From contig NZ_CP053941.1 in the NCBI RefSeq assembly GCF_013267195.1, forward strand, positions 2,232,001-2,296,000: a stretch of DNA of 64,000 bases. Direction: 5' to 3'. This document shows, piece by piece, positions 1 through 64,000 of this stretch. The first letter of the stretch is position 1, and each line of letters begins with the position of its first letter. Source of the stretch: Halorubrum salinarum (GTDB taxonomy: Archaea > Halobacteriota > Halobacteria > Halobacteriales > Haloferacaceae). Both the position numbers and the translations under genes were made by a program. The notes below the pieces were generated by a model. That model was not told where the DNA came from and did not search any database. It was given only the letters and a program-made list of their open reading frames with translations.

Positions 1-375
1 CCCCTCACCCCAGTGCGGGTACTCGTCGCCGAGCCCGTCCCGCTCGATCATGGCTCGCCCGACGTGCTTGCGGAACACCGAGCCGCGGTGATTCCCGCCG
101 CCCTCGTAGCTCCCGCGGTTCGCTCCCCGGTGCGTCCGCAGCCGATTCCACAGCGACGTTCCGGACCCCGTCGAGACGGCGTGCGTTCCGACGCGCGTGA
201 CTCGTAGCTGGTCTGTGGCCTCTCGGGTCTCCCCGCTCGCGAAAAAGAAGTAGACCCCTCGCTCGGGCCAGTCCATGCGTCCGGTACACTCCGCGAGGCG
301 TCGCTTCCCGCCGACGTTCGCTTCGAGGCGATCGAGGAGGTCGTAGAACCGACCGAGGTCCGCGGCACGGGACAT
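1..375 (-). CDS. GIY-YIG-like nuclease-family protein (3' end cut by window edge)
   Basis: Reading minus from the ATG at 373-375 gives 125 residues with no stop before the window edge, so the C-terminus is missing. The readable part carries GVYFFF near residue 41, then a run with RVGTHAV, LWNRLRTHRG and GNHRGSVFRKHVG. That arrangement resembles a haloarchaeal family of small proteins that I associate with the GIY-YIG nuclease fold, but the catalytic set cannot be confirmed from a partial sequence. It is separated by 64 bases from the metallo-beta-lactamase gene on the same strand. Function is unknown; a DNA-processing role is inference only. Confidence 0.6.
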   Translation of the reverse strand, partial: MSRAADLGRFYDLLDRLEANVGGKRRLAECTGRMDWPERGVYFFFASGETREATDQLRVTRVGTHAVSTGSGTSLWNRLRTHRGANRGSYEGGGNHRGSVFRKHVGRAMIERDGLGDEYPHWGEG

Positions 376-439
376 GCGAGTCCGTTCCGGGGTGACGCAC
401 AAAGTCGCCGGGGGTCCGCAGGGTGGAACGGCGTGGCGG

Positions 440-1174
440 TTAGAACCCGACCCGCTCCCCGTCCTCGGGAACCAGCACGTCCTCCGTCGCCGCCCGGAGT
501 TCCTCCCGCGAGAGCAGGCAGTGGTTGATCGCCTCCATGTGGACCACGGCGACCGCGGCGTCGGTCGCCTCGCGCACGGCCCGTACGTCGTCGACGCCCA
601 TCGTGATCGGCTCGCCCTCGTTGAACCGCGCCGCGCCCCCGTTGAGGACGACCGCGTCGGGATCGAACCGGGCGAGCGTCTCGGCGACGGGCTCGTACCA
701 GACCGTGTCGCCGGCGAGGTACAGCGTCTCCGCGCCCTCGACGACGAACCCGGAGACGGGCCCCATCGCCTCGGCCAGTTCTCCGTGTCCGTGGCGACCG
801 GGCGTCCGGTGGAGCGTGACGCCGCCGAACGACGCCGTCTCCTCGACGGGCCGCACGTCGGTGAACCCGTCCTCGACGAACGCGTCTTCTTCGGCCGGCT
901 GGCAGAACAGCGGCACGTCCGGGTCGAGCGCTTCGACCGCCGCCTCGTCGAAGTGGTCCGGGTGGCGGTGGGTGACGACCACCGCGTCGTGCGACAGGTC
1001 GACGTCCGGCATCGGCACGAGCGGGTTGTTCCGGTCGTTCGGCGTGTCGTCGATCGGCGGCAGCGCGCCCTCCTCGGCGAACAGGGGATCGACGAGGAAG
1101 GTCGTCTCGTCCACGGTCGCGAGGACCGTGGCGTTGCGGGCGAGGGTGACGTCGAGGGCGGCGTCGGTCGACAT
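440..1174 (-). CDS. metallo-beta-lactamase fold hydrolase (UlaG-like)
   Basis: This 244-residue protein has the metal-binding signature THRHPDHFDE at residues 68-77 (H69, H71, D73, H74) and a second metal motif, AGDT, further on. These are the hallmarks of the metallo-beta-lactamase fold, here closest to the UlaG-like MBL proteins often annotated as metal-dependent hydrolases. The substrate cannot be told. I chose the ATG at 1174 because the upstream in-frame extension is arginine-rich and not haloarchaeal in character, whereas the protein from 1174 is acidic. No signal peptide is seen, so it should be cytoplasmic. A divergent membrane-protein gene starts 192 bases away. Confidence 0.85.
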   Translation of the reverse strand: MSTDAALDVTLARNATVLATVDETTFLVDPLFAEEGALPPIDDTPNDRNNPLVPMPDVDLSHDAVVVTHRHPDHFDEAAVEALDPDVPLFCQPAEEDAFVEDGFTDVRPVEETASFGGVTLHRTPGRHGHGELAEAMGPVSGFVVEGAETLYLAGDTVWYEPVAETLARFDPDAVVLNGGAARFNEGEPITMGVDDVRAVREATDAAVAVVHMEAINHCLLSREELRAATEDVLVPEDGERVGF

Positions 1175-1365
1175 ACCGCCCCTTCGGCGAGCGCGGTGTT
1201 GTGGCTTGCGGCGGGACCCCCGCCGACCGCGGCGTCCGCGAGTTATTTGTCGGCCGCGGGTCAACCCGTGCGTCATGAACGGATGTGAGTCGACGTGAGC
1301 CCGCGCGGTCTGCGCTCAACGAGCGACGGGACCGGCGACGACCTCTCGGTGCGCGTCGAACCGCG

Positions 1366-2448
1366 ATGAGCGGGTCGACCGAGGGGTCGTCGAGCGCGAG
1401 CGGCGACGCGGACGCCGCCGACGCGGGCGGCACGGACACCGCCGACACGATGCGCGAGCGCGCCGGCGAGAACCGGGTGAAGCTCTGGCTGCTGTTGCGC
1501 GCGGACCGGCTCGTCGTCGCGGCGGTGCTGACGCTCGCCGTCTTCGTCGCGTTCGTCGCCGTCGCGGTCGCGATATCGCCGTCGCTCGCGACGAAGGTCG
1601 GGTCGAGCGACCCCGTCGAGACGCTGTTCGCGTCGATGATCACGGCGATCGTCACGGGGGCGACGCTCGTCGTCACGATCGGACAGCTCGTGCTCACGCA
1701 GGAGAACGGCCCGCTCGGCGACCAGCGGGACCGCATGGACGACACGCTCGCCGTCCGGGACGACATCGCGGACCTGACCGGCGGGCCGACGCCCACGGAC
1801 CCGGCCGCGTTCCTCGACGCGATCCTCGGCGCCGCGGCGGGGCGCGCTCGGGACCTCCGCGACTCGGTTGCGGGGCAGGGTGACGACGGCGACGAGTCGG
1901 ACCGGGACGCGCTCCGAGCGGAGGTCGACGACCTCGCGACGGGGCTCACCGGGAACGCCGACGCCGTGCGCGGCCAGCTCGACGGCGCCGAGTTCGGCTC
2001 CTTCGACGTCGTCTTCGCCGCGCTGAACTTCGACTACGGGCCGAAGATCGGACAGATAGAGCGCATCGCCACCGAGCACGACGACGCCCTCACCGACGAC
2101 GAGCGGGGGCTCCTCGACGAGCTGAAAGCGACCGTGTCGCTGTTCGGGCCCGCCCGCGAGCACGTCAAGACGCTGTACTTCCAGTGGGCGCTGATCGACC
2201 TCTCGCGGCTCATCCTCTACGCCGCGGTGCCGGCGCTGGTCGTCGCGGGACTCATGGTCACGGTCGTCGACGCCGGCACGTTCCCGGGGAGCACGCTCGG
2301 CGTCGCCCACGTGACGCTCGCCGTCGGCGGCGCGTTCGCGGTCGCGCTCCTCCCGTTCTCGCTTTTCGTCTCCTACCTGCTCCGCGTGCTCACGCTCGCG
2401 AAGCGCACGCTCGCCATCGGGCCGCTGGTGCTGCGCGACTCCGAGTAG
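1366..2448 (+). CDS. membrane protein of unknown function
   Basis: The 360-residue product starts with about 40 acidic, low-complexity residues. It then has two hydrophobic helices near residues 50-70 and 88-110, a soluble acidic region of about 170 residues, and two more helices near 283-303 and 315-340. This 2+2 layout puts the middle domain on one face of the membrane. I chose the ATG at 1366 because the earlier in-frame start adds an arginine-rich stretch. I do not recognise the family beyond a haloarchaeal integral membrane protein. No catalytic motif is visible. Confidence 0.75.
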   Translation: MSGSTEGSSSASGDADAADAGGTDTADTMRERAGENRVKLWLLLRADRLVVAAVLTLAVFVAFVAVAVAISPSLATKVGSSDPVETLFASMITAIVTGATLVVTIGQLVLTQENGPLGDQRDRMDDTLAVRDDIADLTGGPTPTDPAAFLDAILGAAAGRARDLRDSVAGQGDDGDESDRDALRAEVDDLATGLTGNADAVRGQLDGAEFGSFDVVFAALNFDYGPKIGQIERIATEHDDALTDDERGLLDELKATVSLFGPAREHVKTLYFQWALIDLSRLILYAAVPALVVAGLMVTVVDAGTFPGSTLGVAHVTLAVGGAFAVALLPFSLFVSYLLRVLTLAKRTLAIGPLVLRDSE

Positions 2449-2972
2449 CGGGCGCGGTCGCTCTCTGAGAGACGGCGCGCTCGGGGGCGGAAGATGTCGC
2501 CCGCGACACTAACGACCGGTCTCATCTCCGGCGGCGTGCCGCGTCGACCGGGAAACCCTCGTGGCGGGCGGTCGCCTGCGCGGCGACGGGCGGGTCGCGT
2601 CTGCGACCGATGTCACGCGCCTGGGTTCTCCGCGCTGTCATCGCTCCCATCGGGGAGTACTCGGGCGGGGACTGATGGCGCGCGGCTGCCGATACCCGCC
2701 GACCGAAGTTAAAACGTCCGTCCGCGGCGCCCGGCGTCGAACTCGGACGTAGCGTGAGAGTGTCACGCATTCCTATTTGTCACGTGTTAGCCGTCGGAGC
2801 GGATCCGGAGACCCGGGACGGATCGCGCCGCTCGGTGACGGTCCGTCGGGCGCGAGGCGCCATCGCCGACGCATCGTCGTCGGATCGGCCGTTCCGCCGA
2901 TCCGCCGCCCGCGACCGGCGGAATCGACCCGTATCCGAACGCACTTACGTCCCTGTCACGGACCCACGCGCA
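2449..2972. other. 524-base intergenic stretch with no supported gene
   Basis: Short open frames on both strands here are arginine- and proline-rich and look like shadows rather than acidic haloarchaeal proteins. I see no tRNA-like cloverleaf and no RNase P or SRP RNA signature. The right end carries the promoter of the next gene: a TATA-like CACTTACG at 2942-2949 lies about 27 bases before its ATG. The rest holds nothing I can name. Confidence 0.5.
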
Positions 2973-4019
2973 ATGTCAGTCCGAGTCGGTATCCTCGGCG
3001 CGACGGGCGCCGTGGGCCAGCGATTCATCCAGCTGCTCGACGACCACCCGACCTTCGACCTCGCCGCGGTCACGGCGAGCTCGGAGAGCGCGGGCGAGAC
3101 GTACCGCGAGGCGGCCAAGTGGCGCGTCGACACGCCGATCCCGGCGGACGTGGCCGAGATGGAGGTCGCGGAGACGACCCCGGAGGGGATCGCCGACGCC
3201 GACGTGGACCTCCTCTTCTCCTCGCTCCCCTCGGGCGTCGCCGCGGAGGTCGAGCCCGCGTTCCTGGAGGCCGGCTACGTCGTCTCCTCGAACTCCTCGA
3301 ACGACCGCATGGCCGCGGACGTGCCGCTCACCATCCCCGAGATCAACCCCGACCACCTCGACCTGATCGAGGTCCAGCGCGACGAGCGCGGCTGGGACGG
3401 CGCGCTGGTGAAGAACCCCAACTGCTCGACGATCACGATGGTGCCGACGCTCGCGGCGATCGACGAGTTCGGCCTGGAAAGCGTCCGCGTCTCCACGCTC
3501 CAGGCCGTCTCCGGCGCCGGCTACTCCGGCGTCACCTCGATGGAGATCATCGACAACGCCATCCCGCACATCGGCGGCGAGGAGAACAAGATGGAGACGG
3601 AGTCGCGCAAGCTCCTCGGCGAGTTCGACGGCGCCGAGGTCGCGCTCCACGACGCCGACGTGGCCGCCTCGTGTAACCGGATCCCGACGCTCGACGGCCA
3701 CCTGGAGAACGTCTTCGCCGAGTTCGCCGAGGACCCCTCCCCGGCGGACCTCCGCGAGGCGATGCGCTCGTTTGAGGGCGTCGGCGACCTCCCCAGCTCG
3801 CCGGACCAGCTCATCAAGGTGTTCGGCGAGGACGAGCCCGAGCGCCCGCAGCCCCGCCTCGACCGCACGTACGCCGACGGGATGGGGATCGTCGCCGGCG
3901 GCGTCCAGTCGACCGACGCCGGCGCGAAGTACAACTGCCTCGCGCACAACACGATCCGCGGCGCGGCGGGCGCCTCGCTGCTCAACGGCGAGCTGCTCGT
4001 CGAGGAAGGGTACGTCTGA
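2973..4019 (+). CDS. asd: aspartate-semialdehyde dehydrogenase
   Basis: This enzyme reduces aspartyl-4-phosphate to aspartate-4-semialdehyde with NADPH, the branch point towards lysine, threonine and methionine. The 348-residue protein has the N-terminal nucleotide-binding motif GATGAVGQRF (residues 9-18) and the catalytic cysteine in NPNCSTITM (C151), typical of the archaeal/fungal type of Asd. Length fits the family. The ATG at 2973 was chosen because the protein begins directly with the Rossmann strand, and a TATA-like box sits about 27 bases upstream, suggesting a leaderless mRNA. A small membrane-protein gene follows 52 bases later. Confidence 0.95.
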   Translation: MSVRVGILGATGAVGQRFIQLLDDHPTFDLAAVTASSESAGETYREAAKWRVDTPIPADVAEMEVAETTPEGIADADVDLLFSSLPSGVAAEVEPAFLEAGYVVSSNSSNDRMAADVPLTIPEINPDHLDLIEVQRDERGWDGALVKNPNCSTITMVPTLAAIDEFGLESVRVSTLQAVSGAGYSGVTSMEIIDNAIPHIGGEENKMETESRKLLGEFDGAEVALHDADVAASCNRIPTLDGHLENVFAEFAEDPSPADLREAMRSFEGVGDLPSSPDQLIKVFGEDEPERPQPRLDRTYADGMGIVAGGVQSTDAGAKYNCLAHNTIRGAAGASLLNGELLVEEGYV

Positions 4020-4071
4020 GCGCCCCCGTCCGTCACCGATTTGCCGCTCCGGCGAGAGGCTCCCGCCCGTC

Positions 4072-4278
4072 ATGTCGGACCAGACCCGATCCCTCCGCCG
4101 GGGCGTCGCCCTCCTCCTGATCCCGCTGTCCGGAGCGACGACGCTGCCCGCGTTCGTCGAGACCGCGCTGCCCGGCCTCTCCGACGCGGTCGGCGCGGTG
4201 CTGTTCGTCGCGGCCCTGGCCTACCTCGTCGGCAGCCTCGGGGGCCAGGTCGCCGCCGCGGCGGACACGCCGTTCTGA
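4072..4278 (+). CDS. small two-helix membrane protein
   Basis: The 68-residue product starts MSDQTRSLRRG and is almost entirely hydrophobic, with two predicted helices near residues 11-32 and 38-60 and a short loop containing acidic residues between them. It lies just downstream of asd on the same strand and ends 28 bases before the convergent fatty-acid gene. I do not recognise a family. The clear hydrophobic pattern and clean start support a real gene rather than chance. Confidence 0.6.
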   Translation: MSDQTRSLRRGVALLLIPLSGATTLPAFVETALPGLSDAVGAVLFVAALAYLVGSLGGQVAAAADTPF

Positions 4279-4306
4279 ACGGCGCGCGCGACGGTTCCCG
4301 GCCGAG

Positions 4307-6289
4307 TTACTTCCCTTCGAACTCCGGCTCGCCGTCGCCCATGAACGCCGTGATGCCCTCCATGAGGTCGTCGGTGTTCATCACGTGGCCGAAGCCCATC
4401 GCCTCGACTTCGAGGCCGGCCTCGTTGTCGGTGCGACCGGCGTGGATCGCGCGCTTCGTGTACTTCTGGGCGATCGGCGGGCCGCCGGCCAGCTGCTCGG
4501 CCAGCTCCCGCGCGCGCTCGTCGAGCTTGTCGTCCGGGACGACCTCGTTGACGAAGTCGTAGTCGGCCATCGTCTCGGCGTCGTAGCGGTCGGCGGTGAG
4601 GATGATCTCCTTCGCGCGGCCCTCGCCGACGACCCGCGCGAGCCGCTGCGTGCCGCCCCAGCCCGGCAGCAGGCCGAGGTCGAGCTCGGGCTGGCCCAGC
4701 TCGGAGCGCTCGGAGGCGATCCGCATGTCCGCGGCGGTCGCGAGCTCCATCCCGCCGCCGAGGCAGTAGCCGTCGATCGCGGCGATCACGGGCTTGTCCG
4801 ACGACTCCAGCTTGCCGAACGTCTGCTGGCCCTGTCGGGAGAGCTCGACCGCGTGGATCGGGTCGGCGCCGCCGGCGGCCATGCTCTGGACGTCGGCGCC
4901 CGCGGAGAAGGCGCGGTCGCCCGCGCCCGAGAGCAGGATCGCCCGGACCTCGTCGTCGTCGTCCAGCCGGTCGACCGCGTCGGCGAGCTCGTCGAGGACC
5001 TCGCCGCTGATCGTGTTCATCCGGTGCGGGCGGTCGATCTCGATGTGCCCGACCCGGCTCTCGGCGTCGACCTCGACGTTCAGCACCTCGTAGTCGGGGC
5101 CGTCGTCGGCGTCGCCGCCGCCGTCGCCGCGGAACCCGCCCTCCTCGGCCGCCTCGCGCAGGTAGTCGGTCGCCTCGTAGCGCGCCTCGCCGGTCTCCGC
5201 CGCGAGCGCGTCGAGCGTCTCGACGAGGGCGTCGAGCCCCTCCTCGTCCGCCAGCTTGGCCGGGCCGTCGGGGAAGCCGGCGCCGAGCTTCACCGCCTCG
5301 TCGATGTCGTCGGCGTCGGCCACGTCGTCGCCGATCAGGCCGGCCGTCTCGTTGGCCATCACCGCGAGCAGGCGGCGGCGGACGTCCGCGTCGACCGCGT
5401 CGGTCGGGATCTGGGCGCCGTCGCCGTCCTCGTAGTCGTAGAACCCCTTGCCGGTCTTCTTGCCGAGGTCTTCCGCCTCGACCTTCTCGCCGAGCAGCGG
5501 GCACGGGCGGTAGGCGTCGCCGAGGACCTCGTGCATGTACTCCAACACGTGGTACCCCACGTCGATGCCGACCTGGTCGGCCAGCTCGAACGAGCCCATC
5601 GGCAGGCCCATGTCGAACTTCGTCGTGGAGTCGACGGCCTCCATCGTCGCGTCGCCGGACTCGACGATCCACGCCGCCTCGTTCATCAGCGGCACGAGGA
5701 TGCGGTTGACGATGAAGCCCGGGCTGTCCTTCCGGACGCGGACGGGGGTCTTCCCCATCGACTCCGCGAGCCCCTCGATCAGTTCGAGGGTGTCGTCGCT
5801 CGTGTGCTTCCCGGAGATGACCTCGACGAGGTCCATCCGCACCGGCGGGTTGAAGAAGTGCATACCGCAGAACCGCTCGGGTCGGTCGGTGACCTCCGAC
5901 AGTTCGGTGATAGAGAGGCTGGAGGTGTTGGTGACGAAGACGGCCTCGTCGGGGGCGTGCTCGACCACGTCGTCGTACACGTCCTTCTTGATCGCCATCT
6001 TCTCGGGGACGACCTCGACGACCACGTCGGCGCCGTCGAGCGCGTCCCCGAGGTCGACGAAGGCGTCGACGCGGTCGAGCGCCGCGTCGGCCTCGTCGTC
6101 GCCGATCCGGTCCTTCTCGGCGAGCTTGCCGAGCGACCACTCGATCTGGTCGTACCCCTTCTGGACCAGGTCGTCGTTGATGTCGCGGAGCGACACGTCG
6201 TAGCCGGCGAGGGCGGCCACTTCCGCGATGCCGTGTCCCATGTTCCCGGCGCCGAGCACTGCCACGCGCTGGACGTCTTCGAGTTGCAT
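4307..6289 (-). CDS. 3-hydroxyacyl-CoA dehydrogenase / enoyl-CoA hydratase fusion
   Basis: This bifunctional beta-oxidation enzyme hydrates trans-2-enoyl-CoA and oxidises the resulting 3-hydroxyacyl-CoA with NAD. The 660-residue protein begins with a dinucleotide-binding motif (VLGAGNMGHGIAEVA), continues through the dehydrogenase domain to about residue 380, and then has a crotonase domain from about 400 with GDRAFSAGADV and GYCLGGGMELA, the oxyanion-hole signatures. The order, dehydrogenase first, is the archaeal arrangement. I set the start at ATG 6289, where homologous sequences usually begin. An upstream in-frame ATG at 6328 adds 13 residues and sits exactly where a TATA-like box at 6351-6360 would place a leaderless start, so it remains a real alternative. 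Confidence 0.93.
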   Translation of the reverse strand: MQLEDVQRVAVLGAGNMGHGIAEVAALAGYDVSLRDINDDLVQKGYDQIEWSLGKLAEKDRIGDDEADAALDRVDAFVDLGDALDGADVVVEVVPEKMAIKKDVYDDVVEHAPDEAVFVTNTSSLSITELSEVTDRPERFCGMHFFNPPVRMDLVEVISGKHTSDDTLELIEGLAESMGKTPVRVRKDSPGFIVNRILVPLMNEAAWIVESGDATMEAVDSTTKFDMGLPMGSFELADQVGIDVGYHVLEYMHEVLGDAYRPCPLLGEKVEAEDLGKKTGKGFYDYEDGDGAQIPTDAVDADVRRRLLAVMANETAGLIGDDVADADDIDEAVKLGAGFPDGPAKLADEEGLDALVETLDALAAETGEARYEATDYLREAAEEGGFRGDGGGDADDGPDYEVLNVEVDAESRVGHIEIDRPHRMNTISGEVLDELADAVDRLDDDDEVRAILLSGAGDRAFSAGADVQSMAAGGADPIHAVELSRQGQQTFGKLESSDKPVIAAIDGYCLGGGMELATAADMRIASERSELGQPELDLGLLPGWGGTQRLARVVGEGRAKEIILTADRYDAETMADYDFVNEVVPDDKLDERARELAEQLAGGPPIAQKYTKRAIHAGRTDNEAGLEVEAMGFGHVMNTDDLMEGITAFMGDGEPEFEGK

Positions 6290-6350
6290 ACCCGAACGGT
6301 CGGAACCGTCATGGTTGAACGTTTCCATCTTCCAAACGCCAAACTCGAAG

Positions 6351-6360
6351 TAAGTTTATT
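6351..6360 (-). promoter_or_regulatory. TATA-like box of the beta-oxidation fusion gene
   Basis: On the minus strand this reads AATAAACTTA. Its centre is about 27 bases from the ATG at 6328 and about 66 from the ATG at 6289. Either the mRNA is leaderless and starts at 6328, or it has a leader of about 40 bases before 6289. Confidence 0.5.
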
Positions 6361-6429
6361 CGGGCGGGCCGCCCCCACCACGGCGGTCAGAACCGAATCG
6401 TACTCCCGCGTGCGGTCCCGGGTCCCGAC

Positions 6430-7026
6430 ATGGACGACCGAGTCGCAGCGACCCTGCGCGAGGACCCGACGATGGCCGCGCTGATCGACCGCCACGGCCC
6501 CCTCGACGTCGCGCCCGCGGACGACGAGTTCGCGCGGCTCTGTACCTCTATCGTGAACCAGCAGCTCTCGACCGCCTCCGCGGCGGCCATCCACGAGCGG
6601 TTCGTGGACGCCCTCGGCGGCGACCCGACGCCCGCCCGCGTCCTCGCGGCCGACGAGGCGGCGCTGCGCGAGGCCGGGCTCAGCGCCACGAAGGTCGAGT
6701 ACCTGCGGAACGTCGCCAACGCCTTCCGCGACGGCGGGCGCGACCTCACTCGGGAGGGGCTGGCGGACCTGAGCGACGCGGCCGTCGTCGATCGTCTCAC
6801 GGAGATCCGCGGCGTGGGCGAGTGGACGGCGCGGATGTACCTGATCTTCGCGCTCGGCCGCGAGGACGTGCTGCCGCTCGGCGACCTCGCGGTGCGGAAG
6901 GGGATAGAGCAGGTCTACAACGACGGCGAGGAGCTGTCGCGGGCGGAGATGCGCGAGATCGGCGAGGCGTGGCGCCCCTACCGGAGCTACGGCACGCGGT
7001 ACGTCTGGGCCGAGTACGAGTCGTGA
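6430..7026 (+). CDS. DNA-3-methyladenine glycosylase, AlkA-like HhH-GPD
   Basis: The 198-residue protein is a helix-hairpin-helix DNA glycosylase that excises alkylated bases to start base-excision repair. It shows the HhH motif RGVGEWTARM (about residues 127-136) followed by the conserved glycine-aspartate block PLGDLAVRKG, in which D152 is the expected catalytic aspartate. The N-terminal IVNQQLS is the usual DNA-binding segment. There is no iron-sulfur cysteine cluster, which separates it from Nth and MutY and fits AlkA. It is divergent from the fatty-acid gene, with an intergenic gap of about 140 bases. Confidence 0.9.
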   Translation: MDDRVAATLREDPTMAALIDRHGPLDVAPADDEFARLCTSIVNQQLSTASAAAIHERFVDALGGDPTPARVLAADEAALREAGLSATKVEYLRNVANAFRDGGRDLTREGLADLSDAAVVDRLTEIRGVGEWTARMYLIFALGREDVLPLGDLAVRKGIEQVYNDGEELSRAEMREIGEAWRPYRSYGTRYVWAEYES

Positions 7027-7092
7027 GCCGGCGACGGGCCGGTGACGGGCCGGCGGCGGTCGAGCGCGGGGCGTCGGTCGCGGACGCGCGGG

Positions 7093-7548
7093 TCAGTTGG
7101 CCTCGCTGCCCTGTCGCGGGCGCCGCCCCTCGCCCTCGACCGGCGCCGGGTCGTCGCCGGCGGCGTCCTCCCGGTACAGTCGGAGCAGCTCTTCGAGGAG
7201 GACGGCGTGCCGGTCGCCCGGGACGTACTGGTGGTCGATGAAGTCCTCGGCGTCGCTGAACCGCCCGCGGAGCGCGAGCTTCCGGACGAACGCCACCGAG
7301 TCGAAGAACGGCGGCTCCCCCGTCTCGCCGTCGTCGCCGCCGAGCTTCCGCTCCGTCTCGGGGATCACCTCCGCCTCGATCGCGTCGTAGTCGATCGTCG
7401 ACGGCTCGTACTCGTCGAGCGTCCGCGAGAGCACGTAGTCGGCGGAGAACCGATAGAACTCCGACTTGCTCTCGAACTGCCCCTCGTCGACGAGCGATTC
7501 GATCTCCTCGACGACCGGCTCGGGGAATCGAACCGTGCTCTTCACCAT
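7093..7548 (-). CDS. ribbon-helix-helix domain protein
   Basis: Residues 3-40 form a ribbon-helix-helix DNA-binding domain: the strand KSTVRFPEPVVEEIE is followed by two helices containing GQFESKSEFYRFSADYV. About 110 further acidic residues follow, without a known motif. The fold suggests a dimeric transcription regulator of the CopG/CdrL type found in haloarchaea, though its target is unknown. A TATA-like GTATAAG at 7574-7580 (minus) lies 29 bases before the ATG, indicating a nearly leaderless transcript. The convergent glycosylase ends 66 bases away. Confidence 0.8.
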   Translation of the reverse strand: MVKSTVRFPEPVVEEIESLVDEGQFESKSEFYRFSADYVLSRTLDEYEPSTIDYDAIEAEVIPETERKLGGDDGETGEPPFFDSVAFVRKLALRGRFSDAEDFIDHQYVPGDRHAVLLEELLRLYREDAAGDDPAPVEGEGRRPRQGSEAN

Positions 7549-7626
7549 ATGCCGTCACATTGACACCCCCGGTCTTATACCTTCGCCAGACGAGCCCGGC
7601 GCTCGAACCGGCGCCGACAGGGCGGT

Positions 7627-8982
7627 TTACTCCTCCTCTTCGAGGATCTCGCCCGCCTCGCCGCGCTCGGCCTCGTCGGTGTCGGCGCGCCGGCGCACGT
7701 CGACCCGGTAGTCGGTGAGGATGTCGCGGCCGAGCAGCAGCGGGTACTCCATGTGCCCGCGGTCCTCGACGCTCGCGGTGACGGTGTGCTGGTTCCCGCC
7801 GATCCCGATGACGAGGTCGACGACCGGGCGGGCCTTGCCGCCCTTCACGCTGCCCGACTTGACGCGCGTCATGCTCTTGATCGGGCCGGCGCCGATCTCG
7901 GCGGCCAGCTGGGTGTCGATGCTCGTCCGGGTCGCGCCCGTGTCGGACTTCGCGAGCGCCTGCGTCGAGCCGGAGGTGCCGGTGACGACGACCTCCTCGA
8001 TGTAGCCGATGTCGGGCTGCTCGGTCGTGCTCGGCTTCGGGGCGGGCGCGCAGGACGGGCGCGAGTCGTCGAGCGTCGCGGCGACGCGCTCGACCGCCTC
8101 GTCGTCCACCTCGCCGCCGACCGTCTCGATCGCGTGCTTCGCGATGTACGGGGCCGGGCTCGTCCCGGTCGCCTCGAAGAGGCCCTTGAACCCGGCGGTG
8201 GGGTTCACCTCCAGCACGTACCAGCCGTCGTACCCCTCGACGAGGTCGACGCCGGCGTAGTCGAGGCCCATCACCTCGGCGGCGTAGAGGGCGGTGTCGG
8301 CCGCCTCGTCAGGCATGTCGTCGGTGGCGTCCTCGACCGCGCCGCCGAGCGCGACGTTGGTGCGCCAGTCGCCCTCGGGCGCGTAGCGGTACATCGACCC
8401 GACGATCTCGTCGCCGACGACGTACACGCGCAGGTCGCGGTGCTTCTCGTCGTCGCGGTCGATGAGCTTCTGGAGGAACGCCTGCCGGTTGCCGACCTTC
8501 GGGTTCACCCGCTCCGTGAGGTCCACCTTCCACGTCCCGCCGCCGTGGGTGCCGATCGCGGTCTTATACACGCCAACGTCGCCGAACCGCTCGCGCCCCT
8601 CGTTGAGGCGGTCGTTCGACAGCGCCAGCAGCGCGTCGGGCACGCGGATGTTCCAGTCGGCGAGCGTCGCGGCCGTGGCGAACTTGTGGATCGACGCCAG
8701 CACCGCGTTCGGCTCGTTCAGCATCGGGCGGATGCGTTCGAACGTCGCCGCCAGCCCTAGCAGCTCCGCGGGCTGGTCGGTGTTCGACAGGAGGAGGCGG
8801 TTCGCGATCACGTCGACCGCGGGCTCGACGGAGACGTCGCCGTCCTCGACGCTGACGGCGGCGTTCTCCTCGCGGAGCCACACCGGCTCGTGGCCGAGAT
8901 CCTCGACCGCGTTACAGATCGCCTTCGTCTCCTTGCTGTTGTGCAGCGACAGGACTCCCACCCGAACCGGGTCCGAACTCAT
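7627..8982 (-). CDS. RimK-like ATP-grasp ligase fused to a retropepsin-like protease
   Basis: The 451-residue protein combines two domains. Residues from about 60 to 290 form a RimK-like ATP-grasp ligase, with GTHGGGTWKVDL and VLEVNPTAGFKG as nucleotide- and metal-binding segments; such enzymes join amino acids to a carboxylate or protein tail. From about 325 a retropepsin-like domain of the RimB/DUF785 type follows, with the aspartic-protease motif DTGA at 347-350 and a later LLLGRDIL. The two halves are often separate genes in bacteria. A TTTTAGG box about 28 bases before the ATG at 8982 supports that start. The divergent neighbour is an aspartoacylase-like hydrolase, so the pair may make and remove the same amide bond. 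Confidence 0.88.
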   Translation of the reverse strand: MSSDPVRVGVLSLHNSKETKAICNAVEDLGHEPVWLREENAAVSVEDGDVSVEPAVDVIANRLLLSNTDQPAELLGLAATFERIRPMLNEPNAVLASIHKFATAATLADWNIRVPDALLALSNDRLNEGRERFGDVGVYKTAIGTHGGGTWKVDLTERVNPKVGNRQAFLQKLIDRDDEKHRDLRVYVVGDEIVGSMYRYAPEGDWRTNVALGGAVEDATDDMPDEAADTALYAAEVMGLDYAGVDLVEGYDGWYVLEVNPTAGFKGLFEATGTSPAPYIAKHAIETVGGEVDDEAVERVAATLDDSRPSCAPAPKPSTTEQPDIGYIEEVVVTGTSGSTQALAKSDTGATRTSIDTQLAAEIGAGPIKSMTRVKSGSVKGGKARPVVDLVIGIGGNQHTVTASVEDRGHMEYPLLLGRDILTDYRVDVRRRADTDEAERGEAGEILEEEE

Positions 8983-9061
8983 AGCGACTCCTGCGCGGGC
9001 GTGCCTAAAAGTTCGACCGATCGACTCGGCCGACCGGTCGCCCGGGGAGGGACGGGTCGCC

Positions 9062-9070
9062 ATATATATA
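9062..9070 (+). promoter_or_regulatory. TATA box of the aspartoacylase-like gene
   Basis: The sequence ATATATATA is centred about 29 bases before the ATG at 9095, which fits a leaderless mRNA. The divergent RimK-like gene has its own box near 9010, so the two genes share a short divergent promoter region. Confidence 0.65.
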
Positions 9071-9094
9071 GCCCGCCCCCCGCTCCGCTCAGGC

Positions 9095-10132
9095 ATGAGC
9101 GACGACCGGGCGTTCACGTACAACGGCGGGGCGGTGCCGCCCGGCGACACGCAGAACATCCGCTACGGCATCAGCGAGACGTACCTCGGCGACCCGGTTC
9201 GGATCCCCGTCACCATCGTCAACGGCGAGCGCGACGGGCCGACCGCGTTCCTCACCGCCGCGGCCCACGGCGACGAGCTGAACGGGATCGAGGTCGTCCG
9301 CGAGGTCGCCCACGAGTGGGACCTCTCCGAGCTGGCCGGCACGCTCGTCTGCCTCCCCGTGCTCAACGTCCCCGGGTTCCTCGCGCAGCAGCGGTACCTC
9401 CCCGTCTACGACCGGGACCTGAACCGGTCGTTCCCGGGGAAGCCCGAGTCGACCAGTTCGAAGCGCATGGCCTACCAGATCTACGAGAACTTCATCGCGC
9501 CGTGCGACTTCGGGCTCGACTTCCACACCTCCACGCGCGGCCGGACGAACATGCTCCACGTCCGCGCGGACATGACCGACGAGGCCGTCTACCGCCTCGC
9601 GATGGCGTTCGGCTCGAAGGTCGTCATCGACAGCGACGGGCCGAGCGGCACCCTCCGCGGCGAGGCGACCGACGACGGCATCCCCACGATCACAATCGAG
9701 ATGGGGGAGGCCCACCGCTTCCAGCGCCCCCTCATCGACGACGCGCTCGACGGGGTGCGCTCCGTGTTCGCGGAGTACGGGCTCCTGGAGACCGACGCGG
9801 TGCGCTGGCCCGGCTGGCGCACCATCGTCGCCGGCGCGGGCGAGAAGACGTGGCTCCGCGCCGACTCCGGCGGCATCGTCGACACGCACTTCGAGAGCGG
9901 GTCGCTCGTCCGCGAGGGCGAACGCATCGCGACGATCACCAACCCGTTCAAGGAGGACGCGGTCGCGGTCGAGGCCCCGTTCACCGGCCTCCTGATCGGC
10001 CTCCTGGAGAACCCGGTCGTCTACCCCGGCAACCCCCTGTGTCACCTCGTCGAGATCGGCGAGTCGACCCGCCGGGCGATCGAGGCCGGCGACGCGCCCA
10101 GCCCGGTCGGCCAGCCGACGCCGTCCGAGTGA
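9095..10132 (+). CDS. succinylglutamate desuccinylase/aspartoacylase family hydrolase
   Basis: The 345-residue protein belongs to the zinc-dependent M14-like aspartoacylase family. It shows the zinc motif HGDELNG (H58, E61), the third ligand region DFHTSTRG, and a conserved acidic residue in TIEMGEAH. These enzymes cleave an N-acyl amino acid amide bond. It is divergent from the RimK-like ligase/protease gene and may act on the product that ligase makes; this coupling is inference from gene order. A strong TATA box lies about 29 bases upstream. The C-terminal part from about 250 resembles the beta-barrel domain seen in this family. Confidence 0.9.
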   Translation: MSDDRAFTYNGGAVPPGDTQNIRYGISETYLGDPVRIPVTIVNGERDGPTAFLTAAAHGDELNGIEVVREVAHEWDLSELAGTLVCLPVLNVPGFLAQQRYLPVYDRDLNRSFPGKPESTSSKRMAYQIYENFIAPCDFGLDFHTSTRGRTNMLHVRADMTDEAVYRLAMAFGSKVVIDSDGPSGTLRGEATDDGIPTITIEMGEAHRFQRPLIDDALDGVRSVFAEYGLLETDAVRWPGWRTIVAGAGEKTWLRADSGGIVDTHFESGSLVREGERIATITNPFKEDAVAVEAPFTGLLIGLLENPVVYPGNPLCHLVEIGESTRRAIEAGDAPSPVGQPTPSE

Positions 10133-10160
10133 GTCGGTCGGTCGCGCCGTCGCGGCCCCG

Positions 10161-10673
10161 TCACTCCCCGCCGAGCCGTCCCCGGAGTCCGACCGCCGCG
10201 CCGGCGACGACCGCGAGGAACCCGATCAGGAACGCCGCCGGCTGGAGGAGGACGCGCTGCGCGACGACGGCGCCCGGCTCGCGCTCGACGGTCCGCGTCC
10301 AGAACTCGTACCGCTCGCCGTCGCGCTCGACGATCAAGATTCCGTCCCCGAGCGTCGGCTCCGTCGGGTACGACAGCGAGTCGACGCGCTCGTCCGGGCG
10401 CTCGACGCCGAAGCCCCCCTCCGGCGAGTCGCGAGCGCGGTCGAACGCCGCTCGGGCGTCGGGCGAGAGGTCGGCGTACGCGACGACGGCGTCCGAGGCG
10501 TTCGAGCCGTTCGCCGGCGACTCGAAGCCCGCGACGGACCCCTCGGTCACCGGCTGGACGGTGTGCGTGTACGCGGGGGTCGGCTCGCCGACCGAGACGG
10601 GGAGGAACAGCGGGTTCGCCATCAGGAGGACGCCGAGCGCGACGAGCCCGGCGGCCGCGAGCGGGGTGCGCAT
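10161..10673 (-). CDS. membrane-anchored protein of unknown function
   Basis: The 170-residue product has an N-terminal hydrophobic helix (about residues 7-26), an acidic extracytoplasmic-type region rich in D, E, S and N, and a second hydrophobic helix near 142-162. This two-helix layout with a large outer loop is common among uncharacterised haloarchaeal proteins. No catalytic motif is visible. It is convergent with the aspartoacylase-like gene and lies downstream of pirin on the same strand, 49 bases away. Confidence 0.75.
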   Translation of the reverse strand: MRTPLAAAGLVALGVLLMANPLFLPVSVGEPTPAYTHTVQPVTEGSVAGFESPANGSNASDAVVAYADLSPDARAAFDRARDSPEGGFGVERPDERVDSLSYPTEPTLGDGILIVERDGERYEFWTRTVEREPGAVVAQRVLLQPAAFLIGFLAVVAGAAVGLRGRLGGE

Positions 10674-10722
10674 ACGTCGCGTTCGGCGGGCCGAGAGTTG
10701 AGCGTTCGGGGTCGCCGCCGCG

Positions 10723-11490
10723 CTACCGACCGATCGTCCCCTGCCGCGTCACGGGCGCGTCGGGGTCCATCAGGAACGCCACGGCGGTCGCGCCCTCCCC
10801 GCCCGCGGTCACGGTCGGCGGGGCGCCGTCGCCGGTCCAGAGGACGCTCTCCGTCTCATCGAGCGCGACGCCGTCGACGTCGACGGCGCCCTCGAAGACG
10901 TACACGTAGGCGTCGCGCCCCTCGATCTCGGGGAGCGTCGCGCCCGCGTCGGCGTCGAGGCGCACGTCGTAGCAGTCGACCGCGTTGCGCACGGTGAACG
11001 GGTGGTCGGCGCCCGCGGGCGCGAACACGCGGCGCCACTCGTTCGGCTCGGGGTCGGGCAGCGGCCCGTGCTGGATCCCGGGTTCGAGGCCGAGCTCGTG
11101 CGGTCGGACGAATATCTGGAGCATCCGGAGCGGCGGGTCGTCCGCGAGCGTCTCCTCGGCGTGCCAGAAGCCCGACCCGGCGTTCATCACGAGCAGGTGT
11201 TCGGGGTCCGTGACCAGCTCGTTGCCCTCGCGGTCGTCGTGGCGCATCACGCCCGCGGGGACCCACGAGACGATCTCCTCGTCGCGGTGCTGGTGCATCC
11301 GGATCAGCGTCCCGGGGTCCATGAACGACTCGACGACGGTCGAGAGCGGCCCGTAGCCGTGGTCGTCGTGGTCCGGCACGTTGCGGCCGGGGAAATTGAA
11401 CCGGGTGCGGAACTTCCCCTGGTTCTGGAAGACGTCGGAGCGCGGGGCCGGGTGGAGCCCGCGGTCGGCGGCGGTGGGAGTGGAGTCCAT
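10723..11490 (-). CDS. pirin-family bicupin protein
   Basis: The 255-residue protein is a pirin, a two-cupin metal protein. Metal ligands are visible in MHQHRDEEIV (H66 and H68) and in GSGFWHAEE further on. Some pirins act as quercetin 2,3-dioxygenases or redox-sensing cofactors, but its role here is not known. The ATG at 11490 is chosen over longer frames because the protein then begins at the usual pirin N-terminus. The start codon abuts a perfect 14-bp palindrome that would sit over the transcription start, so the gene is probably repressor-controlled. Confidence 0.9.
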   Translation of the reverse strand: MDSTPTAADRGLHPAPRSDVFQNQGKFRTRFNFPGRNVPDHDDHGYGPLSTVVESFMDPGTLIRMHQHRDEEIVSWVPAGVMRHDDREGNELVTDPEHLLVMNAGSGFWHAEETLADDPPLRMLQIFVRPHELGLEPGIQHGPLPDPEPNEWRRVFAPAGADHPFTVRNAVDCYDVRLDADAGATLPEIEGRDAYVYVFEGAVDVDGVALDETESVLWTGDGAPPTVTAGGEGATAVAFLMDPDAPVTRQGTIGR

Positions 11491-11503
11491 TACCAATTGG
11501 TAA
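11490..11503. promoter_or_regulatory. perfect 14-bp palindrome at the pirin start codon
   Basis: TTACCAATTGGTAA is fully self-complementary and begins at the last base of the pirin start codon. A TATA-like CTTTTG lies about 28 bases upstream of that codon, so the palindrome spans the expected start site, a classic archaeal repressor position. The regulator is not encoded next to it. Confidence 0.6.
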
Positions 11504-11574
11504 AATCTCCGCCGGCAAAAGCCGTCCGGTGGGGGCGACGCGCTCTTTTGTCCCGCGCACCTCGGTCCGGTACC

Positions 11575-12183
11575 GTGACGACCGTCCTCTCGGAGCTCGA
11601 CCGCCGCAAGCGCGACGACCGGCCGGACGGGACGTTCTACGAGGAGCCGCGGTTCGTCACCCATGCGGACGACGCGTTCCTCGACCGGCTCACCGCGCTG
11701 TACGACTCCGTCACCGAGCCCGGCGACCGAGTCCTCGACGCGATGGGCAGCTGGGTGTCGCACCTACCCGAGACCGACTACGAGCGCGTCGTTGGCCACG
11801 GGCTCAACGAGGCCGAACTGGCCGCCAACGACCGCCTCGACGAGTTCGTCGTCAGCGACCTCAACGCCGATCCGTCGCTCCCGTTCGCCGACGGGTCCTT
11901 CGACGCCGTTTGCTGCGCGCTGTCGGTCCAGTACCTCCAGTACCCGGGCCCCGTGTTCGCGGAGTTCGCCCGCGTCCTCGCGCCCGGCGGGACGGTCGTC
12001 GTGAGCTTCTCGAACCGCATGTTCCCGACGAAGGCCGTCCGTGCGTGGCGCGCCGCCTCGATGACCGAGCGCGCCGACCTCGTCGAGCGGTACCTCGACG
12101 CGGGCGGGTTCGCGGTCGCCGATCGGATCGCCGAGCGGCCGGGCGAAGACCCGTTCTACGCCCTGGTGGGGACGCTCTCGTGA
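11575..12183 (+). CDS. class I SAM-dependent methyltransferase
   Basis: The 202-residue protein has the Rossmann layout of a small-molecule methyltransferase: a first strand RVLDAMGSWVSHLP, a conserved acidic SDLNAD, and the motif DGSFDAVCCALSVQYL, followed by LAPGGTVVVSFSN. The usual glycine-rich motif I is modified (DAMGSW), as in a subset of haloarchaeal members. The GTG at 11575 lies about 28 bases after a TATA-like CTCTTTTG, suggesting a leaderless mRNA. The substrate is unknown. Its stop overlaps the start of the next gene by four bases. Confidence 0.82.
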   Translation: MTTVLSELDRRKRDDRPDGTFYEEPRFVTHADDAFLDRLTALYDSVTEPGDRVLDAMGSWVSHLPETDYERVVGHGLNEAELAANDRLDEFVVSDLNADPSLPFADGSFDAVCCALSVQYLQYPGPVFAEFARVLAPGGTVVVSFSNRMFPTKAVRAWRAASMTERADLVERYLDAGGFAVADRIAERPGEDPFYALVGTLS

Positions 12184-12584
12184 CGCCTCGCCGCGTCGCG
12201 GCCGGGGCCTTCGACCTCGCGCTCGCCCTGACGCTCGGCGCGGCCGCGCGGCTGGCGCACGTGTTCTGGTACCGCCTCTTCGAGACGAGCGTCGCCGTCG
12301 ACCTCGCCGGCTCCGTCGCGCTCGGCGCCGTGTTCGGCCTCGGCCACGTCCTCGTCGCCTCCGGCGACCGCGTCTTCGGCCCGGTGGGGAGCACCGTTGA
12401 CTCGTGGGTGTGGCGCCCCAGACGCGTCGCCGCCGCGGGCGCGGTCGGCTTCCTGCTCCACGCGTCGATCGCCCCCGCGTTCACGCCGTTCGGCCTCGAA
12501 CCGGCGGGCGTCAACGCGGTGCTCGCCGCCGGCGGCGTCGCCGTTGGGCTCTGGTCGCTCGCGGTCCGCCGGGCGGCGCGATAG
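12180..12584 (+). CDS. four-helix membrane protein of unknown function
   Basis: The 134-residue product starts with a GTG that overlaps the stop of the methyltransferase gene (GTGA), so the two are almost certainly translated together. It has about four hydrophobic segments and a few charged connecting loops. I do not recognise the family; by position it may serve the methyltransferase, for example in a membrane-lipid or cofactor pathway, but nothing in the sequence shows this. Confidence 0.7.
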   Translation: MTPRRVAAGAFDLALALTLGAAARLAHVFWYRLFETSVAVDLAGSVALGAVFGLGHVLVASGDRVFGPVGSTVDSWVWRPRRVAAAGAVGFLLHASIAPAFTPFGLEPAGVNAVLAAGGVAVGLWSLAVRRAAR

Positions 12585-12656
12585 GGGTAGGCGGACGCGG
12601 TAGTGGCCGGCTAACGCGGTAGAGGAATCGGGCGGGGAACGCGCCCGTTCCCCTCG

Positions 12657-14015
12657 TCAGTCCGCCGTGGACGGCGCGGACTCCAGCCCGGAGCCGCTGG
12701 GCGGGCGGAGGACGAACACCGCCGCCCCGGCGGCGAGCGCGAGCGCGCCGCCGAGGAGGAACGTCGGGTTCCAGCCGAGGCTCGCGACGAGGTAGCCGGC
12801 GACCGTCCCGGAGAAGACCCCGCCGCCGACCTTCGCGGTGTACAGGACGGCGTAGTTGCCGGAGGAGTTGGCCGAGCCGTAGTAGTCTGCCAGCAGCGAC
12901 GGGAAGAAGACGTACAGCGGCGAGGAGAAGAACATCGCGCCGAGGACGAACGCGACGAAGACGGCGCCGTTACCCGCCTCGCCGGCCGCCACCAGCCCGA
13001 CCCGGAAGAGCCCGGCGAGGAGGAACGAGCCCGCCATCACGCGCTTGCGGCTGAAGCGGTCGGTCGCCTCGCCGAGGATCAGCCGCGAGACGCCGGCCGC
13101 GACGGGGAGCAGCGTCGCGGAGAGCGTCGCGACGAGCGCCGCCAGCCCGAAGTTCTCCGCGAACCGGACCACGTTCGCGATGACGAGGAGGTCGGCGCTC
13201 GCCATCGCGATGAACATCGCGTACAGCAGCCAGAACTGCCAGGTCGAGAGCATCTCCCGCGTCGAGTAGTTGCGGCCGCGGATCGAGGCGGCCAGCCCGT
13301 CGTCACCCTCGTCGCCGTCGTCGTCCCCGTCGCGGTCCAGCCAGTCCGTCGGCGGGTCCCGGAGGAGGAACGAGCCGACGAGCGTCACGACCAGGATCCC
13401 GATCCCGATGTTGCGGAGCACGTCGCTGTACGCCGCCACGGTCGCGTTCGCCCGCACGTACGGGACCACGAGCGCGCTCCCGGCCGCGAACGCCATCGTC
13501 CCGACCCCAGTCGTCAGCCCGGTGCGGTCGGGGAACCACTTGACGGCGGTGTTGACCGCGACCGTGTAGACGATGCCGACGCCGACCGCGCCCAGCGAGT
13601 ACAGCAGGTACAGCTGCCACAGGCTCGTCGCGTACGCGAGGCCGATGTACCCGCCGCCCGCGAGCACCGCCGCGAGGAAGGTGAGCGCGCCCGGCCCCCG
13701 GCTGTCCCGCCACTTGCCCGCCGGGAACTGCGAGAGCGACTGGAACACGACGTAAAACGAGAACACCGCGCCCAGCGCCGGGAGCGCGATGTCGAGGCCC
13801 TCGGAGAGCGCCGGCGAGATGGACGACCAGACGTACTGGTACGGGCTCACCGCGGCCATCATCCCGGCCGCGGCCGCGATCTGCCACCACCGGGAGAAGC
13901 CGAGCGTGTCGGCGGCGCGCGCGGCGTAGTCGACACCGCCCGTCGACCCGTCCCCGGCGGCCGTCGCCTCTGCCTCCCCGTCGGCGTCTCCCGCCATCGG
14001 TTCGCCCTCACCCAT
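12657..14015 (-). CDS. MFS transporter, oxalate/formate antiporter-like
   Basis: The 452-residue protein has 12 predicted membrane helices after an acidic N-terminal tail of about 40 residues. The loop after helix 2 reads AGKWRDSRGPG, the modified A-type MFS motif, and a central acidic loop separates helices 6 and 7. The overall pattern resembles the OFA (oxalate:formate antiporter) branch, which usually exchanges carboxylates. The substrate is not determined. The ATG at 14015 overlaps a 14-codon upstream frame, and a UspA-like gene is divergent, with about 350 bases between them. Confidence 0.85.
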   Translation of the reverse strand: MGEGEPMAGDADGEAEATAAGDGSTGGVDYAARAADTLGFSRWWQIAAAAGMMAAVSPYQYVWSSISPALSEGLDIALPALGAVFSFYVVFQSLSQFPAGKWRDSRGPGALTFLAAVLAGGGYIGLAYATSLWQLYLLYSLGAVGVGIVYTVAVNTAVKWFPDRTGLTTGVGTMAFAAGSALVVPYVRANATVAAYSDVLRNIGIGILVVTLVGSFLLRDPPTDWLDRDGDDDGDEGDDGLAASIRGRNYSTREMLSTWQFWLLYAMFIAMASADLLVIANVVRFAENFGLAALVATLSATLLPVAAGVSRLILGEATDRFSRKRVMAGSFLLAGLFRVGLVAAGEAGNGAVFVAFVLGAMFFSSPLYVFFPSLLADYYGSANSSGNYAVLYTAKVGGGVFSGTVAGYLVASLGWNPTFLLGGALALAAGAAVFVLRPPSGSGLESAPSTAD

Positions 14016-14052
14016 CGTCGTCCGTCGTCCGCGTGGTGTCGGTCTGTGTCAT
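14008..14052 (-). other. possible 14-codon leader peptide overlapping the MFS gene start
   Basis: An ATG at 14052 opens a 14-residue frame (MTQTDTTRTTDDDG) whose TGA at 14008-14010 lies inside the first codons of the MFS gene, an 8-base overlap. Its acidic, threonine-rich content is haloarchaeal in style. It could couple translation to the transporter or be chance. Confidence 0.25.
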
Positions 14053-14362
14053 GACGTGCGTACCCCCTGTCGGTCCGCCTCTCGGCACCGCTCCCCCGGT
14101 TCGGGGAGTTCTCGTTTCCACCCACCGCGCTCGCCGACTAAAACTCGTCGCTGCGGTCGGTCCCCGCAAGTCGCTCGTCGGCCCGGAACCGCCCGCGGTG
14201 GGCCGGCGGCGAGTCACCGCCCGGCGGCGGTCGCGACCGCTCACGCGCCGCCGCGAATAAATTATGATAATCGTCTATCCTGTCGAAAATTGTTAAGAGG
14301 ACGCCTCTCGTAGCCGTATTCGAACACGGGGCGTCACCCGACCGACGCCCGAACCCCACACC
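14053..14362. promoter_or_regulatory. divergent promoter region between MFS and UspA-like genes
   Basis: The stretch is GC-rich except for 14256-14298, which contains AATAAATTATGATAATC and TTGTTAAGAG. The latter is a plausible TATA box for the plus-strand UspA-like gene, giving a leader of about 40 bases. No gene is supported in this stretch. Confidence 0.4.
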
Positions 14363-14872
14363 ATGTCCACCGACACCGACGCCGCCGACCCGCGCGACGG
14401 AACCGCGACCGCGTCCCGCGACGCCGACCGCCCCGCCCAGTCGCCCGGGACGGGGCGCTTCGAGCGCGTGCTGGTCGTCACGACCGACGACCCCGCGGGA
14501 CGGGCCGCGGCCTCGGCGGCCGTCGACCTCGCGGCGACGCACGGGGCGACCGTCGACGCGCTGTACGTCGTCGACACAACCGAGGGCTGGGACATGGTCG
14601 TCGAGCGCCGCGAGCGGGCCGGCGAGGAGCTCGTCGAGGCCGCCGCGGACGCGGGCGCGGCCGCCGGCGTCGAGGTGGAGAAGTGGTTCCGCTACGGCAC
14701 GCCGCACCGGGAGGCGGTCGACTTCGCCGCCGCGCACGACGCGGACCTCGTGGTGGTCGGCGCCGCCCGCCGGACCGGGCTCGACCGCCTGCTCCACCCC
14801 GATCCGGTCCCGGCCCGCGTCCGGCGCGGCGTCGACGTCCCGGTCATGGTCGTCGGCCCGGACGACGACTGA
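14363..14872 (+). CDS. universal stress protein (UspA-like)
   Basis: The 169-residue protein has a 30-residue acidic tail followed by a UspA fold: the first strand FERVLVVTTDDPAGRAAASAAVD, the middle ALYVVDT, and a C-terminal DLVVVGAARRTGLDR. The nucleotide-binding glycine pattern (G-2x-G-9x-G) is not clearly kept, so ATP binding is uncertain. Proteins of this type are often paired with transporters, and here an MFS carrier is divergent from it; functional coupling is inference. It precedes the FAD oxidoreductase by 44 bases. Confidence 0.85.
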   Translation: MSTDTDAADPRDGTATASRDADRPAQSPGTGRFERVLVVTTDDPAGRAAASAAVDLAATHGATVDALYVVDTTEGWDMVVERRERAGEELVEAAADAGAAAGVEVEKWFRYGTPHREAVDFAAAHDADLVVVGAARRTGLDRLLHPDPVPARVRRGVDVPVMVVGPDDD

Positions 14873-14916
14873 CCCGCGCGGCGACCGGTTAAGTGGTCGC
14901 GGTCCCTACGATCGGT

Positions 14917-15972
14917 GTGACCCACGTAGGCATCGTCGGCGCGGGCGCGGGGGCGGCCGCGGCGGCGTTCGTCATCGACGGCGCGGTCCCGGACGCGGAC
15001 GTGACGGTCTTCGAGAAGTCCGGCGGGCTCTGCGGGCGCGCGGCCACCCGGCGCCACGAGGAGCTCACGTACGACTACGGCGCGAACTACCTGAAGAGCG
15101 ACGACGACCGCGTCGTCGAACTGATTACCGAGACGCTCGACGACGAGGGGCTCGTCGACGTGACGGAACCGGTGTACACCTTCGAGGCGGACGAGACCGT
15201 GTCGCCGGGCCGGGACGCCGACGACCACAAGTGGAGCTACCGGCGGGGGCTCACGCAGATCGCGAAGCGCCTGTTCGGCCGCACCGACGCGACCGTCCAC
15301 CGACGGACCCGGATCGAGACGGTCCGACGCCTGGACGGCGCGGCCGACGGCGACGGCCGCTGGGAGCTCGTCGACGCGGACGGCGAGACGCGCGGGCCGT
15401 TCGACGCCCTCCTCATGAACCCGCCGGCCCCGCAGACGAGGGACCTCCTCGCGACCGCCGAGTGGGACGACCCGGTCCGCGAGACGCTCGTCGAGGCCGT
15501 CGGCGAGGTCGAGTACGGCAGCGTCTGGACCGCGGTCCTCCGGTACCCGTTCGAACTCGACGTGCCCTACTACGCGCTCGTCAACACCGACAAGGAGCAC
15601 GCCGTCGGCTGGATCTCCCGCGAGGAGTGTAAGCCCGGCCACGTCCCGGACGGCGAGACGCTGCTCGTCGTCCAGGCGAACGACGCCTGGTCGACGGCGC
15701 GCTACGACGAGGACCCGGCCGAGAACGTCGCCGCGCTCGCGGAGCACACCGCCGACATCGTCGGCGACGAGCGGTTGGCCGACCCCGTGTGGACCGACCA
15801 CCAGGGATGGCGCTACGCGCTGCCCGAGGGCGGGGTCGACCGCGGCCCGGTAGACTCGGCGCGCGACGCGGGGCTGTACCTGCTCGGCGACTGGGTCGCC
15901 GGCGAGGGACGGCTCCACGCCGCGCTCGCGAACGGGCTCGACGTCGGCGAGCGCGTCGCGTACGGTATCTGA
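14917..15972 (+). CDS. NAD(P)/FAD-dependent oxidoreductase
   Basis: The 351-residue protein starts directly with the FAD-binding motif HVGIVGAGAGAAAAAF, continues with EKSGGLCGRAATRR, and ends with the C-terminal FAD motif LYLLGDWVAGEGRLHAAL. This is the amine-oxidase/renalase-like flavoprotein layout. The substrate is unknown. I chose the GTG at 14917 because a TTAAG box sits about 27 bases upstream and the Rossmann strand begins immediately; a GTG at 14893 would add eight residues. It probably shares expression with the UspA-like gene. Confidence 0.85.
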   Translation: MTHVGIVGAGAGAAAAAFVIDGAVPDADVTVFEKSGGLCGRAATRRHEELTYDYGANYLKSDDDRVVELITETLDDEGLVDVTEPVYTFEADETVSPGRDADDHKWSYRRGLTQIAKRLFGRTDATVHRRTRIETVRRLDGAADGDGRWELVDADGETRGPFDALLMNPPAPQTRDLLATAEWDDPVRETLVEAVGEVEYGSVWTAVLRYPFELDVPYYALVNTDKEHAVGWISREECKPGHVPDGETLLVVQANDAWSTARYDEDPAENVAALAEHTADIVGDERLADPVWTDHQGWRYALPEGGVDRGPVDSARDAGLYLLGDWVAGEGRLHAALANGLDVGERVAYGI

Positions 15973-16104
15973 GGGAATCGACGAGAAGGAAATCCGCGGC
16001 GAGTCCGCGGCCGCCCTCGGCGTCACCGCTGGGCGAGCGAGTCCCTTCGAAAAGCTGTTCTGCGGTAGTTCGGCGGCGGTTCGGCCGCACGCCGGTCGTT
16101 CGCG

Positions 16105-16392
16105 TTAGTTCCTCGTGATCCGGTACTCGACGGTTCCCAGGCCGGGGAGCGTGAGCGTCCGGACGCGGCCGCTGCGGCGGCGCAGGGTCCGCAGGACGGA
16201 CCGCGAGACGACGGCGAGCGCGACGGTGCCGGTCAGCAGCGCGACGGTCGCGACGGGGTACGCGAACGCGACGAACGGTGCGACGACGAGCGCGAGGAAC
16301 GCGAGCGTCCCCAGCGGCGAGCGGCTGCCCGGCGGCGAGTCGGCGCCGATCGGCCGGTGCGTCTCCGCCGAGGTGATAGAGCCTTGGTACAT
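16105..16392 (-). CDS. small membrane protein
   Basis: The 95-residue product has a polar N-terminus of about 27 residues, a long hydrophobic stretch (about 28-62) that likely forms two helices with a short turn, and a basic tail containing RTLRRRSGRVRTL. The basic tail suggests a cytoplasmic C-terminus. A TTTTAGT box lies about 28 bases before the ATG, supporting a leaderless transcript. No family was recognised. Confidence 0.7.
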   Translation of the reverse strand: MYQGSITSAETHRPIGADSPPGSRSPLGTLAFLALVVAPFVAFAYPVATVALLTGTVALAVVSRSVLRTLRRRSGRVRTLTLPGLGTVEYRITRN

Positions 16393-16509
16393 ATCTCACC
16401 GTACACGCTCGGCCGACTAAAACCTTTCACTTTCCAAATAAGTTTTGAGAAACGGTACCACACGTCACGCATTTAAAACATCTGAAACGGTTGTTTACGG
16501 GGTGTAAAT

Positions 16510-16523
16510 AGTACCATGGTACT
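16510..16523. promoter_or_regulatory. 14-bp perfect palindrome in a divergent intergenic region
   Basis: AGTACCATGGTACT is fully self-complementary and lies in an otherwise gene-free AT-richer stretch (16393-16730) between the small membrane gene and the winged-helix gene. Related half-sites, GGTACCACAC near 16455 and TTGGTACAC near 16526, flank it. This looks like a repressor or activator cluster; the target gene is not certain. Confidence 0.4.
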
Positions 16524-16730
16524 CGTTGGTACACTTCTCATATTTCTGTGAAGTGTCGGCAACGAGCGGCCGTTCGGCGCGGGTTCTCTTCCCTCGCCGG
16601 CCGGGGCGACCGGTCGCGGACGCCGGCGTCGCGTCACACGCCGTCGAGCGGGCCGACGAGGCGGGGAACGGGTTCGGCGGTGCTTTTATTTCGTTACGAC
16701 CGCTTTCGTAGATACGAACGGAGCCACACA

Positions 16731-17030
16731 ATGACACTCGACACTCCCACCACCGATCCAGCGGCCGTCGTCTCGGCGCCGGAGCGCAGGCGCGCGGTCG
16801 CCGCCCTCGCGGACGGCGCCGTCGAGACGGTCGCGGATCTGCGCGTTCGCGGACGGGCCGACGAGATCGCCGCCGAACTCCGCGAGACGCACCTGCCGGC
16901 CTTAGAGGAGGCCGGTTACATCGAGTGGGACCGCGAGGCCGGGACCATCGAGCCCGGTCCCAACTTCGAGGAGGCCGCGAGCCACGTCGACGACCTCCCG
17001 ATGCCGGGCGTCGAAGCCTCCGACGACTGA
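16731..17030 (+). CDS. winged-helix domain protein (DUF7344-like)
   Basis: The 99-residue protein matches the layout of the small haloarchaeal winged-helix family: ERRRAVAALADG at the start of the first helix, ETHLPALEEAGYIEWDREAGTI as recognition helix and wing, and a short acidic tail. It is probably a DNA-binding regulator. A TATA-like CTTTTATT near 16683 implies a short leader. The adenine methylase gene begins 91 bases downstream, and a palindrome lies about 210 bases upstream. Confidence 0.75.
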   Translation: MTLDTPTTDPAAVVSAPERRRAVAALADGAVETVADLRVRGRADEIAAELRETHLPALEEAGYIEWDREAGTIEPGPNFEEAASHVDDLPMPGVEASDD

Positions 17031-17121
17031 CCGCCGCGGGCGGTCGAACGGGTGCGGGACCCCGCCGCCCCGGACGCGGCCCGGGACGTTTATCCCCGGG
17101 CGCGGGCGACACCCGACAGCG

Positions 17122-18042
17122 ATGGCCGAGCCGATCCTGAAGTGGGCCGGCGGGAAGCGACAGCTGCTCGACGAACTGTACGCCCGGTTCCCGGCCGAGT
17201 TCGGCCGGTACCACGAGCCGTTCGTCGGCGGCGGCGCGGTCTTCTTCGACCTCGAACCCGCCCGCGCGACGGTCAACGACGCGAACCCGCGGCTGGTGAA
17301 CTTCTACGAGCAGGTCCGGGACCGCCCCGACGAGCTGATCTCGCGGCTCGCGTCGTTCGACGACCCCGAGAGCGACCCCGACCCGGCCCTCCCGTACGCC
17401 GAGGAGACGGCCCGCGGCAGGGAGGTGGACGCTTACTACTACCAGCAGCGCGCGCGGTTCAACCGCCGCCCCTACGAGGGCTCGTTCGATCCCTTGGAAG
17501 AGGCCGCGCTCCTCCTGTACCTCAACCGCACCTGCTACAACGGGCTCTACCGCGAGAACGCGGACGGCGGGTTCAACGTCCCGATCGGTCGGTACGCAGA
17601 TCCCGACTGGGTCCAGCGGGACCGGATCCGTCGGGCGAGCGACCTGCTCGCCGACGCGGAGATCCGCAACGGCGACTTCGCATACGTCCTCGACGCGACC
17701 GAGCCCGGCGACGTAGTCTACTTCGATCCCCCCTACGAGCCGATGAGCGCGACCGCGAACTTCAACGAGTACAGCGCCGACGGCTTCGACCGCGAGGACC
17801 AGCGCCGCCTGCTCGACGTCGCCGGCGAGCTCGACGACGCCGGGGTGTGGGTCGTCCTCTCGAACAGCGGCGTGATGTACGACGCCTACGCCGAGGCGGG
17901 GTTCCGGGTCGACCGCGAGGGCGCGACCCGCGCGATCAACAGCGACGCGGACAACCGGGACGCGGTCGACGAGATCGTGGCGACGAACGTCCCGCCCGCC
18001 GAGCGCCGGGAGGCGGGCCAGCGCGAGCTGTCGGGGTACTGA
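17122..18042 (+). CDS. D12-class DNA adenine methylase
   Basis: The 306-residue protein is a D12-class N6-adenine methyltransferase (alpha type, like Dam). It opens with KWAGGKRQLL (residues 7-16), has the SAM-binding FVGGGAVFFDL (34-44) and the catalytic DPPY at 202-205. The target sequence cannot be read from the protein. No restriction endonuclease gene is adjacent, so it is probably an orphan methylase used for gene regulation or repair marking. It lies in the core-like part of the window. Confidence 0.92.
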   Translation: MAEPILKWAGGKRQLLDELYARFPAEFGRYHEPFVGGGAVFFDLEPARATVNDANPRLVNFYEQVRDRPDELISRLASFDDPESDPDPALPYAEETARGREVDAYYYQQRARFNRRPYEGSFDPLEEAALLLYLNRTCYNGLYRENADGGFNVPIGRYADPDWVQRDRIRRASDLLADAEIRNGDFAYVLDATEPGDVVYFDPPYEPMSATANFNEYSADGFDREDQRRLLDVAGELDDAGVWVVLSNSGVMYDAYAEAGFRVDREGATRAINSDADNRDAVDEIVATNVPPAERREAGQRELSGY

Positions 18043-18158
18043 GCCGGCGGCGGCGCGCCGCCGGGCCACCCCGGTACCGCGGTCGCCGCCGTCGGTTTCG
18101 GGCCCCGGCGCGGGGCGTTGGGGCGGGCTTTTTGACCTCCCCCGCCGACGGGTCGGGT

Positions 18159-18608
18159 ATGACCGATCTCGACATCGACCTCGTCCTCGTGCCCGTCGAC
18201 GGCAGCGAGGAGTCACACGAGGCGGTCGACTACGCCATCGCGCTCGCGGCGGAGTACGACGCGAGCGTCCACGCGCTGTACGTCCTCGACGAGGAGGTCG
18301 TCCGCGCCATCGACCACGGGGTGGTCGACGAGAGCGAGGTGGCCGACGACTCCGAGGCGTTCACCGACTCCGTCGCCCGCCGCGCGGACGCGGCCGGGGT
18401 GCCCCACAGCAACTCCATCGCCTACGGCTTCTCTACGTCGGTGAAGACGGTCCACCCGGGGAGCGTCGTCCTCGACACGGCCGAGGAGCTGGAGTCGGAC
18501 TTCATCGTCGTCCCGCGCGAGCCCGTCTCCGGCGACCCCGGCGAGGTGCTGGGGAAGGCCGCCGAGTACGTGCTGCTGTACGCGAGCCAGCCCGTCCTGT
18601 CCGTCTGA
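18159..18608 (+). CDS. universal stress protein (UspA-like)
   Basis: The 149-residue protein shows the UspA pattern: a first strand LVLVPVDGSEESHEAVDYAI, a second block ALYVLDEEV, and a C-terminal region SDFIVVPREP. The canonical ATP-binding glycine run is degenerate. A CTTTTTGAC box lies about 27 bases before the ATG, indicating a leaderless transcript. Its stop overlaps the start of the DUF63 gene (TGATG), so the two are coupled. Confidence 0.85.
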   Translation: MTDLDIDLVLVPVDGSEESHEAVDYAIALAAEYDASVHALYVLDEEVVRAIDHGVVDESEVADDSEAFTDSVARRADAAGVPHSNSIAYGFSTSVKTVHPGSVVLDTAEELESDFIVVPREPVSGDPGEVLGKAAEYVLLYASQPVLSV

Positions 18609-19417
18609 TGGTCGGCGGCCTCCTCCCCACGGGCACGACGCTGCCGCCCCTGCCGCACCTCCTCGCCGTCCTGCTCGCGACCGGCGGAGTCGTCGTCGCG
18701 CTCCGCCGCCGTCGCCCGCGGGTCACCGCGCGGCGCGTCCTCGCGCTCGCCCCGTGGATGGCGCTCGGCTCCGCGGCCCACGTCCTCTACGTCGTCGACG
18801 CGCTCCCGCCGCTCCTCGCCCCGTTCGCCGGTTCGCCGACCGTCTACCTCACCGTGGGGGCGCTCGCGGGCGCGGCGTGGCTCGCCGCCGACGCCGCGCG
18901 GCCGGACCGCGTCGCGCCGACGCTCGCGGCCCTCGGCGCGCTCTGTCTCGTCCCCGTCGTCGCGGTCGCGGTCGGCACCGGGATCTCCCCGGTCGGCGCG
19001 CGCTGGTCGACGGTCGCGCTCGCGCTCACCGTCCCCGTCGCCGGCGCCGCCTGGGCCGGGCTGACGCGGCTCCGCCCGGAGGCCGCGGTCACCGGCTCCG
19101 TCGGCGCGCTCGCGGTGTTCGGCCACGCGCTCGACGGCGTCTCGACCGCGGTCGGGACCACCCAGCTCGGATTCGGCGAGCGCACGCCGCTCTCGCGGCT
19201 CCTGCTGGAGGTCGGCGGGCTGCCGTCGCTCCCGGTGATCGGGGAGGGGTGGCTGTTCCTCCTCGTGAAGCTCGCGGTCGCGAGCGCCGTCGTGTGGCTG
19301 TTCGCGGCGTACGTCCGCGAGACGCCGGCCGAGGGGTACCTCCTCCTCGGGTTCGTCGCGGCGATGGGGCTCGGCCCGGCCGCGCACAACCTCATCCTGT
19401 TCTCCGTGGCGGCGTGA
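18608..19417 (+). CDS. DUF63 family membrane protein
   Basis: The 269-residue protein has about seven to eight hydrophobic helices. The segments GSAAHVLYVVDALPP and VFGHALDGVSTAVGTTQLGF match the conserved histidine- and aspartate-containing regions of DUF63, an archaeal membrane family without a proven function. Intramembrane H and D residues suggest an enzyme, but this is inference. The gene overlaps the UspA-like gene by one base and is convergent with the DUF456 gene. Confidence 0.82.
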   Translation: MVGGLLPTGTTLPPLPHLLAVLLATGGVVVALRRRRPRVTARRVLALAPWMALGSAAHVLYVVDALPPLLAPFAGSPTVYLTVGALAGAAWLAADAARPDRVAPTLAALGALCLVPVVAVAVGTGISPVGARWSTVALALTVPVAGAAWAGLTRLRPEAAVTGSVGALAVFGHALDGVSTAVGTTQLGFGERTPLSRLLLEVGGLPSLPVIGEGWLFLLVKLAVASAVVWLFAAYVRETPAEGYLLLGFVAAMGLGPAAHNLILFSVAA

Positions 19418-19430
19418 GGCCGAGCCGGGC

Positions 19431-19913
19431 TCAGACGACCGCCAGCGCGAACGCGACCGTGACGCCCGCGAGCAGGACGGCCTGGACGAACGCGCTGGCG
19501 AGGGCCCCGACCACCGCGTAGGCCGCCTGCCGGGCGGCCTCGCGCGTGTCGCCGTCGTGTTCGTCGAGGGCGGCGACGAAGACGGTGCCGCCCAGCCCGA
19601 CGACGAGCCCGATCGGCCCGAGCGGGATCAGGAGCACGATCCCGATCAGCGTCCCGACGACGACGGTCCGAGTCGAGGCGCCGCCGAGCCGGCCGGAGAC
19701 CATTCCGGACACGAGGTCCGCCGCGGAGGCCAGCAGCGAGACGGCGACGAGCGCGACCAGCGCGGGGAGGCTCGGCTCGGCGAAGCCGGTGGTGTACGCG
19801 TAGCCGACGACCGTCAGCGCCGCGAGGACGCCGCCCGGCACGAACGGGACGAACGAGCTGGCCGTCCAGACGACGAGGAGGGCGATCGCCAGGCCGGCCG
19901 CGAGAGAGACCAT
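19431..19913 (-). CDS. DUF456 family membrane protein
   Basis: The 160-residue product is hydrophobic throughout, with about five helices and the glycine-rich GPIGLVVGLGGTVFVAAL near residues 99-116, typical of the DUF456 family, a set of bacterial and archaeal membrane proteins with glycine-zipper-like segments. Function is unknown. It ends 13 bases from the convergent DUF63 gene and stands 73 bases from the DUF2150 gene on the same strand. Confidence 0.75.
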   Translation of the reverse strand: MVSLAAGLAIALLVVWTASSFVPFVPGGVLAALTVVGYAYTTGFAEPSLPALVALVAVSLLASAADLVSGMVSGRLGGASTRTVVVGTLIGIVLLIPLGPIGLVVGLGGTVFVAALDEHDGDTREAARQAAYAVVGALASAFVQAVLLAGVTVAFALAVV

Positions 19914-19986
19914 GCGGACTCGACGCTACGGGCGCTGAAAACACTTCACCTCGATCGACCCGGCGGGGGCGGGTCCGGCGACGCCG

Positions 19987-20568
19987 TCAGTCCTCCTCTT
20001 CGACGACTTCCGGGTCCTCGATGGCCGACTGGAGGGAGTCGAGCCCGTTGACCCACTCGGAGACGAGGCCGTACTCCAGGTCCTCGACGAGTTCGATGTC
20101 GAGCGCCTCGCCGTCGATGACGCGCGTGCCGGCCTGGACCACGTAGCCGAGCGCGGCGTCGAGGTCGTCGCCCTCCTCGGCCTCGGCGGCCGCGCGCACG
20201 AACTCGCTCACGTCGCCGTCGACGACGCCGCCGACGACGTACTCCTCGGCCGCGTAGAAGACGGGGACGAGCGAGGTCTGGACGCCGTCGATCAGCATCA
20301 CCTTGTCCTCGTCGTCGAACTCCACGTCGGCGAGGACGATCTCGCGGATGTCGCGGACCTCCTCGACGGCGCGCTCCTCGCCGATGCGGTCGTCGTCGAA
20401 CGCCGCGAGCACCTTCACCACGGCGATCGCCGCGTCGTCCTGGAGGTTGAGGAGGAGGCGCGCCGAGTCCTCGTTCTCGGGGTCGAGCTCCTCTTCGGCC
20501 AGCCTGTCGAGCCAGTTCTGCCAGCGTTCGTCGGTATAGAACGTTTCGACGGCGTCGTCGTCGGTCAT
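19987..20568 (-). CDS. DUF2150 family protein
   Basis: The 193-residue product is strongly acidic and mostly helical. FYTDERWQNWLDRL at residues 9-22 and the segment DEDKVMLIDGVQTSLVPVFY match the archaeal DUF2150 family, whose function is not known. There is no signal peptide or membrane helix. I chose the ATG at 20568 because the nine residues upstream look like translated promoter. A highly similar family is found across Halobacteria, so the gene is likely core. Confidence 0.8.
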   Translation of the reverse strand: MTDDDAVETFYTDERWQNWLDRLAEEELDPENEDSARLLLNLQDDAAIAVVKVLAAFDDDRIGEERAVEEVRDIREIVLADVEFDDEDKVMLIDGVQTSLVPVFYAAEEYVVGGVVDGDVSEFVRAAAEAEEGDDLDAALGYVVQAGTRVIDGEALDIELVEDLEYGLVSEWVNGLDSLQSAIEDPEVVEEED

Positions 20569-20666
20569 GTGCCGTACGTCGCCCGGCCAACTCAAATGCC
20601 TTTCCTATCGATCGCCGCGCGAGACCGCGTCTCACCCGCGTGAATCCCGGATTCCCGGCGGCGCCA

Positions 20667-20755
20667 CCGTCCCGCGGTCGGACGCCTTTGCCCCGGGGTC
20701 GGATGTCTCCGTCCGGGGTCGGTCGCCTCCGTCCCGCGGTCGGGCGCCTCCGTCG
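20667..20755. repeat. four imperfect tandem units of about 21 bp
   Basis: The gap after the SDR gene contains about four units of the type CCGTCCSGSGGTCGG followed by a variable GCCT end. The units lie head to tail at 20667-20755. They are GC-rich and would form no obvious strong hairpin; no gene covers them. Confidence 0.5.
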
Positions 20756-20767
20756 CCCCTCCCGGAC

Positions 20768-21889
20768 TCACGTCATCGGGTCGTCGCCGAGGTCGGGGTG
20801 GTCCCGCGCGAACGCGACGATCCGGTCGACGTACGACCCGAACCGCGGGACGGAGACGTCGGTGTCCGCCAGCGCGTCGCTCGCGTTCGGGCAGCGGTAG
20901 CGGGTCGGGTGGTCGAAGTAGTCGATCGTCGCCGGCTCCACGTCGACGCCGCGCGCCGAGAGCAGCCTCGCGGCCGCCTTCGCGACGGGCTTCGGCGTCG
21001 GGACCGTGACCGTCCGGCGCCCCGCGGCGTCGCTCATCGCGGCGACGAACGCCGGGACGGTGAGCGGGTCGGGGTCGCAGAGCTGGTACGTCTCCCCGAC
21101 GGTCTCGGCGCGACCGCTCAGTTCGGCGATCGCGTCGACCACGTAGTCCCGGGGCACGACGTTCAGCTCCGTGTCCGCCGCGCCGGGGATCGAGAACGCG
21201 ACCGCCAGCCGCCGCGGCTGCGCGAGGAGCAGCCGCAGGAGGTTGTAGGGGCCGTCGAGTTTGTCGGTCTCGCCCGTCTCGCTGTCGCCGACGGCGATCG
21301 CCGGGCGGTAGACGGTCGCCGGGAGCCCCTCGGCCATCCGCTCCCGCACCGCGACCTCGGCACGGTATTTCGTCGCCTCGTAGTGGTTGTTGAACGACTG
21401 GCCCTCGCGGAGGTCCTCGGCGGTGAAAACCCCGTCGTACCGGCCGCTGACGTAGCAGGTGCTGACGTAGTGGAGGCGGTCGACGCCGACGCGCTCGGCC
21501 GCGTCGAGGACGTGTTCCGTGCCGCGGACGTTCACCGCCTCGGCGAGGTCGGCGTCGACGCTCAAGTCGTACACCGCGGCGAGGTGGTACACCTCGTCGA
21601 CGCCGCCGAGCAGGTCGGGGTCGTCGAGCGCCGCGCCCAGCCCGAGGTCCGGCTCCGTGATGTCGCCCTCGTAGAGGTGGACGGCCGCCCCGTCGCCGGC
21701 CTCGTCCCCGACGTCGGCGACGATGTCGCGGGCGCGCCGCGCCGCGAGGTCGCGGTACCGGGGCTGGACGAGGCAGGCGACCGGGCCGTCGCCGCGGGCG
21801 AGCACGCGCCGGAGCAGCGCCGAGCCGAGGAAGCCGGGGAACCCGGTGAACAGGACCGCCGGCGGCCGCGAGGCCGTCGCCCCGCTCAC
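20768..21889 (-). CDS. extended SDR / male-sterility-type NAD-binding protein
   Basis: The 373-residue protein starts with the nucleotide-binding motif LFTGFPGFLGSALLRRV, as in thioester reductases and extended SDR enzymes. It has a conserved HLAAVYDL and the active-site YEATKYRAE (Y and K spaced by three). The substrate is unknown. Its start overlaps the stop of the TatD-like gene by four bases, so the two genes form an operon in which TatD is upstream. The downstream gap holds a GC-rich tandem repeat. Confidence 0.85.
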   Translation of the reverse strand: MSGATASRPPAVLFTGFPGFLGSALLRRVLARGDGPVACLVQPRYRDLAARRARDIVADVGDEAGDGAAVHLYEGDITEPDLGLGAALDDPDLLGGVDEVYHLAAVYDLSVDADLAEAVNVRGTEHVLDAAERVGVDRLHYVSTCYVSGRYDGVFTAEDLREGQSFNNHYEATKYRAEVAVRERMAEGLPATVYRPAIAVGDSETGETDKLDGPYNLLRLLLAQPRRLAVAFSIPGAADTELNVVPRDYVVDAIAELSGRAETVGETYQLCDPDPLTVPAFVAAMSDAAGRRTVTVPTPKPVAKAAARLLSARGVDVEPATIDYFDHPTRYRCPNASDALADTDVSVPRFGSYVDRIVAFARDHPDLGDDPMT

Positions 21890-22746
21890 GGCTCCCCCCG
21901 CTCCAGCGTCGCCTCGGTGTCGATCCCGTACACGTCGCGCGGCGTCTCGACGTGCGCCCGGCGGACCGCCTCCTCGTGACCCTCCTCCAGCAGCCAGCGC
22001 ACCCGCCGGGGGACGGTCTTCGGGCCGAGCACCATCCCCGGGCGGTCGGGGTCGTCCACGAAGTCCGTCTCCATCAGGAACGGCTCGCCCGCCTCGGCGG
22101 CGCGCTCCAGCCGCTCCTTGTCGCTCATCACGCTCGGCGTGACGCCCGCCAGCTCGCCCGCGGCGTAGTGTTTCACGACCTTCGAGGGGTCGAGTCCGAC
22201 CTCGTCGGCGACCGCGGCGAGGTCGGTCAGGTCCTCGGTCGCCTCGGTGTGGAGCTGGACCGCGCAGTCGACTTCAGCGCCCAGCTCGAACGCCCGACGA
22301 GTGACCGCGTTCGACGCGTCCCACACCGCGTCGGTCACGTCGTAGTGGGGGCGGCCGGACTTCAGCGCGAGCGCGTCGCCGTCCGCGACGTACTCGCTCG
22401 CGACCGACAGGCCGCCGCGCATGAGGTCGCGGGCCGCCTCGGGCGAGAAGCCGCGTTCGTCGACGAGCCGGCTGATCAGTCCCGGATGGACGCCGAGGAC
22501 GGGCCACGCGCGCCCCGGGAGCGTCTCGCTGGCGGCCGCGACGGTCTCTAACGTCTCCTCGAAGACGGCGCGGAAGTCGTCGGGCTCGTCGGGCTCGACG
22601 CCGAGCAGCCACGAGGGCTTGTTCACGACGAGCAGGTGCGTGCCGCCGAGCCGCGCGAACTCCTCGACGGCCTCGATCCCGCGGCCGTGTCGCGGGTCGA
22701 GGTGGAGGTGGTCGTCTAGCACGGGCGTGCCGAGGTCCTCGGTCAT
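21886..22746 (-). CDS. TatD-related metal-dependent hydrolase
   Basis: The 286-residue protein is a TIM-barrel amidohydrolase of the TatD-related type. The first metal motif DDHLHLD is at residues 11-17, later ligands lie in VQLHTEATE and VVKHYAAGE, and the terminal aspartate is in METDFVDDPDRP. TatD proteins can act as DNases, but archaeal members of this branch are uncharacterised. The stop overlaps the SDR gene start. A short AT-poor leader precedes it. Confidence 0.82.
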   Translation of the reverse strand: MTEDLGTPVLDDHLHLDPRHGRGIEAVEEFARLGGTHLLVVNKPSWLLGVEPDEPDDFRAVFEETLETVAAASETLPGRAWPVLGVHPGLISRLVDERGFSPEAARDLMRGGLSVASEYVADGDALALKSGRPHYDVTDAVWDASNAVTRRAFELGAEVDCAVQLHTEATEDLTDLAAVADEVGLDPSKVVKHYAAGELAGVTPSVMSDKERLERAAEAGEPFLMETDFVDDPDRPGMVLGPKTVPRRVRWLLEEGHEEAVRRAHVETPRDVYGIDTEATLERGEP

Positions 22747-22836
22747 GGGCGTGGATTCGGCGGCGACGGATTAGAAGGATCGGTCCGCGGCGTCGTCCGC
22801 GCTGTCCGTCTCGTCCGACCTCCGTGCCGACCGCGC

Positions 22837-23868
22837 TCAGTCGGCGCGGTTCGCCGCGAACTCGCCGTCGGCCCGCGGCACGGTCACGTCGGCGAGGCCG
22901 GACTCGATCTCGTCGCGGCGCTCTTTGAACCGCCCGGGCAGCACCAGGCGCTCGCCGAGCGCGTCCAGCGGCTCGTCGCTCGCGTAGCCGGGGTCCGCGG
23001 TGGCGAGTTCGAAGAGGACGCCGGCGAACTCCCGGAAGTACACGGAGCGGAACCAGTGCCGGTCGATCTGTTGGGTGGGGCGGAGGCCCATCGACGCGAC
23101 CGCGTCGCGCATCCCGGACTGGTCGTCGTCGGTCGGGGTCTGGAACGCGACGTGGTGGACGGTGCCGCGCCCGGAGCGCCCGCGGCGGTCGACCTCGACC
23201 ACGTCGACGTACTTCCCGACGGGGCCGCCGGCCGCGAACCGGGTGCGGTCGCCGTCCGTGCTCGCGTCGGCCTCGGACTCGACCTCAGTCAGCCCCATCG
23301 TCCGGAGGAGGCGCTCGGTGCGCTCGGGCTCGTCGATCCACAGCGTCACCGAGTGGAAGCCGCGGATCGCGGCCGACTCGGGGACGTGCGCGGTCCACGC
23401 GGTCGTCGGGTCGTCGTCCGGAATCTCGACGGCGACGAGCTCCACGGGGAGCCCGTCGGGGTCGCGGAAGGGGACCACCGTCTCGCCGAACCGCTCCTCG
23501 CGGGCGTCGTAGTCGACGCCGCGCTCGTCGAACCGCTCCTCCCAGTAGTCGAGGCTCCCCTCGGGGACCCGGAACGCGGTGCGGGAGACCTGCCCGGAGC
23601 CGACCTCGCCCTCGGGGAGGTCCGTCCACGGGAAGAAGGTCATGCTCGTGCCGGGCGTCCCCTCGGCGTCGCCGTAGAAGAAGTGGTACGTGCCGGGGTC
23701 GTCCTGGTTGATCGACCGCTTCACGAGGCGGAGCCCAAGCGTCTCGACCCAGAAGTCGAGGTTGCGCTGCGGGTCGCCCGCCACGCAGGTCACGTGGTGG
23801 ATCCCCGGCGTGGGGGTCGGGCCGTCGCTCGCGGGTCGGTCGGCGCCGTCGTCGGTGGCGTCTGTCAT
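22837..23868 (-). CDS. ring-cleaving dioxygenase of the VOC superfamily
   Basis: The 343-residue protein has tandem vicinal-oxygen-chelate modules. The first begins at GIHHVTCVAGDPQRNLDFWV (H24/H25 as candidate iron ligand), followed by GTYHFFYGD and TFFPWTD. The second has FHSVTLWIDE, TVHHVAFQTP and GVLFELATADPG, which supply a histidine and the glutamate ligand. The pattern fits the LinE/PcpA-like group that opens hydroquinone rings. Substrate and pathway are not shown by the neighbours. The ATG at 23868 drops a three-residue extension. Confidence 0.85.
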   Translation of the reverse strand: MTDATDDGADRPASDGPTPTPGIHHVTCVAGDPQRNLDFWVETLGLRLVKRSINQDDPGTYHFFYGDAEGTPGTSMTFFPWTDLPEGEVGSGQVSRTAFRVPEGSLDYWEERFDERGVDYDAREERFGETVVPFRDPDGLPVELVAVEIPDDDPTTAWTAHVPESAAIRGFHSVTLWIDEPERTERLLRTMGLTEVESEADASTDGDRTRFAAGGPVGKYVDVVEVDRRGRSGRGTVHHVAFQTPTDDDQSGMRDAVASMGLRPTQQIDRHWFRSVYFREFAGVLFELATADPGYASDEPLDALGERLVLPGRFKERRDEIESGLADVTVPRADGEFAANRAD

Positions 23869-23948
23869 GCCCCGCACTACGTCGCGGAGGGACTTGAATC
23901 GGCGCGGACACGGGTGTTACCGGGTCCCGGCCGCGGCCGACGGGCGGC

Positions 23949-24809
23949 TCACCGCGTCCGCGCCATCGCCCGCTCGATCCGGTCGCGCAGCCGCTCCAGC
24001 CGGTCGCCGACCGCCCCGACCGCGGCGAGGACCGGATACGAGGCGTCGAGGCCCTGATAGCAGTACGCCGCGAAGTCGATATCGTCCCCGATCGCCAGCC
24101 GGCGCTCGTGGTCGGCGAGGACGCGCTGGCGCCGCGCAGCGATCCGGTCGCAGTCCGCGACGAGCGCCTCGGTCCGGGTCCGGCAGGCGTCGAGCGCGCC
24201 GAACCCGGCGGCCGCCGCCGCGGCGTCGCCGTCGCCGAGCTCGTCGTCGATTGCCGCGACCTCCGAGCGGACGGTGTCGAGCCGGGACCCGCCGCGCTCG
24301 ACCGACTCGACCTCGGACTCCAAGGCGTCGAGGAACGCCTCGCGCTCCTGGACCGCGGTCTCGACGGCGCTCAGGAGCGAGCGCTTGTACGCCTCGTGGA
24401 AGCTGTCCGTCCGGGTGAGCGCGTACGCGATCTCGGGGCCGAACTCGGCCGCGACGCTCCGCTCGTAGGTGTCGTCGTACTCCGCCTCGTAGTGCGGCAC
24501 GGACATCACCGTCGCCCGGTACGCGTCTCGGACCGCGACGAGGCTCGACCCGGGCGACGCCGCCCCGCTGGCGCCGCCGTCGGGACCGCCCGCCGCCCCG
24601 CCGATCGCGCCGCCCGCGCCGCGGGTCGGATCCATCGCGGCGGGACCCGCCGCGGTCGCGTTCCCGTCCTCGGTCGGGACCGACGACACGCGGCCGCGGA
24701 ACGCACGGAGGGCCTCCCGCTCGTCGACGGTCCGGCGGCGCTCGACGCGGAGCGCGGCCCGCGCCGCCCGGATCGGATCGCTCGCTTCGTCCGCGTGGGT
24801 CGCTGCCAT
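23949..24809 (-). CDS. haloarchaeal coiled-coil protein (DUF7260-like)
   Basis: The 286-residue protein is mostly helical and rich in E, R, A and D. Residues 45-90 form a glycine/alanine-rich linker, and the rest has heptad-like helices (for example residues 130-200). It resembles the haloarchaeal DUF7260 family. No enzyme motif is visible. A TATATAAG box near 24843 sits about 34 bases before the ATG at 24809, giving a short leader. Confidence 0.65.
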   Translation of the reverse strand: MAATHADEASDPIRAARAALRVERRRTVDEREALRAFRGRVSSVPTEDGNATAAGPAAMDPTRGAGGAIGGAAGGPDGGASGAASPGSSLVAVRDAYRATVMSVPHYEAEYDDTYERSVAAEFGPEIAYALTRTDSFHEAYKRSLLSAVETAVQEREAFLDALESEVESVERGGSRLDTVRSEVAAIDDELGDGDAAAAAAGFGALDACRTRTEALVADCDRIAARRQRVLADHERRLAIGDDIDFAAYCYQGLDASYPVLAAVGAVGDRLERLRDRIERAMARTR

Positions 24810-24982
24810 ACCTCGCGGCACGCAGAGTCCCCTCCTAAGCGCTTATATGAGGGGTCCGGCGCGCGCCCGAGCGGTCCGCACCGCTCCGGAGCGCTATATA
24901 CCACGCACACGATCCGGACCGTCGCGGGCGCGCGGCGCCCGGGGTGAACAGCGACTTTACCGCTCCGCCCCCGACAGCCGGT

Positions 24983-25348
24983 ATGGAGACGGTGTCCCTC
25001 GCCGAGGCGTTCGGCTCGTTCGACGAGACGTGGTCGCCGCGGCTCGCGGCCGAGCTCAACGGACAGGCGGTCAAGCTCGCGAAGGCGGACGGGGAGTTCG
25101 TCTGGCACAGCCACGCGGACGCCGACGAGCTCTTTCTCGTCCACGACGGCCGGCTCCGGATCGAGTTCCGCGAGGCGGACGACGCGGTGCTGGAGGCCGG
25201 CGACTTCACCGTCGTCCCGCGCGGGACCGAACACCGGCCCGTCGCCGAGCCCGAGGCAGAGATCCTGCTGTTCGAGCCGAGCGAGACGCGCAACACGGGC
25301 GACGTCGAGACCGACGAGACCGTCACCGACGTAGAGCGGCTGGACTGA
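24983..25348 (+). CDS. cupin domain protein
   Basis: The 121-residue protein is a single cupin: WHSHADADELFLVHDG at about residues 45-60 and DFTVVPRGTEHRPVAE at about 76-91 contain the two cupin motifs with histidine and glutamate metal ligands. Small cupins of this type may be isomerases, dioxygenases or sugar binders; nothing here decides which. The gene is convergent with a membrane protein gene and stands alone. Confidence 0.88.
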   Translation: METVSLAEAFGSFDETWSPRLAAELNGQAVKLAKADGEFVWHSHADADELFLVHDGRLRIEFREADDAVLEAGDFTVVPRGTEHRPVAEPEAEILLFEPSETRNTGDVETDETVTDVERLD

Positions 25349-25368
25349 GCGCCGGGCGTCGGACCGCG

Positions 25369-25707
25369 TCAGGTCGCGACGGCCCGCGCGAGCGACCCGA
25401 ACAGCGGGAGCGCCAGCCCCGCGCCGACCGCGACGTAGGTGATCGGCCGCATCCCCGGCACCGCGGCGGCCGCCGGGCCGAGCGAGACCGCGAACGCGGC
25501 GAGGGCGACGACGCCCGCGCCGAGCGCGTACGCGACGCCGCGGCGGACCGTCGGCGCGACGAGCGACGCGAGCGCGCCGGCCGCGATCAGCCCGAGCCAG
25601 TGGACCGACGCGAACGCGACGCCGACCGCCGCGGCGGCGACGACCGCGACCGCGTGCGCCCGCGGCTCCGTCCTGACGCGCTCTACCGGCGACGGCGCGT
25701 CGCTCAT
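25369..25707 (-). CDS. small hydrophobic membrane protein
   Basis: The 112-residue product has about four hydrophobic segments and a short polar N-terminus. It begins with an ATG that overlaps the stop of the penicillin-acylase gene (ATGA), so it is co-translated with that exported enzyme. No family was recognised. Confidence 0.7.
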   Translation of the reverse strand: MSDAPSPVERVRTEPRAHAVAVVAAAAVGVAFASVHWLGLIAAGALASLVAPTVRRGVAYALGAGVVALAAFAVSLGPAAAAVPGMRPITYVAVGAGLALPLFGSLARAVAT

Positions 25708-28184
25708 CGCGACCCCTCCGTCGGCTCGAACCGCACTGCCGGGTCGCCGCCCCCGCCGAGCGGCATCGGGCGCTGGTCGTTTTCGAGCCAGTGCCGGAGC
25801 TGGTCGTCGTAGTGCTCGGAGAAGTAGTCGCCGGAGTTCCCGCCCGGCAGCACGGCGGTCGCGTCGGTCCCCGGCCGCACCACCATCCGCCAGCTTGACC
25901 CGACCGACGACTCGACGCGGTAGTTCTTCACGGTGGCGGGCGAGCCGTCCGCCGGGCGCTCCGCGTAGTTCAGGAACGGCGCCTCGCCGCCGAGCGGGTG
26001 GGTCATCGCCCGCGTGGTGTTGTAGTCGCCGTAGGCCTCCCAGCCGGCCTCGTCGGCCTCGTCGAGCGCGTCGCGGAGGGCGGCGACCGCGAGGTCGGCC
26101 CGCGAGCGGCCGTTGAACAGCGGGTCGTCGTCCGGGAGCCGCGCGAGCGTCCAGTCGCTCGGGTAGTAGGAGTCGCCGAGGTCCGCCTCGTCGAACGCGG
26201 GCCCGAAGACGCGCTCGCGGAACGCCGGCAGGTAGCGGGCAAAGAGCAGCGCGCCGCGCGAGTCGCGCGCCATCCGGTAGTCCCAGTCGTCGAGGGCGTC
26301 GGCCGCGTCGACGAGCGCCGGGTCGGGGTCGGACCGGTCGCGTACGGCGGCGACCACCTCGGGGACGAGTTCCGGCGCGCGCCCGTCGCGCACGTCGCTC
26401 TGGAGCCCGCGGTGGAACTCGGGGTCGGTCGTCCCCCCGTCGGCAGTCCGCTCGGCCAACCGGTCGGCGATCCGCGCGCCGCGGTACGGGGTCGCGTAGT
26501 CGACGCCGACGTAGTGGGTCGGGTCGTCGATCGGGCGCTGGTTCGCCGTCGAGAGCGCGTCGGGGTCGATCGCGTGCGGCTTCTCCTCGAAGGGGACGAA
26601 CCCCTCCCACGAGGACTCGCCGAACGGCTCGAACCCCTCCCACTCCCCCTCGCCCGCGGAGCCGTCGAAGACCCGGTCGCCGTCGACGACCTCGCCGTCG
26701 GTCCGGCGGATCGGCAGCCGGCCGGTCGCGAAGTAGAGCGTCCGGCCGTCGGCGTCCGCGTACACGAGGTTCTGCGTCGGCAGGTCGAAGTCGCGGGTGG
26801 CTTCGAGCAGGTCGTCTATCCCCTCGCTGCGCCCGTACGCCTCGATGGCGGTCGTGGTGCGCGTCGCCGTGTGGCCGGTCCACGCGACGCCGACCGTCCG
26901 CCCCTCGCGCTCGATCAGCGGGCCGTGGACGGTGCGGCGCACGCGGAGCTCGCGGTCCTCGCCGCCCGCGACCGGGATCGTCTCGCGCTCGTCGACCTCG
27001 AAGTTGCGCCACTCGCCGTCGTACCGGTAGCGGTCGCCCGCCTCGTCGATCTCGTACCGGTAGCAGTCGAGCACGTCGGCCCCGAGGTTGGTGAACGACC
27101 ACGCGCCGCGGTCGTTCGCGCCCGCGATGACGAAGGGCACGCCCGAGAACGTCGCGCCCCGCACCGAGCGCTCGGGGGTGTCGACCGACTGCTCGTACCA
27201 CAGCGGCGGCGCCTGAAGCGAGAGGTGCGGGTCGTACGCGACGGTCGGCGTCCCGCTCGCGGTGTGCTCGCCCGAGACGACCCAGCTGTTCGAGCCGACG
27301 CCGGTCGGCGACTCGAAGCCCGAGAGCCAGTCGGTCAGCGCGGGGTCGACGGGGTCGACGGAGCCGCGCTCCCGACCGTTCGAAGCCCGCCTTCGACCCT
27401 TCGACCCGCGCTCGCCCGCGTCGGCCAGCGCGGACTCCCGCGCCCCGTCGAGCCGCGTCTCGGTCCCGTCGAGGATCGGGTCGTCGTGGTCGTACCGCGT
27501 CGGGAACAGGGTCTCCGCGCGCTCCGCGCCGAGGCGGTCGGCGACGAGCGCGCGACGCAGCTCCGAGAAGCTCCCCGTGAGCGTCCACGATATCTGCTTC
27601 TCCATCAGCATCGAGTCGACCGGCGTCCACGGCTCGGGCTCGTAGCCGATCAGCTCGAACTCCAGCGGGAGCGGGAGGTCGTCCATCGCGGCGTTGACGC
27701 CGTCGGCGAACGCCTCGACGAGCGGGCCGGCGCGGGTGTCGGCGACCGCGTCCCAGGTGACCGCGGCGGCGTCGGCGAAGCCCATGGCGACGTTGAACTC
27801 GTCGCTGTCGAGCGTCGCCTCGCCGATCACCTCTGAGAGCCGGCCGCGCATCACCCGCCGCTGGAGGTCCATCGCGAACAGGCGGTCGAACGCCTGGCAG
27901 TACCCCACCGCGAAGTACGCCGCGGGCTCCGCGTCGGCCTCGACCTGCGGGACCCCGAACTCGTCGCGCGAGACGCTCGCCGCCCCGTGCGGGCTCTCGA
28001 CCGTCTCCGGGAGCGACCGGTCGGCCGCGTCCCACGCCTCGCCCGACAGCGGAGCAAACGAGTCGAGGAGGTCGGCCACGTCGCTCGCCGCCAGTCCGGC
28101 GCTGCCGGCCGCGAGGACGCTCGCGAGGACCGCGCGGCGCGTGGTGTCGCGTGTCACTCCCCGACCGAGGCCGCGGTCCCTCAT
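25704..28184 (-). CDS. Tat-exported penicillin acylase family (Ntn hydrolase)
   Basis: This 826-residue protein hydrolyses amides as a self-processing N-terminal nucleophile enzyme. A Tat signal is present (TRRAVLASVLAAG, residues 14-26), so it should act outside the cell. The alpha subunit holds YCQAFDRLFAMDLQRR. Processing before S298 in GVGSNSWVVSGEHT would expose the catalytic serine of the beta subunit. Residues 255-275 form a basic linker (GSKGRRRASNGRERG) probably removed in maturation. Quorum quenching (acyl-homoserine lactone cleavage) or antibiotic breakdown are known activities of relatives, but substrate is not shown here. ATG at 28184 is chosen. Confidence 0.9.
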   Translation of the reverse strand: MRDRGLGRGVTRDTTRRAVLASVLAAGSAGLAASDVADLLDSFAPLSGEAWDAADRSLPETVESPHGAASVSRDEFGVPQVEADAEPAAYFAVGYCQAFDRLFAMDLQRRVMRGRLSEVIGEATLDSDEFNVAMGFADAAAVTWDAVADTRAGPLVEAFADGVNAAMDDLPLPLEFELIGYEPEPWTPVDSMLMEKQISWTLTGSFSELRRALVADRLGAERAETLFPTRYDHDDPILDGTETRLDGARESALADAGERGSKGRRRASNGRERGSVDPVDPALTDWLSGFESPTGVGSNSWVVSGEHTASGTPTVAYDPHLSLQAPPLWYEQSVDTPERSVRGATFSGVPFVIAGANDRGAWSFTNLGADVLDCYRYEIDEAGDRYRYDGEWRNFEVDERETIPVAGGEDRELRVRRTVHGPLIEREGRTVGVAWTGHTATRTTTAIEAYGRSEGIDDLLEATRDFDLPTQNLVYADADGRTLYFATGRLPIRRTDGEVVDGDRVFDGSAGEGEWEGFEPFGESSWEGFVPFEEKPHAIDPDALSTANQRPIDDPTHYVGVDYATPYRGARIADRLAERTADGGTTDPEFHRGLQSDVRDGRAPELVPEVVAAVRDRSDPDPALVDAADALDDWDYRMARDSRGALLFARYLPAFRERVFGPAFDEADLGDSYYPSDWTLARLPDDDPLFNGRSRADLAVAALRDALDEADEAGWEAYGDYNTTRAMTHPLGGEAPFLNYAERPADGSPATVKNYRVESSVGSSWRMVVRPGTDATAVLPGGNSGDYFSEHYDDQLRHWLENDQRPMPLGGGGDPAVRFEPTEGSR

Positions 28185-28246
28185 TATTATTCGGGTCCGT
28201 CCGCGGCGGGAAACGTACATCCGTCGGCCGGTCGTACGACGGTCCG

Positions 28247-28987
28247 ATGGAGGTCGCGCTGATCACGGTCGGAGACGAGCTGCTCTCGGGCGACACGGTG
28301 AACACCAACGCGAACTGGCTCGCCCCGGAGCTGAGCGAGCGCGGCGTCGCCGTGTCGCGGATCCTCTCGATCCCCGACGACAGGGCCGAGATCGCGGACC
28401 GGGTCAGCGAGTACGCGGCCGACTTCGACGCCGTGATCGTCACCGGCGGGATCGGCAGCACCCCGGACGACGTGACCATGGAGGCGGTCGCGGACGCGTT
28501 CGACCGCGAGATGGCCCCGACCGACCTCACGCGCGAGTCGGTCGAGCGCCGGCTGGCCGCGATCCGCGAGCGCGTCCCCGACCGCGAGTTCGACGTCGAC
28601 GTCGAGGCCGAGGCGTCGGTCCCCGAGGGGGGTCGCCCGCTGGTGACCGAGGCCGGGCTCGCGCCGGGCTGCGTCGTCGAGAACGTCTACGTCATGCCCG
28701 GGATCCCGGACGAGCTGAAGGCGACGTTCGAGACCGTCGCAGACGAGTTCGCGGGCGACCGGCGCTCGCGGTTCCTCTACACCGTCGAGCCGGAGTCGAA
28801 CATCATCGACGCCTTGGAGGAGTCGATGGAGCGGTTCGACGTCGCCGTCGGCTGCTACCCCGACCGCGAGGCCGACCACAACCGGCTCAAGGTGACCGGG
28901 ACCGACGACGACGCGCTCGACGCGGCCGCGGCGTGGCTGCTGGAGCACGCCGACGCGAGCGAGACGCCGGTGTCCCGGGACTGGTGA
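28247..28987 (+). CDS. CinA-like molybdopterin-binding domain protein
   Basis: The 246-residue protein begins with the typical VALITVGDELLSGDTVNTNA and VIVTGGIGSTPDDVTMEAVA, the MoCF/molybdopterin-binding signatures of CinA-N, with a variable C-terminal half. In CinA this domain hydrolyses ADP-ribose or NMN-type substrates; archaeal single-domain members are often annotated as competence/damage-inducible. The C-terminal amidase domain is absent. The gene is divergent from the penicillin acylase, with a short shared gap of 62 bases. Confidence 0.88.
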   Translation: MEVALITVGDELLSGDTVNTNANWLAPELSERGVAVSRILSIPDDRAEIADRVSEYAADFDAVIVTGGIGSTPDDVTMEAVADAFDREMAPTDLTRESVERRLAAIRERVPDREFDVDVEAEASVPEGGRPLVTEAGLAPGCVVENVYVMPGIPDELKATFETVADEFAGDRRSRFLYTVEPESNIIDALEESMERFDVAVGCYPDREADHNRLKVTGTDDDALDAAAAWLLEHADASETPVSRDW

Positions 28988-29092
28988 GGGAGGGTGCGCT
29001 CGCGGACCGGTTCGGGCCCTCTCGCCGGTCCGGTGATCCGAACACACAGCCGCGGGCGGGTTTTGTGTGCGTGCCATGTATCGGGAGCCACG

Positions 29093-29449
29093 ATGGCGAA
29101 AGCAGCAATCGTGATCCTCGCCGGTAACGAGTCGCACGCCGACTACGGTCGCCTCGCGAACGCCCTGGAGGCGGCCAAGGAGTTCGCCGAGAACGACGAC
29201 GACGAACTGAAGCTCATCTTCGACGGCGCCAGGACGCAGTGGGTCCCGGAGCTCGAAGACGAGGAGAGCGACTACCACGAACTCTACCGCGCGGTCCGCG
29301 ACGACGCCGCGGTCTGTGACTACTGTTCGAGCGCGTTCGACGTCGCGGACGCCGTCTCCGAGTCCGGGCTCGCCACCCTCGCGGAGTACGACGGCCACCC
29401 GAGCATCCGCTCGCTCGTCGACGACGACTACGAGATCATCACGTTCTGA
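29093..29449 (+). CDS. DsrE-like family protein
   Basis: The 118-residue protein has the alpha/beta pattern of DsrE/DsrF-like proteins: an N-terminal AIVILAGNESHADYGRLANAL, a middle LKLIFDGARTQWVPEL and a C-terminal cysteine-containing CDYCSSAFDVAD, which could be the active-site cysteine pair. These proteins move sulfur in some pathways. The neighbouring genes do not show a pathway. The ATG at 29093 follows a TTTTGTG box at about 28 bases. Confidence 0.7.
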   Translation: MAKAAIVILAGNESHADYGRLANALEAAKEFAENDDDELKLIFDGARTQWVPELEDEESDYHELYRAVRDDAAVCDYCSSAFDVADAVSESGLATLAEYDGHPSIRSLVDDDYEIITF

Positions 29450-29582
29450 GCGGCTCGGTCCGCCGAACCGCACTCACGCCTTTATCGACGCTCTCACCTC
29501 GCCAGCGACTGCCGGTATCGCCGACCAGTCGTAGCCATGCCGGTCGGATCGGACTTATCCCGTCGTCGGGCCTTCCTCCGGT

Positions 29583-30011
29583 ATGATCGAACTCACGCGG
29601 GCGGCGTACGACGACATCGTGTATCGCGCCTACGAGGGCGGCGAGGCGGAAGTCTGCGGCGTCCTCGCCGGCGACCGCGGGACGGACGGTGATCCCAGCG
29701 TCGTCACGGAGACGCACCCGGCCGAGAACGTCGCGGACACGCCCGAGATCCGCTACCGGATGGACCCCGAAACGCAGCTCGAACTGATCGAGACCGTCGA
29801 GGCGGCGGGCCGCGACGTGGTCGGCTTCTATCACTCCCATCCGACCGGCCCGACGCACCCGAGCGAGACGGACGCCGCGCGGGCGACGTGGCCGGACCGC
29901 TCGTACGTCATCTGCGCGCTCGACGGCTACCCGTTCGTCGGCTCGTGGCGCTGGCGCGACGACGCGGACGAGTTCGAACAGGAGACGGTGTCGGTCCGGA
30001 GCGAGCGGTAA
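29583..30011 (+). CDS. JAMM/MPN+ metalloprotease, desampylase-like
   Basis: The 142-residue protein has the complete JAMM zinc signature: E23 in EAEVCGVLAG and HSHPTGPTHPSETD with H84, H86 and D97 (HxH, ten residues, D). This is the size and motif pattern of the haloarchaeal desampylase HvJAMM1, which removes ubiquitin-like SAMP proteins from their targets. I infer the same role here, removing SAMPs and recycling them for modification or sulfur transfer. It is the last gene of the core-like part before the first integrase. Confidence 0.9.
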   Translation: MIELTRAAYDDIVYRAYEGGEAEVCGVLAGDRGTDGDPSVVTETHPAENVADTPEIRYRMDPETQLELIETVEAAGRDVVGFYHSHPTGPTHPSETDAARATWPDRSYVICALDGYPFVGSWRWRDDADEFEQETVSVRSER

Positions 30012-30278
30012 TGGCTCGCTCGGCGCCTGAGTGTGTGTCGACGACTGATCCGGCGGACTCACGGGGTTGCGACGCGGTTCCGGTCGGCTCGGACGGTGAC
30101 CTTCTGCGTCGTCGCTATCGGGTGCGCGACGGAAGACGAGCGCGTGAGACTTTCGGCACCTCCTTCACGAACGGCAGGAAAACGTATGGGTTGGGGCGGA
30201 TAATCAGCGGACTGCGCGGGGTTCCTTCCCTCCCGGTTTCGGCGTCGAGGCGTCTCCTAACGGGGGTCTGTGACAAGC

Positions 30279-31274
30279 ATGAACACGGACGAAGACGATC
30301 TCGAACCGATCGAGCCGGGGACCGCGCAGGAGCTGTTCCTGGATCACAAGGCGACCGACTGTACCGATTCGACCGTTCAGAACCACCGATACCGGTTGAA
30401 CCCGTTCGTTCGGTGGTGCGGCGAGGAGGAGATCGACAATCTCAACGAACTCACGGGCCGGGACCTACAGCGGTACCGGCTCTGGCGGAAGGAGGACGGC
30501 GACCTGAACAAGCTCTCGCTCCGGATGCAGATGTCCACGCTCCGCGTGTTCCTGAAGTGGGCCGGGTCGATCGAAGCGGTGCCGCAGAACCTGTACGACA
30601 AGGTGATGGTGCCGCGGGTCCGCCCGGAAGAGCGGCAGCGCGACGAGACGCTCGACGCCGACGACGCGCGGGAGATCCTGGAGTACCTGTCGAAGTACGA
30701 GTACGCGTCGAAGGAGCACGCGGTGATGGCGCTGCTCTGGCAGACGGGGATCCGCGTCGGGTCCGCGCACTCGCTGGACGTGGACGACGTCTTCCTCGAC
30801 GAGAACTACGTTCGGCTGATCCATCGACCCGACGAGGGGACGACGCTGAAGAACGGGAAGAGCGGTCAGCGCCCCGTCGCGCTCACGCCCGACGTCGCCG
30901 AAGTGCTCGCGGAGTACATCCGAACCCACCGGAGGGACGTGACCGACGAGCACGGACGCGAGCCGCTGTTCACCACGGCGCACGGCAGGATGCACGGCAA
31001 CACGATCCGGCGGCTCACGTACCGCGTGACCGCGCCGTGCTACCGGGGCGTCGACTGTCCGGGCTGCGAGAGCGACGAGTCGAAGTGTCCCGAGGCGGTC
31101 AGCCCGCACGCGATCCGCCGAGGGAGCATCACGCACTTCCTCACCAGCGACGTGCCCGTCGACGTCGTCAGCGACCGGATGAACGTGAGTCGGAAGGTCC
31201 TCGACGAGCACTACGACAAGCGGTCCGAGGAGGTGAAAATGGAGCAGCGCCGCGGGTACCTAGACGACATCTGA
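30279..31274 (+). CDS. tyrosine recombinase (XerD-like integrase), first copy
   Basis: The 331-residue protein has a core-binding N-terminal domain (SAM-like, about residues 15-105) and a catalytic domain with the expected residues: R in TGIRVGSAHSLD, H and R in HAIRRGS, and the nucleophile Y in LDEHYDKRS. A cysteine-rich insert (CYRGVDCPGCE through KCPEA) may bind zinc. A GTG at 30270 is an alternative start adding three residues. It is plus-strand, while its relative at 32994-34514 is minus-strand, so they face each other across a small cassette. It marks the left edge of the accessory region. Confidence 0.9.
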   Translation: MNTDEDDLEPIEPGTAQELFLDHKATDCTDSTVQNHRYRLNPFVRWCGEEEIDNLNELTGRDLQRYRLWRKEDGDLNKLSLRMQMSTLRVFLKWAGSIEAVPQNLYDKVMVPRVRPEERQRDETLDADDAREILEYLSKYEYASKEHAVMALLWQTGIRVGSAHSLDVDDVFLDENYVRLIHRPDEGTTLKNGKSGQRPVALTPDVAEVLAEYIRTHRRDVTDEHGREPLFTTAHGRMHGNTIRRLTYRVTAPCYRGVDCPGCESDESKCPEAVSPHAIRRGSITHFLTSDVPVDVVSDRMNVSRKVLDEHYDKRSEEVKMEQRRGYLDDI

Positions 31275-31337
31275 CGACCGGCCCGTCGTAACCACCGCCG
31301 CTCGCATTTTTCACCGAAGCCGCGGCGAGACCGCCGC

Positions 31338-31970
31338 GTGTTCGACCCGCAGCACGACTTCGTGGATCCGCTACTCGACTGGCACGAACGGAACGGTCGC
31401 CACGACCTGCCGTGGCGAGAGCCCGACCGGACACCGTTCGAGGTACTGCTCGCGGAGATCCTGCTACAGCGGACGACCGCCGAAGCGGTCGCGGGCGCGT
31501 ACCGACCGTTCGCGGCCCGGTACCCGACGCCGGAAACGGTCGCGGCCGCCCCGACCGAGGAGATCGAGGCGCTCGTCGCACCGCTCGGGCTCGTGAAACG
31601 CGCCGCGTACCTTCGACGGTGCGCACAGCAGATCCTCGCGCGGCCCTCGGGCGACGTGCCGCGAGAGTACCCGGAGCTGGTGGGTCTTCACGGGGTCGGC
31701 GAGTACACGGCCCGGTCGGTCCTGATACACGTCACAGGGCTCGGAATCGCGGCCGTCGACACGAACGTCCGACGGCTGCTGTCCCGGTTCTTCGACGTGA
31801 CGCCGGACCGGGACCGGATCGCCGTCCTCGCCGACGCGCTGGCTCCTCCGACCCGGAGCGCTGACTTCCAACACGCGATGCTTGACTTCGCGGCCGAAGT
31901 CTGTACCGCCGGCTCCCCCGCGTGTTCTTCCTGTCCGCTCCGCGGACCGTGTGCGAGCGCCGAAGAATAA
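31338..31970 (+). CDS. MIG/MutY-like HhH-GPD mismatch glycosylase with Fe-S cluster
   Basis: The 210-residue protein is an HhH-GPD glycosylase: FEVLLAEILLQRTTAEAV, then the hairpin GLHGVGEYTA (116-125), catalytic D141 in AAVDTNVRR, and C-terminal cysteines C189, C196, C199, C205 (C-x6-C-x2-C-x5-C) for a 4Fe-4S cluster. The position that is lysine in Nth and serine in MutY is tyrosine (Y123), as I recall for the archaeal T:G mismatch glycosylase MIG, whose LLRRTT motif also matches. It therefore probably repairs deaminated 5-methylcytosine. Start is GTG 31338. It sits between two integrases with a toxin-antitoxin pair. Confidence 0.8.
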   Translation: MFDPQHDFVDPLLDWHERNGRHDLPWREPDRTPFEVLLAEILLQRTTAEAVAGAYRPFAARYPTPETVAAAPTEEIEALVAPLGLVKRAAYLRRCAQQILARPSGDVPREYPELVGLHGVGEYTARSVLIHVTGLGIAAVDTNVRRLLSRFFDVTPDRDRIAVLADALAPPTRSADFQHAMLDFAAEVCTAGSPACSSCPLRGPCASAEE

Positions 31971-32103
31971 CTCACGCCGAAGCGACGATCAAACCCTCCC
32001 ATCACCCGGGTTCTATCCACTAGAGGAAGACTCACGGATCTGTTGAATTCCGTACTGTAATCTTGGCATCCGCAACTACAGTCGGGGCCTGTTTTAGACC
32101 GGG

Positions 32104-32610
32104 TTACTCCTCAAGGAAGGCGTCGAAGTCACGGGCAGGTGAACGAAACCCGACTTCCTCGATCCAGCGTTTGAGGTACTCATCTGCTGTCGCTGCCGTA
32201 ATGTAGTCGTCTTCGACGAATCGCACCAAGAGCCCGATCGATCCGGTCAACTCGACCCCACGCTGGTTGGCGGTTACGTGCGCATCGCCGTCATCCGTGA
32301 CAACCGTTCCGTCAGCGGCCTCTGCGACCGCCAACGCCTGTGCTTCCCCTGGGTCGAGTTTTCCCAGTAGTTCCTCTTCTAATTGCTCTGCTGACGAAGA
32401 CGGGGAGATTACCGGAATCCCGTCGTCAAGCACGGCTAGTGCGCGTTCGATGTACAGGTGGGTTTCAGCTCCGTCTTCGAGTTCGCGCTGGACAGCAGTG
32501 ACCGTCACGAGTCGGGGAAGGTCCAGTAGCAGTTCGACGTGATCGACCTGCGCGAAGTTCGAAAGGACAGTGGTGTTGAGTACCGTTGCGTTGCCGGGTA
32601 GGCCTGTCAT
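32104..32610 (-). CDS. PIN-like toxin (DUF3368-type)
   Basis: The 168-residue protein begins MTGLPGNATVLNTTVLSNF, the modified first strand of a PIN-like RNase, then has LDPGEAQALAVAEA with conserved glutamate, TVVTDDGDAHVTA supplying aspartates, and a C-terminal helix. This is the DUF3368 branch of PIN toxins. The first-strand aspartate is replaced by asparagine, a change frequent in this branch. It overlaps the antitoxin gene by four bases and follows it in the operon. Confidence 0.8.
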   Translation of the reverse strand: MTGLPGNATVLNTTVLSNFAQVDHVELLLDLPRLVTVTAVQRELEDGAETHLYIERALAVLDDGIPVISPSSSAEQLEEELLGKLDPGEAQALAVAEAADGTVVTDDGDAHVTANQRGVELTGSIGLLVRFVEDDYITAATADEYLKRWIEEVGFRSPARDFDAFLEE

Positions 32611-32933
32611 TCAAGATTTCGAGCGGCGTCGATCTCGTCTCTCGCGGCCGCCATGTCTTCAGGACCGAACCGCAGCTCAACACCCTCTTCCCGCAGTATA
32701 TCTCGCATCTCGAACCGGTTGACGCCAGCGAGGCGGGCAGCAGTTCCAAGGGTGATGTTTCCCTCTTCGTACAGTGATACTGCGGCGGCGAACCGGGCGT
32801 TCTGATTCTCGTCGAAGTATTCTCGGAGGACGTGGCGGATGGCGTCGCTCTTGTTTTCGAAGATGCCCGTTTTAACCGCCCCCTCCATGAGGTCGGTGAG
32901 ATCGTCTGGGATGGTGGCAGTGGTTCGGGACAT
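32607..32933 (-). CDS. UPF0175-type antitoxin with ribbon-helix-helix domain
   Basis: The 108-residue protein has an N-terminal ribbon-helix-helix (RTTATIPDDLTDLMEG) and the helical ITLGTAARLAGVNRFEMRDIL typical of UPF0175 antitoxins. The ATG at 32933 has a TGTATAAGAC box about 27 bases upstream (leaderless). It precedes and overlaps the PIN-like toxin gene, the usual antitoxin-first order, and should repress the operon. Confidence 0.82.
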   Translation of the reverse strand: MSRTTATIPDDLTDLMEGAVKTGIFENKSDAIRHVLREYFDENQNARFAAAVSLYEEGNITLGTAARLAGVNRFEMRDILREEGVELRFGPEDMAAARDEIDAARNLE

Positions 32934-32993
32934 GCCCTCACCCAACACGTAGTCTTATACATTATATGAATTCTGCCGGGACCTCCAAGCCGG

Positions 32994-34514
32994 TCAGGCG
33001 GGAACGATCCCGAGCAACGCGAAGTTCACCGCGATCATCGCCACGAACAGCGCGTACCCGGCGACTCCCTTGGCGGCGCGTTCCGGCCCCGGCGGCGTGA
33101 CGCCGGTCTCGCCGGGCGTCAGCGCTTCGAGCTCTGAGTGAAGCCGATCGATGGTCTTCGACCCGAGCGCTGCGGTGCCCGCGACCGCCGCCGTTCCCGG
33201 GCCGAAGACCGCTTTCGGACTCCGTCCGAAGTCGTCTATACTCAGTTGTTCCCCGTCCGTCTCTTCTGGTTCCTCGTTCGGTTCCTCTCCGGCGTTCGTA
33301 GTTCCGACGCTTCCGCTGTCCGTCGTGCTATCAGACATCGAGTCGGTCTCCGAGTCCGTCCCGTCCGACTGGAGCTGTAACAGCACCTGCGGGTCGATCA
33401 TCTCGTTCTCGTTGACTAGGTCGTCCGGCACGTGGTCCAAGTCCAGCGTTTCGTCCGGATCCCCGTAACCGTCGAACAGTTTCTCGAATATTTTGAGGCG
33501 GTGCTTCCGCTTTCGCTCCTTGCTACGGGTGTCATAGTGCTTGTTCAACACGGGCATCGAGACATCCACGCGGCCGGTCAGCCTGTCCTTCGGGACTCCG
33601 CCATCAATCTTCGACTCGATCGCGTATCGGCGGAGCGGATGCGGACTGTGACTGGACGGACACTCGCTCGCGTACTCGTTTTTGAACGCGTCGCACGCGT
33701 CCGTGTCCCGGTCATGCGGGCAGTTGTCCGCGTAGACGCACGGCCGAGTCACCTTGTACAGGTCTCGACGAATCGTATCCGTCGACGGCCGACCCTGCGC
33801 CGTCGTGAACAGCGGTTTCCGACCGTACCGGTCGGTGATGTCGTGGCGGTCCGGGTTGTCCATGTAGTCGGCGATCAGGCCCGCCAAATCGATCGGAATG
33901 TTGACGTGCCGTTCCCCGTCCGGCCCGTTTTTCAACGGAGTACCCTTCTCCTCCGGGTGGTCGTTCTCAGGTCGATGGCGGAGATGGATCGCCTGTCGTT
34001 CGAGATCGATATCCTCGATGTCGATCGCTCGGACTGCCCCTACACGACACCCGACTTCCTCCATGAGTTTGTATTCGACGTGGCGACGCGACGCCCGCTC
34101 GTACGTTTCCAAGTATTCCAGCGTCGCTTCAACCTCTTCTTCCGTCGGTTTCTCGTAACTTACGTCCTCGTCGTCCGGCACGTTAGGGGTCGGCGTCTTG
34201 TCCGGCGTTCCGACCGCGACGGCCTCGACCCGTACACAGTAGACGAGGAACCGCCGGAGGATCCCGAGGAGACCGTTGAGACTCACGGTGTTGTTGTCGC
34301 TCGTGTCCTTACACCAGTTCTTGTACTTGTTGAGCTGCCTGCCGCTGATCTCGTTCATGTTCCGGATGCCCTTCTCCTCGCACCACTCCACGAAGAGATT
34401 GAGTCCCTTCCGAATCGTTCGAAGCGTCTCGAAGCTCGCGTCTTCCTGCCGTTCCTGTAAGTAGTCATCTCTCGCTTCCCGCGGCCCCATCGGCTCTAAC
34501 TCCTGGTTCATCAT
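32994..34514 (-). CDS. tyrosine recombinase with C-terminal membrane tail, second copy
   Basis: The 506-residue protein resembles the integrase at 30279 in sequence and layout, including the shared segment LFTTAQGR and a cysteine-rich insert. The catalytic R is in GCRVGAVRAID, the H..R in HPLRRYA, and the tyrosine in LNKHYDTRS. After the catalytic domain it adds about 150 residues: an acidic linker with DSETDSMSDSTTDSG and, at the end, a hydrophobic helix (GYALFVAMIAVNFALLG). A membrane anchor on a recombinase is unusual. ATG at 34511 is an alternative start. Confidence 0.85.
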   Translation of the reverse strand: MMNQELEPMGPREARDDYLQERQEDASFETLRTIRKGLNLFVEWCEEKGIRNMNEISGRQLNKYKNWCKDTSDNNTVSLNGLLGILRRFLVYCVRVEAVAVGTPDKTPTPNVPDDEDVSYEKPTEEEVEATLEYLETYERASRRHVEYKLMEEVGCRVGAVRAIDIEDIDLERQAIHLRHRPENDHPEEKGTPLKNGPDGERHVNIPIDLAGLIADYMDNPDRHDITDRYGRKPLFTTAQGRPSTDTIRRDLYKVTRPCVYADNCPHDRDTDACDAFKNEYASECPSSHSPHPLRRYAIESKIDGGVPKDRLTGRVDVSMPVLNKHYDTRSKERKRKHRLKIFEKLFDGYGDPDETLDLDHVPDDLVNENEMIDPQVLLQLQSDGTDSETDSMSDSTTDSGSVGTTNAGEEPNEEPEETDGEQLSIDDFGRSPKAVFGPGTAAVAGTAALGSKTIDRLHSELEALTPGETGVTPPGPERAAKGVAGYALFVAMIAVNFALLGIVPA

Positions 34515-35164
34515 TTCGGATCGGACGCCATATTAACCAGATGAATTTAAATCTCAGCCGAGAACCCGTCAGGAGCCGCCACCAGTCAGTCAGACAGAGC
34601 GAACCCCGCACCTGATCCCGGTTGACTGGTAGCCCGATCCGGTTCGACGAGTGAGTACCGCCCGGGATTCTAGGCTGTAGACCACGTTTTCTCGATCATG
34701 AAACCTATCGAATCAGGGTTTGAGTGGCTTCTCACCGCGCTTTTCCCGGAGTACGTGTCACCACACATGAAAAGTACAGAACTCGGTGCCGGGAGTCTGA
34801 TGCGTGGTGTGTGCCGGTGGCGCTAACTGCTGGAACACGATCTCTACAGAATCCGGTGCCGGGCGTCCGGTGGGTAGTGCGTACCGGTGGCACTGAGCGT
34901 TAGAACATGATCTCTACAGAATCCGGTGCCGGGTCGTCGAGACCCCTTACAAGATGTGCGAGGAACCACGGGGCCTAGCGGGAGCGGTACCGGGAAGACG
35001 ATTTGTTCCGAGCGGATTCCAGTTTGGCCGGGCCGGTTAGCGCTCCCATCGTTCGCGCGTCTTCGCGGTCGATCCGCCGCCGTACCGGGATTCGACCGAG
35101 ATCTCGGCGCGAGGTTTAGGGCTAACGTTCAAACGTCGGAGGTTCAAGTTAAGTAATTAGGCAA
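34515..35164. other. 650-base gap with tandem repeats and no supported gene
   Basis: The gap lies between the minus-strand integrase and the plus-strand methyltransferase. It contains the 70-bp tandem repeat at 34775-34933 and AT-rich boxes near 34531-34550 (for the integrase) and TTAAGTAATTA at 35150-35160. A 76-codon frame from 34926 lacks haloarchaeal composition and is not called. Confidence 0.5.
34775..34933. repeat. 70-bp tandem repeat, 2.3 copies
   Basis: TACAGAAYCCGGTGCCGGG occurs at 34775, 34845 and 34915, exactly 70 bases apart. Between the second and third cores the sequence is nearly identical to that between the first and second, including the CCGGTGGC and GAACA tracts. The units contain the short palindrome CCGG repeatedly. 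Positioned upstream of the methyltransferase, they may be iterons, regulatory sites or an attachment region. Confidence 0.75.
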
Positions 35165-37507
35165 ATGCGAGACAACAGTTCCACGGTAGCGTTCACGAGA
35201 ACGGACTCATCGACGCGTTACGCGTCTCCAGCACCCGCTCAGCTCGATTCGACGGTTAGAGATGCCAGCCCGCGCGTGCCGATCAGCACGACTCCGCCGG
35301 ACGCCGACGGGGACAATCCGGACGACCCGATACCGCCGCTTGAGGTACATGCCGACGTTGATGCGCTCGAAGAGACGCTTACGGACGCGGCGAAAGCGAT
35401 CGCGGACGCGTTCACCCCCGATGCGTCCGCCGACTTACGCGACCGGGCCCGCGAGTGGGTCGATGCGCACGGCGTCAGTGAAGTTGACGGCGATCCCGTA
35501 GAGACCGTGATCGCGCCGCAAGCCGCGCTTACGGTCCTGCTTCGAGCAGCGATATTCGACGCTCGTCACGACGCTGAATTGACGCCTGAAAAAGCAGAGC
35601 GATCGTTTCGGGCGGACGCGTCGTCGGAGGCGAGTCCGGCGGTGGAGTGGTGCGTGCTCGACGACGTTGCGTGGCTCGCGGGCGCGGCAGATCTCGCTCC
35701 CGTGATCGCCGCGCGGCACGAGCTTCAACAGTCAACGGTTCCGTCGGCGGATCTCGGCGCGTTGTACGCCGCGGTCATCGACAGCGACGCGCGGCAGACC
35801 CTCAGTCAGTTCCGCTCGCCGCGGTGGGCCGGACGCGCCATGCGTGCGTGGGCGGCGAACGGCGAGGAGACGATGCTCGATATCGGCGTCGGAGCCGGAG
35901 CGCTGTCCGCGTCGCTCCACCCGTCCTGGAGTCTACACGGGGAACCGCGTCACGTCGTCGGGATCGACCGGAGTCGCCTCTCGGTTCTCCTCGCGGAAAC
36001 CGCGTTCACGCTCGGTAACCAGTCGCACGAAACGCTCGAATCGGATTTTCTGGGGACCACGCGAGTGGACCTTCCGGCGAGCCCTGACGCCATCGTGAGT
36101 AACCCGCCGTACACGAGCCACGACCGGCTCGACGGTGACGACAAGCGACGGTGGTGCGAGCAGGTCAGACGGGAGGCAGGTGCCGACGTGAGCAAGCTCT
36201 CGCCGTTGTACGTGTACTTCATGATTCACGCGGAGACGCTGGCTGACGACGGGACCCGAGTCGCGTTCCTCACCCCGCAATCCTGGTTACAGAAACAGTA
36301 CGGGCGCGAACTCAAAGAGTTCCTGTTGGACCGGTTCGACGTCAAGGCGCTGATCAGGGTGGATCCAGAGGAAGGGTCGCTGTTCCCCGATGCGGACACG
36401 ACGGCCGTGTTCACGCTCCTCGAAGCTCGTAACGACCCGGATCCTGGGAGTGAAACGCGTTTCATCACCGTCGATGACAAAGGGTTCTCGACGCTTCACA
36501 GGGCGATGGACAGCACGGCCACGGATGATACTGATTGGGGCATGATCAACACCGTCGAGCAGTCGGCGCTCACAGTTGCGGAGAACTGGCAGGCGCGGTT
36601 CGATCCGATCGAGCGAGACGTGAGTCACCTCCCGGAGCTGTCGAGCCTCGCCTCCGTTCGCTCAGTCCCTCCGACCGGTAAAGTCGAGGTGTTCTGCCTG
36701 TCGGACGACACCGTCGAAACGTACGGGATCAGCACACGCCACCTGTCACGACTCGCCCGCCACCCGGCGGACGTGACGGGATACGACCTCGAAGAGAGTG
36801 ACTGGATCGCCGCACGCGATGCCGGTAAGGAAGTGTGGTTGCTCGATCCGAACGACATTGATGCGATCCCGGACACGATGGACGAGTTCGTTCGACAGTA
36901 CGAAGCTGGAGCCCTCACCGGCGACGGGACGAGCGAACAAGGCACCCTCGAACAGTACGACGCGGGGGAATCCACCACCGCCGATCCCGCGAGCGATCTT
37001 GAGAACCTCTTCGAGTACCTGCGCGACAGCATCCGCGAACACGACTTGCGAGGCAATTACACGTGTCGAACCCGGGAGTACTGGTGGCGGCCGGAGCGAT
37101 GCGACCCGGCACCCGTCGTGTTCAACAACGCGGGACAAGAGCAGTCACGGTTCGTCGTGAACGAAGCCGGACTCCGGACAACGAACAGTTTCTTCGGAGT
37201 CGAAATCGACCGGGTCGGAACCGAACGGAAAGCGCTACTCGCGTACTTGAACAGCGGCATCCTCGGAGAGGTCGCCCAGCAATACAGCGAGACTCGAAGC
37301 GGCGGGGCGGAGTCACACAGCGTGACGACCGTTCGACAATTCCCGGTCATCGACCCGTCGAACGTGTCCGAAGACATCGTCCAGGGCCTTGCCGACGCAT
37401 TCGACGCCCTCCGTGAAACTTCTCGGCACAGCGATTCACACGACCAGATCATCGACACCATCGACGCGCTCGTTCAGCGGGCCATCGAGCAGATGCGGCC
37501 GGAGTGA
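35165..37507 (+). CDS. N6-adenine DNA methyltransferase, Eco57I-like (orphan)
   Basis: The 780-residue protein has a helical N-terminal region of about 210 residues, then a SAM-binding motif LDIGVGAGALSA (238-249) and the catalytic NPPYTSHDRL (NPPY at 313-316). A further methylase core follows, then a C-terminal target-recognition region of about 300 residues ending in HSVTTVRQFPVIDPS. The gamma-class order matches Eco57I-like enzymes, but I see no endonuclease motif in the N-terminus and no nuclease gene beside it. It may be an orphan methylase or part of a phage-exclusion system. Confidence 0.88.
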   Translation: MRDNSSTVAFTRTDSSTRYASPAPAQLDSTVRDASPRVPISTTPPDADGDNPDDPIPPLEVHADVDALEETLTDAAKAIADAFTPDASADLRDRAREWVDAHGVSEVDGDPVETVIAPQAALTVLLRAAIFDARHDAELTPEKAERSFRADASSEASPAVEWCVLDDVAWLAGAADLAPVIAARHELQQSTVPSADLGALYAAVIDSDARQTLSQFRSPRWAGRAMRAWAANGEETMLDIGVGAGALSASLHPSWSLHGEPRHVVGIDRSRLSVLLAETAFTLGNQSHETLESDFLGTTRVDLPASPDAIVSNPPYTSHDRLDGDDKRRWCEQVRREAGADVSKLSPLYVYFMIHAETLADDGTRVAFLTPQSWLQKQYGRELKEFLLDRFDVKALIRVDPEEGSLFPDADTTAVFTLLEARNDPDPGSETRFITVDDKGFSTLHRAMDSTATDDTDWGMINTVEQSALTVAENWQARFDPIERDVSHLPELSSLASVRSVPPTGKVEVFCLSDDTVETYGISTRHLSRLARHPADVTGYDLEESDWIAARDAGKEVWLLDPNDIDAIPDTMDEFVRQYEAGALTGDGTSEQGTLEQYDAGESTTADPASDLENLFEYLRDSIREHDLRGNYTCRTREYWWRPERCDPAPVVFNNAGQEQSRFVVNEAGLRTTNSFFGVEIDRVGTERKALLAYLNSGILGEVAQQYSETRSGGAESHSVTTVRQFPVIDPSNVSEDIVQGLADAFDALRETSRHSDSHDQIIDTIDALVQRAIEQMRPE

Positions 37508-37963
37508 CAGGGCGTCCAGAAGCGATCCAGAGGGACTCTCGATGAGGTGAGGCAGACAGCGGGGACGGCGCTCATCGACACTTACTGGGGACGCAGGCGG
37601 GACCGACTGCCCGTGAATCGGGAGCGGGGACTGCCAGCACGACCATATCGCGTGTCGTTGAAACCGCGTGCCCGATCACCGAGCGATTACCGAACGCCCG
37701 GATCAGTAACTCAGGTCGTCAATGACGCCGAGCGTGGTCACTCGGTGCTTGAGAGAGTGACCGAAGATGCGGGTCGTGTTGCGCTCTCGCCCCGTGGATT
37801 CCAGTTACAGTCTCGCACCGGCAATTCCGGAAACACCCCGTTCCGTGTCTGAGCGCGGAACCGCACATCGGAAGCGTTTGATACGAACCGATCGTCGAAG
37901 CAGAAAACCGAACACCGGTGGAGCGCAGCCTCAACTCGGTCGCACCGTCGACTACGTCCAAGA
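37508..37963. other. 456-base stretch between methyltransferase and AbiE genes, no supported gene
   Basis: One 101-codon plus-strand frame (37547-37852) exists but is arginine-rich, lacks acidic bias and has no promoter box, so I do not call it. No hairpin, repeat or tRNA-like structure stands out. The right side may hold the ends of both convergent transcripts. Confidence 0.4.
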
Positions 37964-38770
37964 TTAGCGTTCTTCTTCGTCTACTAGCGACTCGATGTAG
38001 TCTTCGAGCGTGTCATAGGCTGAATCGAACTTAGGAAGACCCGTAACCAAATCGGGAAGTGTGTTCTGCCAGCCGTCACGGATCTCACCGCGTTTTTCAT
38101 CGGGGAGCCCGTTACGAAGGTCGATATCCAGCCCGTCGTGTTCACACTTCCGCGTGAATGCCGGGAGAATAACCGAGTCATCAACGTCAGCCTCCGTAAG
38201 CATCCGATACAGGTCGTAGTAATCACGCGCCTGTGACCGCTGATACAGCGCTCGCAACTTCTCCGCGAAGATTTCTTCCAGACTGTACGCAGTCACCTCG
38301 AATTCAGGGACATCCTCGTAGCTGTGACGATGGTTCACCGAAGCGAACGCGACGTATTCATCGATCATCACGTCCAGACTCGTCGTGTTCTTGTGACCGA
38401 GCACAGCGTCGTACTGGATATCGATATCAACGTAGTGCGTCGGATACGCTTCTGTCTGTAGTTCGCGGTGTTTGGTCACCTCGAAGCCGATCCCGGAGGC
38501 TCTCGTTGCGTCTTCCAATGCGTCTTGTAAGTCCGATTCGGTCCCGTGGTACGCTCCCTCGACACCGAAATCAAGGTCTTCCGAGTAGCGCCACGTCTCC
38601 GGGAAATACAGTTTGCTGAGTGCCGTGCCGCCCTTGAACAGCAGGTTGTCACCGTAGGGACTCGTGTAGATCGCCCACAGTATCCATGAATTGACGTAAT
38701 TCTTCTCCGCGTAGCCGAGTCGGACATCCAGCTCTCTGGCCAGTCGTCTGAGTTGCGCTTCGGAAATCAT
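37964..38770 (-). CDS. AbiEii-type nucleotidyltransferase toxin
   Basis: The 268-residue protein has the minimal nucleotidyltransferase signature: FKGGTALSKLYF (G47, G48, T49, S52) and RYSEDLDFGV with D65 and D67, then a C-terminal EKLRALYQRSQARDYYDLYRM segment with the conserved lysine and DxxD-type acidic residues. It matches the AbiEii family, which inactivates tRNAs or otherwise stops growth during phage infection. It overlaps the antitoxin gene by four bases and lies downstream of it. Confidence 0.88.
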   Translation of the reverse strand: MISEAQLRRLARELDVRLGYAEKNYVNSWILWAIYTSPYGDNLLFKGGTALSKLYFPETWRYSEDLDFGVEGAYHGTESDLQDALEDATRASGIGFEVTKHRELQTEAYPTHYVDIDIQYDAVLGHKNTTSLDVMIDEYVAFASVNHRHSYEDVPEFEVTAYSLEEIFAEKLRALYQRSQARDYYDLYRMLTEADVDDSVILPAFTRKCEHDGLDIDLRNGLPDEKRGEIRDGWQNTLPDLVTGLPKFDSAYDTLEDYIESLVDEEER

Positions 38771-39600
38771 GAGAAGTCACCGGGGAGGAACGATTCGGGG
38801 TCAACATTTAGGCGGAGTTGGTACGTGCTGTCCCGGGTTCCCGTCGCTTCTCTCGTCGGGTCGAGCAGCGGGTACCCGGTCGTGAAGTTCTCGACGAGGT
38901 CCCGGTACTCCGGAAGGTCGATGTTCAACTGATCGGCGAGATACACGAGTCGTTTCGTTGCGGCACCGTTCCCAATCTGCCGCAGGTACTCGACGACGCG
39001 GTCCCACGAACAGCGCGTATCGACAGCGTTCTGCATCGCCTTCGCAACCTCGCTGATACCCCCGCAGAACTCCGGGTGGTCGGCGCAATCGACCAGCGTC
39101 TTTTCGATACTCGACATGTTCACCTGGTTCGACCCGATCGCAGTCGGTTGATACCCGAAGAACTTCTGCTCCGTGATCGTCACCGGACGGTACGTGACCC
39201 CGTGGATTTCACGCTCCTGAGCGCGCTCTGTCGTCACGATGTACACCGTGCGGGACATCTGCTCTGTCAATCCGTGTTGATTCAGCGCGCTCCAGTACCC
39301 AATGTACATCGGCTCCACAAGTGCTGACGCAATCACGAACTCGTGTGCGGTATACACGGCGTTCTCACCCGCAGCGAGCGGCAGAATCAGGTATTTTCCC
39401 TGCGCGATCCGCTCAAGCCACCCTTTCTCCTTGAGCGCATACGCCATGTCCTTGGCCGACTTCCGTGGAATGTCGAGCGCGTCCGCGATGTCACTAATAC
39501 TGATTACCTGCCGGTTCTCGCTTGCGAGCCGTGACAGTGCCCGCGACTCACGCGCCGACAGGCTCTTCCGTTGAATCTCTTCGTCGTTTGTTGACTTCAT
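38767..39600 (-). CDS. AbiEi-type antitoxin, winged-helix regulator
   Basis: The 277-residue protein begins with a winged-helix domain (ALSRLASENRQVISISDIAD, then DIPRKSAKDMAYALKEKGWL) and has the C-terminal GYWSALNQHGLTEQ region characteristic of AbiEi/COG5340 proteins. These antitoxins bind DNA upstream of their own operon. Here two TAGANTCTA palindromes lie just upstream. The gene precedes the toxin with a four-base overlap. Confidence 0.88.
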   Translation of the reverse strand: MKSTNDEEIQRKSLSARESRALSRLASENRQVISISDIADALDIPRKSAKDMAYALKEKGWLERIAQGKYLILPLAAGENAVYTAHEFVIASALVEPMYIGYWSALNQHGLTEQMSRTVYIVTTERAQEREIHGVTYRPVTITEQKFFGYQPTAIGSNQVNMSSIEKTLVDCADHPEFCGGISEVAKAMQNAVDTRCSWDRVVEYLRQIGNGAATKRLVYLADQLNIDLPEYRDLVENFTTGYPLLDPTREATGTRDSTYQLRLNVDPESFLPGDFS

Positions 39601-39722
39601 AGCCGCTCAGCGTACATAGAATCTAAATCGGCCCCGACATAAAGCTGGTCGTTACGAGTTATTTTAACAGAAGTTGTCTTCACAGCCGCTCAGAATACAT
39701 AGACTCTAAATCTGTCTCCGAC
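39601..39722. promoter_or_regulatory. paired operator upstream of the AbiE operon
   Basis: Two 40-base direct repeats begin AGCCGCTCAG at 39601 and 39683, 82 bases apart, with about 34 matching positions. Each contains a short palindrome: TAGAATCTA at 39617-39625 and TAGACTCTA at 39700-39708. A TATA-like GCTTTATG near 39641 (minus) would place the transcription start on the first palindrome, so binding there should block the promoter. AbiEi autorepression is the likely cause. Confidence 0.6.
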
Positions 39723-39751
39723 ACCGATACAAAACGCGAGTGCCTCTTCCA

Positions 39752-40666
39752 TCACCTGTCTGACACCGACGCAAGTCGCTCTGCCAGTGATTCGAGTTCG
39801 TCAGTCGCATCGAGAGCAGCAAGCCACCGGTCCGGAAGCCGTGACGCCCCGAACCGCGCACCAGCGACCGCACCCGCAATCGCTCCAATCGTATCGGTGT
39901 CTCCGCCGCGATTTACCGCCGCCACGATCGCCTCCTCGGCACTGTCCGCGAACAGTCCATCGTGGAGCGCCGTCTGTAGCGAATGTACCACGTATCCGGA
40001 CGTTTCCAGCGTGTCGGGTGGGTCGCCACGAGCGAGCGGTCGAAGCGCCGTCACGAGCTCGTCAGGCGCGTCTGAACCAACGTAGTCAAGCGCATCCTGT
40101 AACGGCGCGTCCGCGTCTGTAAGCAGGCCGGCAAGTGTGAGATTCAGCACCGCGCAGCCGTACGTACACCGCGGGTCGGCGTGCGTGATCCGCGAGGACT
40201 CCCGACTCACCCCCACAAGCCAACCCCGGTCCGTGGCGTACGAGATGGCGAGCGGCGCACACCGCATCACGCTCCCGTTCCCCGCGTTCCGCCCTTCTCG
40301 GCTTTGCTCCCACACACGCTGGCCCGCCTCGTCCCACGCGTCACCGCGTTTGAGCCGGTCGAGCGATCGCCGCGTCATCCCGCCGATGTCGAACGGACCG
40401 GTATCATACCACGCGACGAACCGCTCAGCGACGTCCGCCGGGTCGAACTCCTCGTGTTCGACGAGACTCCGCGCGATACACAGCGCCTGCTCGGTGTCGT
40501 CCGTGATCGTCCCCGCCGGCTGGTTCCACGTCCCCTGCCCAATCATCTCGTCGAGCCGTCCGTGCTCACGCCGAATCTCTGACGCCGACTGGAATTCGAC
40601 CGGCCGGCCGAGCGCATCCCCGCACGCCAACCCGAGCAGCACACCCCGCGCTCGATCCGAGTCCAT
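39752..40666 (-). CDS. ADP-ribosylglycohydrolase
   Basis: The 304-residue protein has all the hallmarks of the DraG/ARH fold: LACGDALGRPVEF (G16, D17), TITDDTEQAL with the two metal-binding aspartates D56 and D57, and AVNRGGDTDTIGAIAGAVAG near the C-terminus. These enzymes remove ADP-ribose from proteins or nucleic acids. In a defence island it may reverse the effect of an ADP-ribosylating toxin; no transferase gene is visible within the window. It shares strand with the AbiE genes, 151 bases away. Confidence 0.92.
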   Translation of the reverse strand: MDSDRARGVLLGLACGDALGRPVEFQSASEIRREHGRLDEMIGQGTWNQPAGTITDDTEQALCIARSLVEHEEFDPADVAERFVAWYDTGPFDIGGMTRRSLDRLKRGDAWDEAGQRVWEQSREGRNAGNGSVMRCAPLAISYATDRGWLVGVSRESSRITHADPRCTYGCAVLNLTLAGLLTDADAPLQDALDYVGSDAPDELVTALRPLARGDPPDTLETSGYVVHSLQTALHDGLFADSAEEAIVAAVNRGGDTDTIGAIAGAVAGARFGASRLPDRWLAALDATDELESLAERLASVSDR

Positions 40667-40708
40667 ACGTCACCAACGACTACCGCTGAGAAAAATGTGG
40701 GGCGGCAG

Positions 40709-40978
40709 CTACTCGCCGGGCTTCGTCCCTGTGCGGAGATTCTCTCGGTATTCCGCCCACGCCTGATACATCTCCACCCGTTCCTCCTCCGTCATCGTCT
40801 CGTGTTCGTCCGCATCGTAGAACGGGAGTTCCTCTTTTTCCGGCATCGCCATCATCTGTCCGAGCGGGTAGAGTTGTTCGTAGTAGTTCTCCAACACCCA
40901 GTCTTCGCCGTGTTCGTCGACGGCTTTCTGAATGTACGGAGCGGCTTCCGGGTACTCGTCAGCGAATGACTCGGTCAT
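40709..40978 (-). CDS. small acidic protein of unknown function
   Basis: The 89-residue product is rich in E, D and Y (for example EHGEDWVLENYYEQLYPLG) and mostly helical, without membrane or signal segments. It precedes the ADP-ribosylglycohydrolase on the same strand, 42 bases away, so they may be co-transcribed. No family was recognised. Confidence 0.6.
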   Translation of the reverse strand: MTESFADEYPEAAPYIQKAVDEHGEDWVLENYYEQLYPLGQMMAMPEKEELPFYDADEHETMTEEERVEMYQAWAEYRENLRTGTKPGE

Positions 40979-41032
40979 TGAATTACAGGTAGTGGAAGGG
41001 ATGTGTTTGGTCCGTGCGTCAACGGGTACTGG

Positions 41033-41389
41033 TCAGGTGTCGGCGAATTCAGCGAGCGAGTGGTTCCGGCTGTCACTGTTCCATTTCCCGATCTGGATGA
41101 GTTCGAACGCATCGATCAGAGCATCGATCGCTGCGTCGATCTCCCTGCGGACTGCGCCGGGAAGGCTCTCGACGCGAATCGCGGTCAGCGCGTGCTGGGT
41201 GAGATGGTAACTCGTTGCGAGGCTCGTCGGCGCGACGACGATGACGCTCGCCCCGTCGGCACCGTCGAGCGCGAGTTGGGCATCTCGATACTGGAGTACC
41301 GTCGCATCCAGCTCATCGACAGGGAAGAGGCACTTCGCATCCCCGTATTCGACGCTCGCCCCCGCCGACAAGAAATGCCTTTTAAGCAT
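41033..41389 (-). CDS. hypothetical protein
   Basis: The 118-residue product contains the helical segment VRREIDAAIDALIDAFELIQIG and no recognised motif. The start is uncertain: an ATG at 41389 is close to AT-rich boxes (GCATATATTATTG near 41405), so the true start could be a downstream TTG. It lies in a divergent arrangement with the CBS-HEPN gene, 119 bases away. Confidence 0.45.
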   Translation of the reverse strand: MLKRHFLSAGASVEYGDAKCLFPVDELDATVLQYRDAQLALDGADGASVIVVAPTSLATSYHLTQHALTAIRVESLPGAVRREIDAAIDALIDAFELIQIGKWNSDSRNHSLAEFADT

Positions 41390-41508
41390 AATCAAGCAAT
41401 AATATATGCTTTTTGAACATCAAGCTTGCGGTGAGTGGGTGTCTCGATCAGTCACCCTCACGCGGCCGTTCCCGTAATTTCACAACCGCGGCTGGCACAC
41501 TCACTCGC

Positions 41509-42366
41509 ATGCCCCGTGACCTGTACGACTGTACCGCGGCCGAGCTCGCCACGCACTCCGTCGAACACCTCGATCACGACACGCCGCCGAGCACCGCCGC
41601 CGCGTGGCTCGCCGAACACGGGTACGACGCAGCCCCCGTGTACGCCGACGACGGTCCCGTCGGATTCATCCACAAAACCGACGTCACGACCGACGACGAC
41701 GGCACCACGCTCGCCGACCACCTCACCCCACTCACCATCGACTACATGGTCAGCGGCGACACCCCGTTCACGGCCGTGCTGTCCGCACTCATCGACACCC
41801 CCGTCTACTTCCTCGGCGGCCCCGCCCACGTCACCGGAATCCTCACCCGCGCCGACCTGAACACCGCCCCCGCCCGCATGTACCTGTTCGACCGCATCAC
41901 ATACCTCGAAGAACACCTCCGCGAACTCGTCCTCGACACGAAGCCGGACTGGAAAACCACGCCGGTCACCCCGGACGAAATCGACGACATCGAAGCCCGG
42001 CACGAAGACGCGCAAGCCGCCAACGTCGCACTCGACGAACTCCACTACGCGCAGTTCTCCACGCTCGAAACCATCGTCACCAACGTCGAAGCCTGCCGGG
42101 AGGCCTGCGGATTCACCACGAAAGGCGGCGCAGACTCGCGCCTCCATGAAATCACCGACCTCCGCAACGACGTCGCGCACGCCAACCTCCTCGTCGAAAA
42201 CACGGACAGCACCGACTTCCTCACCAGCGGCCGCACCACGGAAAACCTGTACACCACCCTCGAAACCATCAACGACGTCCTCTCAAACCTCCAAGACGCG
42301 GGGTACGACCCAGGCGCGCGGACCACGCGAGACGAACCAACACATCCCGATAACAACGACCCGTAA
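41509..42366 (+). CDS. CBS-domain protein with C-terminal HEPN ribonuclease motif
   Basis: The 285-residue protein has an N-terminal CBS pair, recognisable from HGYDAAPVYADDGPVGFIHK and THVTGILTRADL-type strands (about residues 35-115), that would bind an adenine nucleotide. The C-terminal half is a helical bundle with the HEPN motif RNDVAHANLL: R219, N220 and H224 form R-N-x3-H. HEPN domains of this type cut RNA in toxin and abortive-infection systems. CBS fused to HEPN suggests a nucleotide-controlled RNase. The ATG at 41509 is chosen because the upstream extension is not acidic. Confidence 0.75.
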   Translation: MPRDLYDCTAAELATHSVEHLDHDTPPSTAAAWLAEHGYDAAPVYADDGPVGFIHKTDVTTDDDGTTLADHLTPLTIDYMVSGDTPFTAVLSALIDTPVYFLGGPAHVTGILTRADLNTAPARMYLFDRITYLEEHLRELVLDTKPDWKTTPVTPDEIDDIEARHEDAQAANVALDELHYAQFSTLETIVTNVEACREACGFTTKGGADSRLHEITDLRNDVAHANLLVENTDSTDFLTSGRTTENLYTTLETINDVLSNLQDAGYDPGARTTRDEPTHPDNNDP

Positions 42367-42516
42367 CGGCATCAGGAGTGGTCCAAGGAACGATCCCACC
42401 GGAAAGCGCGTTCAGTACGCTGCGTTCCCAGTTTCACCCGTCAATCAGTATGGCAGTCTGTATATCCCTCGCCAGTCACTGCCCTGTTGCGTTCACAACC
42501 GTGAGTCCGACGTCGA

Positions 42517-42846
42517 TCACGCGTGGCCGCGGAGTGTCGCCGAGATCTCCGTGGCGTCTCGCGTCGGCTCGCTCCAGTGATCGGTATCAGCAGCTTCGAC
42601 GTAGACCTGTAACGCGTGCGAGTCTGCTAGCAGAAAGACGGACGCTCGCTGCGCCCGGTCCGACCGGTGTTCGAACGCCACGAGAAACCAGTCTTCCGTT
42701 CCGTCCTGCGCGATTTCGACGTCCGTGTCGGCTACCGTCCAGTCCGCCGGGATATCGAGTTCAGAAAGCAGCGCGTCACGCGTCTGTTCAGCCGCTTTAA
42801 CATTGGGATCGGTGAGCTGCGACAGCCGGCTCCGAAGTGTCGTCAT
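42517..42846 (-). CDS. hypothetical protein
   Basis: The 109-residue product begins MTTLRSRLSQLTDPNVKAAEQ and has a mixed alpha/beta pattern ending ATEISATLRGHA. The ATG at 42846 has a GCTATAC box about 34 bases upstream. No family recognised. It is divergent from the decayed polymerase fragment. Confidence 0.5.
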   Translation of the reverse strand: MTTLRSRLSQLTDPNVKAAEQTRDALLSELDIPADWTVADTDVEIAQDGTEDWFLVAFEHRSDRAQRASVFLLADSHALQVYVEAADTDHWSEPTRDATEISATLRGHA

Positions 42847-42939
42847 GTGATGCTGCCGCGTAGCAGCCAAACCCGGGTATAGCTTGTGCAATACGTAGTA
42901 TATCTGAGACATTGTTCGCATTCGTTACACAACACCCTG

Positions 42940-43095
42940 CTCCCAGTCTTCACCCCGGGGCAAGCCGTCCACTACGTCGTCGCCGACGCTGACAGCCGCG
43001 GTGTCACTCACGTCCCGTTCCCGCTCGGAGACCACCAGTCGTACAACACCAACTGGTGTAAGCACGCCGCGATCCGCGCGGTCGAAAGCATGTTA
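42940..43095 (+). pseudogene. C-terminal remnant of a family B DNA polymerase
   Basis: In one plus-strand frame, about 50 residues read FTPGQAVHYVVADADSRG, VTHVPFPLG, then YNTNWCKHAAIRAVESML. This order (GQ..YVV.D, a tyrosine-centred loop, then a helix ending AVESML) matches the C-terminal end of archaeal family B DNA polymerases such as those of viruses and plasmids. Nothing upstream in frame supports the catalytic domains, so it is a fragment. It overlaps the end of the VapC-like gene on the other strand by a few bases. Confidence 0.55.
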
Positions 43096-43494
43096 GTCGG
43101 GAGTGAGCGGCCGACGGTCAAGATCAGACAGCCCGTTGTACGCCTGGTCGGAGCCGATGAGCACGCCGCCGTGGCGCGTCGCAGCGTGTGCCGCGTGAAG
43201 CGCGTCGAACGGCGTGAGATCGTGGTCATCGAGGTACGTTGCCGCCGCGAGCAGCAGTTCCTCTTCCTCCGGTGACGGCAGCGGAACCAAATCAAGCATG
43301 TTCGCAACGAGCGGTGTCACCTCGAACTCGAACCCGTCGTCTTCCCTGTACGCGGCGACGAGAAACTCCGCGTACGCGAGCAGCGACGTTTCGACGGATT
43401 CCTCGGCGAGGACCGCTTCGACTTCCTCGCTCAGCCAGTCGTCGGGTTTCGCCACGGCGAAGAGAAAATTGGTTTCGACGTACGTCGCCGTCAC
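43093..43494 (-). CDS. VapC-type PIN toxin
   Basis: The 133-residue protein starts TATYVETNFLFAVAKPDDW, a PIN first strand with E7 in place of the usual aspartate, and continues with SLLAYAEFLVAAY, LTPFDALHAAHAA and LIGSDQAYNGL, which supply the remaining acidic residues. It is a type II toxin that cuts RNA. It overlaps the antitoxin gene by four bases and follows it. Confidence 0.88.
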   Translation of the reverse strand: MTATYVETNFLFAVAKPDDWLSEEVEAVLAEESVETSLLAYAEFLVAAYREDDGFEFEVTPLVANMLDLVPLPSPEEEELLLAAATYLDDHDLTPFDALHAAHAATRHGGVLIGSDQAYNGLSDLDRRPLTPD

Positions 43495-43748
43495 GTGTCA
43501 GACTCCTCCGCGGTTTCTCGGCGGGCCTCCTCCGCGATCGCTGCCCGCGCGTCTTCACGAAGCTCATCGATATCCTTCCCCTCGAAAGCGGGGCCCACGC
43601 TCTCACGGACCGCTTGTAGCGGGTCGTCGTCCACGGGAACGAGGACGATTCGACTCGGCAGGTCAACCACGCGGAACCGCTCGCCGTGACGATCTCGGAG
43701 ATCCTTCGAGAGGTAAATTCTCCCTCGATCATCAGTCTCAGTCGTCAT
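43491..43748 (-). CDS. VapB-type AbrB-family antitoxin
   Basis: The 85-residue protein has an N-terminal swapped-hairpin AbrB fold, TTETDDRGRIYLSKDLRDRHGER, and a C-terminal acidic tail (DIDELREDARAAIAEE) that should wrap around the toxin. It precedes the VapC gene with a four-base overlap. A GATTGTTATCC box near 43775 sits about 27 bases before the ATG. Confidence 0.85.
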   Translation of the reverse strand: MTTETDDRGRIYLSKDLRDRHGERFRVVDLPSRIVLVPVDDDPLQAVRESVGPAFEGKDIDELREDARAAIAEEARRETAEESDT

Positions 43749-43975
43749 ACCTCATACAACGCGTGGGATAACAATCAAATTTTCCCAATACCGCAGCTTT
43801 CATCCCGTCACCCGTTCTGGCGATGGATTTCAGCGGCACTACCGAATAGCGGACAGCTTTTGCCGGAGTACGTTCACCGGTTCCCGACCATACAGTGTAC
43901 TAAGAACACCCGTAACGGGGTACTCTGGATGACCTGTGGGCCACACACTTACCTGACCGCACCCATCGACCAGAC

Positions 43976-44149
43976 ATGCCCAGCAACGACGAAGAACCGA
44001 ACGCGGGGGAGCGACCGGACCCGGACGATATCGAAGAGACGACGCAAGGCCACCCCGAGGACGAGGACATGGACATCATCGACGAACCCGATCCCAGCGC
44101 AGGAAAGCAACCATGCCCGGACGACGAATCAACTGACGACGGTGAGTGA
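43976..44149 (+). CDS. short acidic protein, 57 residues
   Basis: An ATG at 43976 opens a 57-residue frame with about half acidic residues: it begins MPSNDEEPNAGERPDPDD and contains DEDMDIIDEPDPSAG before ending DDESTDDGE. This composition is typical of real haloarchaeal proteins and unlike the shadow frames around it. No promoter box was confirmed. Confidence 0.45.
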   Translation: MPSNDEEPNAGERPDPDDIEETTQGHPEDEDMDIIDEPDPSAGKQPCPDDESTDDGE

Positions 44150-44441
44150 TCGTCAGCGGGCCGCGCACCGATCAGTCCGCGGAATCCCTCCGTCCTCTTC
44201 AGGCACGACACGCGAGGACAACAGATGAGCCGCACAAGCCTGGAGAGCATGGGATAACCTCAAATGGCTCTGTTGAAATCCTCAGCCGGTGATACGTTCC
44301 CAGGGCTCTGCTGAATACAGCGCGCGAGCCGGTCATCTACGTCTCTGTTCGATGCCTCGACAGCATCCATCCAGAGATGAGTGTAACGTCTACGCCTCAA
44401 ACATAAGAAAACTTATATGAATGCGTGACATTTAATACCAA
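44150..44441. other. gap with IS-terminus-like motifs
   Basis: The stretch contains GGCTCTGTTGAAATCC at 44267 and GGCTCTGCTGAATAC at 44304, both like insertion-sequence ends, but no gene. A TATA-type box (TTATATGAATG near 44412) lies about 30 bases before the lipoprotein gene. Otherwise I see nothing. Confidence 0.4.
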
Positions 44442-46289
44442 ATGAGTGATTCATCATCTCCGAAGAGCAGTGCCGCCAACACGGACGATCTGCCGCTTCG
44501 CCGCCGGAGCCTACTCGCCGCAACTGGTGCCGTTACTGTCGTCGGACTCAGCGGCTGTCTGGATCGGGTGGCCTCGACAGCGACGAACACCGGAGCATCT
44601 CCGGCGGCTGTGTTTGCGGGGAGGACTGTGGACGGCGCCGCCACCACGCTTGGCGAGCCGCGTGTTACTCGATTGACTCCCGCATTGAGTGTTGGATCGG
44701 GGTCGCTGTCCGGTGATGTCGAACTGGAGGGGTGGGTCACGGCGACGGCTATCAGCGCGGCCAACTACAACAACACCCGGAGCAACAAGGCAGGCGTTAC
44801 AGCCCCCGACTTCGATGACGTTGACACCGACAGCGATGGCGTGGGAGACGGGACCGCGGAGACACGGGCGAACTACAACAACACACGGAGCAACCGGAGT
44901 ACGGTGCGCCCGCCGGACATACTCGACGACGACCTCGACGAGGACGACGAGACGTTCCGGGTCGTGTCGAGGTTGGACACAGAACTTCAGGAGGCGACTG
45001 CGAGGGCGTGGGCGACGATCTCGAAGCGGAGTGCCCGGACGGGACGGAACCCGGAACTCGACCGTGAGGTTTCGGCGGCGCTGGAGGCGATGGCAGGAAC
45101 GCTCTCGGAGATGCGGGCCGAGTTAGAGCGGTGTTCCGACGACGTGTGCAGGGTGGCGCTGGAGAACGTCGGGGCCAGAGAGGCAGACGTTCGCCGGGCA
45201 CAGGAGTACGCCGCGGAGAGTGAGTGGGCGGCGTTCGGCGTTACCGACGAGGACGCCGCTATCTTGACGGGTGAGTATCTTGCCCCCCCGATAATTTTCG
45301 ATGCGCCCGGTGCGTCCGACCTCGGAGAACGGGCAGCGTTGTTCCGATATCTGGATGTGGAGCCAATCGTAGCGGAACGGTTCACGGTCTGTCTGCCTGA
45401 CGCGGAAGTGCCGGGCGGGAACGGAAGTATCAGGGAGGCGGTAACGCCCCAGCGTTTCATCGACTACATCACGGGGAACAAACACGACGATATACTCATT
45501 GATGGGGTACCGTTGGTGTTCGATCTCGCAGCGGCTCCTGATGCTGACGGAGACAGCGGGTGTGTGGCACATAATGGTGAGGTCGTGTGTTGGTCGCCAC
45601 ATCTGTCGGCGGCAATCTCCGGCCCGGTGTCGACAGGCGGGAGTCTCGAAGTCATCCGCGGAGACGAGATGACGGCGGTGGTCAGCGACCGCACTCCTCC
45701 CGGCTTGGAAAGAGTCTGTGAGCGTATTGGGGCTGATAGCTCGTGTGGAGAGGGCGTGTGGACGCGACCGTCGCTGCCGAGTTCGGGGTCTGGTGTCTCC
45801 GTCTTTCAGGTGATGGTGCAGCCCCCCGAGTGTCCACATCCGTTCCCGGCGTTGCTGTACGTCCAGCAGTATCGGAACGATGACCAACTCATCTACACTG
45901 GTGGCTGGATCATCGACGACGCAGCCCTCTACGAACGGGCGGTGACCGTGCTGACCATGAGAGAAGCGACAGCAGTCGTGGGCATCGACCTCGACGACGT
46001 GGATTCGGACTCGGATGGTGACGGCATCCTTGATGCGCTGGAGCGGGCGTCCCGAGGTACTCCAGGAGCCCTTCGCTACAACGCACGGGGAGCGCAGATC
46101 ATTTCGGGGTCGGTTGAGTTGTTGGCCGAGGCCGGCGTTTTGTCGCGTGGGACGGTTGATGGAGACGAGTACGGGTTCGTGACGACCATTGATATGACTG
46201 CACCGATTCTCCACCTCGCAAATGCGGGAAGCGCGTCGAACGAGGTGAAGTTCAAAGCGGGAGCAGAACTGTCGGGGCAGGTCAACTGA
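44442..46289 (+). CDS. Tat lipoprotein of unknown function with calcium-loop motifs
   Basis: The 615-residue protein begins with a Tat signal and lipobox: LRRRSLLAATGAVTVVGLSG then C39, so it should be lipid-anchored outside the cell. Two EF-hand-like or thrombospondin type 3-like loops occur, DDVDTDSDGVGDG and DVDSDSDGDGILD, near residues 127 and 513. A nine-residue repeat, ANYNNTRSN, occurs twice early in the mature protein. Cysteines in the middle (for example CVAHNGEVVCW) may form disulfides. No enzymatic motif is seen. A surface role such as attachment or calcium-stabilised binding is inference. Confidence 0.7.
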   Translation: MSDSSSPKSSAANTDDLPLRRRSLLAATGAVTVVGLSGCLDRVASTATNTGASPAAVFAGRTVDGAATTLGEPRVTRLTPALSVGSGSLSGDVELEGWVTATAISAANYNNTRSNKAGVTAPDFDDVDTDSDGVGDGTAETRANYNNTRSNRSTVRPPDILDDDLDEDDETFRVVSRLDTELQEATARAWATISKRSARTGRNPELDREVSAALEAMAGTLSEMRAELERCSDDVCRVALENVGAREADVRRAQEYAAESEWAAFGVTDEDAAILTGEYLAPPIIFDAPGASDLGERAALFRYLDVEPIVAERFTVCLPDAEVPGGNGSIREAVTPQRFIDYITGNKHDDILIDGVPLVFDLAAAPDADGDSGCVAHNGEVVCWSPHLSAAISGPVSTGGSLEVIRGDEMTAVVSDRTPPGLERVCERIGADSSCGEGVWTRPSLPSSGSGVSVFQVMVQPPECPHPFPALLYVQQYRNDDQLIYTGGWIIDDAALYERAVTVLTMREATAVVGIDLDDVDSDSDGDGILDALERASRGTPGALRYNARGAQIISGSVELLAEAGVLSRGTVDGDEYGFVTTIDMTAPILHLANAGSASNEVKFKAGAELSGQVN

Positions 46290-46531
46290 CCGCTCCACGT
46301 TGGGCTGTCTGTCCGCCTCCGGCAGCGTGATGTTCGGCTGTGTGTAGTTTTTCGTTTCCTTTCGGCCTGTGGTACTGTCGAGCAGACTGATGTCGTATGT
46401 GACGAAGCTGGCGTGTTCTTCGCGCAGAGATGATCCAGTCTGTTAGCTACACTTCGGTTTGCCAGTATTTGCTCTGCTACATACACCCTCTGTATCGGTC
46501 ACGTCGCTACTGAACGTTGTTTGTGAAGTTC

Positions 46532-47235
46532 CTACCCGTGATGGACACGACGTAGTGCATCAGCCGTTGCTGTCCCTGAGATGCGGATGTATTTTTGCGC
46601 AATCGCCAGATTGCTCCACCCCATCAGAGCTTGGAGCGGTACAGGGGCGACGCCCTTGTAAGCGTGGTAGCTGGCAGCAGTCGCTCGTAGACAGTGTGGG
46701 TAGACACGTCCCGAAAGGTCGGCTTCGTCGGCTGCGGCCTGTACTCGCCTGTTGATTGTAGACCGCGAGCGGGGAAACGCATCGTACCGGCTAGCAAAAC
46801 GTTCAACGCACAGCTCAAGCCGAAGCGAGAGATCAAATGGAATGAGCCGTGCGGAAGCGACTTTCTCGGATGCCATCGGGATTCAAGAGCATCTACGGTA
46901 GATAGGTCGTCGTTGTGAGTGATTTCTTGCTTGGCCTGACGTCGGCAGTACCCGCATTGGCACGGTTCGTGCTGTGGGATACGAATCGTGCGACGGTTCC
47001 AATTCACCCACTCAGTCTGGAAGTGTGCGATCTCCCCTGCTCGGAGCCCAAGTCGGCCTGCGATGAGGCAAATAAATCGTGCCTCAAAATCGCGTGGTGC
47101 TGGAAGATCTGAGCATGCTTCAAGTAGGAGCTCGAATTGGCGGTCGGTGAGGACATCTTCGTGAGTGTGCCGAGTCGTCAATGCCTGTCGATGTCGGTCG
47201 GCCCATTCAGTTCCGGGTTGCTTGTGGTGAGACAC
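46532..47235 (-). pseudogene. phage integrase (tyrosine recombinase), frameshifted
   Basis: The minus-strand frame from ATG 47235 reads MSHHKQPGTEW and RFICLIAGRLGLRAGEIAHF, containing the first catalytic arginine. After about residue 123 it loses meaning, while the frame ending at 46532 continues with SEKVASARLIPFDLSLRLEL, HCLRATAASYH (catalytic H and R) and AQKYIRISG (tyrosine). A one-base deletion near 46867 explains this. All catalytic residues survive otherwise, so the break is recent or a sequencing error. Confidence 0.85.
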
Positions 47236-47363
47236 TAGTGGGCGTTCACATGGTGGGAGATTGGGAGTACCGCCGAACCGTGATACATAGAGGGCGCAAG
47301 TCGGTCACACCGAAACGTGGAAAAATATGTACCCTCCGTACGTGTGTCAGTTAGACAGTTTCT

Positions 47364-47816
47364 ATGTCCGAGATTGTCGTTCGGCCCGTCGGGTACGCTG
47401 AAGACGAGCCCGTCATCCGGCGGATCGGGGAGCGGAACCTATACTTGGGCAACAAGCATGCGGCTGATTCTGAGCGGCACAATCAGTCGTTTCAATACGT
47501 CCTCTCGGTTTCGACGGACGACCACCCACTGACAACACATCATCATCCACTGGACGATGGGCCAGGTAACGACTGGACGGAGTTCGAAGGGGCGGTCGAT
47601 ACTACACGACGGCTCTATCGGAGGGACGGCTCAGTTCTGGTTCACTGTACTGCGGGCATCTCCCGGAGCAGTACGGTTATTGCGACAGCGCTCGCCGCCG
47701 AGGAATCCCGGCCGCTCCGCGATACATTCTCGGCCGTCTTACAGGCACGGCCAAGCGCAACGGCGAATCCTGCGCTCCATGAGTTGGCAGTCGTATATCT
47801 GGCAGCTCGGGCGTGA
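47364..47816 (+). CDS. dual-specificity protein phosphatase
   Basis: The 150-residue protein has the phosphatase loop VLVHCTAGISRSSTVIA with C95 and R101 (HCxxGxxRS) and the general-acid region HPLDDGPGND (D64/D65). It is the compact archaeal/viral dual-specificity type. Substrates may be phosphoproteins or RNA 5' ends. It stands alone between the decayed integrase and the IS5-like element. Confidence 0.88.
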   Translation: MSEIVVRPVGYAEDEPVIRRIGERNLYLGNKHAADSERHNQSFQYVLSVSTDDHPLTTHHHPLDDGPGNDWTEFEGAVDTTRRLYRRDGSVLVHCTAGISRSSTVIATALAAEESRPLRDTFSAVLQARPSATANPALHELAVVYLAARA

Positions 47817-47817
47817 C

Positions 47818-48772
47818 CAAGCTGCTGTATAGAACCTCTATATTCAGCAGTCCGTTCCTCTCGAAATCACGGACATTCGCCTCCCTCGTGTGAAATGGCG
47901 AGGCTTCGCTCCAGATTGTGAACGATGCACTTAATGACGAGTTCGCGGAACTGCTTCCACCACAGGCGTGACCGGACGAATGCACCGAACTTCTGTTTGA
48001 TCGCCACGTTGACTGTCTCGTTCATGTTCCGCCTGTGGTAGAGATCGCTGTCCAGTCGCGCATTCCACGCTTTGTGGAGAGGTGTAAACTCCCGATGCTT
48101 GATGAGTGGTCGAATATCGTGGTCATGGGCGAACTGCCGGAGTTTCTGGTCGTCGTATCCCTTGGTCACCGGTCAACACCGCGATGGATTCCGCGTTCCG
48201 TTTCACCACCTGTGGCGCAATCTGTGTATCGTGCTTCCGCGTTGTCGTTACGTGAACATCGAGAACGGCGTTGGACGCCGTATCGACCAGTAGCGTCGTC
48301 TTCAGCTGCTGGGTGGTGAGGTTCGTTCGTTTCGTGTAGTGAGTTGAGGCATGCGCCCGCTCAAACCCGGACGCATCGATACCAGTGACACCACTGACCG
48401 GTAAATCTGTGAGCGAGACGTTCAGTAACACCCGCCAGACGGCCATCTCCAAGCGGTCGAACGCCTTGTAGAGTGTCGAGGGTGTAGGGATTGAATCGAG
48501 ATTGAGGGCATCACGGATGCGAGGCATCTCGATGAGTTGGTCAACAAGATCGCGGTACGTGGTCGTCTTTTTCACTTTGAGACAGAGCAGGACGACATGT
48601 TGGCGGAGCGTGAACCGCTTCCGTGAGTAGCGTGTCGAAAACCGTGTCACAGCACGGCGAGCCAGCATCATAGCCCGTTCAACGAACCGAAGGAGTCGTG
48701 ACTTCGGGAGAGTAACCATCTTCCTCCAGATACTCACCAGTCATGTTTGTCAGCAAGGGTTTCAACAAGGCC
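47818..48772 (-). mobile_element. IS5-family insertion sequence (degenerate)
   Basis: The transposase remnant is bounded on the right by GGCCTTGTTGAAACCCT (minus strand, 48756-48772). A degenerate partner may lie near 47818-47840 (AGCTGCTGTATAGAACC). The left boundary is approximate. No target-site duplication was verified. Confidence 0.5.
47867..48737 (-). pseudogene. IS5-family transposase, frameshifted
   Basis: The N-terminal frame (from 48737) has YRDLVDQLIEMPRIRDALNL and DLPVSGVTGIDASGFERAHA with a catalytic aspartate. It breaks after VLTGD near 48165. A second frame, ending at 47867, continues KGYDDQKLRQFAHDHDIRPL and AFVRSRLWWKQFRELVIKCI, holding the C-terminal motif. A single extra base at about 48165 accounts for it. 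The element is likely inactive. Confidence 0.8.
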
Positions 48773-48825
48773 ACTTCGGCAAGTATATCTCCGCTTATAG
48801 GCACGTAAGAGAGTCAACAGTAGCA

Positions 48826-50121
48826 CTATAACTTCTTGGCGAGATATTCCGTATATTCCTTGATGCTGATTGCATTAGTATCAACTTCATCCAGATTCTT
48901 CCGCTCAATGTAGGCACTGGCCTCTTGCTTTTCATCGTCATCTAGCTGTCGCGCTGCTGATCCAAGTAGCACCACGATCGTTTCAAATTGCTCGAAAGAT
49001 GCCTCTACTATGTTATCAACACGAATATCATCTGCTCTTTCGGACAACACGTTGTCTAGCACTTGTAAGAACCGTTCCTCTCCGACTGACTCCTGAAGAC
49101 TCAAGAACATCTCACTAAGATTGATTGTAAGCTCGGTCGTTTCTAACCAATCCATACTTGAGCTGTTTTTTATCCCTTCAGTCTCACGGATGTTATCCAG
49201 CAGCATCCGGCAATTTCTAAGCATCTCCACATTCGTGTCTGAGGCTCTCACTCTTGGGATATTCATAACTTCTACATTAGCGTCATTCTTGAGATACTCT
49301 TCTATGAAGGTCCCCGGAAGCTCTTCTCGACCTGTGAGTTCAAGAGTACATTTACCGTCGACTTCCCCATCAAATTTGAAATACTTCATGCCCCACGGGA
49401 GAGTCACGACCACCGCAATCGTGTTGTGGTGCTCCTCGTAGTATATACTGACATCAACTCCATGAAGACCCTCATTTGGACGAACGATCTCAGGAGTAAG
49501 ACCAAATTGTTTGAGTTGCTCAGGTATTTTCGTATTTTCAGAGAGAGGGAGTTTCTCAAGTTCAGTCATCCCGTGGATGAATTCTGCTTCCTCTGTACTG
49601 TCCGCTTCAGTCTCTTGCTCTAATGCTTCTAAATCATACTTCTCATCGTTAAGCTTGGACTCTGAGGCGAGCTTCACACACAAAAGTTCAACGTGAGACG
49701 AGACAATACTGAAAAAATAATTAGTAATTGGGGAACTTGCCTGTTGCGCTCGCTTTTGGAAGCGTCCAGCTGCATCAATCAAATATTCATACTGCCCCCA
49801 AGGCCCGTTCTCACTTCCTTCGACGTAGTACCCAAACTCAGCGACATAGTGGAGAATAATAATTGGTAGATCCTCACCTTCCGGCCGGCAGATCCGATAC
49901 TCATCCGAGAGAACCTCAAATTGATACTGCTCAATAGTCTCGCTACCATCTTTCAATTTCACAACCAATCTGTTATTATATGGACCACTATCCTGTAATT
50001 GGATAACGACAGAATCTTTCTTGACCCATGGGTCAGCCCTGCCATCGGGAGATTGGACTTCTTCCTCACCAGGCCATAAGCTAGGAGTAGACTGATAACT
50101 CTCTTCACGCAATATCTTCAT
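48826..50121 (-). CDS. protein of unknown function, AT-rich gene
   Basis: The 431-residue product is acidic and mostly helical, with a central WGQYEYLIDAAGRFQKRA and a C-terminal AISIKEYTEYLAKKL. The gene is visibly more AT-rich than its neighbours and uses codons rare in the core, a sign of transfer. I see no catalytic motif, signal or membrane helix. Its position between two decayed transposases in the defence island suggests cargo of unknown role. The ATG at 50121 is preferred over two upstream TTG codons. Confidence 0.65.
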   Translation of the reverse strand: MKILREESYQSTPSLWPGEEEVQSPDGRADPWVKKDSVVIQLQDSGPYNNRLVVKLKDGSETIEQYQFEVLSDEYRICRPEGEDLPIIILHYVAEFGYYVEGSENGPWGQYEYLIDAAGRFQKRAQQASSPITNYFFSIVSSHVELLCVKLASESKLNDEKYDLEALEQETEADSTEEAEFIHGMTELEKLPLSENTKIPEQLKQFGLTPEIVRPNEGLHGVDVSIYYEEHHNTIAVVVTLPWGMKYFKFDGEVDGKCTLELTGREELPGTFIEEYLKNDANVEVMNIPRVRASDTNVEMLRNCRMLLDNIRETEGIKNSSSMDWLETTELTINLSEMFLSLQESVGEERFLQVLDNVLSERADDIRVDNIVEASFEQFETIVVLLGSAARQLDDDEKQEASAYIERKNLDEVDTNAISIKEYTEYLAKKL

Positions 50122-50172
50122 CAACAAATTTCCAAGAAAGCAGATGTTAAAAATCTGTGGGAAATTCTGGTG

Positions 50173-51197
50173 CTACTCGCTAGAGGTCACAAACGTGGAC
50201 AAGCATCGACTCACCTTTGGTGGATCGTACACCTCCTCACGCTCCAGCATATGGAAGGTCGACACGAGCAGTTTTCGCGCCGTTGCGACAATCGCTATCT
50301 GGTGGTTCTTCCGCTGTTTCAACCGAGCGTAAAACCGCCCAAGGTACAGATCGTTACACCGATGAACCGCCGTTTGGACGCATTGGACGAGGATCCATCG
50401 TAAGTCTCCACTTCCTCGTTTCGAGATTGATCCTTTAGTCCGCGAGTCACCTGACTCGCGGACGACCGGATCCAATCCCGCGTAGCTCACTACCTGATTC
50501 GCCTCGTTGAACCGGTCGATCTCACCGATCTCCGAGGTGATCAGCAACGACGAGTAGAAACTCACGCCGGGAATCGTCATCAACCGCTGCGTCTCGTCCA
50601 GAGACGCAGCGGTCTCTTCGATCATCTCTTCGAGTTCCTCAATCTGAGCGGTGAGCTCGTCGATGATCGAGAGGAACGACTCCATCAACTGATCGCCGAC
50701 CACACCGAGGGAGAAATCCTCGCCGGCGAGGATTTCTCTCCCGTTCACGCTGAACGGATCCCAGTCGTAGGTGATCCCGTGTTTGTCGAGAACAGCGTGG
50801 ACTTCGTTTTTGAAATCCGTCCGCTTCTCGACTAGTCGCTCCCGGCCGCGCACGAGTGTGCGGCGCTCCCGGAGTTCTTCGGGCGGAACGTAACTCTCAG
50901 CGATCATGCCGGCTCGGCAAAGTTGCGCGAGCAACTTCGCGTCGAGCCGGTCGTTTTTCACCCCAGCATAGCCGATCGGCTTGGTTGGCTCGGCTCTGCG
51001 ACAACCACGTCGAGGGCGTCGTAGACCGTGTAGTAATTGCTGGTTGCTTCGATCGCCGCTTTGGCTCCAGCGTATTCTTCGGCGACTTCGTCAAGATTCG
51101 CGTTTGCGACGCGAATCTCTTCGACGACCTCGGCATCGTCGTCCAAAACAGCGACGTGCGACTCATCTTTGTGAAGGTCGATTCCGAGGTAGTACAT
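50173..51197 (-). pseudogene. IS110-family transposase, single-base frameshift
   Basis: The N-terminal frame starts MYYLGIDLHKDESHVAVLDD, the RuvC-like first DEDD strand, and loses meaning after AEPSQ near 50987. The downstream frame resumes KNDRLDAKLLAQLCRAGMIA and ends with the C-terminal MTIPGVSFYSSLLITSEIGE and YAGLDPVVRESGDSRTKG of IS110. A one-base deletion near 50987 would restore one reading frame of about 340 residues. IS110 elements lack terminal repeats, so the ends are not called. Confidence 0.85.
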
Positions 51198-51239
51198 GGT
51201 TCCTCTGGAGTGGGAAGTGCGTGAAGGGAGCCACACCTA

Positions 51240-51493
51240 TTCGGGCTCGCCGCCGACGAGCGCCTTGCCGTCGGTGAGTCCGATGACGTCGATCTCGTGG
51301 TCCCGATACTACCACCGCCGACATCGACGATCGGTGCGTTCCCCCGATCTTCAAGCATCTTCTTCACGAGGCTCGGTTTTCCGAGTCGTCCCCGCCCGTA
51401 CACGACAGCGAGCGGCGCGTTCCCCGACTCGAACAGGCCGTGAAGCCGATCCAACTCATCCGAACGCTTCACGAGCCCAATCATACCGCTCAC
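51240..51493 (-). pseudogene. archaeal P-loop ATPase (DUF234-type) remnant
   Basis: The start, MIGLVKRSDELDRLHGLF, and the altered Walker A VVYGRGRLGKPSLVKKML (KP in place of KT) belong to the archaeal ATPase_2 family. In another frame at 51240-51305, DHEIDVIGLTDGKALVGGEP resembles the C-terminal DUF234 nuclease-like region. The middle is deleted and the C-terminus ends at the IS110 element, so only the two ends of the gene survive. Confidence 0.6.
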
Positions 51494-51512
51494 TCAGCGC
51501 GCACGAAATACA

Positions 51513-51541
51513 ATACTCTGAATAATTATATTCCAGAGTAT
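51513..51541. promoter_or_regulatory. 8-bp inverted repeat in an AT-rich promoter region
   Basis: ATACTCTG at 51513-51520 and CAGAGTAT at 51534-51541 are exact inverted copies around an AT-rich centre. A third AGAGTAT follows at about 51550. The region lies upstream of the decayed ATPase gene, so this was probably its operator. Confidence 0.45.
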
Positions 51542-51658
51542 CGTATTCAAGAGTATCATCTCAAGCAGTAGCGAGCAGCGACTGCTGACCGTCTCCCGAT
51601 CGCTTATGAGCAGCCCTCCACCCGTCAGCTCAAATAAAAATGTGTTCGCCGCGCGTTA

Positions 51659-52153
51659 CTATCGAGGGTCGTCAGGGTTCCCTGACGGGAAGTGCCGTTC
51701 AGGATCGACGTCGGCACAGATCCGACAGATCGGGCTCGGCCCGTCATCTGGTTCAACCCACATCCCGTCGAGTGACCGGCCGCACTCAGCGCACTCCTCC
51801 GGGAAGTCCGGGAATCGGTACGCGTCAATCAGTTCGTAAATCCAGATCGCCTCAGCGATCTTCGACCGAGCCTCGGCTGCGACTTCCCTGAAGCCGGACA
51901 AGCTCTCGAACCCGTGTCGTTGAACGAACTGTTCAGCCATCTCCTCGTCCGTCATGACTGGAGATGTCCCGAGTTGCCCCCACACGAACGCGAAGGCCTC
52001 CGGTCCACTCAGCAGCGCCGTGTCCTCAAGCGCAGCTTTCAGTTCGTTGTCCAGCGGATGGTACGGGTTACTGAACGTCTCGTCGATTGTCGTCTCGTTA
52101 CCGTATCGTTGCGAGTCAGTCGGGAACTGCTCGCGGATGGGTTTGTCTGGCAT
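51659..52153 (-). CDS. zinc-ribbon protein of unknown function
   Basis: The 164-residue protein ends with a zinc ribbon: C121 and C124 in EECAECGRSL, and C143 and C146 in PICRICADV. The rest is helical with an acidic N-terminus. The start is uncertain; I use ATG 52153, but an in-frame ATG at 52261 would add 36 residues. It lies downstream of the RAMP operon on the same strand, 384 bases away, and may belong to the same island. Confidence 0.6.
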   Translation of the reverse strand: MPDKPIREQFPTDSQRYGNETTIDETFSNPYHPLDNELKAALEDTALLSGPEAFAFVWGQLGTSPVMTDEEMAEQFVQRHGFESLSGFREVAAEARSKIAEAIWIYELIDAYRFPDFPEECAECGRSLDGMWVEPDDGPSPICRICADVDPERHFPSGNPDDPR

Positions 52154-52537
52154 TGGTGTATCCGTAGTTGTGACTGGGTTGCCGGTTGCGTCGTTTACAG
52201 TGCCGTCGGCTGACGAGGAAGCCGGACCCTCCCTCAAAGTACTACGGATGCACAGATCACGCATCCACGTCGTTCCTGAGCTGTCCGGTGATGGCTTACA
52301 ATCACGTCGAGATGGTGTGTGATTATCAACTTTTCCCCCACCCCTCGCGGCACGCACACGGCACGTCACAGCAGACACCGCGCCAGCACGACTGGCTCCC
52401 TATCGAAACCCTACCTTCAACCCCGCTCCTCTCCCGGCTCTGCTGAACGACCAGATCTTTCTACCGCTGAGCGGACAGGGTTCGTGAGTTGGTGCTCGCC
52501 ACATGGCGAGGTGGCACCCCGCGACTACACTCGCGGA
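52154..52537. other. 384-base gap without a supported gene
   Basis: The stretch contains GGCTCTGCTGAACGACC at 52435, like the terminus seen at other decayed insertion sites, and an AT-rich box near 52322. An in-frame extension of the zinc-ribbon gene could reach part of this region. Otherwise nothing is seen. Confidence 0.35.
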
Positions 52538-53263
52538 TCACTGACGGTACTGAACCGGTCCGAGCCGCGTTACTTGCCCGTCTTCGACGAGTCGCACAAG
52601 CCCGTCTTCGGTCGGGAAGCCGAACGTCCCTGTTTCGACTGGGCGGCCCGGCGCGACACACCGAAAGTACGCGCCTTGCGGGTACTCAGCGAGGATCCGG
52701 CGTTGACACCCGGCGACATCGAACATCCCGAGATCGTACGCGCCGTCCCGCTGTGCGATCCGCGCCGCCCCACGCCGATACCCGAGCAGCTCCCGCGGCT
52801 CAAACTCCGTCATCGACTCCACGGGGAACGCATAGTTCTTGAACGTCACCGGATCGCCCAGCGACAACGTCTCGGCCACCGGGTCATACTCACCGAACCG
52901 GAACGGCGCTTGTAACTCCGGCGTCAACGCCTCACACGCGTCACGCATCCGGTCTCGATGCTCCGTGTGGAACACCCAGTGAACCACGAATCCCAAGCGC
53001 AGCGCTTCCCGCGTCTTCGCCCGGAACGGTTGGTCGGATCCAGCGACGAACTCAATCCACCGGTTCACGTCGCCCCCGATCACCGCACAGTCCGGAACGC
53101 GGTCAGCAACCGTCCGCTCAAACCGGTACTCACCGTGGAAGAACGGCTCGGTTTGCGCGCGGCGACGCCGCTCCAACTCTAATTTCGGCCAGAGATGCGC
53201 CCGCGACTCTTTCCCCGCGGTTCGGAATCCGTCGATGTCATCGGGGAAGTCGTCCGTACTCAC
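52538..53263 (-). CDS. CoiA-like nuclease-fold protein, last gene of the RAMP operon
   Basis: The 241-residue protein starts with KESRAHLWPKLELERRRR (E19, H23, K27), then RVPDCAVIGGDVNRWIEFVAG (D58, E71) and FRAKTREALRLGFVVHWVFH. This order matches the CoiA competence family, a PD-(D/E)xK-fold nuclease, with the residue after E replaced by V at the usual K/Q position, so catalysis is not certain. It lies 37 bases after the exonuclease gene. I read it as a nuclease partner of the RAMP proteins. Confidence 0.55.
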   Translation of the reverse strand: MSTDDFPDDIDGFRTAGKESRAHLWPKLELERRRRAQTEPFFHGEYRFERTVADRVPDCAVIGGDVNRWIEFVAGSDQPFRAKTREALRLGFVVHWVFHTEHRDRMRDACEALTPELQAPFRFGEYDPVAETLSLGDPVTFKNYAFPVESMTEFEPRELLGYRRGAARIAQRDGAYDLGMFDVAGCQRRILAEYPQGAYFRCVAPGRPVETGTFGFPTEDGLVRLVEDGQVTRLGPVQYRQ

Positions 53264-53300
53264 TGTCCATCACCCGCCGTCAACCGCGTTGCGTGCCGTG

Positions 53301-53957
53301 TCATGTGTCGGTCCGTGTCGGTGTTAGCGACTTCACGTCGAACTCTGATTTCGCACAGTACCGTTCCGCGAGCCGCCCGAGGCCACGCGTCCGCAGCACG
53401 TCCGCCACGTTATGCGCCGCGAGCGCCGCGAACCGCGCCTCCTCGAACGCCGTCACCGCCTCGCTACTCTCCGCGAACGGGTCGAGCTCACCGTACTCGC
53501 CGTCGCACAGCACGTCGTACGCAGTGTCGAGATCGTTGCGCGCGTCCCCGTCAACAGTCGTGTTGAACCGCTTCGAAACGACCGGCATGACGTCCGCGTA
53601 CGGCACCCCCGCGAACGCCCACGACAAATCAAGGCGCGCGAACCGCGTGCGGAGGAACGGCAGGTCAAACCCGCCGCCCCACCGTTCTCCGTTGTACGCG
53701 ACGAGCAACACGTCCGCGTCCCGGAACCGCTCCGCAACGAACCCGGACACGGCCGCTAGTAGGTCGTCCTCGGACGAGTGCGTCGACGCCTTCACGACCA
53801 CGTCGCCGTCGACCTCGTCGATACTAGGAGCGGCGCGGCCGCCCGTGTTCACGAACACGCGGACACCGAGCGGCACCGCGAACCCGACCACCGTGACGAC
53901 GTCATCCGCGTCGAACCCGGTCGTCTCGATATCGAACGGCACTTGCCGCAACGTCAC
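53301..53957 (-). CDS. DEDD 3'-5' exonuclease (RNase H-like)
   Basis: The 218-residue protein has a complete DEDD site: D9 and E11 in PFDIETTGF, D98 in AYNGERWGGGFDLPFLR, and H182/D186 in AAHNVADVLRTRG. It resembles the exonuclease domain of family B DNA polymerases and single-domain RNase H-like exonucleases. It overlaps the RAMP gene by four bases. In this operon it probably trims or cuts nucleic acid recognised by the RAMP complex; that role is inferred. Confidence 0.8.
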   Translation of the reverse strand: MTLRQVPFDIETTGFDADDVVTVVGFAVPLGVRVFVNTGGRAAPSIDEVDGDVVVKASTHSSEDDLLAAVSGFVAERFRDADVLLVAYNGERWGGGFDLPFLRTRFARLDLSWAFAGVPYADVMPVVSKRFNTTVDGDARNDLDTAYDVLCDGEYGELDPFAESSEAVTAFEEARFAALAAHNVADVLRTRGLGRLAERYCAKSEFDVKSLTPTRTDT

Positions 53958-54895
53958 GCCCCGTCACCCCCGGCGTCTGCCCGGCCCGGCACGCGCCGCT
54001 CACCAGCCGGTCTGACGCGGAACTCTCCGAATCCGTACTTCGAATGCGTTCCGACGCGACGCACGCCGTTCACCGCCGTCCGCACCGGCTCCGACCCAGT
54101 GTACGGAACAACTTGCCCGTGATCGATCGTGTCCACCACGTACACCTTGCCGTCATCGACGACGCGGGTGTCTCGCCGCCGCACCTCGTCATCCCCGACC
54201 TTCCACCACCACGGCACGTCCTGATCGTCCGCACCCGGGTACTCCGACGCGGTGACGAACGGCGTCACCAACTCAATCAAGCACGGCTCGCCGTCCCGCT
54301 GCGCCGCTTCCAACCGCGCGTAATCCAGGTCCGCTAACTCAACGACCTGCGTGTCCGCAACCGACAGTTCACCGAACCCGTAGTTCCGCGCAGCCCCGAC
54401 CTGGATCCCGTCAAGCACCGCGTCACTCAACGGAACCGTGTCACCGGCCCCGTCCACATGTACGTAGCAGTGCACGTACCACGACACGGACCGCCGCGTG
54501 TTCCGCATCTCCTCCGGCCGGCCAAACCACGACGTGTCAGCGTACGCCACGCGCCCACCGTGCGTCTGTACATCGTGCGTGTTCTGCGCATCTCGCGGCC
54601 TGGAATCCAGCATCCACCGGTGCGCCGGGTCACGGTACAGGAACAAGTCCTCGTACGCGTCCACCGTCGGGAGCGACCCGCCGAGCTTCCCCGCATACCC
54701 CGGCATCGAATGCGCGTCCGGATACTCACCGTACTCCTCCGGCACGAACACCCCGTGACTCACCCGCAATCGTCGCCGCGTCTCGTCATTCACGCGCGGC
54801 GCAATCGCGTTAAACAACGCGTTACCGCTCACAAAGTACGGGTGCCCCATGTACGGCCCCTCCAACGCGAACAACACCTGCTGAATCCGCGTCAC
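53954..54895 (-). CDS. RAMP-superfamily protein with two glycine-rich loops (Cas5/Cas6-like)
   Basis: The 313-residue protein has two glycine-rich loops typical of RAMP proteins: VGAARNYGFGEL at 166-177 and VGTHSKYGFGEF at 281-292. Two RRM-like halves each ending in such a loop are expected for a Cas5- or Cas6-type protein. A histidine (in RVSHGVF) might be catalytic in a Cas6-like role, but this is uncertain. The start is a GTG at 54895, and the gap before it (54896-55316) holds repeats. It overlaps the exonuclease gene by four bases. Confidence 0.65.
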   Translation of the reverse strand: MTRIQQVLFALEGPYMGHPYFVSGNALFNAIAPRVNDETRRRLRVSHGVFVPEEYGEYPDAHSMPGYAGKLGGSLPTVDAYEDLFLYRDPAHRWMLDSRPRDAQNTHDVQTHGGRVAYADTSWFGRPEEMRNTRRSVSWYVHCYVHVDGAGDTVPLSDAVLDGIQVGAARNYGFGELSVADTQVVELADLDYARLEAAQRDGEPCLIELVTPFVTASEYPGADDQDVPWWWKVGDDEVRRRDTRVVDDGKVYVVDTIDHGQVVPYTGSEPVRTAVNGVRRVGTHSKYGFGEFRVRPAGERRVPGRADAGGDGA

Positions 54896-55316
54896 GCGAC
54901 CAACCCCACGCTCCCACTAGAGACCGCCACACGTTCACACACCACACTACCAGCACCCCGCACCACACACCCCGTTTCCAGTGTTCTCCACGACGTACTC
55001 TCCCCGCGATCCACACACCCTGTTTCCAGTGTTCTTCGCCGACCCGTCACGCGATCCGCACACCTCGTGTCCAGTGTTCGCACCGTGTCTCGGTGGCAGG
55101 GTCGAAGCGGCACTCCCAACTGCGACCCGCACCACCGGTTTCCGAGCCGCGCACCGGCCCCGCGTCGTCCCACCACGAACAACCCGGCACCAAGCCCGCG
55201 GCCCGCGGCACACGCCCGTCGCGGCTGCGAGCCCACCACAACCCGCAGCCCCGACCCACGACCAGGTCGCCTCCCCAGGACCGCACCGCCCCGTCGACCC
55301 CGCCCACCCGCCCGGA
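54896..55316. other. 421-base non-coding gap inside the RAMP operon
   Basis: All other genes of this operon overlap or nearly touch, so this gap is exceptional. It contains three repeats (54963-55080) and a possible degenerate copy near 55124. It is C-rich on the plus strand, and I see no TATA box, so the two flanking genes probably remain on one transcript. A frame across it (minus strand) is rich in R, G and C and nearly free of D and E, so I do not call it a gene. Confidence 0.6.
54963..55080. repeat. three CRISPR-like 25-bp repeats with 23- and 20-base spacers
   Basis: Repeats start at 54963, 55011 and 55056. Each has a C-rich head (CCACACACCC) and the core TTTCCAGTGTTC or a close variant. 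Copies 1 and 2 differ at one position of 25; copy 3 differs from copy 2 at five. The spacers (54988-55010, 55036-55055) are not similar to each other. Copies 2 and 3 also share CGCGAT just before them. The repeat read on the operon strand could form a small stem (ACAC pairing with GTGT). Confidence 0.6.
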
Positions 55317-56183
55317 TCACCTCCCCACCCCGCCACGCACCGCAGCACCCACATCGCGCTCTACGACATCTTCCACGTACTGTAGCGCCGTCGAAAACGA
55401 CCGGACTCGCCGTAGTTGCGCATCCACCACGCGCAGCCACTTCCGCTCCAAATCCAGGGGCTCCGCCGACAACCGCGACCACGTATCCGCAAACGCCCGC
55501 GCCGGCCCCGCCCCAAGCGACGCCACCGCCCCCGTCGAAGGTGCGTCACCCGTCACGCGGACCGCCAGTTCAGACGTCCACAGCACCGTCCGGCACGGCA
55601 CCACCACTTCGGCGTCAAGCGCCGCCGCCACACGACCATCATCGCCGTCGCCAGTCGGCGGGCCGCGCGCCGGCCGCTCCGCCACGAGACAGAGATCCTC
55701 GAACGCGTGCCCCGCGCGGTAATTATCGAGCAGCGCCGCCACCAGCAACGTGTGGTACTTCAGTGACGTGTACGGGACGTACACGGACTCGTTGAACCGC
55801 GCCGCCACATCACTCGTCAACCACTCAGCGTGGAGTCGCGCCGGGTCCGAACACCCCGGCCTGACCAGCCCACGCACATCCTCCACAGACGCTGGCACCT
55901 CCCCGGGATCCGCGACCGTCGCCCCCGTCACCAGGGAAAGCCGTGCCGGCGACACGTGATTCGCCACTGTTTGCTCCGGCTCACCCGACGGCCGACTCAA
56001 CACCGCCGCATCCCCATCCGCACCGCACGGCACCGACTGATTCACCCGCACCCCGCACACCTCCCTGTCAGCCGACGCATGCCGCTTCCCGCGGAGCTTG
56101 TGCACGTCGTGCCGGAACGCCGCCACCAACCCGCCCGACTCACCATCACCACCAGGCACCTGAGCGGACTCCGACCCCGTCAC
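55317..56183 (-). CDS. conserved RAMP-operon protein, function unknown
   Basis: The 288-residue protein has a helical C-terminal half (DLERKWLRVVDAQLRRVRSF, then TALQYVEDVVERDV) and a small cysteine/histidine content in the middle. I recognise no motif. It sits between the small acidic protein gene (four-base overlap) and the repeat-containing gap. From what I recall of array-less haloarchaeal CRISPR relatives, they always contain one uncharacterised conserved protein next to the RAMPs; this could be it. Confidence 0.55.
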   Translation of the reverse strand: MTGSESAQVPGGDGESGGLVAAFRHDVHKLRGKRHASADREVCGVRVNQSVPCGADGDAAVLSRPSGEPEQTVANHVSPARLSLVTGATVADPGEVPASVEDVRGLVRPGCSDPARLHAEWLTSDVAARFNESVYVPYTSLKYHTLLVAALLDNYRAGHAFEDLCLVAERPARGPPTGDGDDGRVAAALDAEVVVPCRTVLWTSELAVRVTGDAPSTGAVASLGAGPARAFADTWSRLSAEPLDLERKWLRVVDAQLRRVRSFSTALQYVEDVVERDVGAAVRGGVGR

Positions 56184-56455
56184 GCCCCATCACCCGCGCC
56201 CGACTCGCCCTCGTCCTCACCCGACACCCTCTCACTTCGGCGCTCCCAGATACTCGCAGGCGTTTCCTGCACCGTCTCCGTCACCGTCGTCGGCGACTGC
56301 AGCTCATTCAACTCCCCGTCCACCCCCGCATCACTCTCGCCTTGCGCTTCCCACTCAATCGGGTCCTGCGCAGGATTCGTCGCCGTCGTCGGCGGCCGCG
56401 GCTCATCGAGATCAACTTCTTCATCCTTGCCGCTCGGCTCGTCCGAGTCCGTCAC
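56180..56455 (-). CDS. small acidic linker protein of the RAMP operon
   Basis: The 91-residue protein is nearly all acidic and disordered in appearance (SGKDEEVDLDEPRPPTT, then EGESGAGDGA). It overlaps the Cas7-like gene upstream and the unknown gene downstream by four bases each. Because of the tight coupling it is probably real, perhaps a small subunit or linker of the complex. Confidence 0.5.
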   Translation of the reverse strand: MTDSDEPSGKDEEVDLDEPRPPTTATNPAQDPIEWEAQGESDAGVDGELNELQSPTTVTETVQETPASIWERRSERVSGEDEGESGAGDGA

Positions 56456-57399
56456 GCCGACCCACCTCCCGGCACCGGTGAGTCACCATCACGCGCCGCC
56501 ACACGCGCCTGTAACGCCGCCACGAACTCCCCGCGGACCGACTCCCGCCACACATCATCCTTCCACTCCATCCCCGACGTCGCATCCTGCGCGCGATTAA
56601 ACACGCGCTTGATCTCCGCGTCCGAGTACAGCGGGTTGATGACGCGCGCATCAACCATGCCCGCCCCGAAATTCCGCGCCCCACCGAGCTGTAACTCGAA
56701 CTCGTTGCTGTGCGCGTCGAGGTAATCGACCGCCTCCACGAGCAGCCCAACGTACTCCGGTTTCAGTTCTCGAAGCGAGAGTTTCCACGTCCCCACGAGG
56801 TTCCCGACGACGTCCCGCGACGCCATCCGCAGCGGCTGCCCGTCATCCTCGCTGTTCCGCGAGCGGACCTGCGTGTTCAGTTGACGGTAGTGCGCCTCTG
56901 CTTCGCCTTGGAGCACGTCCACTTGCCTGCGGATCGGCGAGAACCCGATCGGTCTGCGGACGAGACGCCCCGCCCGGTCATTGAACCCACCGAACAAATC
57001 GTAGAGTACACACCCCTCGTCGCCATCCACACACGAGCCTTTCTCATGGTAGCCGGCATCGAGATCACGCTCGTACACGTCGTCAAGCATGTACTCCGCA
57101 TCCGCCGCACCCGGGTGGCACGCCGTGCCTCCCGCTGCCTGTACGACGCGTTCACACCCGTGCCGCAACCACCCCGACAGTGGGAACGGCGACACCATGC
57201 CCCCGATTTGGTTCTGCGGGTCGTCGGCCTCGTACCGGTCAGCCGAGGCGTGGTGTCTGTCCGTGACAATCCCGTCGCCCGGCGCGAGCAGTGGGATTTC
57301 AAGCCCCACGTACACATCCGGGAGTGTGAGATCGTCTACGTCGTCCGGGAGTGTGAACTCGTAATCGAGGTGCTCCGTTTCAAACTCCGGCACCATCAC
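56452..57399 (-). CDS. Cas7/Csm3-like RAMP protein
   Basis: The 315-residue protein has three Csm3/Cas7-family features: a PLSGWLRHGCERV segment like the serine-glycine-arginine motif of Csm3 and Csf2, a CVLYDLFGGFNDRAGRL segment like the cysteine-LFG motif of that family, and a late glycine-rich loop LGGARNFGAGM (238-248). These suggest a backbone subunit that binds a guide or target RNA. It overlaps both neighbours by four bases. No signal or membrane segments. Confidence 0.7.
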   Translation of the reverse strand: MMVPEFETEHLDYEFTLPDDVDDLTLPDVYVGLEIPLLAPGDGIVTDRHHASADRYEADDPQNQIGGMVSPFPLSGWLRHGCERVVQAAGGTACHPGAADAEYMLDDVYERDLDAGYHEKGSCVDGDEGCVLYDLFGGFNDRAGRLVRRPIGFSPIRRQVDVLQGEAEAHYRQLNTQVRSRNSEDDGQPLRMASRDVVGNLVGTWKLSLRELKPEYVGLLVEAVDYLDAHSNEFELQLGGARNFGAGMVDARVINPLYSDAEIKRVFNRAQDATSGMEWKDDVWRESVRGEFVAALQARVAARDGDSPVPGGGSA

Positions 57400-57893
57400 C
57401 GCCCACCCCCACCAGCCCGCATGTGCTCACAAACAGCCGTCAGGAGTGAAGTCGGGCCATCACGATGCTCATCCGTCTCAGCACTCTCAGTGATCCCGTC
57501 ACGCGACGCATCACCCACCGCACGAGCCGCACTCGACGACGCCGCACTCACCACCACCAGCGACGGGTCAACCAGCACCAACCACGACGACTGCGTCGCA
57601 ACATCCGTACAGAGACCGATCCTGCCCGTGACGACCAGTTCATGAACACCACGCGTAAACACCGACGGGTGTTCGTGTTCATCCGCCCCGCACATCACGA
57701 ACCCAATTTCAAAAATCGGGTTGCCAGCCGCCCGGAAGGCATACGCCGTTACGTCGTCGCCTTCCCCGAGTCCGCAGCCGCACACCTGACACATCGCGGC
57801 CCCTTCCCCGAGCGCATATTTTTCTAACTGGTATATAGCTTCAATAAACTGTTCACCGATAGTCTCTTGCCATTTCGGATTTGACTTTACCAT
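57396..57893 (-). CDS. zinc-binding first gene of the RAMP operon
   Basis: The 165-residue protein has C35, C38 and C40 in MCQVCGCGLG, then C68, H73 and H75 in VMCGADEHEH, which could build a zinc finger, and a long low-complexity C-terminus. Type IV CRISPR systems carry a similar zinc-finger protein (Csf1), but I cannot show homology. It is the first gene after the structured leader and the operator. Start is ATG 57893. Confidence 0.55.
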   Translation of the reverse strand: MVKSNPKWQETIGEQFIEAIYQLEKYALGEGAAMCQVCGCGLGEGDDVTAYAFRAAGNPIFEIGFVMCGADEHEHPSVFTRGVHELVVTGRIGLCTDVATQSSWLVLVDPSLVVVSAASSSAARAVGDASRDGITESAETDEHRDGPTSLLTAVCEHMRAGGGGR

Positions 57894-57914
57894 GGGATTC
57901 TCACGTCCGTGGGA

Positions 57915-57981
57915 AGCCCAGCCCGGGTGTCACTACCACCCAGGCATTCGTTGGATCGTTACGCCCCGTCGGGGCTGGGCT
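57915..57981 (-). promoter_or_regulatory. foldable leader RNA of the RAMP operon
   Basis: On the operon strand the outer arms AGCCCAGCCC (57972-57981) and GGGCTGGGCT (57915-57924) are exact complements. Inside them lie a small hairpin (GGGTG 57925-57929 with CACCC 57937-57941) and, competing with the outer arm, GCCCC-GTC-GGGGC at 57963-57975. Given a TATA box near 58005 the transcript would begin about at the outer arm, so an 85-base leader would be structured. Confidence 0.55.
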
Positions 57982-57991
57982 CCACATCCAT

Positions 57992-58005
57992 TATGAGTAC
58001 TCATA
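57992..58005. promoter_or_regulatory. 14-bp perfect palindrome, shared operator
   Basis: TATGAGTACTCATA is fully self-complementary. It overlaps the TATA box (CATATAGG) of the plus-strand HTH gene and of the divergent RAMP operon, so one bound protein could control both. The HTH gene 30 bases away is the obvious candidate binder. Confidence 0.7.
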
Positions 58006-58033
58006 TAGGTAAATACCTTTCGGATATCTCATA

Positions 58034-58327
58034 ATGGAGGTTGAAATACCGTCAGGACTAATCAGTGTGACCGAAAACAGGAGAATAATGCCTGGCCGTG
58101 ACGAAGAAACAGGGCGATATACCGGTCAGTACCCTACTGACGATTTTCTTAATGCTATTGATGAAGAAGGAGGAATGGCCGGTACCGGTGAGATTGCGGA
58201 CCACGTAGGCTGCGCGCACGACACGGCGTATAAGCGGCTTCAAGAGCTTGAAAAAGAAGGAATGATCTCTTCTCGTAAAATGGGCAACACGCTACTGTGG
58301 GAGAGGAGTAGAACAAAAGAAAACTAA
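58034..58327 (+). CDS. winged-helix HTH regulator divergent from the RAMP operon
   Basis: The 97-residue protein begins MEVEIPSG and has a helix-turn-helix: GTGEIADHVGCAHDTAYKRLQELEKEG (about 50-77). It resembles small MarR/ArsR-like haloarchaeal regulators. The ATG at 58034 lies about 28 bases after the TATA box, giving a leaderless mRNA; an in-frame ATG at 58088 is an alternative. The operator palindrome overlaps the box, indicating autoregulation and control of the divergent operon. Confidence 0.75.
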   Translation: MEVEIPSGLISVTENRRIMPGRDEETGRYTGQYPTDDFLNAIDEEGGMAGTGEIADHVGCAHDTAYKRLQELEKEGMISSRKMGNTLLWERSRTKEN

Positions 58328-58363
58328 AGTCACAGTCTTCCTGCTGTTCACATATATACTCAG

Positions 58364-59725
58364 CTACCTATTTAGCACGTTCTTTAGAATTCCGGGCAGT
58401 TCCTCACTGAGTTCCCCTGCCTGTAGAATGGTTATTGGCTCGTCTACCTGTGCGTCTACGGACAGCGTCTCCCGATCAAGGTCCTGTACGACAAGGAGGC
58501 CATTCCACCCGTTGCCGAAGATATCTGCCTCACCAGTTGTGTCTCGCCCGAACACGTAGTCTTCGTTGATTCGGAGGAAGGCGAGGTATTCGAGGGTCTC
58601 TTTGATTCCAGTTCGGATTGTTTCTTCGCGGGTACTATGCTTCACTTCGGCAATGAGGTATTCGTACGTGATCGGTTCGTCGGATTTGACTTCGAGGACG
58701 ATAACGTCGGGACGGCCCGTGTGATTCTGGAAGTTCTTCTCGAAGTACGTGCTGGCGACGTCGCGTGCGGTTTGTTGGACGTGCTCAGCACGAGTTGGCT
58801 CTCGGCCGTCTGGCGTCGCTTCTGTGCGGAAGGAGAGGCCGCGGTTGCTGGCGGATGTGTCGTGGTATAGCACGATCTCTTGCTCGCCGTCGATCTTGGC
58901 GACTTCTTGGCGTCCGCTTTTGATTGTTTGAAAGACGGGCTGTGTGTCTTGTAGGTCTTCGAGCGTGGTGATGAATCGGAAGAGGACATAAAGCTCGAAG
59001 AGTCGGGCTTGGTCGTCTGGGGTGATGGCGGTTTGACTCAATAGTGTACGTAGCGCATCGGGGTTGCCGTCGAATAATTCTTGACGGGCGCGGAGAAGCG
59101 TGGCGGCATCGCGGTAGATTTCTTGTCGGGAGTTGGCGGCGGTGGTGAGCATGCGTTCGGTTGGTTCGTACGTTTCTGGGTCGCGGATGCGGCGGACGTG
59201 GACGTTGCGTTCGACGGTGCGTTGTACCTGGTCGATGAGGTCGGTGTTAGCTTGCCACCGGTCGGTGACCCAGTCGTAGTTGCCTTTCAGGTACTCGTCG
59301 GCGTCGCGCAGCGTTGTGTAAATAACGGAGAGGAGGCGTTTGAGGACGATGTTTTCGGGGATGTTGTAGTCTTCGGACCGGTTTTCGGTGACGAACAGCG
59401 ACCGGTCGTTCGGGTTGGTGGAGTACCGGGCTTTGACGGTTGAGCCCCAGTTGATGTGCCCGTCAATGCCACCGCGTTGGGTGCGGGCGACGGTTTTCGT
59501 TTCGGTGCGGACGTTTCGCAGGCGTTGTGAGAGTTGCTCGACGAACTCGACGACGTCGGGTTTGAGGATGAAGTGTAGGTCGAGGAGGAGCTCGTAGTCC
59601 TCGAAGCGTTGGTCGAGCGCTTCGGGTTTGATCGAGGCAGCGAGTTCTCGTTTGGGGAACCCGCCGTTCATGACGTACGCGAGGATGTCTTGGGTGAGCC
59701 CGTCGATGAGGTCCTCGCGGTTCAT
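58364..59725 (-). CDS. McrC-like PD-(D/E)xK restriction nuclease subunit
   Basis: The 453-residue protein has the nuclease core D340 in GRPDVIVLEV and E360/K362 in LIAEVKHS, with RLFELYVLFRF (about 241-251), the McrC/DUF2357 motif, before it. The N-terminal 200 residues are helical. In the McrBC type IV restriction system this subunit cuts DNA next to modified bases. It overlaps the McrB-like gene by four bases. Confidence 0.8.
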   Translation of the reverse strand: MNREDLIDGLTQDILAYVMNGGFPKRELAASIKPEALDQRFEDYELLLDLHFILKPDVVEFVEQLSQRLRNVRTETKTVARTQRGGIDGHINWGSTVKARYSTNPNDRSLFVTENRSEDYNIPENIVLKRLLSVIYTTLRDADEYLKGNYDWVTDRWQANTDLIDQVQRTVERNVHVRRIRDPETYEPTERMLTTAANSRQEIYRDAATLLRARQELFDGNPDALRTLLSQTAITPDDQARLFELYVLFRFITTLEDLQDTQPVFQTIKSGRQEVAKIDGEQEIVLYHDTSASNRGLSFRTEATPDGREPTRAEHVQQTARDVASTYFEKNFQNHTGRPDVIVLEVKSDEPITYEYLIAEVKHSTREETIRTGIKETLEYLAFLRINEDYVFGRDTTGEADIFGNGWNGLLVVQDLDRETLSVDAQVDEPITILQAGELSEELPGILKNVLNR

Positions 59726-61992
59726 GACTCAGTCTCTGTGTCGATCGTGACTTGGAGCATGTCGCTCGCAGCGGTTCTGAGCGTGTCGGTGTCGGTTGCG
59801 TCGACGGCTGCGATGTGCGTGATGATTTGCTTGCGTTCCGGGACGCCTTCGAGCTGCGGGAAGATGTAGCTGATAACGGCCTCGGTGACGCGTTCAGACA
59901 GGTCGTCTGTCGCGGAGGTGCGGCGGTTCGTGACGTACGTGAGCATGTCGCGGACGATTGCGGGGCCGATCGACCGGTCGTCAACGGCTTGGTTCGTCTG
60001 CTTCCACACTTGCCCAATCGCGTCGCGTTCCTCGTCGCTCGGGTCAAGCCCGTCCCACGCGTCGATGTACGCGTTCATCTCGGTCGTCAGTTCAGTACGT
60101 GCGGTGTCGTCGTCGCTGGTGGTGAATTCTGGTGCGGGAACGCGGATGAATGCGAAGCGCCGCATGAACGCGTAGCTCATTTCGTACAGCGAGGTTTTGT
60201 CGTACGTGTTCATGGTGGCGAAGATCCGCCAGGAGTCGGGGACGACGTACTGGTGTTCAGCGGGGAGGCCGTCGAGGTGGTCGGTGGTGAGGAGTTCGAT
60301 TTCGCGGTTATTTCGCGTGAAGGGGAGTTGAACGGATTGACCGGAGAGCAGCGTGAATAACTGGCCGAAGGCTTTGTCGATGTCGGCGCGATTCAACTCG
60401 TCGATGATGACGGGCTCGTTCGATTGAACGCCGGTCCGCGTGTCTTTGAGCCGATTGAGAATGATGCCGGGGGTGAACGCGAGATCGGAGTCTGCGTTGT
60501 CGCCGCCGGTCTCGGTCGGCATGTACCCGCCGACGGTGTCGAACGTGGACCAGTCAGCGGTCGCCGTGGTGAGTTCAGATCCGGAGTACAGGTGCGGGTA
60601 CGCGTCAGCGAGGTACGTGGCGACGCGTTCTACGATCTCGGTTTTCCCGGTGCCGGGTGGGCCGGTTAGGATGATGTGGTCGCCGGCGAGGAGTGCGGCT
60701 TCGATTTGTTCGATGATGGTTTCACCCAGCTCATCCGGGAAGTATAACCCATCAAGGAGTGACCCTGTGTCGAGATTCCCAGTAAACGGTTTGTGGATCG
60801 CAACCGGGGGGACCTCCTTGAGGTGCGCTGTGATAGCGTTCACGAGTGTACGGCCAGGTTCCGAGTCGGCCGTTGTATCGAGTGGCTCCTGGATACGGTG
60901 GCGAGGAAAGCCAGCTTCTGTGGTCTCATTACAGATTGTGTCCGCTGTCTCGAAGGACATTCCGTTAGCTGTCAGAGCTGTGAGATTGTCGTTCGCCTCC
61001 GTGGTGTCCTTGCTCAGGATGGATCGTGAGAAATCGATGTCCTCGATATCCCCAGTAGCGTAAAGTCGGTCAAACGTCACAAGATAGGGGAACGACTGAT
61101 CTTTTGGCGAATTGGGTCGCTCATCGTACCACCAGGATTCGTCTTGGGGCTTGGTCGTCAGCGCACCGATGATGCCTACACCGAGAATACAGCTTGCTTG
61201 TTCGTCGAGCGCCTCCCGCGCTGGCTCGCTGCGAGAGTGGAAGAGCACGATGTCACCAGGCGACAGATCCACCCACAGTCCGTGATCGGATTCCCCGAAG
61301 GCGAATGCTGCGTATTCGAAGGTTGTGAGCCAGCTGTCCGGTGGTGCCGTCAGTTTGTAGATGCGGGCATCTGTCTCCTGAATGTACACCGCAAGGGGAT
61401 GATCGGGATCGATTCCATCTTGCTTGTAATTGCGTCCCTCGATCTCTTTTTTTTCGGGCCAAATGGAGGAATCGTCCTCATCGCTGGACTCCCTCGAATT
61501 TTCGAGTCGTGTACGGACGGCTTCCGTAACACTGTCGTGTTCTAAGAGTCCGTCGATGTACGTCTGCTTGTACTCGGGAAAGAGATTGACAACATTTCGC
61601 GTGGCGAGCGTTTTCACCGCTTCGAGATTGGCGTTAGACACTTCCGCGAATCGCTCCCAATTCTCTCGGTATATCGAATTAAATTCATCTTGGACAGTAT
61701 TACAGAAGACAATCCACTCGAAGTCATAACCGGGGACTGAATGAGATGTTTTGTCCGCGGGAACAATTTCTCTTACTTCGAAGACTGCTCCAATCCCAGA
61801 GTCGTCTGAGACGATCCGCGCCAGGACAGTATCTCCTTCTCGAAAGTCATCCGGTGACAAGCCGTCTGTATCCGTGAAGCCGAATCGGGGAGTGACATCT
61901 TCGTCACCTTCGTCACCGGCCTTGTGACCGAGACAATCGTCCCAAACTTCTGAATCGATATTGAAAACCCAGGTATCTGTATGACGAGTCAT
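59722..61992 (-). CDS. McrB-like AAA+ motor with EVE/PUA-like N-terminal modules
   Basis: The 756-residue protein has the AAA+ core of McrB: Walker A GPPGTGKT (444-451), Walker B VIIDELNRAD (528-537) and the MNTYD (594-598) signature. Before it lie two EVE/PUA-like modules, about residues 8-110 (WVFNIDSEVWDDCLGHK) and 205-335 (DSWLTTFEYAAFAF, GDIVLFHS), which probably read the modified base in place of the usual DNA-recognition domain. It drives the McrC-like nuclease. Confidence 0.85.
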   Translation of the reverse strand: MTRHTDTWVFNIDSEVWDDCLGHKAGDEGDEDVTPRFGFTDTDGLSPDDFREGDTVLARIVSDDSGIGAVFEVREIVPADKTSHSVPGYDFEWIVFCNTVQDEFNSIYRENWERFAEVSNANLEAVKTLATRNVVNLFPEYKQTYIDGLLEHDSVTEAVRTRLENSRESSDEDDSSIWPEKKEIEGRNYKQDGIDPDHPLAVYIQETDARIYKLTAPPDSWLTTFEYAAFAFGESDHGLWVDLSPGDIVLFHSRSEPAREALDEQASCILGVGIIGALTTKPQDESWWYDERPNSPKDQSFPYLVTFDRLYATGDIEDIDFSRSILSKDTTEANDNLTALTANGMSFETADTICNETTEAGFPRHRIQEPLDTTADSEPGRTLVNAITAHLKEVPPVAIHKPFTGNLDTGSLLDGLYFPDELGETIIEQIEAALLAGDHIILTGPPGTGKTEIVERVATYLADAYPHLYSGSELTTATADWSTFDTVGGYMPTETGGDNADSDLAFTPGIILNRLKDTRTGVQSNEPVIIDELNRADIDKAFGQLFTLLSGQSVQLPFTRNNREIELLTTDHLDGLPAEHQYVVPDSWRIFATMNTYDKTSLYEMSYAFMRRFAFIRVPAPEFTTSDDDTARTELTTEMNAYIDAWDGLDPSDEERDAIGQVWKQTNQAVDDRSIGPAIVRDMLTYVTNRRTSATDDLSERVTEAVISYIFPQLEGVPERKQIITHIAAVDATDTDTLRTAASDMLQVTIDTETES

Positions 61993-62011
61993 GTGATAGT
62001 TTCGCTATTCG

Positions 62012-62485
62012 CTATTCCGCGGACGGTTTGAGGCTGCTGATTTCTCTCTCAATCTCTTCGAGTACGCCAACCCGTTCCTTCATTTCATCTTCGTTGCGAT
62101 GGTCTTGGATAAAGTCTACGAGGTTATCCAAATTATCTCCTGGCTCATCAACGACTTCCTTCTCAATGAGGCGGGCACCACCAGCGCCGTACCGGCTCAA
62201 TACATCAAATTGGTCGTGGGGATCCAGAATAACCTCCGGGTCCTCTGTCACGGCATAGGCTAAGGACGCAGTAATCACCGACAACTGACTATCTTGGCCG
62301 ATGTAGTTCCACCTGATGTAGTTGTCCTCACCTGGGTCATCGACCGACCGATCTTTTGCGTACCCAACGCTTGCCGCAAAAACCAGGAACCGAACCCGGG
62401 AATCGAAAATCGGTGAGTCGCCATCAGCAAGCTCTTCGAACGCTTCGTTATTTTCGTATTTGAATGTAAGCGTACCTGAGGACAT
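62012..62485 (-). CDS. small Dnd-associated-like protein
   Basis: The 157-residue protein has the segment FLVFAASVGYAKDRS and a helical middle, and resembles small proteins that I associate with DNA phosphorothioation (Dnd) clusters, similar to dnd system-associated protein 4. It is not DndE. It overlaps the DndD-like gene by one base and lies 20 bases before the McrB-like gene, so all may form one operon. Confidence 0.45.
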   Translation of the reverse strand: MSSGTLTFKYENNEAFEELADGDSPIFDSRVRFLVFAASVGYAKDRSVDDPGEDNYIRWNYIGQDSQLSVITASLAYAVTEDPEVILDPHDQFDVLSRYGAGGARLIEKEVVDEPGDNLDNLVDFIQDHRNEDEMKERVGVLEEIEREISSLKPSAE

Positions 62486-64000
62486 TAATAATCACCTCCA
62501 GTCTTTCTGACTAAGTCAGTGTACTCGTAATTCGTGCCGGATTCTTCTCCAGGGTCATGGTAATCCAGGTAGTAACGCTCACCGGCAACATGCTCCATCT
62601 CGTTGGCGACTGCTTCGCTCCACTGGGACTGGGTTACCATGACCACGACTTGTTGTGCCATCTCCGGGAGCATCCGGCTCACACGCTCCTGATACGTCGG
62701 GTCCAGCGAGCCGAATGGAGAGTCCATTATCATCGGATAGATGCCACCCTTGAAATACGTGGCATCCTCGTCAGATTCGTATCGCTCTCGGGCCAGTGAA
62801 ATCAGAGTGGCTATGAAGGAGAGGCTGGCCACCTGCCGCTCTCCCTGCGATTGCGCGACCGGAATCTCCGATGTTTCGCCGACATCTTTTAAGATTTGTA
62901 GAGTATAATTGTCTGAAATTTTCGCATAGTAGTTCTTTGCGATGATGTCCTGAAATATTTCGTTCACACGCTCATTAACGTTCTGGCGAACCTCATCCTG
63001 ATACTGCTGGAACAGTGTTGATATCTGGCTTTGTAGGTAAGCCGCCGTTTGTGCTCGTTTTCGAGCTAATTGTGCTTTCTCGTTCTCTTCTTTTGCTTCG
63101 GCGATCTCGTCTTCGAGTGTCTCGCGTTTGTCTTTGAGTTCCTCTATTTCTGAGTCTAAATTACGGATTTTCTCCTCGTACTCTCCGATTTTCCCAAGAA
63201 GATTACTGCGTCTGGACTCAAGTTCCGAAATACTTTCTTGCTCTTCGTCACTCAGCTGAGAGCTGATTTCGTCAAGGCGCTCCTGAATCTCTTGTTTTTT
63301 ATCGGCCTTCTGTGCCCGTCTGCTCAGGTGGCGTTCGATCTCTGAGTATAGCTTTTCCTGGTCACCACCAAGCTCACTCAGCCGACCTACGATCGACATC
63401 GCCGTCTCCTCAATTTCCGTCGAGCCTGCGCGTTCACGCCATCCCTTCACCTCTTCGTAAGGATCTGTTCCCTCTTTAAGCGGGCGGCCACAGATACATT
63501 CCTTCAGGTCAAGCAAGTCATCCACGAAGTGAGTCTTGATATCAGAGGGAATCTCACCTTTCTCCCGCTTCTTTTGAAGCATTTTACCCGTCTCTTCGAC
63601 CGCGGGCATCGCAAATGGTAGGAAGCCACGCTCCGAGATTTCGCGCGCAATATCGTCGTTAATGGCCTCGATATCTGAATTGACATCCGCGAGTTCTTCT
63701 TTCAAATTGTCGCGCTCTATCTGGAGTTCTCGGCTCCCTTCGAGCTGACTCAGTCGATCTTCAATGTCCGAAACCTCATCTTCCGTTTCGGATTTCGACT
63801 TTCGATGGCTTTCCAGCGTATCCTCCTTAGTGGTAATCTGTTGTGTGATCTCCTGTTTTTCACTGATGAGGTTTGATAGTTCTTCACTCCCCTGTTCCTG
63901 AGCAATTTGCTCATACTTTTCAACCGCATGCCCAAGATGCCTCTTAGAGCGCTCTAGAATAGTCAGCCCCATAATATTTCGAATAGCTTCCTGTATCTTC
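62485..64000 (-). CDS. DndD-like SMC ATPase, N-terminus beyond the window
   Basis: The readable 505 codons read on past the window edge, so the N-terminal Walker A is missing. The visible part contains AIRNIMGLTILERSKRHLGH, long coiled-coil arms with ECICGRPL as a zinc-hook-like turn, and the C-terminal SQGERQVASLSFIATLISLA signature plus IYPMIMDSPFGSLDP (Walker B and D-loop). This is the layout of DndD, the ATPase of DNA phosphorothioation, though ABC-ATPases in other defence systems look similar. The downstream restriction genes favour a modification-restriction system. Confidence 0.7.
   Translation of the reverse strand, partial: KIQEAIRNIMGLTILERSKRHLGHAVEKYEQIAQEQGSEELSNLISEKQEITQQITTKEDTLESHRKSKSETEDEVSDIEDRLSQLEGSRELQIERDNLKEELADVNSDIEAINDDIAREISERGFLPFAMPAVEETGKMLQKKREKGEIPSDIKTHFVDDLLDLKECICGRPLKEGTDPYEEVKGWRERAGSTEIEETAMSIVGRLSELGGDQEKLYSEIERHLSRRAQKADKKQEIQERLDEISSQLSDEEQESISELESRRSNLLGKIGEYEEKIRNLDSEIEELKDKRETLEDEIAEAKEENEKAQLARKRAQTAAYLQSQISTLFQQYQDEVRQNVNERVNEIFQDIIAKNYYAKISDNYTLQILKDVGETSEIPVAQSQGERQVASLSFIATLISLARERYESDEDATYFKGGIYPMIMDSPFGSLDPTYQERVSRMLPEMAQQVVVMVTQSQWSEAVANEMEHVAGERYYLDYHDPGEESGTNYEYTDLVRKTGGDY

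What the first reader, a model, noticed from the sequence alone, without database searches (positions are those of the whole stretch)
52538..57893. CRISPR-derived RAMP operon (HRAMP-like) in a haloarchaeon
Seven minus-strand genes lie almost end to end: zinc-binding protein, Cas7/Csm3-like RAMP, small acidic protein, unknown protein, second RAMP with two glycine-rich loops, DEDD exonuclease and CoiA-like nuclease. No Cas1, Cas2, Cas10 or Cas3 is nearby. I recall that haloarchaea carry a derived class 1 CRISPR relative with diverged Cas5 and Cas7, one uncharacterised protein and varied nucleases but no array (named HRAMP). This operon fits; its nuclease pair (DEDD plus CoiA-like) may be a distinct variant.
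Basis: partly seen in the sequence, partly recalled or inferred. Interest (0 to 1): 0.85.

Follow-up and report, generated by a model that had tools for sequence, protein, structure and literature searches.

The report
CRISPR-derived operon with hidden RNA elements
This salt-loving archaeon carries an HRAMP operon, a stripped-down relative of type III CRISPR thought to have no RNA array, and the operon holds two conserved RNA/DNA elements that nobody seems to have described: a switch-like leader RNA, and a translated but peptide-neutral stretch whose repeats copy the binding sites of replication initiators.

Summary
The seven genes are real and the locus is an HRAMP. B is a Cas7 and E a Cas5/Cmr3-type RAMP. 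D, the 'unknown' protein, models as a miniature Cas10, so 'no Cas10' was wrong. F is a DEDD exonuclease. G replaces an HNH nuclease in 9 of 38 related loci; its CoiA identity is unconfirmed. 'End to end' hid a 421-nt gap between D and E, filled by an eighth ORF (H) coupled by 4-nt overlaps to both neighbours. Across haloarchaea H stays open and changes only by multiples of three. Yet substitutions fall equally on all codon positions, and its 18-nt repeat (CACTGGAAACNGGGTGTG) lies in all three frames, so selection acts on the nucleic acid. H carries hairpins with variable stems and an invariant GUGGUG loop, plus repeats that match origin recognition boxes (ORBs) of Orc1/Cdc6 replicons. The operon starts with a three-way-junction leader RNA whose outer stem can instead pair with the sequence before the start codon. 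It recurs in both HRAMP clades and outside HRAMP, and is not in Rfam. The HRAMP identity and the elements are well supported. Their mechanism (ORB-mimicking RNA ligand, DNA-level initiator site, or autoregulation) is not.

The parts
57891..57985 (-). Leader RNA: three-way junction ending at the ATG of A; the 3' strand of its outer stem can also pair with the tail before the ATG (two-state switch)
   Evidence: Covariance model R2 hit 66.6 bits, E 9e-17; one copy in own genome; covariation; alternative pairing; no Rfam match
57396..57893 (-). Gene A, 165 aa, cysteine-rich N-terminus (CQVCGCG...MCG), probable zinc-binding accessory protein
   Evidence: ORF; homologues in most clade-1 loci; no Pfam hit
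56452..57399 (-). Gene B, 315 aa, Cas7-like RAMP (glycine-rich GGARNFGAG)
   Evidence: Homologues hit Csm3 and Pfam RAMPs; AlphaFold2 model matches Cas7 of types III, VII, IV
56180..56455 (-). Gene C, 91 aa acidic protein with a repeated short linear motif
   Evidence: ORF; detectable homologues only in two close Halorubrum relatives
55317..56183 (-). Gene D, 288 aa, reduced Cas10-like protein with HD-type motif RHDVHK
   Evidence: AlphaFold2 pLDDT 85; Foldseek 48 of 50 rows are Cas10/Csm1/Cmr2, best E 7.5e-3; VIA Z 12.6 over 241 residues to Csm1; invariant R24, H25, H28, K29
54892..55320 (-). Gene H, 142-codon translated but peptide-neutral ORF; overlaps the stop of D and the start of E by 4 nt each; carries RNA hairpins and ORB-like repeats
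55223..55250 (-). Hairpin with 11-bp stem and GUGGUG hexaloop (type 2 element)
55164..55183 (-). Hairpin with 7-bp stem and GUGGUG hexaloop (type 2 element)
55059..55076 (-). ORB-like repeat 1, CACTGGACACGAGGTGTG (degenerate)
55014..55031 (-). ORB-like repeat 2, CACTGGAAACAGGGTGTG
54966..54983 (-). ORB-like repeat 3, CACTGGAAACGGGGTGTG
54900..54924 (-). Terminal degenerate copy of the element just upstream of the start codon of E (approximate limits)
   Evidence: consensus CAGTGGAAACGNNGGGGTG upstream of E in most clade-1 loci
53954..54895 (-). Gene E, 313 aa, Cas5/Cmr3-like RAMP with two glycine-rich loops
   Evidence: All 16 aligned homologues hit PADLOC Cmr3 models, best 3.3e-7
53301..53957 (-). 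Gene F, 218 aa, DEDD-type exonuclease
   Evidence: Pfam RNase_H_2 7.3e-6, above the curated cut-off
52538..53263 (-). Gene G, 241 aa, putative nuclease with invariant E71...K83; takes the place of an HNH nuclease
   Evidence: Present in 9 of 38 clade-1 loci, HNH in the other 29, never both; no profile hit

Best explanation
The operon encodes a reduced type III-like RNP: D (mini-Cas10), B (Cas7), E (Cas5/Cmr3), with the nucleases F and G as effectors. It is switched on through a two-state leader RNA. Ribosomes run from D through H into E, so H must stay open, but its peptide does not matter. What matters is the H segment as RNA. Its GUGGUG hairpins are protein-recognition or processing sites. 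Its ORB-like units are fixed, genome-encoded sequences that the RNP carries and that match origins of Orc1/Cdc6-dependent replicons. The RNP would recognise such origins of invading plasmids or viruses and bring the nucleases to them: innate origin recognition in place of spacer-based immunity. Shown by computation: gene identities (HRAMP identity about 0.95), frame maintenance with a neutral peptide, nucleotide-level conservation of both elements, the ORB match and the leader structure. Inferred, not shown: RNA binding by the RNP, processing of H, origin targeting, nuclease action. The confidence given is for this RNA-level origin-recognition mechanism.
For: Cas7/Cas5 identity. Cas10-like D. 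H open in the coupled frame in 22 of 25 gaps. Substitutions by codon position in H 200/210/218 against 203/151/644 in E, and all 17 H indels multiples of three. Repeat used in three frames. All 58 repeat copies in the sense orientation, with no ordinary antisense copy in clade-1 loci. Hairpins: 19 of 58 GTGGTG sites in H have stems of 7 bp or more, 0.03 expected, 0 of 674 outside H; covariation 0.92 against 0.28 shuffled. H folds more stably than D or E (mean z -2.8 against -0.3). ORB match: closest other copies in the own genome lie at oriC1 beside orc1; all 3 haloarchaeal plasmid matches of one unit lie beside Orc/Cdc6 genes. McrB-like neighbour fits a defence island.
Against: ORBs are known DNA sites of Orc1/Cdc6, so a DNA-level role needs fewer new assumptions. 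The type 1 repeat itself shows no RNA covariation. The units differ from each other mainly outside the ORB core, and no spacer matches a virus or plasmid. Some clade-1 loci and all clade-2 loci lack the array, so it is not essential to HRAMP. No Cas6 was found and no RNA data exist.
Confidence: 0.33

Rival explanations
1. The repeats act as DNA. Orc1/Cdc6 initiators, above all those of invading plasmids, bind the ORB-like sites inside H. This titrates the initiator like decoy iterons, or senses it by blocking or changing transcription into E-F-G.
For: Units are nearly indistinguishable from origin ORBs; one unit matches a plasmid origin ORB at 28 of 30 nt, where the ORBs form a direct-repeat array about 41 nt apart upstream of an Orc gene.
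Against: All 58 copies point the same way, while origins hold both orientations; no AT-rich unwinding region or Orc gene adjoins the array; the hairpins stay unexplained.
Confidence: 0.3
2. H and the leader are autoregulatory: the RNP or a free subunit binds its own mRNA (GUGGUG hairpins, GAAAC-type motifs like a crRNA 5' handle) and tunes translation of A and E. The ORB likeness is incidental or ancestral.
For: Elements sit directly upstream of A and E start codons; the leader has a mutually exclusive pairing before the ATG; repeats contain UUGAAAC or UGGAAAC, like type III 5' handles (handle consensus from memory).
Against: The ORB match covers about 18-28 nt, far more than a 5-7-nt handle; the leader also occurs outside HRAMP, so its ligand is probably not the RNP.
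Confidence: 0.22
3. HRAMP borrows crRNAs in trans from ordinary CRISPR loci. H is only a linker that keeps D and E translation coupled, and its repeats are residues of an old insertion.
For: Subtype III-G is thought to use crRNAs in trans (PMC12669027); several clade-1 loci do without H.
Against: Repeats and hairpins diverge about 2-3 times more slowly than the rest of H in most pairs that carry them and recur across many genera.
Confidence: 0.1

Closest known systems
HRAMP (haloarchaeal RAMP), PMC8730458 and PMC12669027
   Same: Haloarchaeal Cas5 and Cas7 homologues with extra nucleases (HNH commonest), no CRISPR array, closest to type III
   Different: D is recognised here as Cas10-like; the H segment and leader RNA are not mentioned in the held texts; in this variant G replaces HNH
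Type III-H, III-G and III-I CRISPR-Cas (PMC12669027)
   Same: Reduced Cas10 without active polymerase; in III-I the Cas10 was found only by structure comparison; III-G has no array
   Different: D is smaller (288 aa); no Cas11 or Cas7-11; fixed ORB-like repeats in the operon
Haloarchaeal Orc1/Cdc6 origins with ORBs (PMC3528665)
   Same: Repeat core CAC(T/C)NGAAACNNGGTGTG with G-rich end
   Different: Direct repeats inside a coupled ORF, all in sense orientation, no adjacent orc gene

Membership tests
HRAMP | Cas7 homologue | tested here: met
HRAMP | Cas5 homologue | tested here: met
   all 16 homologues hit Cmr3 (Cas5 group) models; no structure predicted for E
HRAMP | Associated nucleases (HNH or PD-(D/E)xK typical) | tested here: met
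   DEDD F; HNH in 29 of 38 sister loci, G in 9; fold of G untested
HRAMP | Restricted to haloarchaea | tested here: met
   78 of 79 loci haloarchaeal or uncultured-archaeal records; one contig labelled Elusimicrobia MAG, probably misbinned
HRAMP | No CRISPR array or adaptation genes | tested here: met
   searches find no classical array; no Cas1/Cas2 among profile hits of the operon; an ORB-like array is present instead
Type III CRISPR-Cas | Cas10 large subunit | tested here: inconclusive
   Fold-level match of D; no sequence-profile hit; no GGDD motif seen
Type III CRISPR-Cas | crRNA guide | not testable with these tools
   needs RNA co-purification
Orc1/Cdc6 origin (ORB array) | ORB core sequence | tested here: met
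Orc1/Cdc6 origin (ORB array) | Inverted ORBs and adjacent orc/cdc6 gene | tested here: not met
   all copies same orientation; no orc gene near clade-1 arrays: the only clade-1 hit, L121, has no array
CoiA-like nuclease (gene G) | Match to CoiA profile | tested here: not met

The most novel reading that the evidence does not exclude
An array-less CRISPR derivative turns out to carry a built-in, fixed RNA programme: a miniature type III effector guided by ORB-mimicking RNA taken from a translated, peptide-neutral ORF in its own mRNA, and aimed at replication origins instead of recorded spacers.
Probability: 0.2. Interest if true: 0.97.

Novelty: new variant of a known kind. Interest (0 to 1): 0.8.

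Why it matters
HRAMP is regarded as an array-less, guide-less orphan of type III CRISPR, so how it could recognise anything is open. A Cas10-like subunit, a conserved RNA/DNA element tied to replication origins and a switch-like leader give direct, cheap tests: pull down the complex and sequence its RNA, or recode the repeats. Even if the guide idea fails, a translated ORF conserved only at nucleotide level, and a haloarchaeal leader RNA class absent from Rfam, are unusual in themselves.

Tried and rejected
Classical CRISPR array in the D-E gap: rejected, spacing irregular (33-142 nt), repeats short, no protospacers in viral contigs, phages or plasmids. H as an ordinary conserved protein: rejected, repeats lie in three frames and codon positions evolve alike. 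H as untranslated RNA: disfavoured, indels in threes and the frame stays open. Type 1 repeat as an RNA hairpin: its CAC/GTG arms do not vary, so covariation is silent. Leader RNA as an HRAMP-specific guide: weakened, since it also precedes SWIM-finger genes elsewhere. First leader model R1 was built on a misaligned 5' half and discarded. Similar hairpins elsewhere in clade 2 or H-less loci: no recurrent loop found. HRAMP in IMG/VR: none found. Third repeat type in the Halorubrum kocurii group: 100-nt imperfect repeats, no informative plasmid match.

Full report
OBSERVATION. The seven minus-strand genes are at the stated coordinates. Close relatives keep the order A-B-(C)-D-E-F-nuclease. E has homologues in 28 of 97 related genomes and B in 27. 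A scan of GTDB species gave 111 relatives of E, 79 loci kept. They fall into clade 1 (this operon, with F) and clade 2 (about 50% identical, B-D-E only), separated with full support in the E tree.

GENE IDENTITIES. E: every one of 16 homologues hits Cmr3 models, best 3.3e-7. B: homologues hit Csm3 (1.6e-6) and Pfam RAMPs (8 of 15); the window protein alone hits nothing. Its AlphaFold2 model (pLDDT 70.7) matches only class 1 CRISPR Cas7-type subunits among the 50 listed rows (best E 1.5e-6; Z 9.8). D has no sequence hit, but its model (pLDDT 85.3) matches Cas10/Csm1/Cmr2 in 48 of 50 Foldseek rows. The E-values are weak (best 7.5e-3); Z is 12.6 over 241 of 288 residues. R24, H25, H28 and K29 are invariant and D26 nearly so, which recalls the Cas10 HD motif. 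I see no GGDD motif, so cyclic oligoadenylate synthesis is unlikely. The operon is thus a reduced type III-like effector, in line with published statements that HRAMP derives from type III (PMC12669027). F is a DEDD-type nuclease. After F come either an HNH protein (29 loci) or G (9, window included), never both. The CoiA label for G found no support.

THE H SEGMENT. D and E are 421 nt apart. Of 25 clade-1 gaps longer than 100 nt, all end in an RTGA overlap with E. In 22 the coupled frame is open throughout, with per-locus Markov probabilities of about 0.0015-0.3. In 9 close pairs (not all independent), substitutions by codon position are 200/210/218 in H but 203/151/644 in E, and all 17 H indels are multiples of three. 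So the frame is kept while the peptide drifts. The repeat CACTGGAAACNGGGTGTG lies in frame 1, 2 or 0 in different lineages. 25 of 28 start-to-start spacings are multiples of three; the three exceptions are one shared 142-nt spacing in related loci. Within 79 loci its sense copies lie in this gap except for one 3-mismatch hit, and only in clade 1. Inside repeats and hairpins divergence is about 2-3 times lower than outside in most pairs that carry them. Nucleotide-level selection on a translated but peptide-neutral ORF is my inference from these facts.

HAIRPINS. GTGGTG flanked by stems of at least 7 bp occurs 19 times in 8 loci; the shuffled expectation is 0.03, and none of 674 GTGGTG sites outside H does so. 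Twenty distinct hairpins show 94% paired cells and covariation 0.92, against 0.28 shuffled and at most 0.19 for slid versions. The hairpins were selected for pairing (at least 5 bp), so one search is the fairer test. H folds more stably than its shuffles (window z -4.4; mean z -2.8 for 15 H genes against -0.3 for D and E). Loci with type 1 repeats alone mostly do not.

ORB MATCH. In the own genome the closest other copies are at oriC1 beside orc1. Units and origin ORBs share the core; oriC1 boxes have a TTT flank, HRAMP units a purine flank, like boxes beside plasmid Orc paralogues. A Halovenus-type unit matches a Haloarcula plasmid origin at 28 of 30 nt (E 5e-4). All three haloarchaeal plasmid hits of that search adjoin Orc/Cdc6 genes. 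The other plasmid hits were Sinorhizobium at E near 1, i.e. chance. All 58 copies are in the sense orientation.

LEADER RNA. Upstream of A lies a three-way junction ending at the ATG. Model R2, built on six sequences, finds it in the window (E 9e-17), in nearly every clade-1 locus with an intact 5' end, and in clade 2 (five loci at E below 1e-11). 15 of 23 pairs change on both sides against 6.4 in shuffles, though that alignment is fitted to the model. The 3' strand of the outer stem pairs with the tail before the ATG better than with permuted tails (5.86 against 4.93 +/- 0.12, 0 of 500): a two-state switch. Rfam has no match. The family extends beyond HRAMP: 38 of 97 genomes, often before small SWIM-finger-like proteins. 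It is therefore probably a general haloarchaeal regulatory leader and not an HRAMP guide.

MECHANISM. I favour an RNA-level role of H in a type III-like RNP that recognises Orc1/Cdc6 origins (0.33). The close rivals are DNA-level initiator binding (0.30) and autoregulation (0.22). The sense-only orientation and the hairpins speak for RNA; the economy of ORB = Orc site speaks for DNA. Nothing here measures binding.

NOVELTY. HRAMP is known. Cas10-like D, H and the leader are not described in the papers I could read; the 2020 classification paper is not held, so priority is unverified.

Noticed in passing
window 58364-61992 (-): McrB-like AAA protein (756 aa) and a 453-aa partner directly upstream of the HRAMP operon: probable type IV restriction pair, so a defence island.
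   Followed up: partly
window 58034-58327 (+): Divergent 97-aa winged-helix protein (weak FaeA/IclR-type hits), possibly the operon's regulator; inverted repeats at the promoter.
   Followed up: partly
L241-L255: The leader RNA family also precedes small SWIM-finger-like genes in HRAMP-free loci; L252 has a second gene weakly like protein A.
   Followed up: partly
L233:6608 and L233:6656: Two direct copies of CACTGGAAAAACGGTGTG exactly 48 bp apart in an intergenic region of a Halorubrum genome (G032) with no detected B or E homologue; may be an unannotated replicon origin.
   Followed up: partly
G066, contig C1: Besides one intact locus, about ten short fragments of E (mostly its C-terminal 40-60 residues) are scattered over the chromosome.
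   Followed up: no
G056, contig C3: CGCTGGAAACAGGGTGTG occurs six times dispersed over one chromosome; the E copy there is broken by stops.
   Followed up: no
window 50173-51236 (-): Two overlapping ORFs look like one frameshifted IS110-type transposase (by eye, untested).
   Followed up: no
window 34775-34938: Tandem repeat of 70-nt period, 2.3 copies, 81% matches.
   Followed up: no
L123:6457-6709: Halorubrum kocurii group: H carries a different, roughly 100-nt repeat and folds well, but has no GTGGTG hairpins or type 1 units.
   Followed up: partly

Follow-up and report, generated by a model that had tools for sequence, protein, structure and literature searches.

Among the systems derived from CRISPR, HRAMP is an array-less derivative of type III systems that occurs in Halobacteria and has RAMP-type proteins, with no guide known for them (PMC8730458, PMC12669027). 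Origin recognition boxes (ORBs), in turn, are elements of haloarchaeal replication origins that are bound by Orc1/Cdc6 (PMC3528665, PMC4164010). The ORB motif published for all archaea is TCCA[CG]T[TG]GAAA[TC][GA]AAGGGGT, and the one published for the Halobacteriaceae is TT[TC]CACC[GCT]GAAAC[GA][AC][GA]G[GT]G[GT] (PMC4164010). Such boxes can also cluster outside an origin proper, as in oriC2D from Haloarcula hispanica, where 11 ORBs lie within 722 bp downstream of cdc6E and titrate Cdc6E (PMC3936714).

The locus described here, from a stretch of 64,000 nucleotides of the Halorubrum salinarum genome (the window), joins elements of these systems. As in the described HRAMP systems (PMC8730458, PMC12669027), its operon contains Cas5-like, probable Cas7-like and nuclease genes. 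It differs from them in a gap holding an array of ORB-like boxes together with predicted RNA hairpins, neither of which is described inside an HRAMP operon in the literature searched.

An HRAMP operon with ORB-like repeats

The genes around the gap are the following, all encoded on the same strand:

53301..53957, minus strand: DEDDh/RNase H-fold exonuclease gene, after the cas5-like gene (Pfam RNase_H_2, 7e-6; PADLOC DEDDh, 6e-4)
53954..54895, minus strand: Cas5/Cmr3-like RAMP gene of HRAMP, downstream of the gap (PADLOC Cmr3, 2e-4)
55317..56183, minus strand: conserved uncharacterised HRAMP gene, immediately upstream of the gap (homolog in 35 of 41 genome loci)
56452..57399, minus strand: probable Cas7-like RAMP gene (GGARNFGAG motif; conserved in 26 of 41 loci)

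The homolog of the cas5-like gene in Halorubrum salsamenti also matches Cmr3 in PADLOC (2e-5). The top PDB matches of the AlphaFold model of the cas5-like product are Csm4, a type VII Cas5, Cas6 and Cmr, and the best Foldseek matches are all RAMPs, at a modest E-value of 2e-3. The Cas7-like candidate had no match in profile or PDB searches, and its predicted model has a pLDDT of 40. This gene content (cas5-like, DEDDh, uncharacterised and probable Cas7-like) fits HRAMP, in agreement with an initial annotation, made from the letters alone, which had placed the repeats within an HRAMP polycistron. A diverged Cas5-like RAMP protein and an associated nuclease are present without a CRISPR array, and Cas1 (PF01867) was not found in the genome by a search in which positive control genomes did match. 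The HRAMP operon has as neighbours, at 62485-63972 and 58364-61992 of the window, a gene of phosphorothioation-type defence resembling PbeC (PADLOC 3e-183) and a restriction-enzyme-like AAA+ gene, a neighbourhood that suggests a defence island.

The gap itself carries three direct repeats, whose presence and coordinates the initial annotation had given correctly, and a terminal element:

55056..55079, minus strand: ORB-like repeat, copy 1 in transcription order, GAACACTGGACACGAGGTGTGCGG (repeat search and ORB PWM)
55011..55034, minus strand: ORB-like repeat, copy 2, GAACACTGGAAACAGGGTGTGTGG (exact match to the published ORB core)
54963..54986, minus strand: ORB-like repeat, copy 3, GAACACTGGAAACGGGGTGTGTGG (exact match to the published ORB core)
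54896..54925, minus strand: terminal ORB-like element in degenerate form, abutting the cas5-like start, CTAGTGGGAGCGTGGGG (relatives have it intact, e.g., CTGGAGTGGAAACGGAGGGGTGTG)

The repeats are 24-mers on the minus strand, which is the sense strand of the operon. The 64 kb window gives three matches and its 100 dinucleotide shuffles give none, while a search of the 3.34 Mb genome at up to three mismatches found no further copy. The copies start 48 and 45 nt apart, which leaves intervals of 24 and 21 nt instead of the 23 and 20 reported before, and the core of the third copy reads TGTCCAGTGTTC where TTTCCAGTGTTC had been given. When the copies are extended to 32 nt, their identity with the reference is still 88% and 75%, so that each "spacer", previously called unrelated, is partly shared too, with the similarity continuing some bases into the intervals. 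Across loci, a further box-like element usually abuts the start of cas5 (e.g., CTGGAGTGGAAACGGAGGGGTGTGTGG directly followed by ATG), a result that is indicative only, as the regular expression used for the terminal box was overly strict.

The resemblance to ORBs became apparent in a family-wide consensus search, which found CACCGGAAACGTGGTGTG, frequently as inverted pairs. At the four variable positions of the common archaeal motif the HRAMP copies vary between C/G, G/T, C/T and G/A. The 11-base core CA[CG]T[TG]GAAA[TC][GA] is found 53 times in sense and never in antisense orientation in 12.9 kb of gaps, with 0.10 expected from shuffling, and five times in 569 kb of surrounding locus sequence; because copies from the same clade share ancestry, these counts do not represent independent events. 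The core positions are nearly invariant across copies, as is the G-string GGTGTG that follows the core in the 58 copies known. A PWM derived solely from the HRAMP repeats gives 35 scores above 10 across 566 kb flanking orc/cdc6 genes versus two in 757 kb of background, and recovers the boxes of the genome's own oriC1, TCACCGGAAACACGGTGTGT, adjoining an orc gene. Some oriC1-type boxes are almost identical to the HRAMP repeat: those of one genus have the sequence TTTCACTGGAAACGTGGTGTGTG, close to the HRAMP core, and in one of the loci (L179) they adjoin an Orc gene. An order-wide search with a tight pattern returned HRAMP gaps or origin-type boxes, a few single matches apart; in some viral contigs matching the repeat, the match is to a tail gene region. 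The exact HRAMP variant was absent from the resident origins. Taking the core match, the reciprocity of the PWM and the similarity to oriC1-type boxes together, the repeats can be called ORB-like with high confidence at the level of sequence.

The boxes share with the ORBs of haloarchaeal origins the core, the G-rich string and the variable positions, but their arrangement is different: they are direct, confined to one strand and located within an operon spacer that appears to be translated. No orc gene was found near them, the nearest one in the genome being about 225 kb away; no copy in the gap is inverted; and no AT-rich unwinding region is seen at the gap, where GC content is 60-76%. The gap is therefore not an ordinary replication origin, and this candidate was rejected.

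Conservation of the gap among HRAMP loci

A usable cas5-like gene was available from 92 distinct loci, which formed the comparison set, and the tree of the cas5-like protein separates them into two clades with a fully supported split. Repeats directly precede the cas5-like gene in 19 of the 52 loci in the clade of the window, and in none of the 40 loci in its sister clade. The other loci in the first clade have hairpins only (3), other gap content (9), a short gap (11) or no gap (10), while 38 of the 40 sister loci lack a gap as well, and thus the gap is not essential to HRAMP. The repeat-bearing loci span several families and keep the gap between the same two genes; all 58 copies matched by the repeat profile are in sense orientation and in the gap upstream of cas5. 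The initial annotation had made much depend on whether the repeats are conserved between homologous operons, and they do recur at the same position.

The gap is also retained in loci that have lost cas5 (L183 and L197) or cas7 (L034). In L183 and L197, cas5 and the exonuclease gene have apparently been deleted and the gap persists with an ORB box and hairpins; L183 still retains the first codons of cas5. In L034, from H. salsamenti, a transposase-like gene and other sequence occupy the expected place of cas7 (766-3588), no cas7-like match is left, and cas5 and the ORB array are intact, the loss of cas7 being due to an insertion element.

Frame and hairpins in the gap

Two further kinds of feature overlap the repeats or lie next to them:

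54892..55320, minus strand: frame-preserved spacer of 142 codons, whose GTG start overlaps the stop of the gene upstream and whose TGA overlaps the start of the cas5-like gene
55224..55249, minus strand: RNA hairpin 1, loop around GUGGUGGG (z -4.3; covariance model positions 56-81)
55161..55186, minus strand: RNA hairpin 2, loop around GUGGUGGG (z -4.1)

The 421 bases from 54896 to 55316, which had been described as non-coding, are thus spanned by an open frame and probably translated. The frame that ends at the cas5 start codon is free of stops in 28 of 30 loci. It contains six stops in 3953 codons over these loci, all of them within two loci, versus 116 expected by shuffling, and the other two sense frames contain 70 and 153. 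The overlap at the 3' end is in itself no evidence, because cas5 nearly always begins with NTGA. The spacings between repeat copies are multiples of three in 35 of 39 cases.

What is preserved within this frame does not appear to be a peptide. Substitutions in the gap are spread over the three codon positions as 12/13/12, compared with 32/21/98 in cas5, and show no codon bias. Across loci, the repeat falls in three different reading frames and its wobble positions stay fixed in all of them, which means that the nucleotides are what is conserved and the peptide sequence is apparently unconstrained. The gap has diverged by 8.9%, versus 12.1% at third positions of the upstream gene and 31.5% in cas5, values with which an early impression that it evolves far more slowly than synonymous sites has weakened.

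Different gap contents are found in other loci. In a related subclade (L086, L088, L089, L090, L092, L105, and L110), gaps of 400-600 bases upstream of the cas5-like gene hold different repeats, around GATATGGTCGTGCGGTGAGTC, and the frame coupled to cas5 is likewise free of stops. In L100, an AT-richer insertion lies between the ORB-like boxes, at about -532 to -241 relative to the cas5-like gene; it includes several palindromic copies of the type GATTGTAACAATC, and its in-frame product would be a Cys-rich peptide.

Besides the boxes, many gaps contain hairpins on the sense strand with a constant GUGGUGG loop and stems that change in sequence yet remain paired. At least six of the seven stem pairs form at 18 of the 27 GTGGTGGG sites in the gaps; the mean at loop sites is 5.56 of 7 versus 3.49 +- 0.27 for reshuffled arms, and 16 distinct 5' arms are represented. 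The loops occur 60 times in sense and four times in antisense orientation. A set of 32 stems contains 28 G-U pairs and only three A-C pairs, an asymmetry that comes in part from base composition, as reshuffled arms give 34.6 and 13.7. The tolerance of G-U, the rarity of A-C and the orientation of the loops therefore indicate an RNA of the operon strand, with base composition contributing to the signal. Gaps with hairpins fold better than their shuffles (z -2.7 to -5.4), whereas most gaps with ORB-like boxes only do not. Covariance model R1, the version with three hairpins, has matches at seven places in 392 genomes, all of them HRAMP gaps as far as examined, and no curated Rfam family matched 52000-58400 up to E=1. 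A hairpin within the repeat itself was rejected: a 5-bp stem is possible, but it is broken by a C-to-G change in 7 of 58 copies without compensation. An RNA-level role, as envisaged in the initial annotation, is thus made likely for the gap by hairpins that the annotation had overlooked, and not in the form of a CRISPR array.

Possible roles of the boxes and hairpins

From the position and conservation of the boxes, the identity of their motif, the preserved frame and the co-located sense-strand hairpins, a mechanism can be inferred in which Orc1/Cdc6-type boxes and mRNA hairpins within a translated spacer would control, probably, the expression of cas5; as a reading of sequence, this proposal has about an even chance of being right. 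The boxes would constitute a small direct array of the type bound by Orc1/Cdc6. An initiator protein, whether the host's own or, as the more attractive option, one from an incoming plasmid or virus, would bind them in the DNA and modulate, as a roadblock, as a sensor or through titration, how the operon's second half (cas5-like and exonuclease genes) is transcribed. The hairpins would act on the mRNA. Ribosomes would have to traverse the gap to reach cas5, perhaps avoiding termination of untranslated mRNA, and the peptide produced would hardly matter. Titration of an initiator by a box cluster outside an origin has a precedent in Cdc6E from Haloarcula hispanica (PMC3936714), although oriC2D is intergenic and beside its cdc6 gene, whereas the HRAMP boxes are located in a defence operon, distant from orc and mixed with RNA hairpins. 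Several observations count against this proposal: the boxes have no orc gene nearby, no inverted partner and no AT-rich region, no resident origin has the exact HRAMP variant, many HRAMP loci lack the gap, all copies of the box are sense-oriented, and the hairpins suggest action at the RNA level, which DNA binding does not explain.

The main rival is accordingly a role of the gap as RNA, in which the Cas5/Cas7-like proteins would bind hairpins and repeats of the HRAMP mRNA as docking or guide segments, and the resemblance to ORBs would either allow this RNA to pair with replication origins or reflect RNA constraints. Constant loops on paired stems, the excess of G-U over A-C pairs, the sense orientation of the loops, and the restriction of R1 matches to HRAMP gaps all favour it, together with the presence in HRAMP of RAMP-type proteins for which a known guide is absent (PMC8730458, PMC12669027). 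It is considered rather unlikely, given that most ORB-only gaps have no excess structure, that the stem within the repeat is broken without compensation, and that cleavage inside the operon would sever cas5 from the mRNA. A more specific version, in which the gap transcript would be the missing RNA component of HRAMP, with the hairpins as protein-binding handles and the ORBs as fixed guides to the origins of incoming plasmids or viruses, is quite unlikely; if true, the array-less HRAMP would recognise replication origins instead of acquired spacers. The same open frame, the spacings divisible by three and the start and stop that overlap the neighbouring genes could also belong to a fast-evolving repeat protein, the DNA repeats being its by-product. 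This candidate was rejected as distinctly improbable: the frame is real, but the substitutions are even over codon positions, one DNA motif is read in three frames, the frame has no protein family match, and the predicted product is Arg/Gly-rich and basic, a composition unusual for a haloarchaeal protein.

Even less probable is that the boxes are the decaying remains of a former replication origin or integrated plasmid at this site. Such a relic would agree with the ORB type of the boxes, with the acquisition of origins by haloarchaeal chromosomes from integrated extrachromosomal elements (PMC4010727), and with the repeats that remain where cas5 or cas7 was lost. Nonetheless, the boxes occupy an identical position, flanked by the same pair of genes, in 19 loci of several families, and near-invariant core positions in a frame kept open are not expected of decay. 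The initial annotation had read the repeats as a CRISPR mini-array whose spacers guide HRAMP, a reading that short direct repeats at intervals of 21-24 nt within a CRISPR-derived operon do invite, and which is by now largely refuted and very improbable. Between the window and H. salsamenti, the intervals separating the repeats hardly differ, and they are homologous in a further locus (L005); being nearly unchanged between species, they give no sign of spacer turnover or acquisition. Across species, in contrast to the regularity of CRISPR arrays, interval lengths differ widely. The genome lacks cas1, the adaptation gene searched for, the repeat fits the published ORB motif, and the comparison of the spacers with viruses and plasmids that had been suggested gave no match in plasmid and phage collections, where the intervals are short queries and haloviruses are poorly covered.

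Control by an initiator, as in the preferred mechanism, and a built-in, origin-directed RNA are two testable candidates for how HRAMP might achieve recognition without an array. If true, either of them would tie DNA replication to a system derived from CRISPR. The gap also represents a region that is kept translatable while its nucleotides, and not its peptide, appear to be conserved.

Single ORB-like boxes, TTCACCGGAAACGMGGTGTG, are found elsewhere in the genome of H. salinarum, at positions 2143968, 2577421 and 2835256 of contig C1 (L126, L128, and L129), with no orc gene detected nearby, and are possible regulatory or titration sites.
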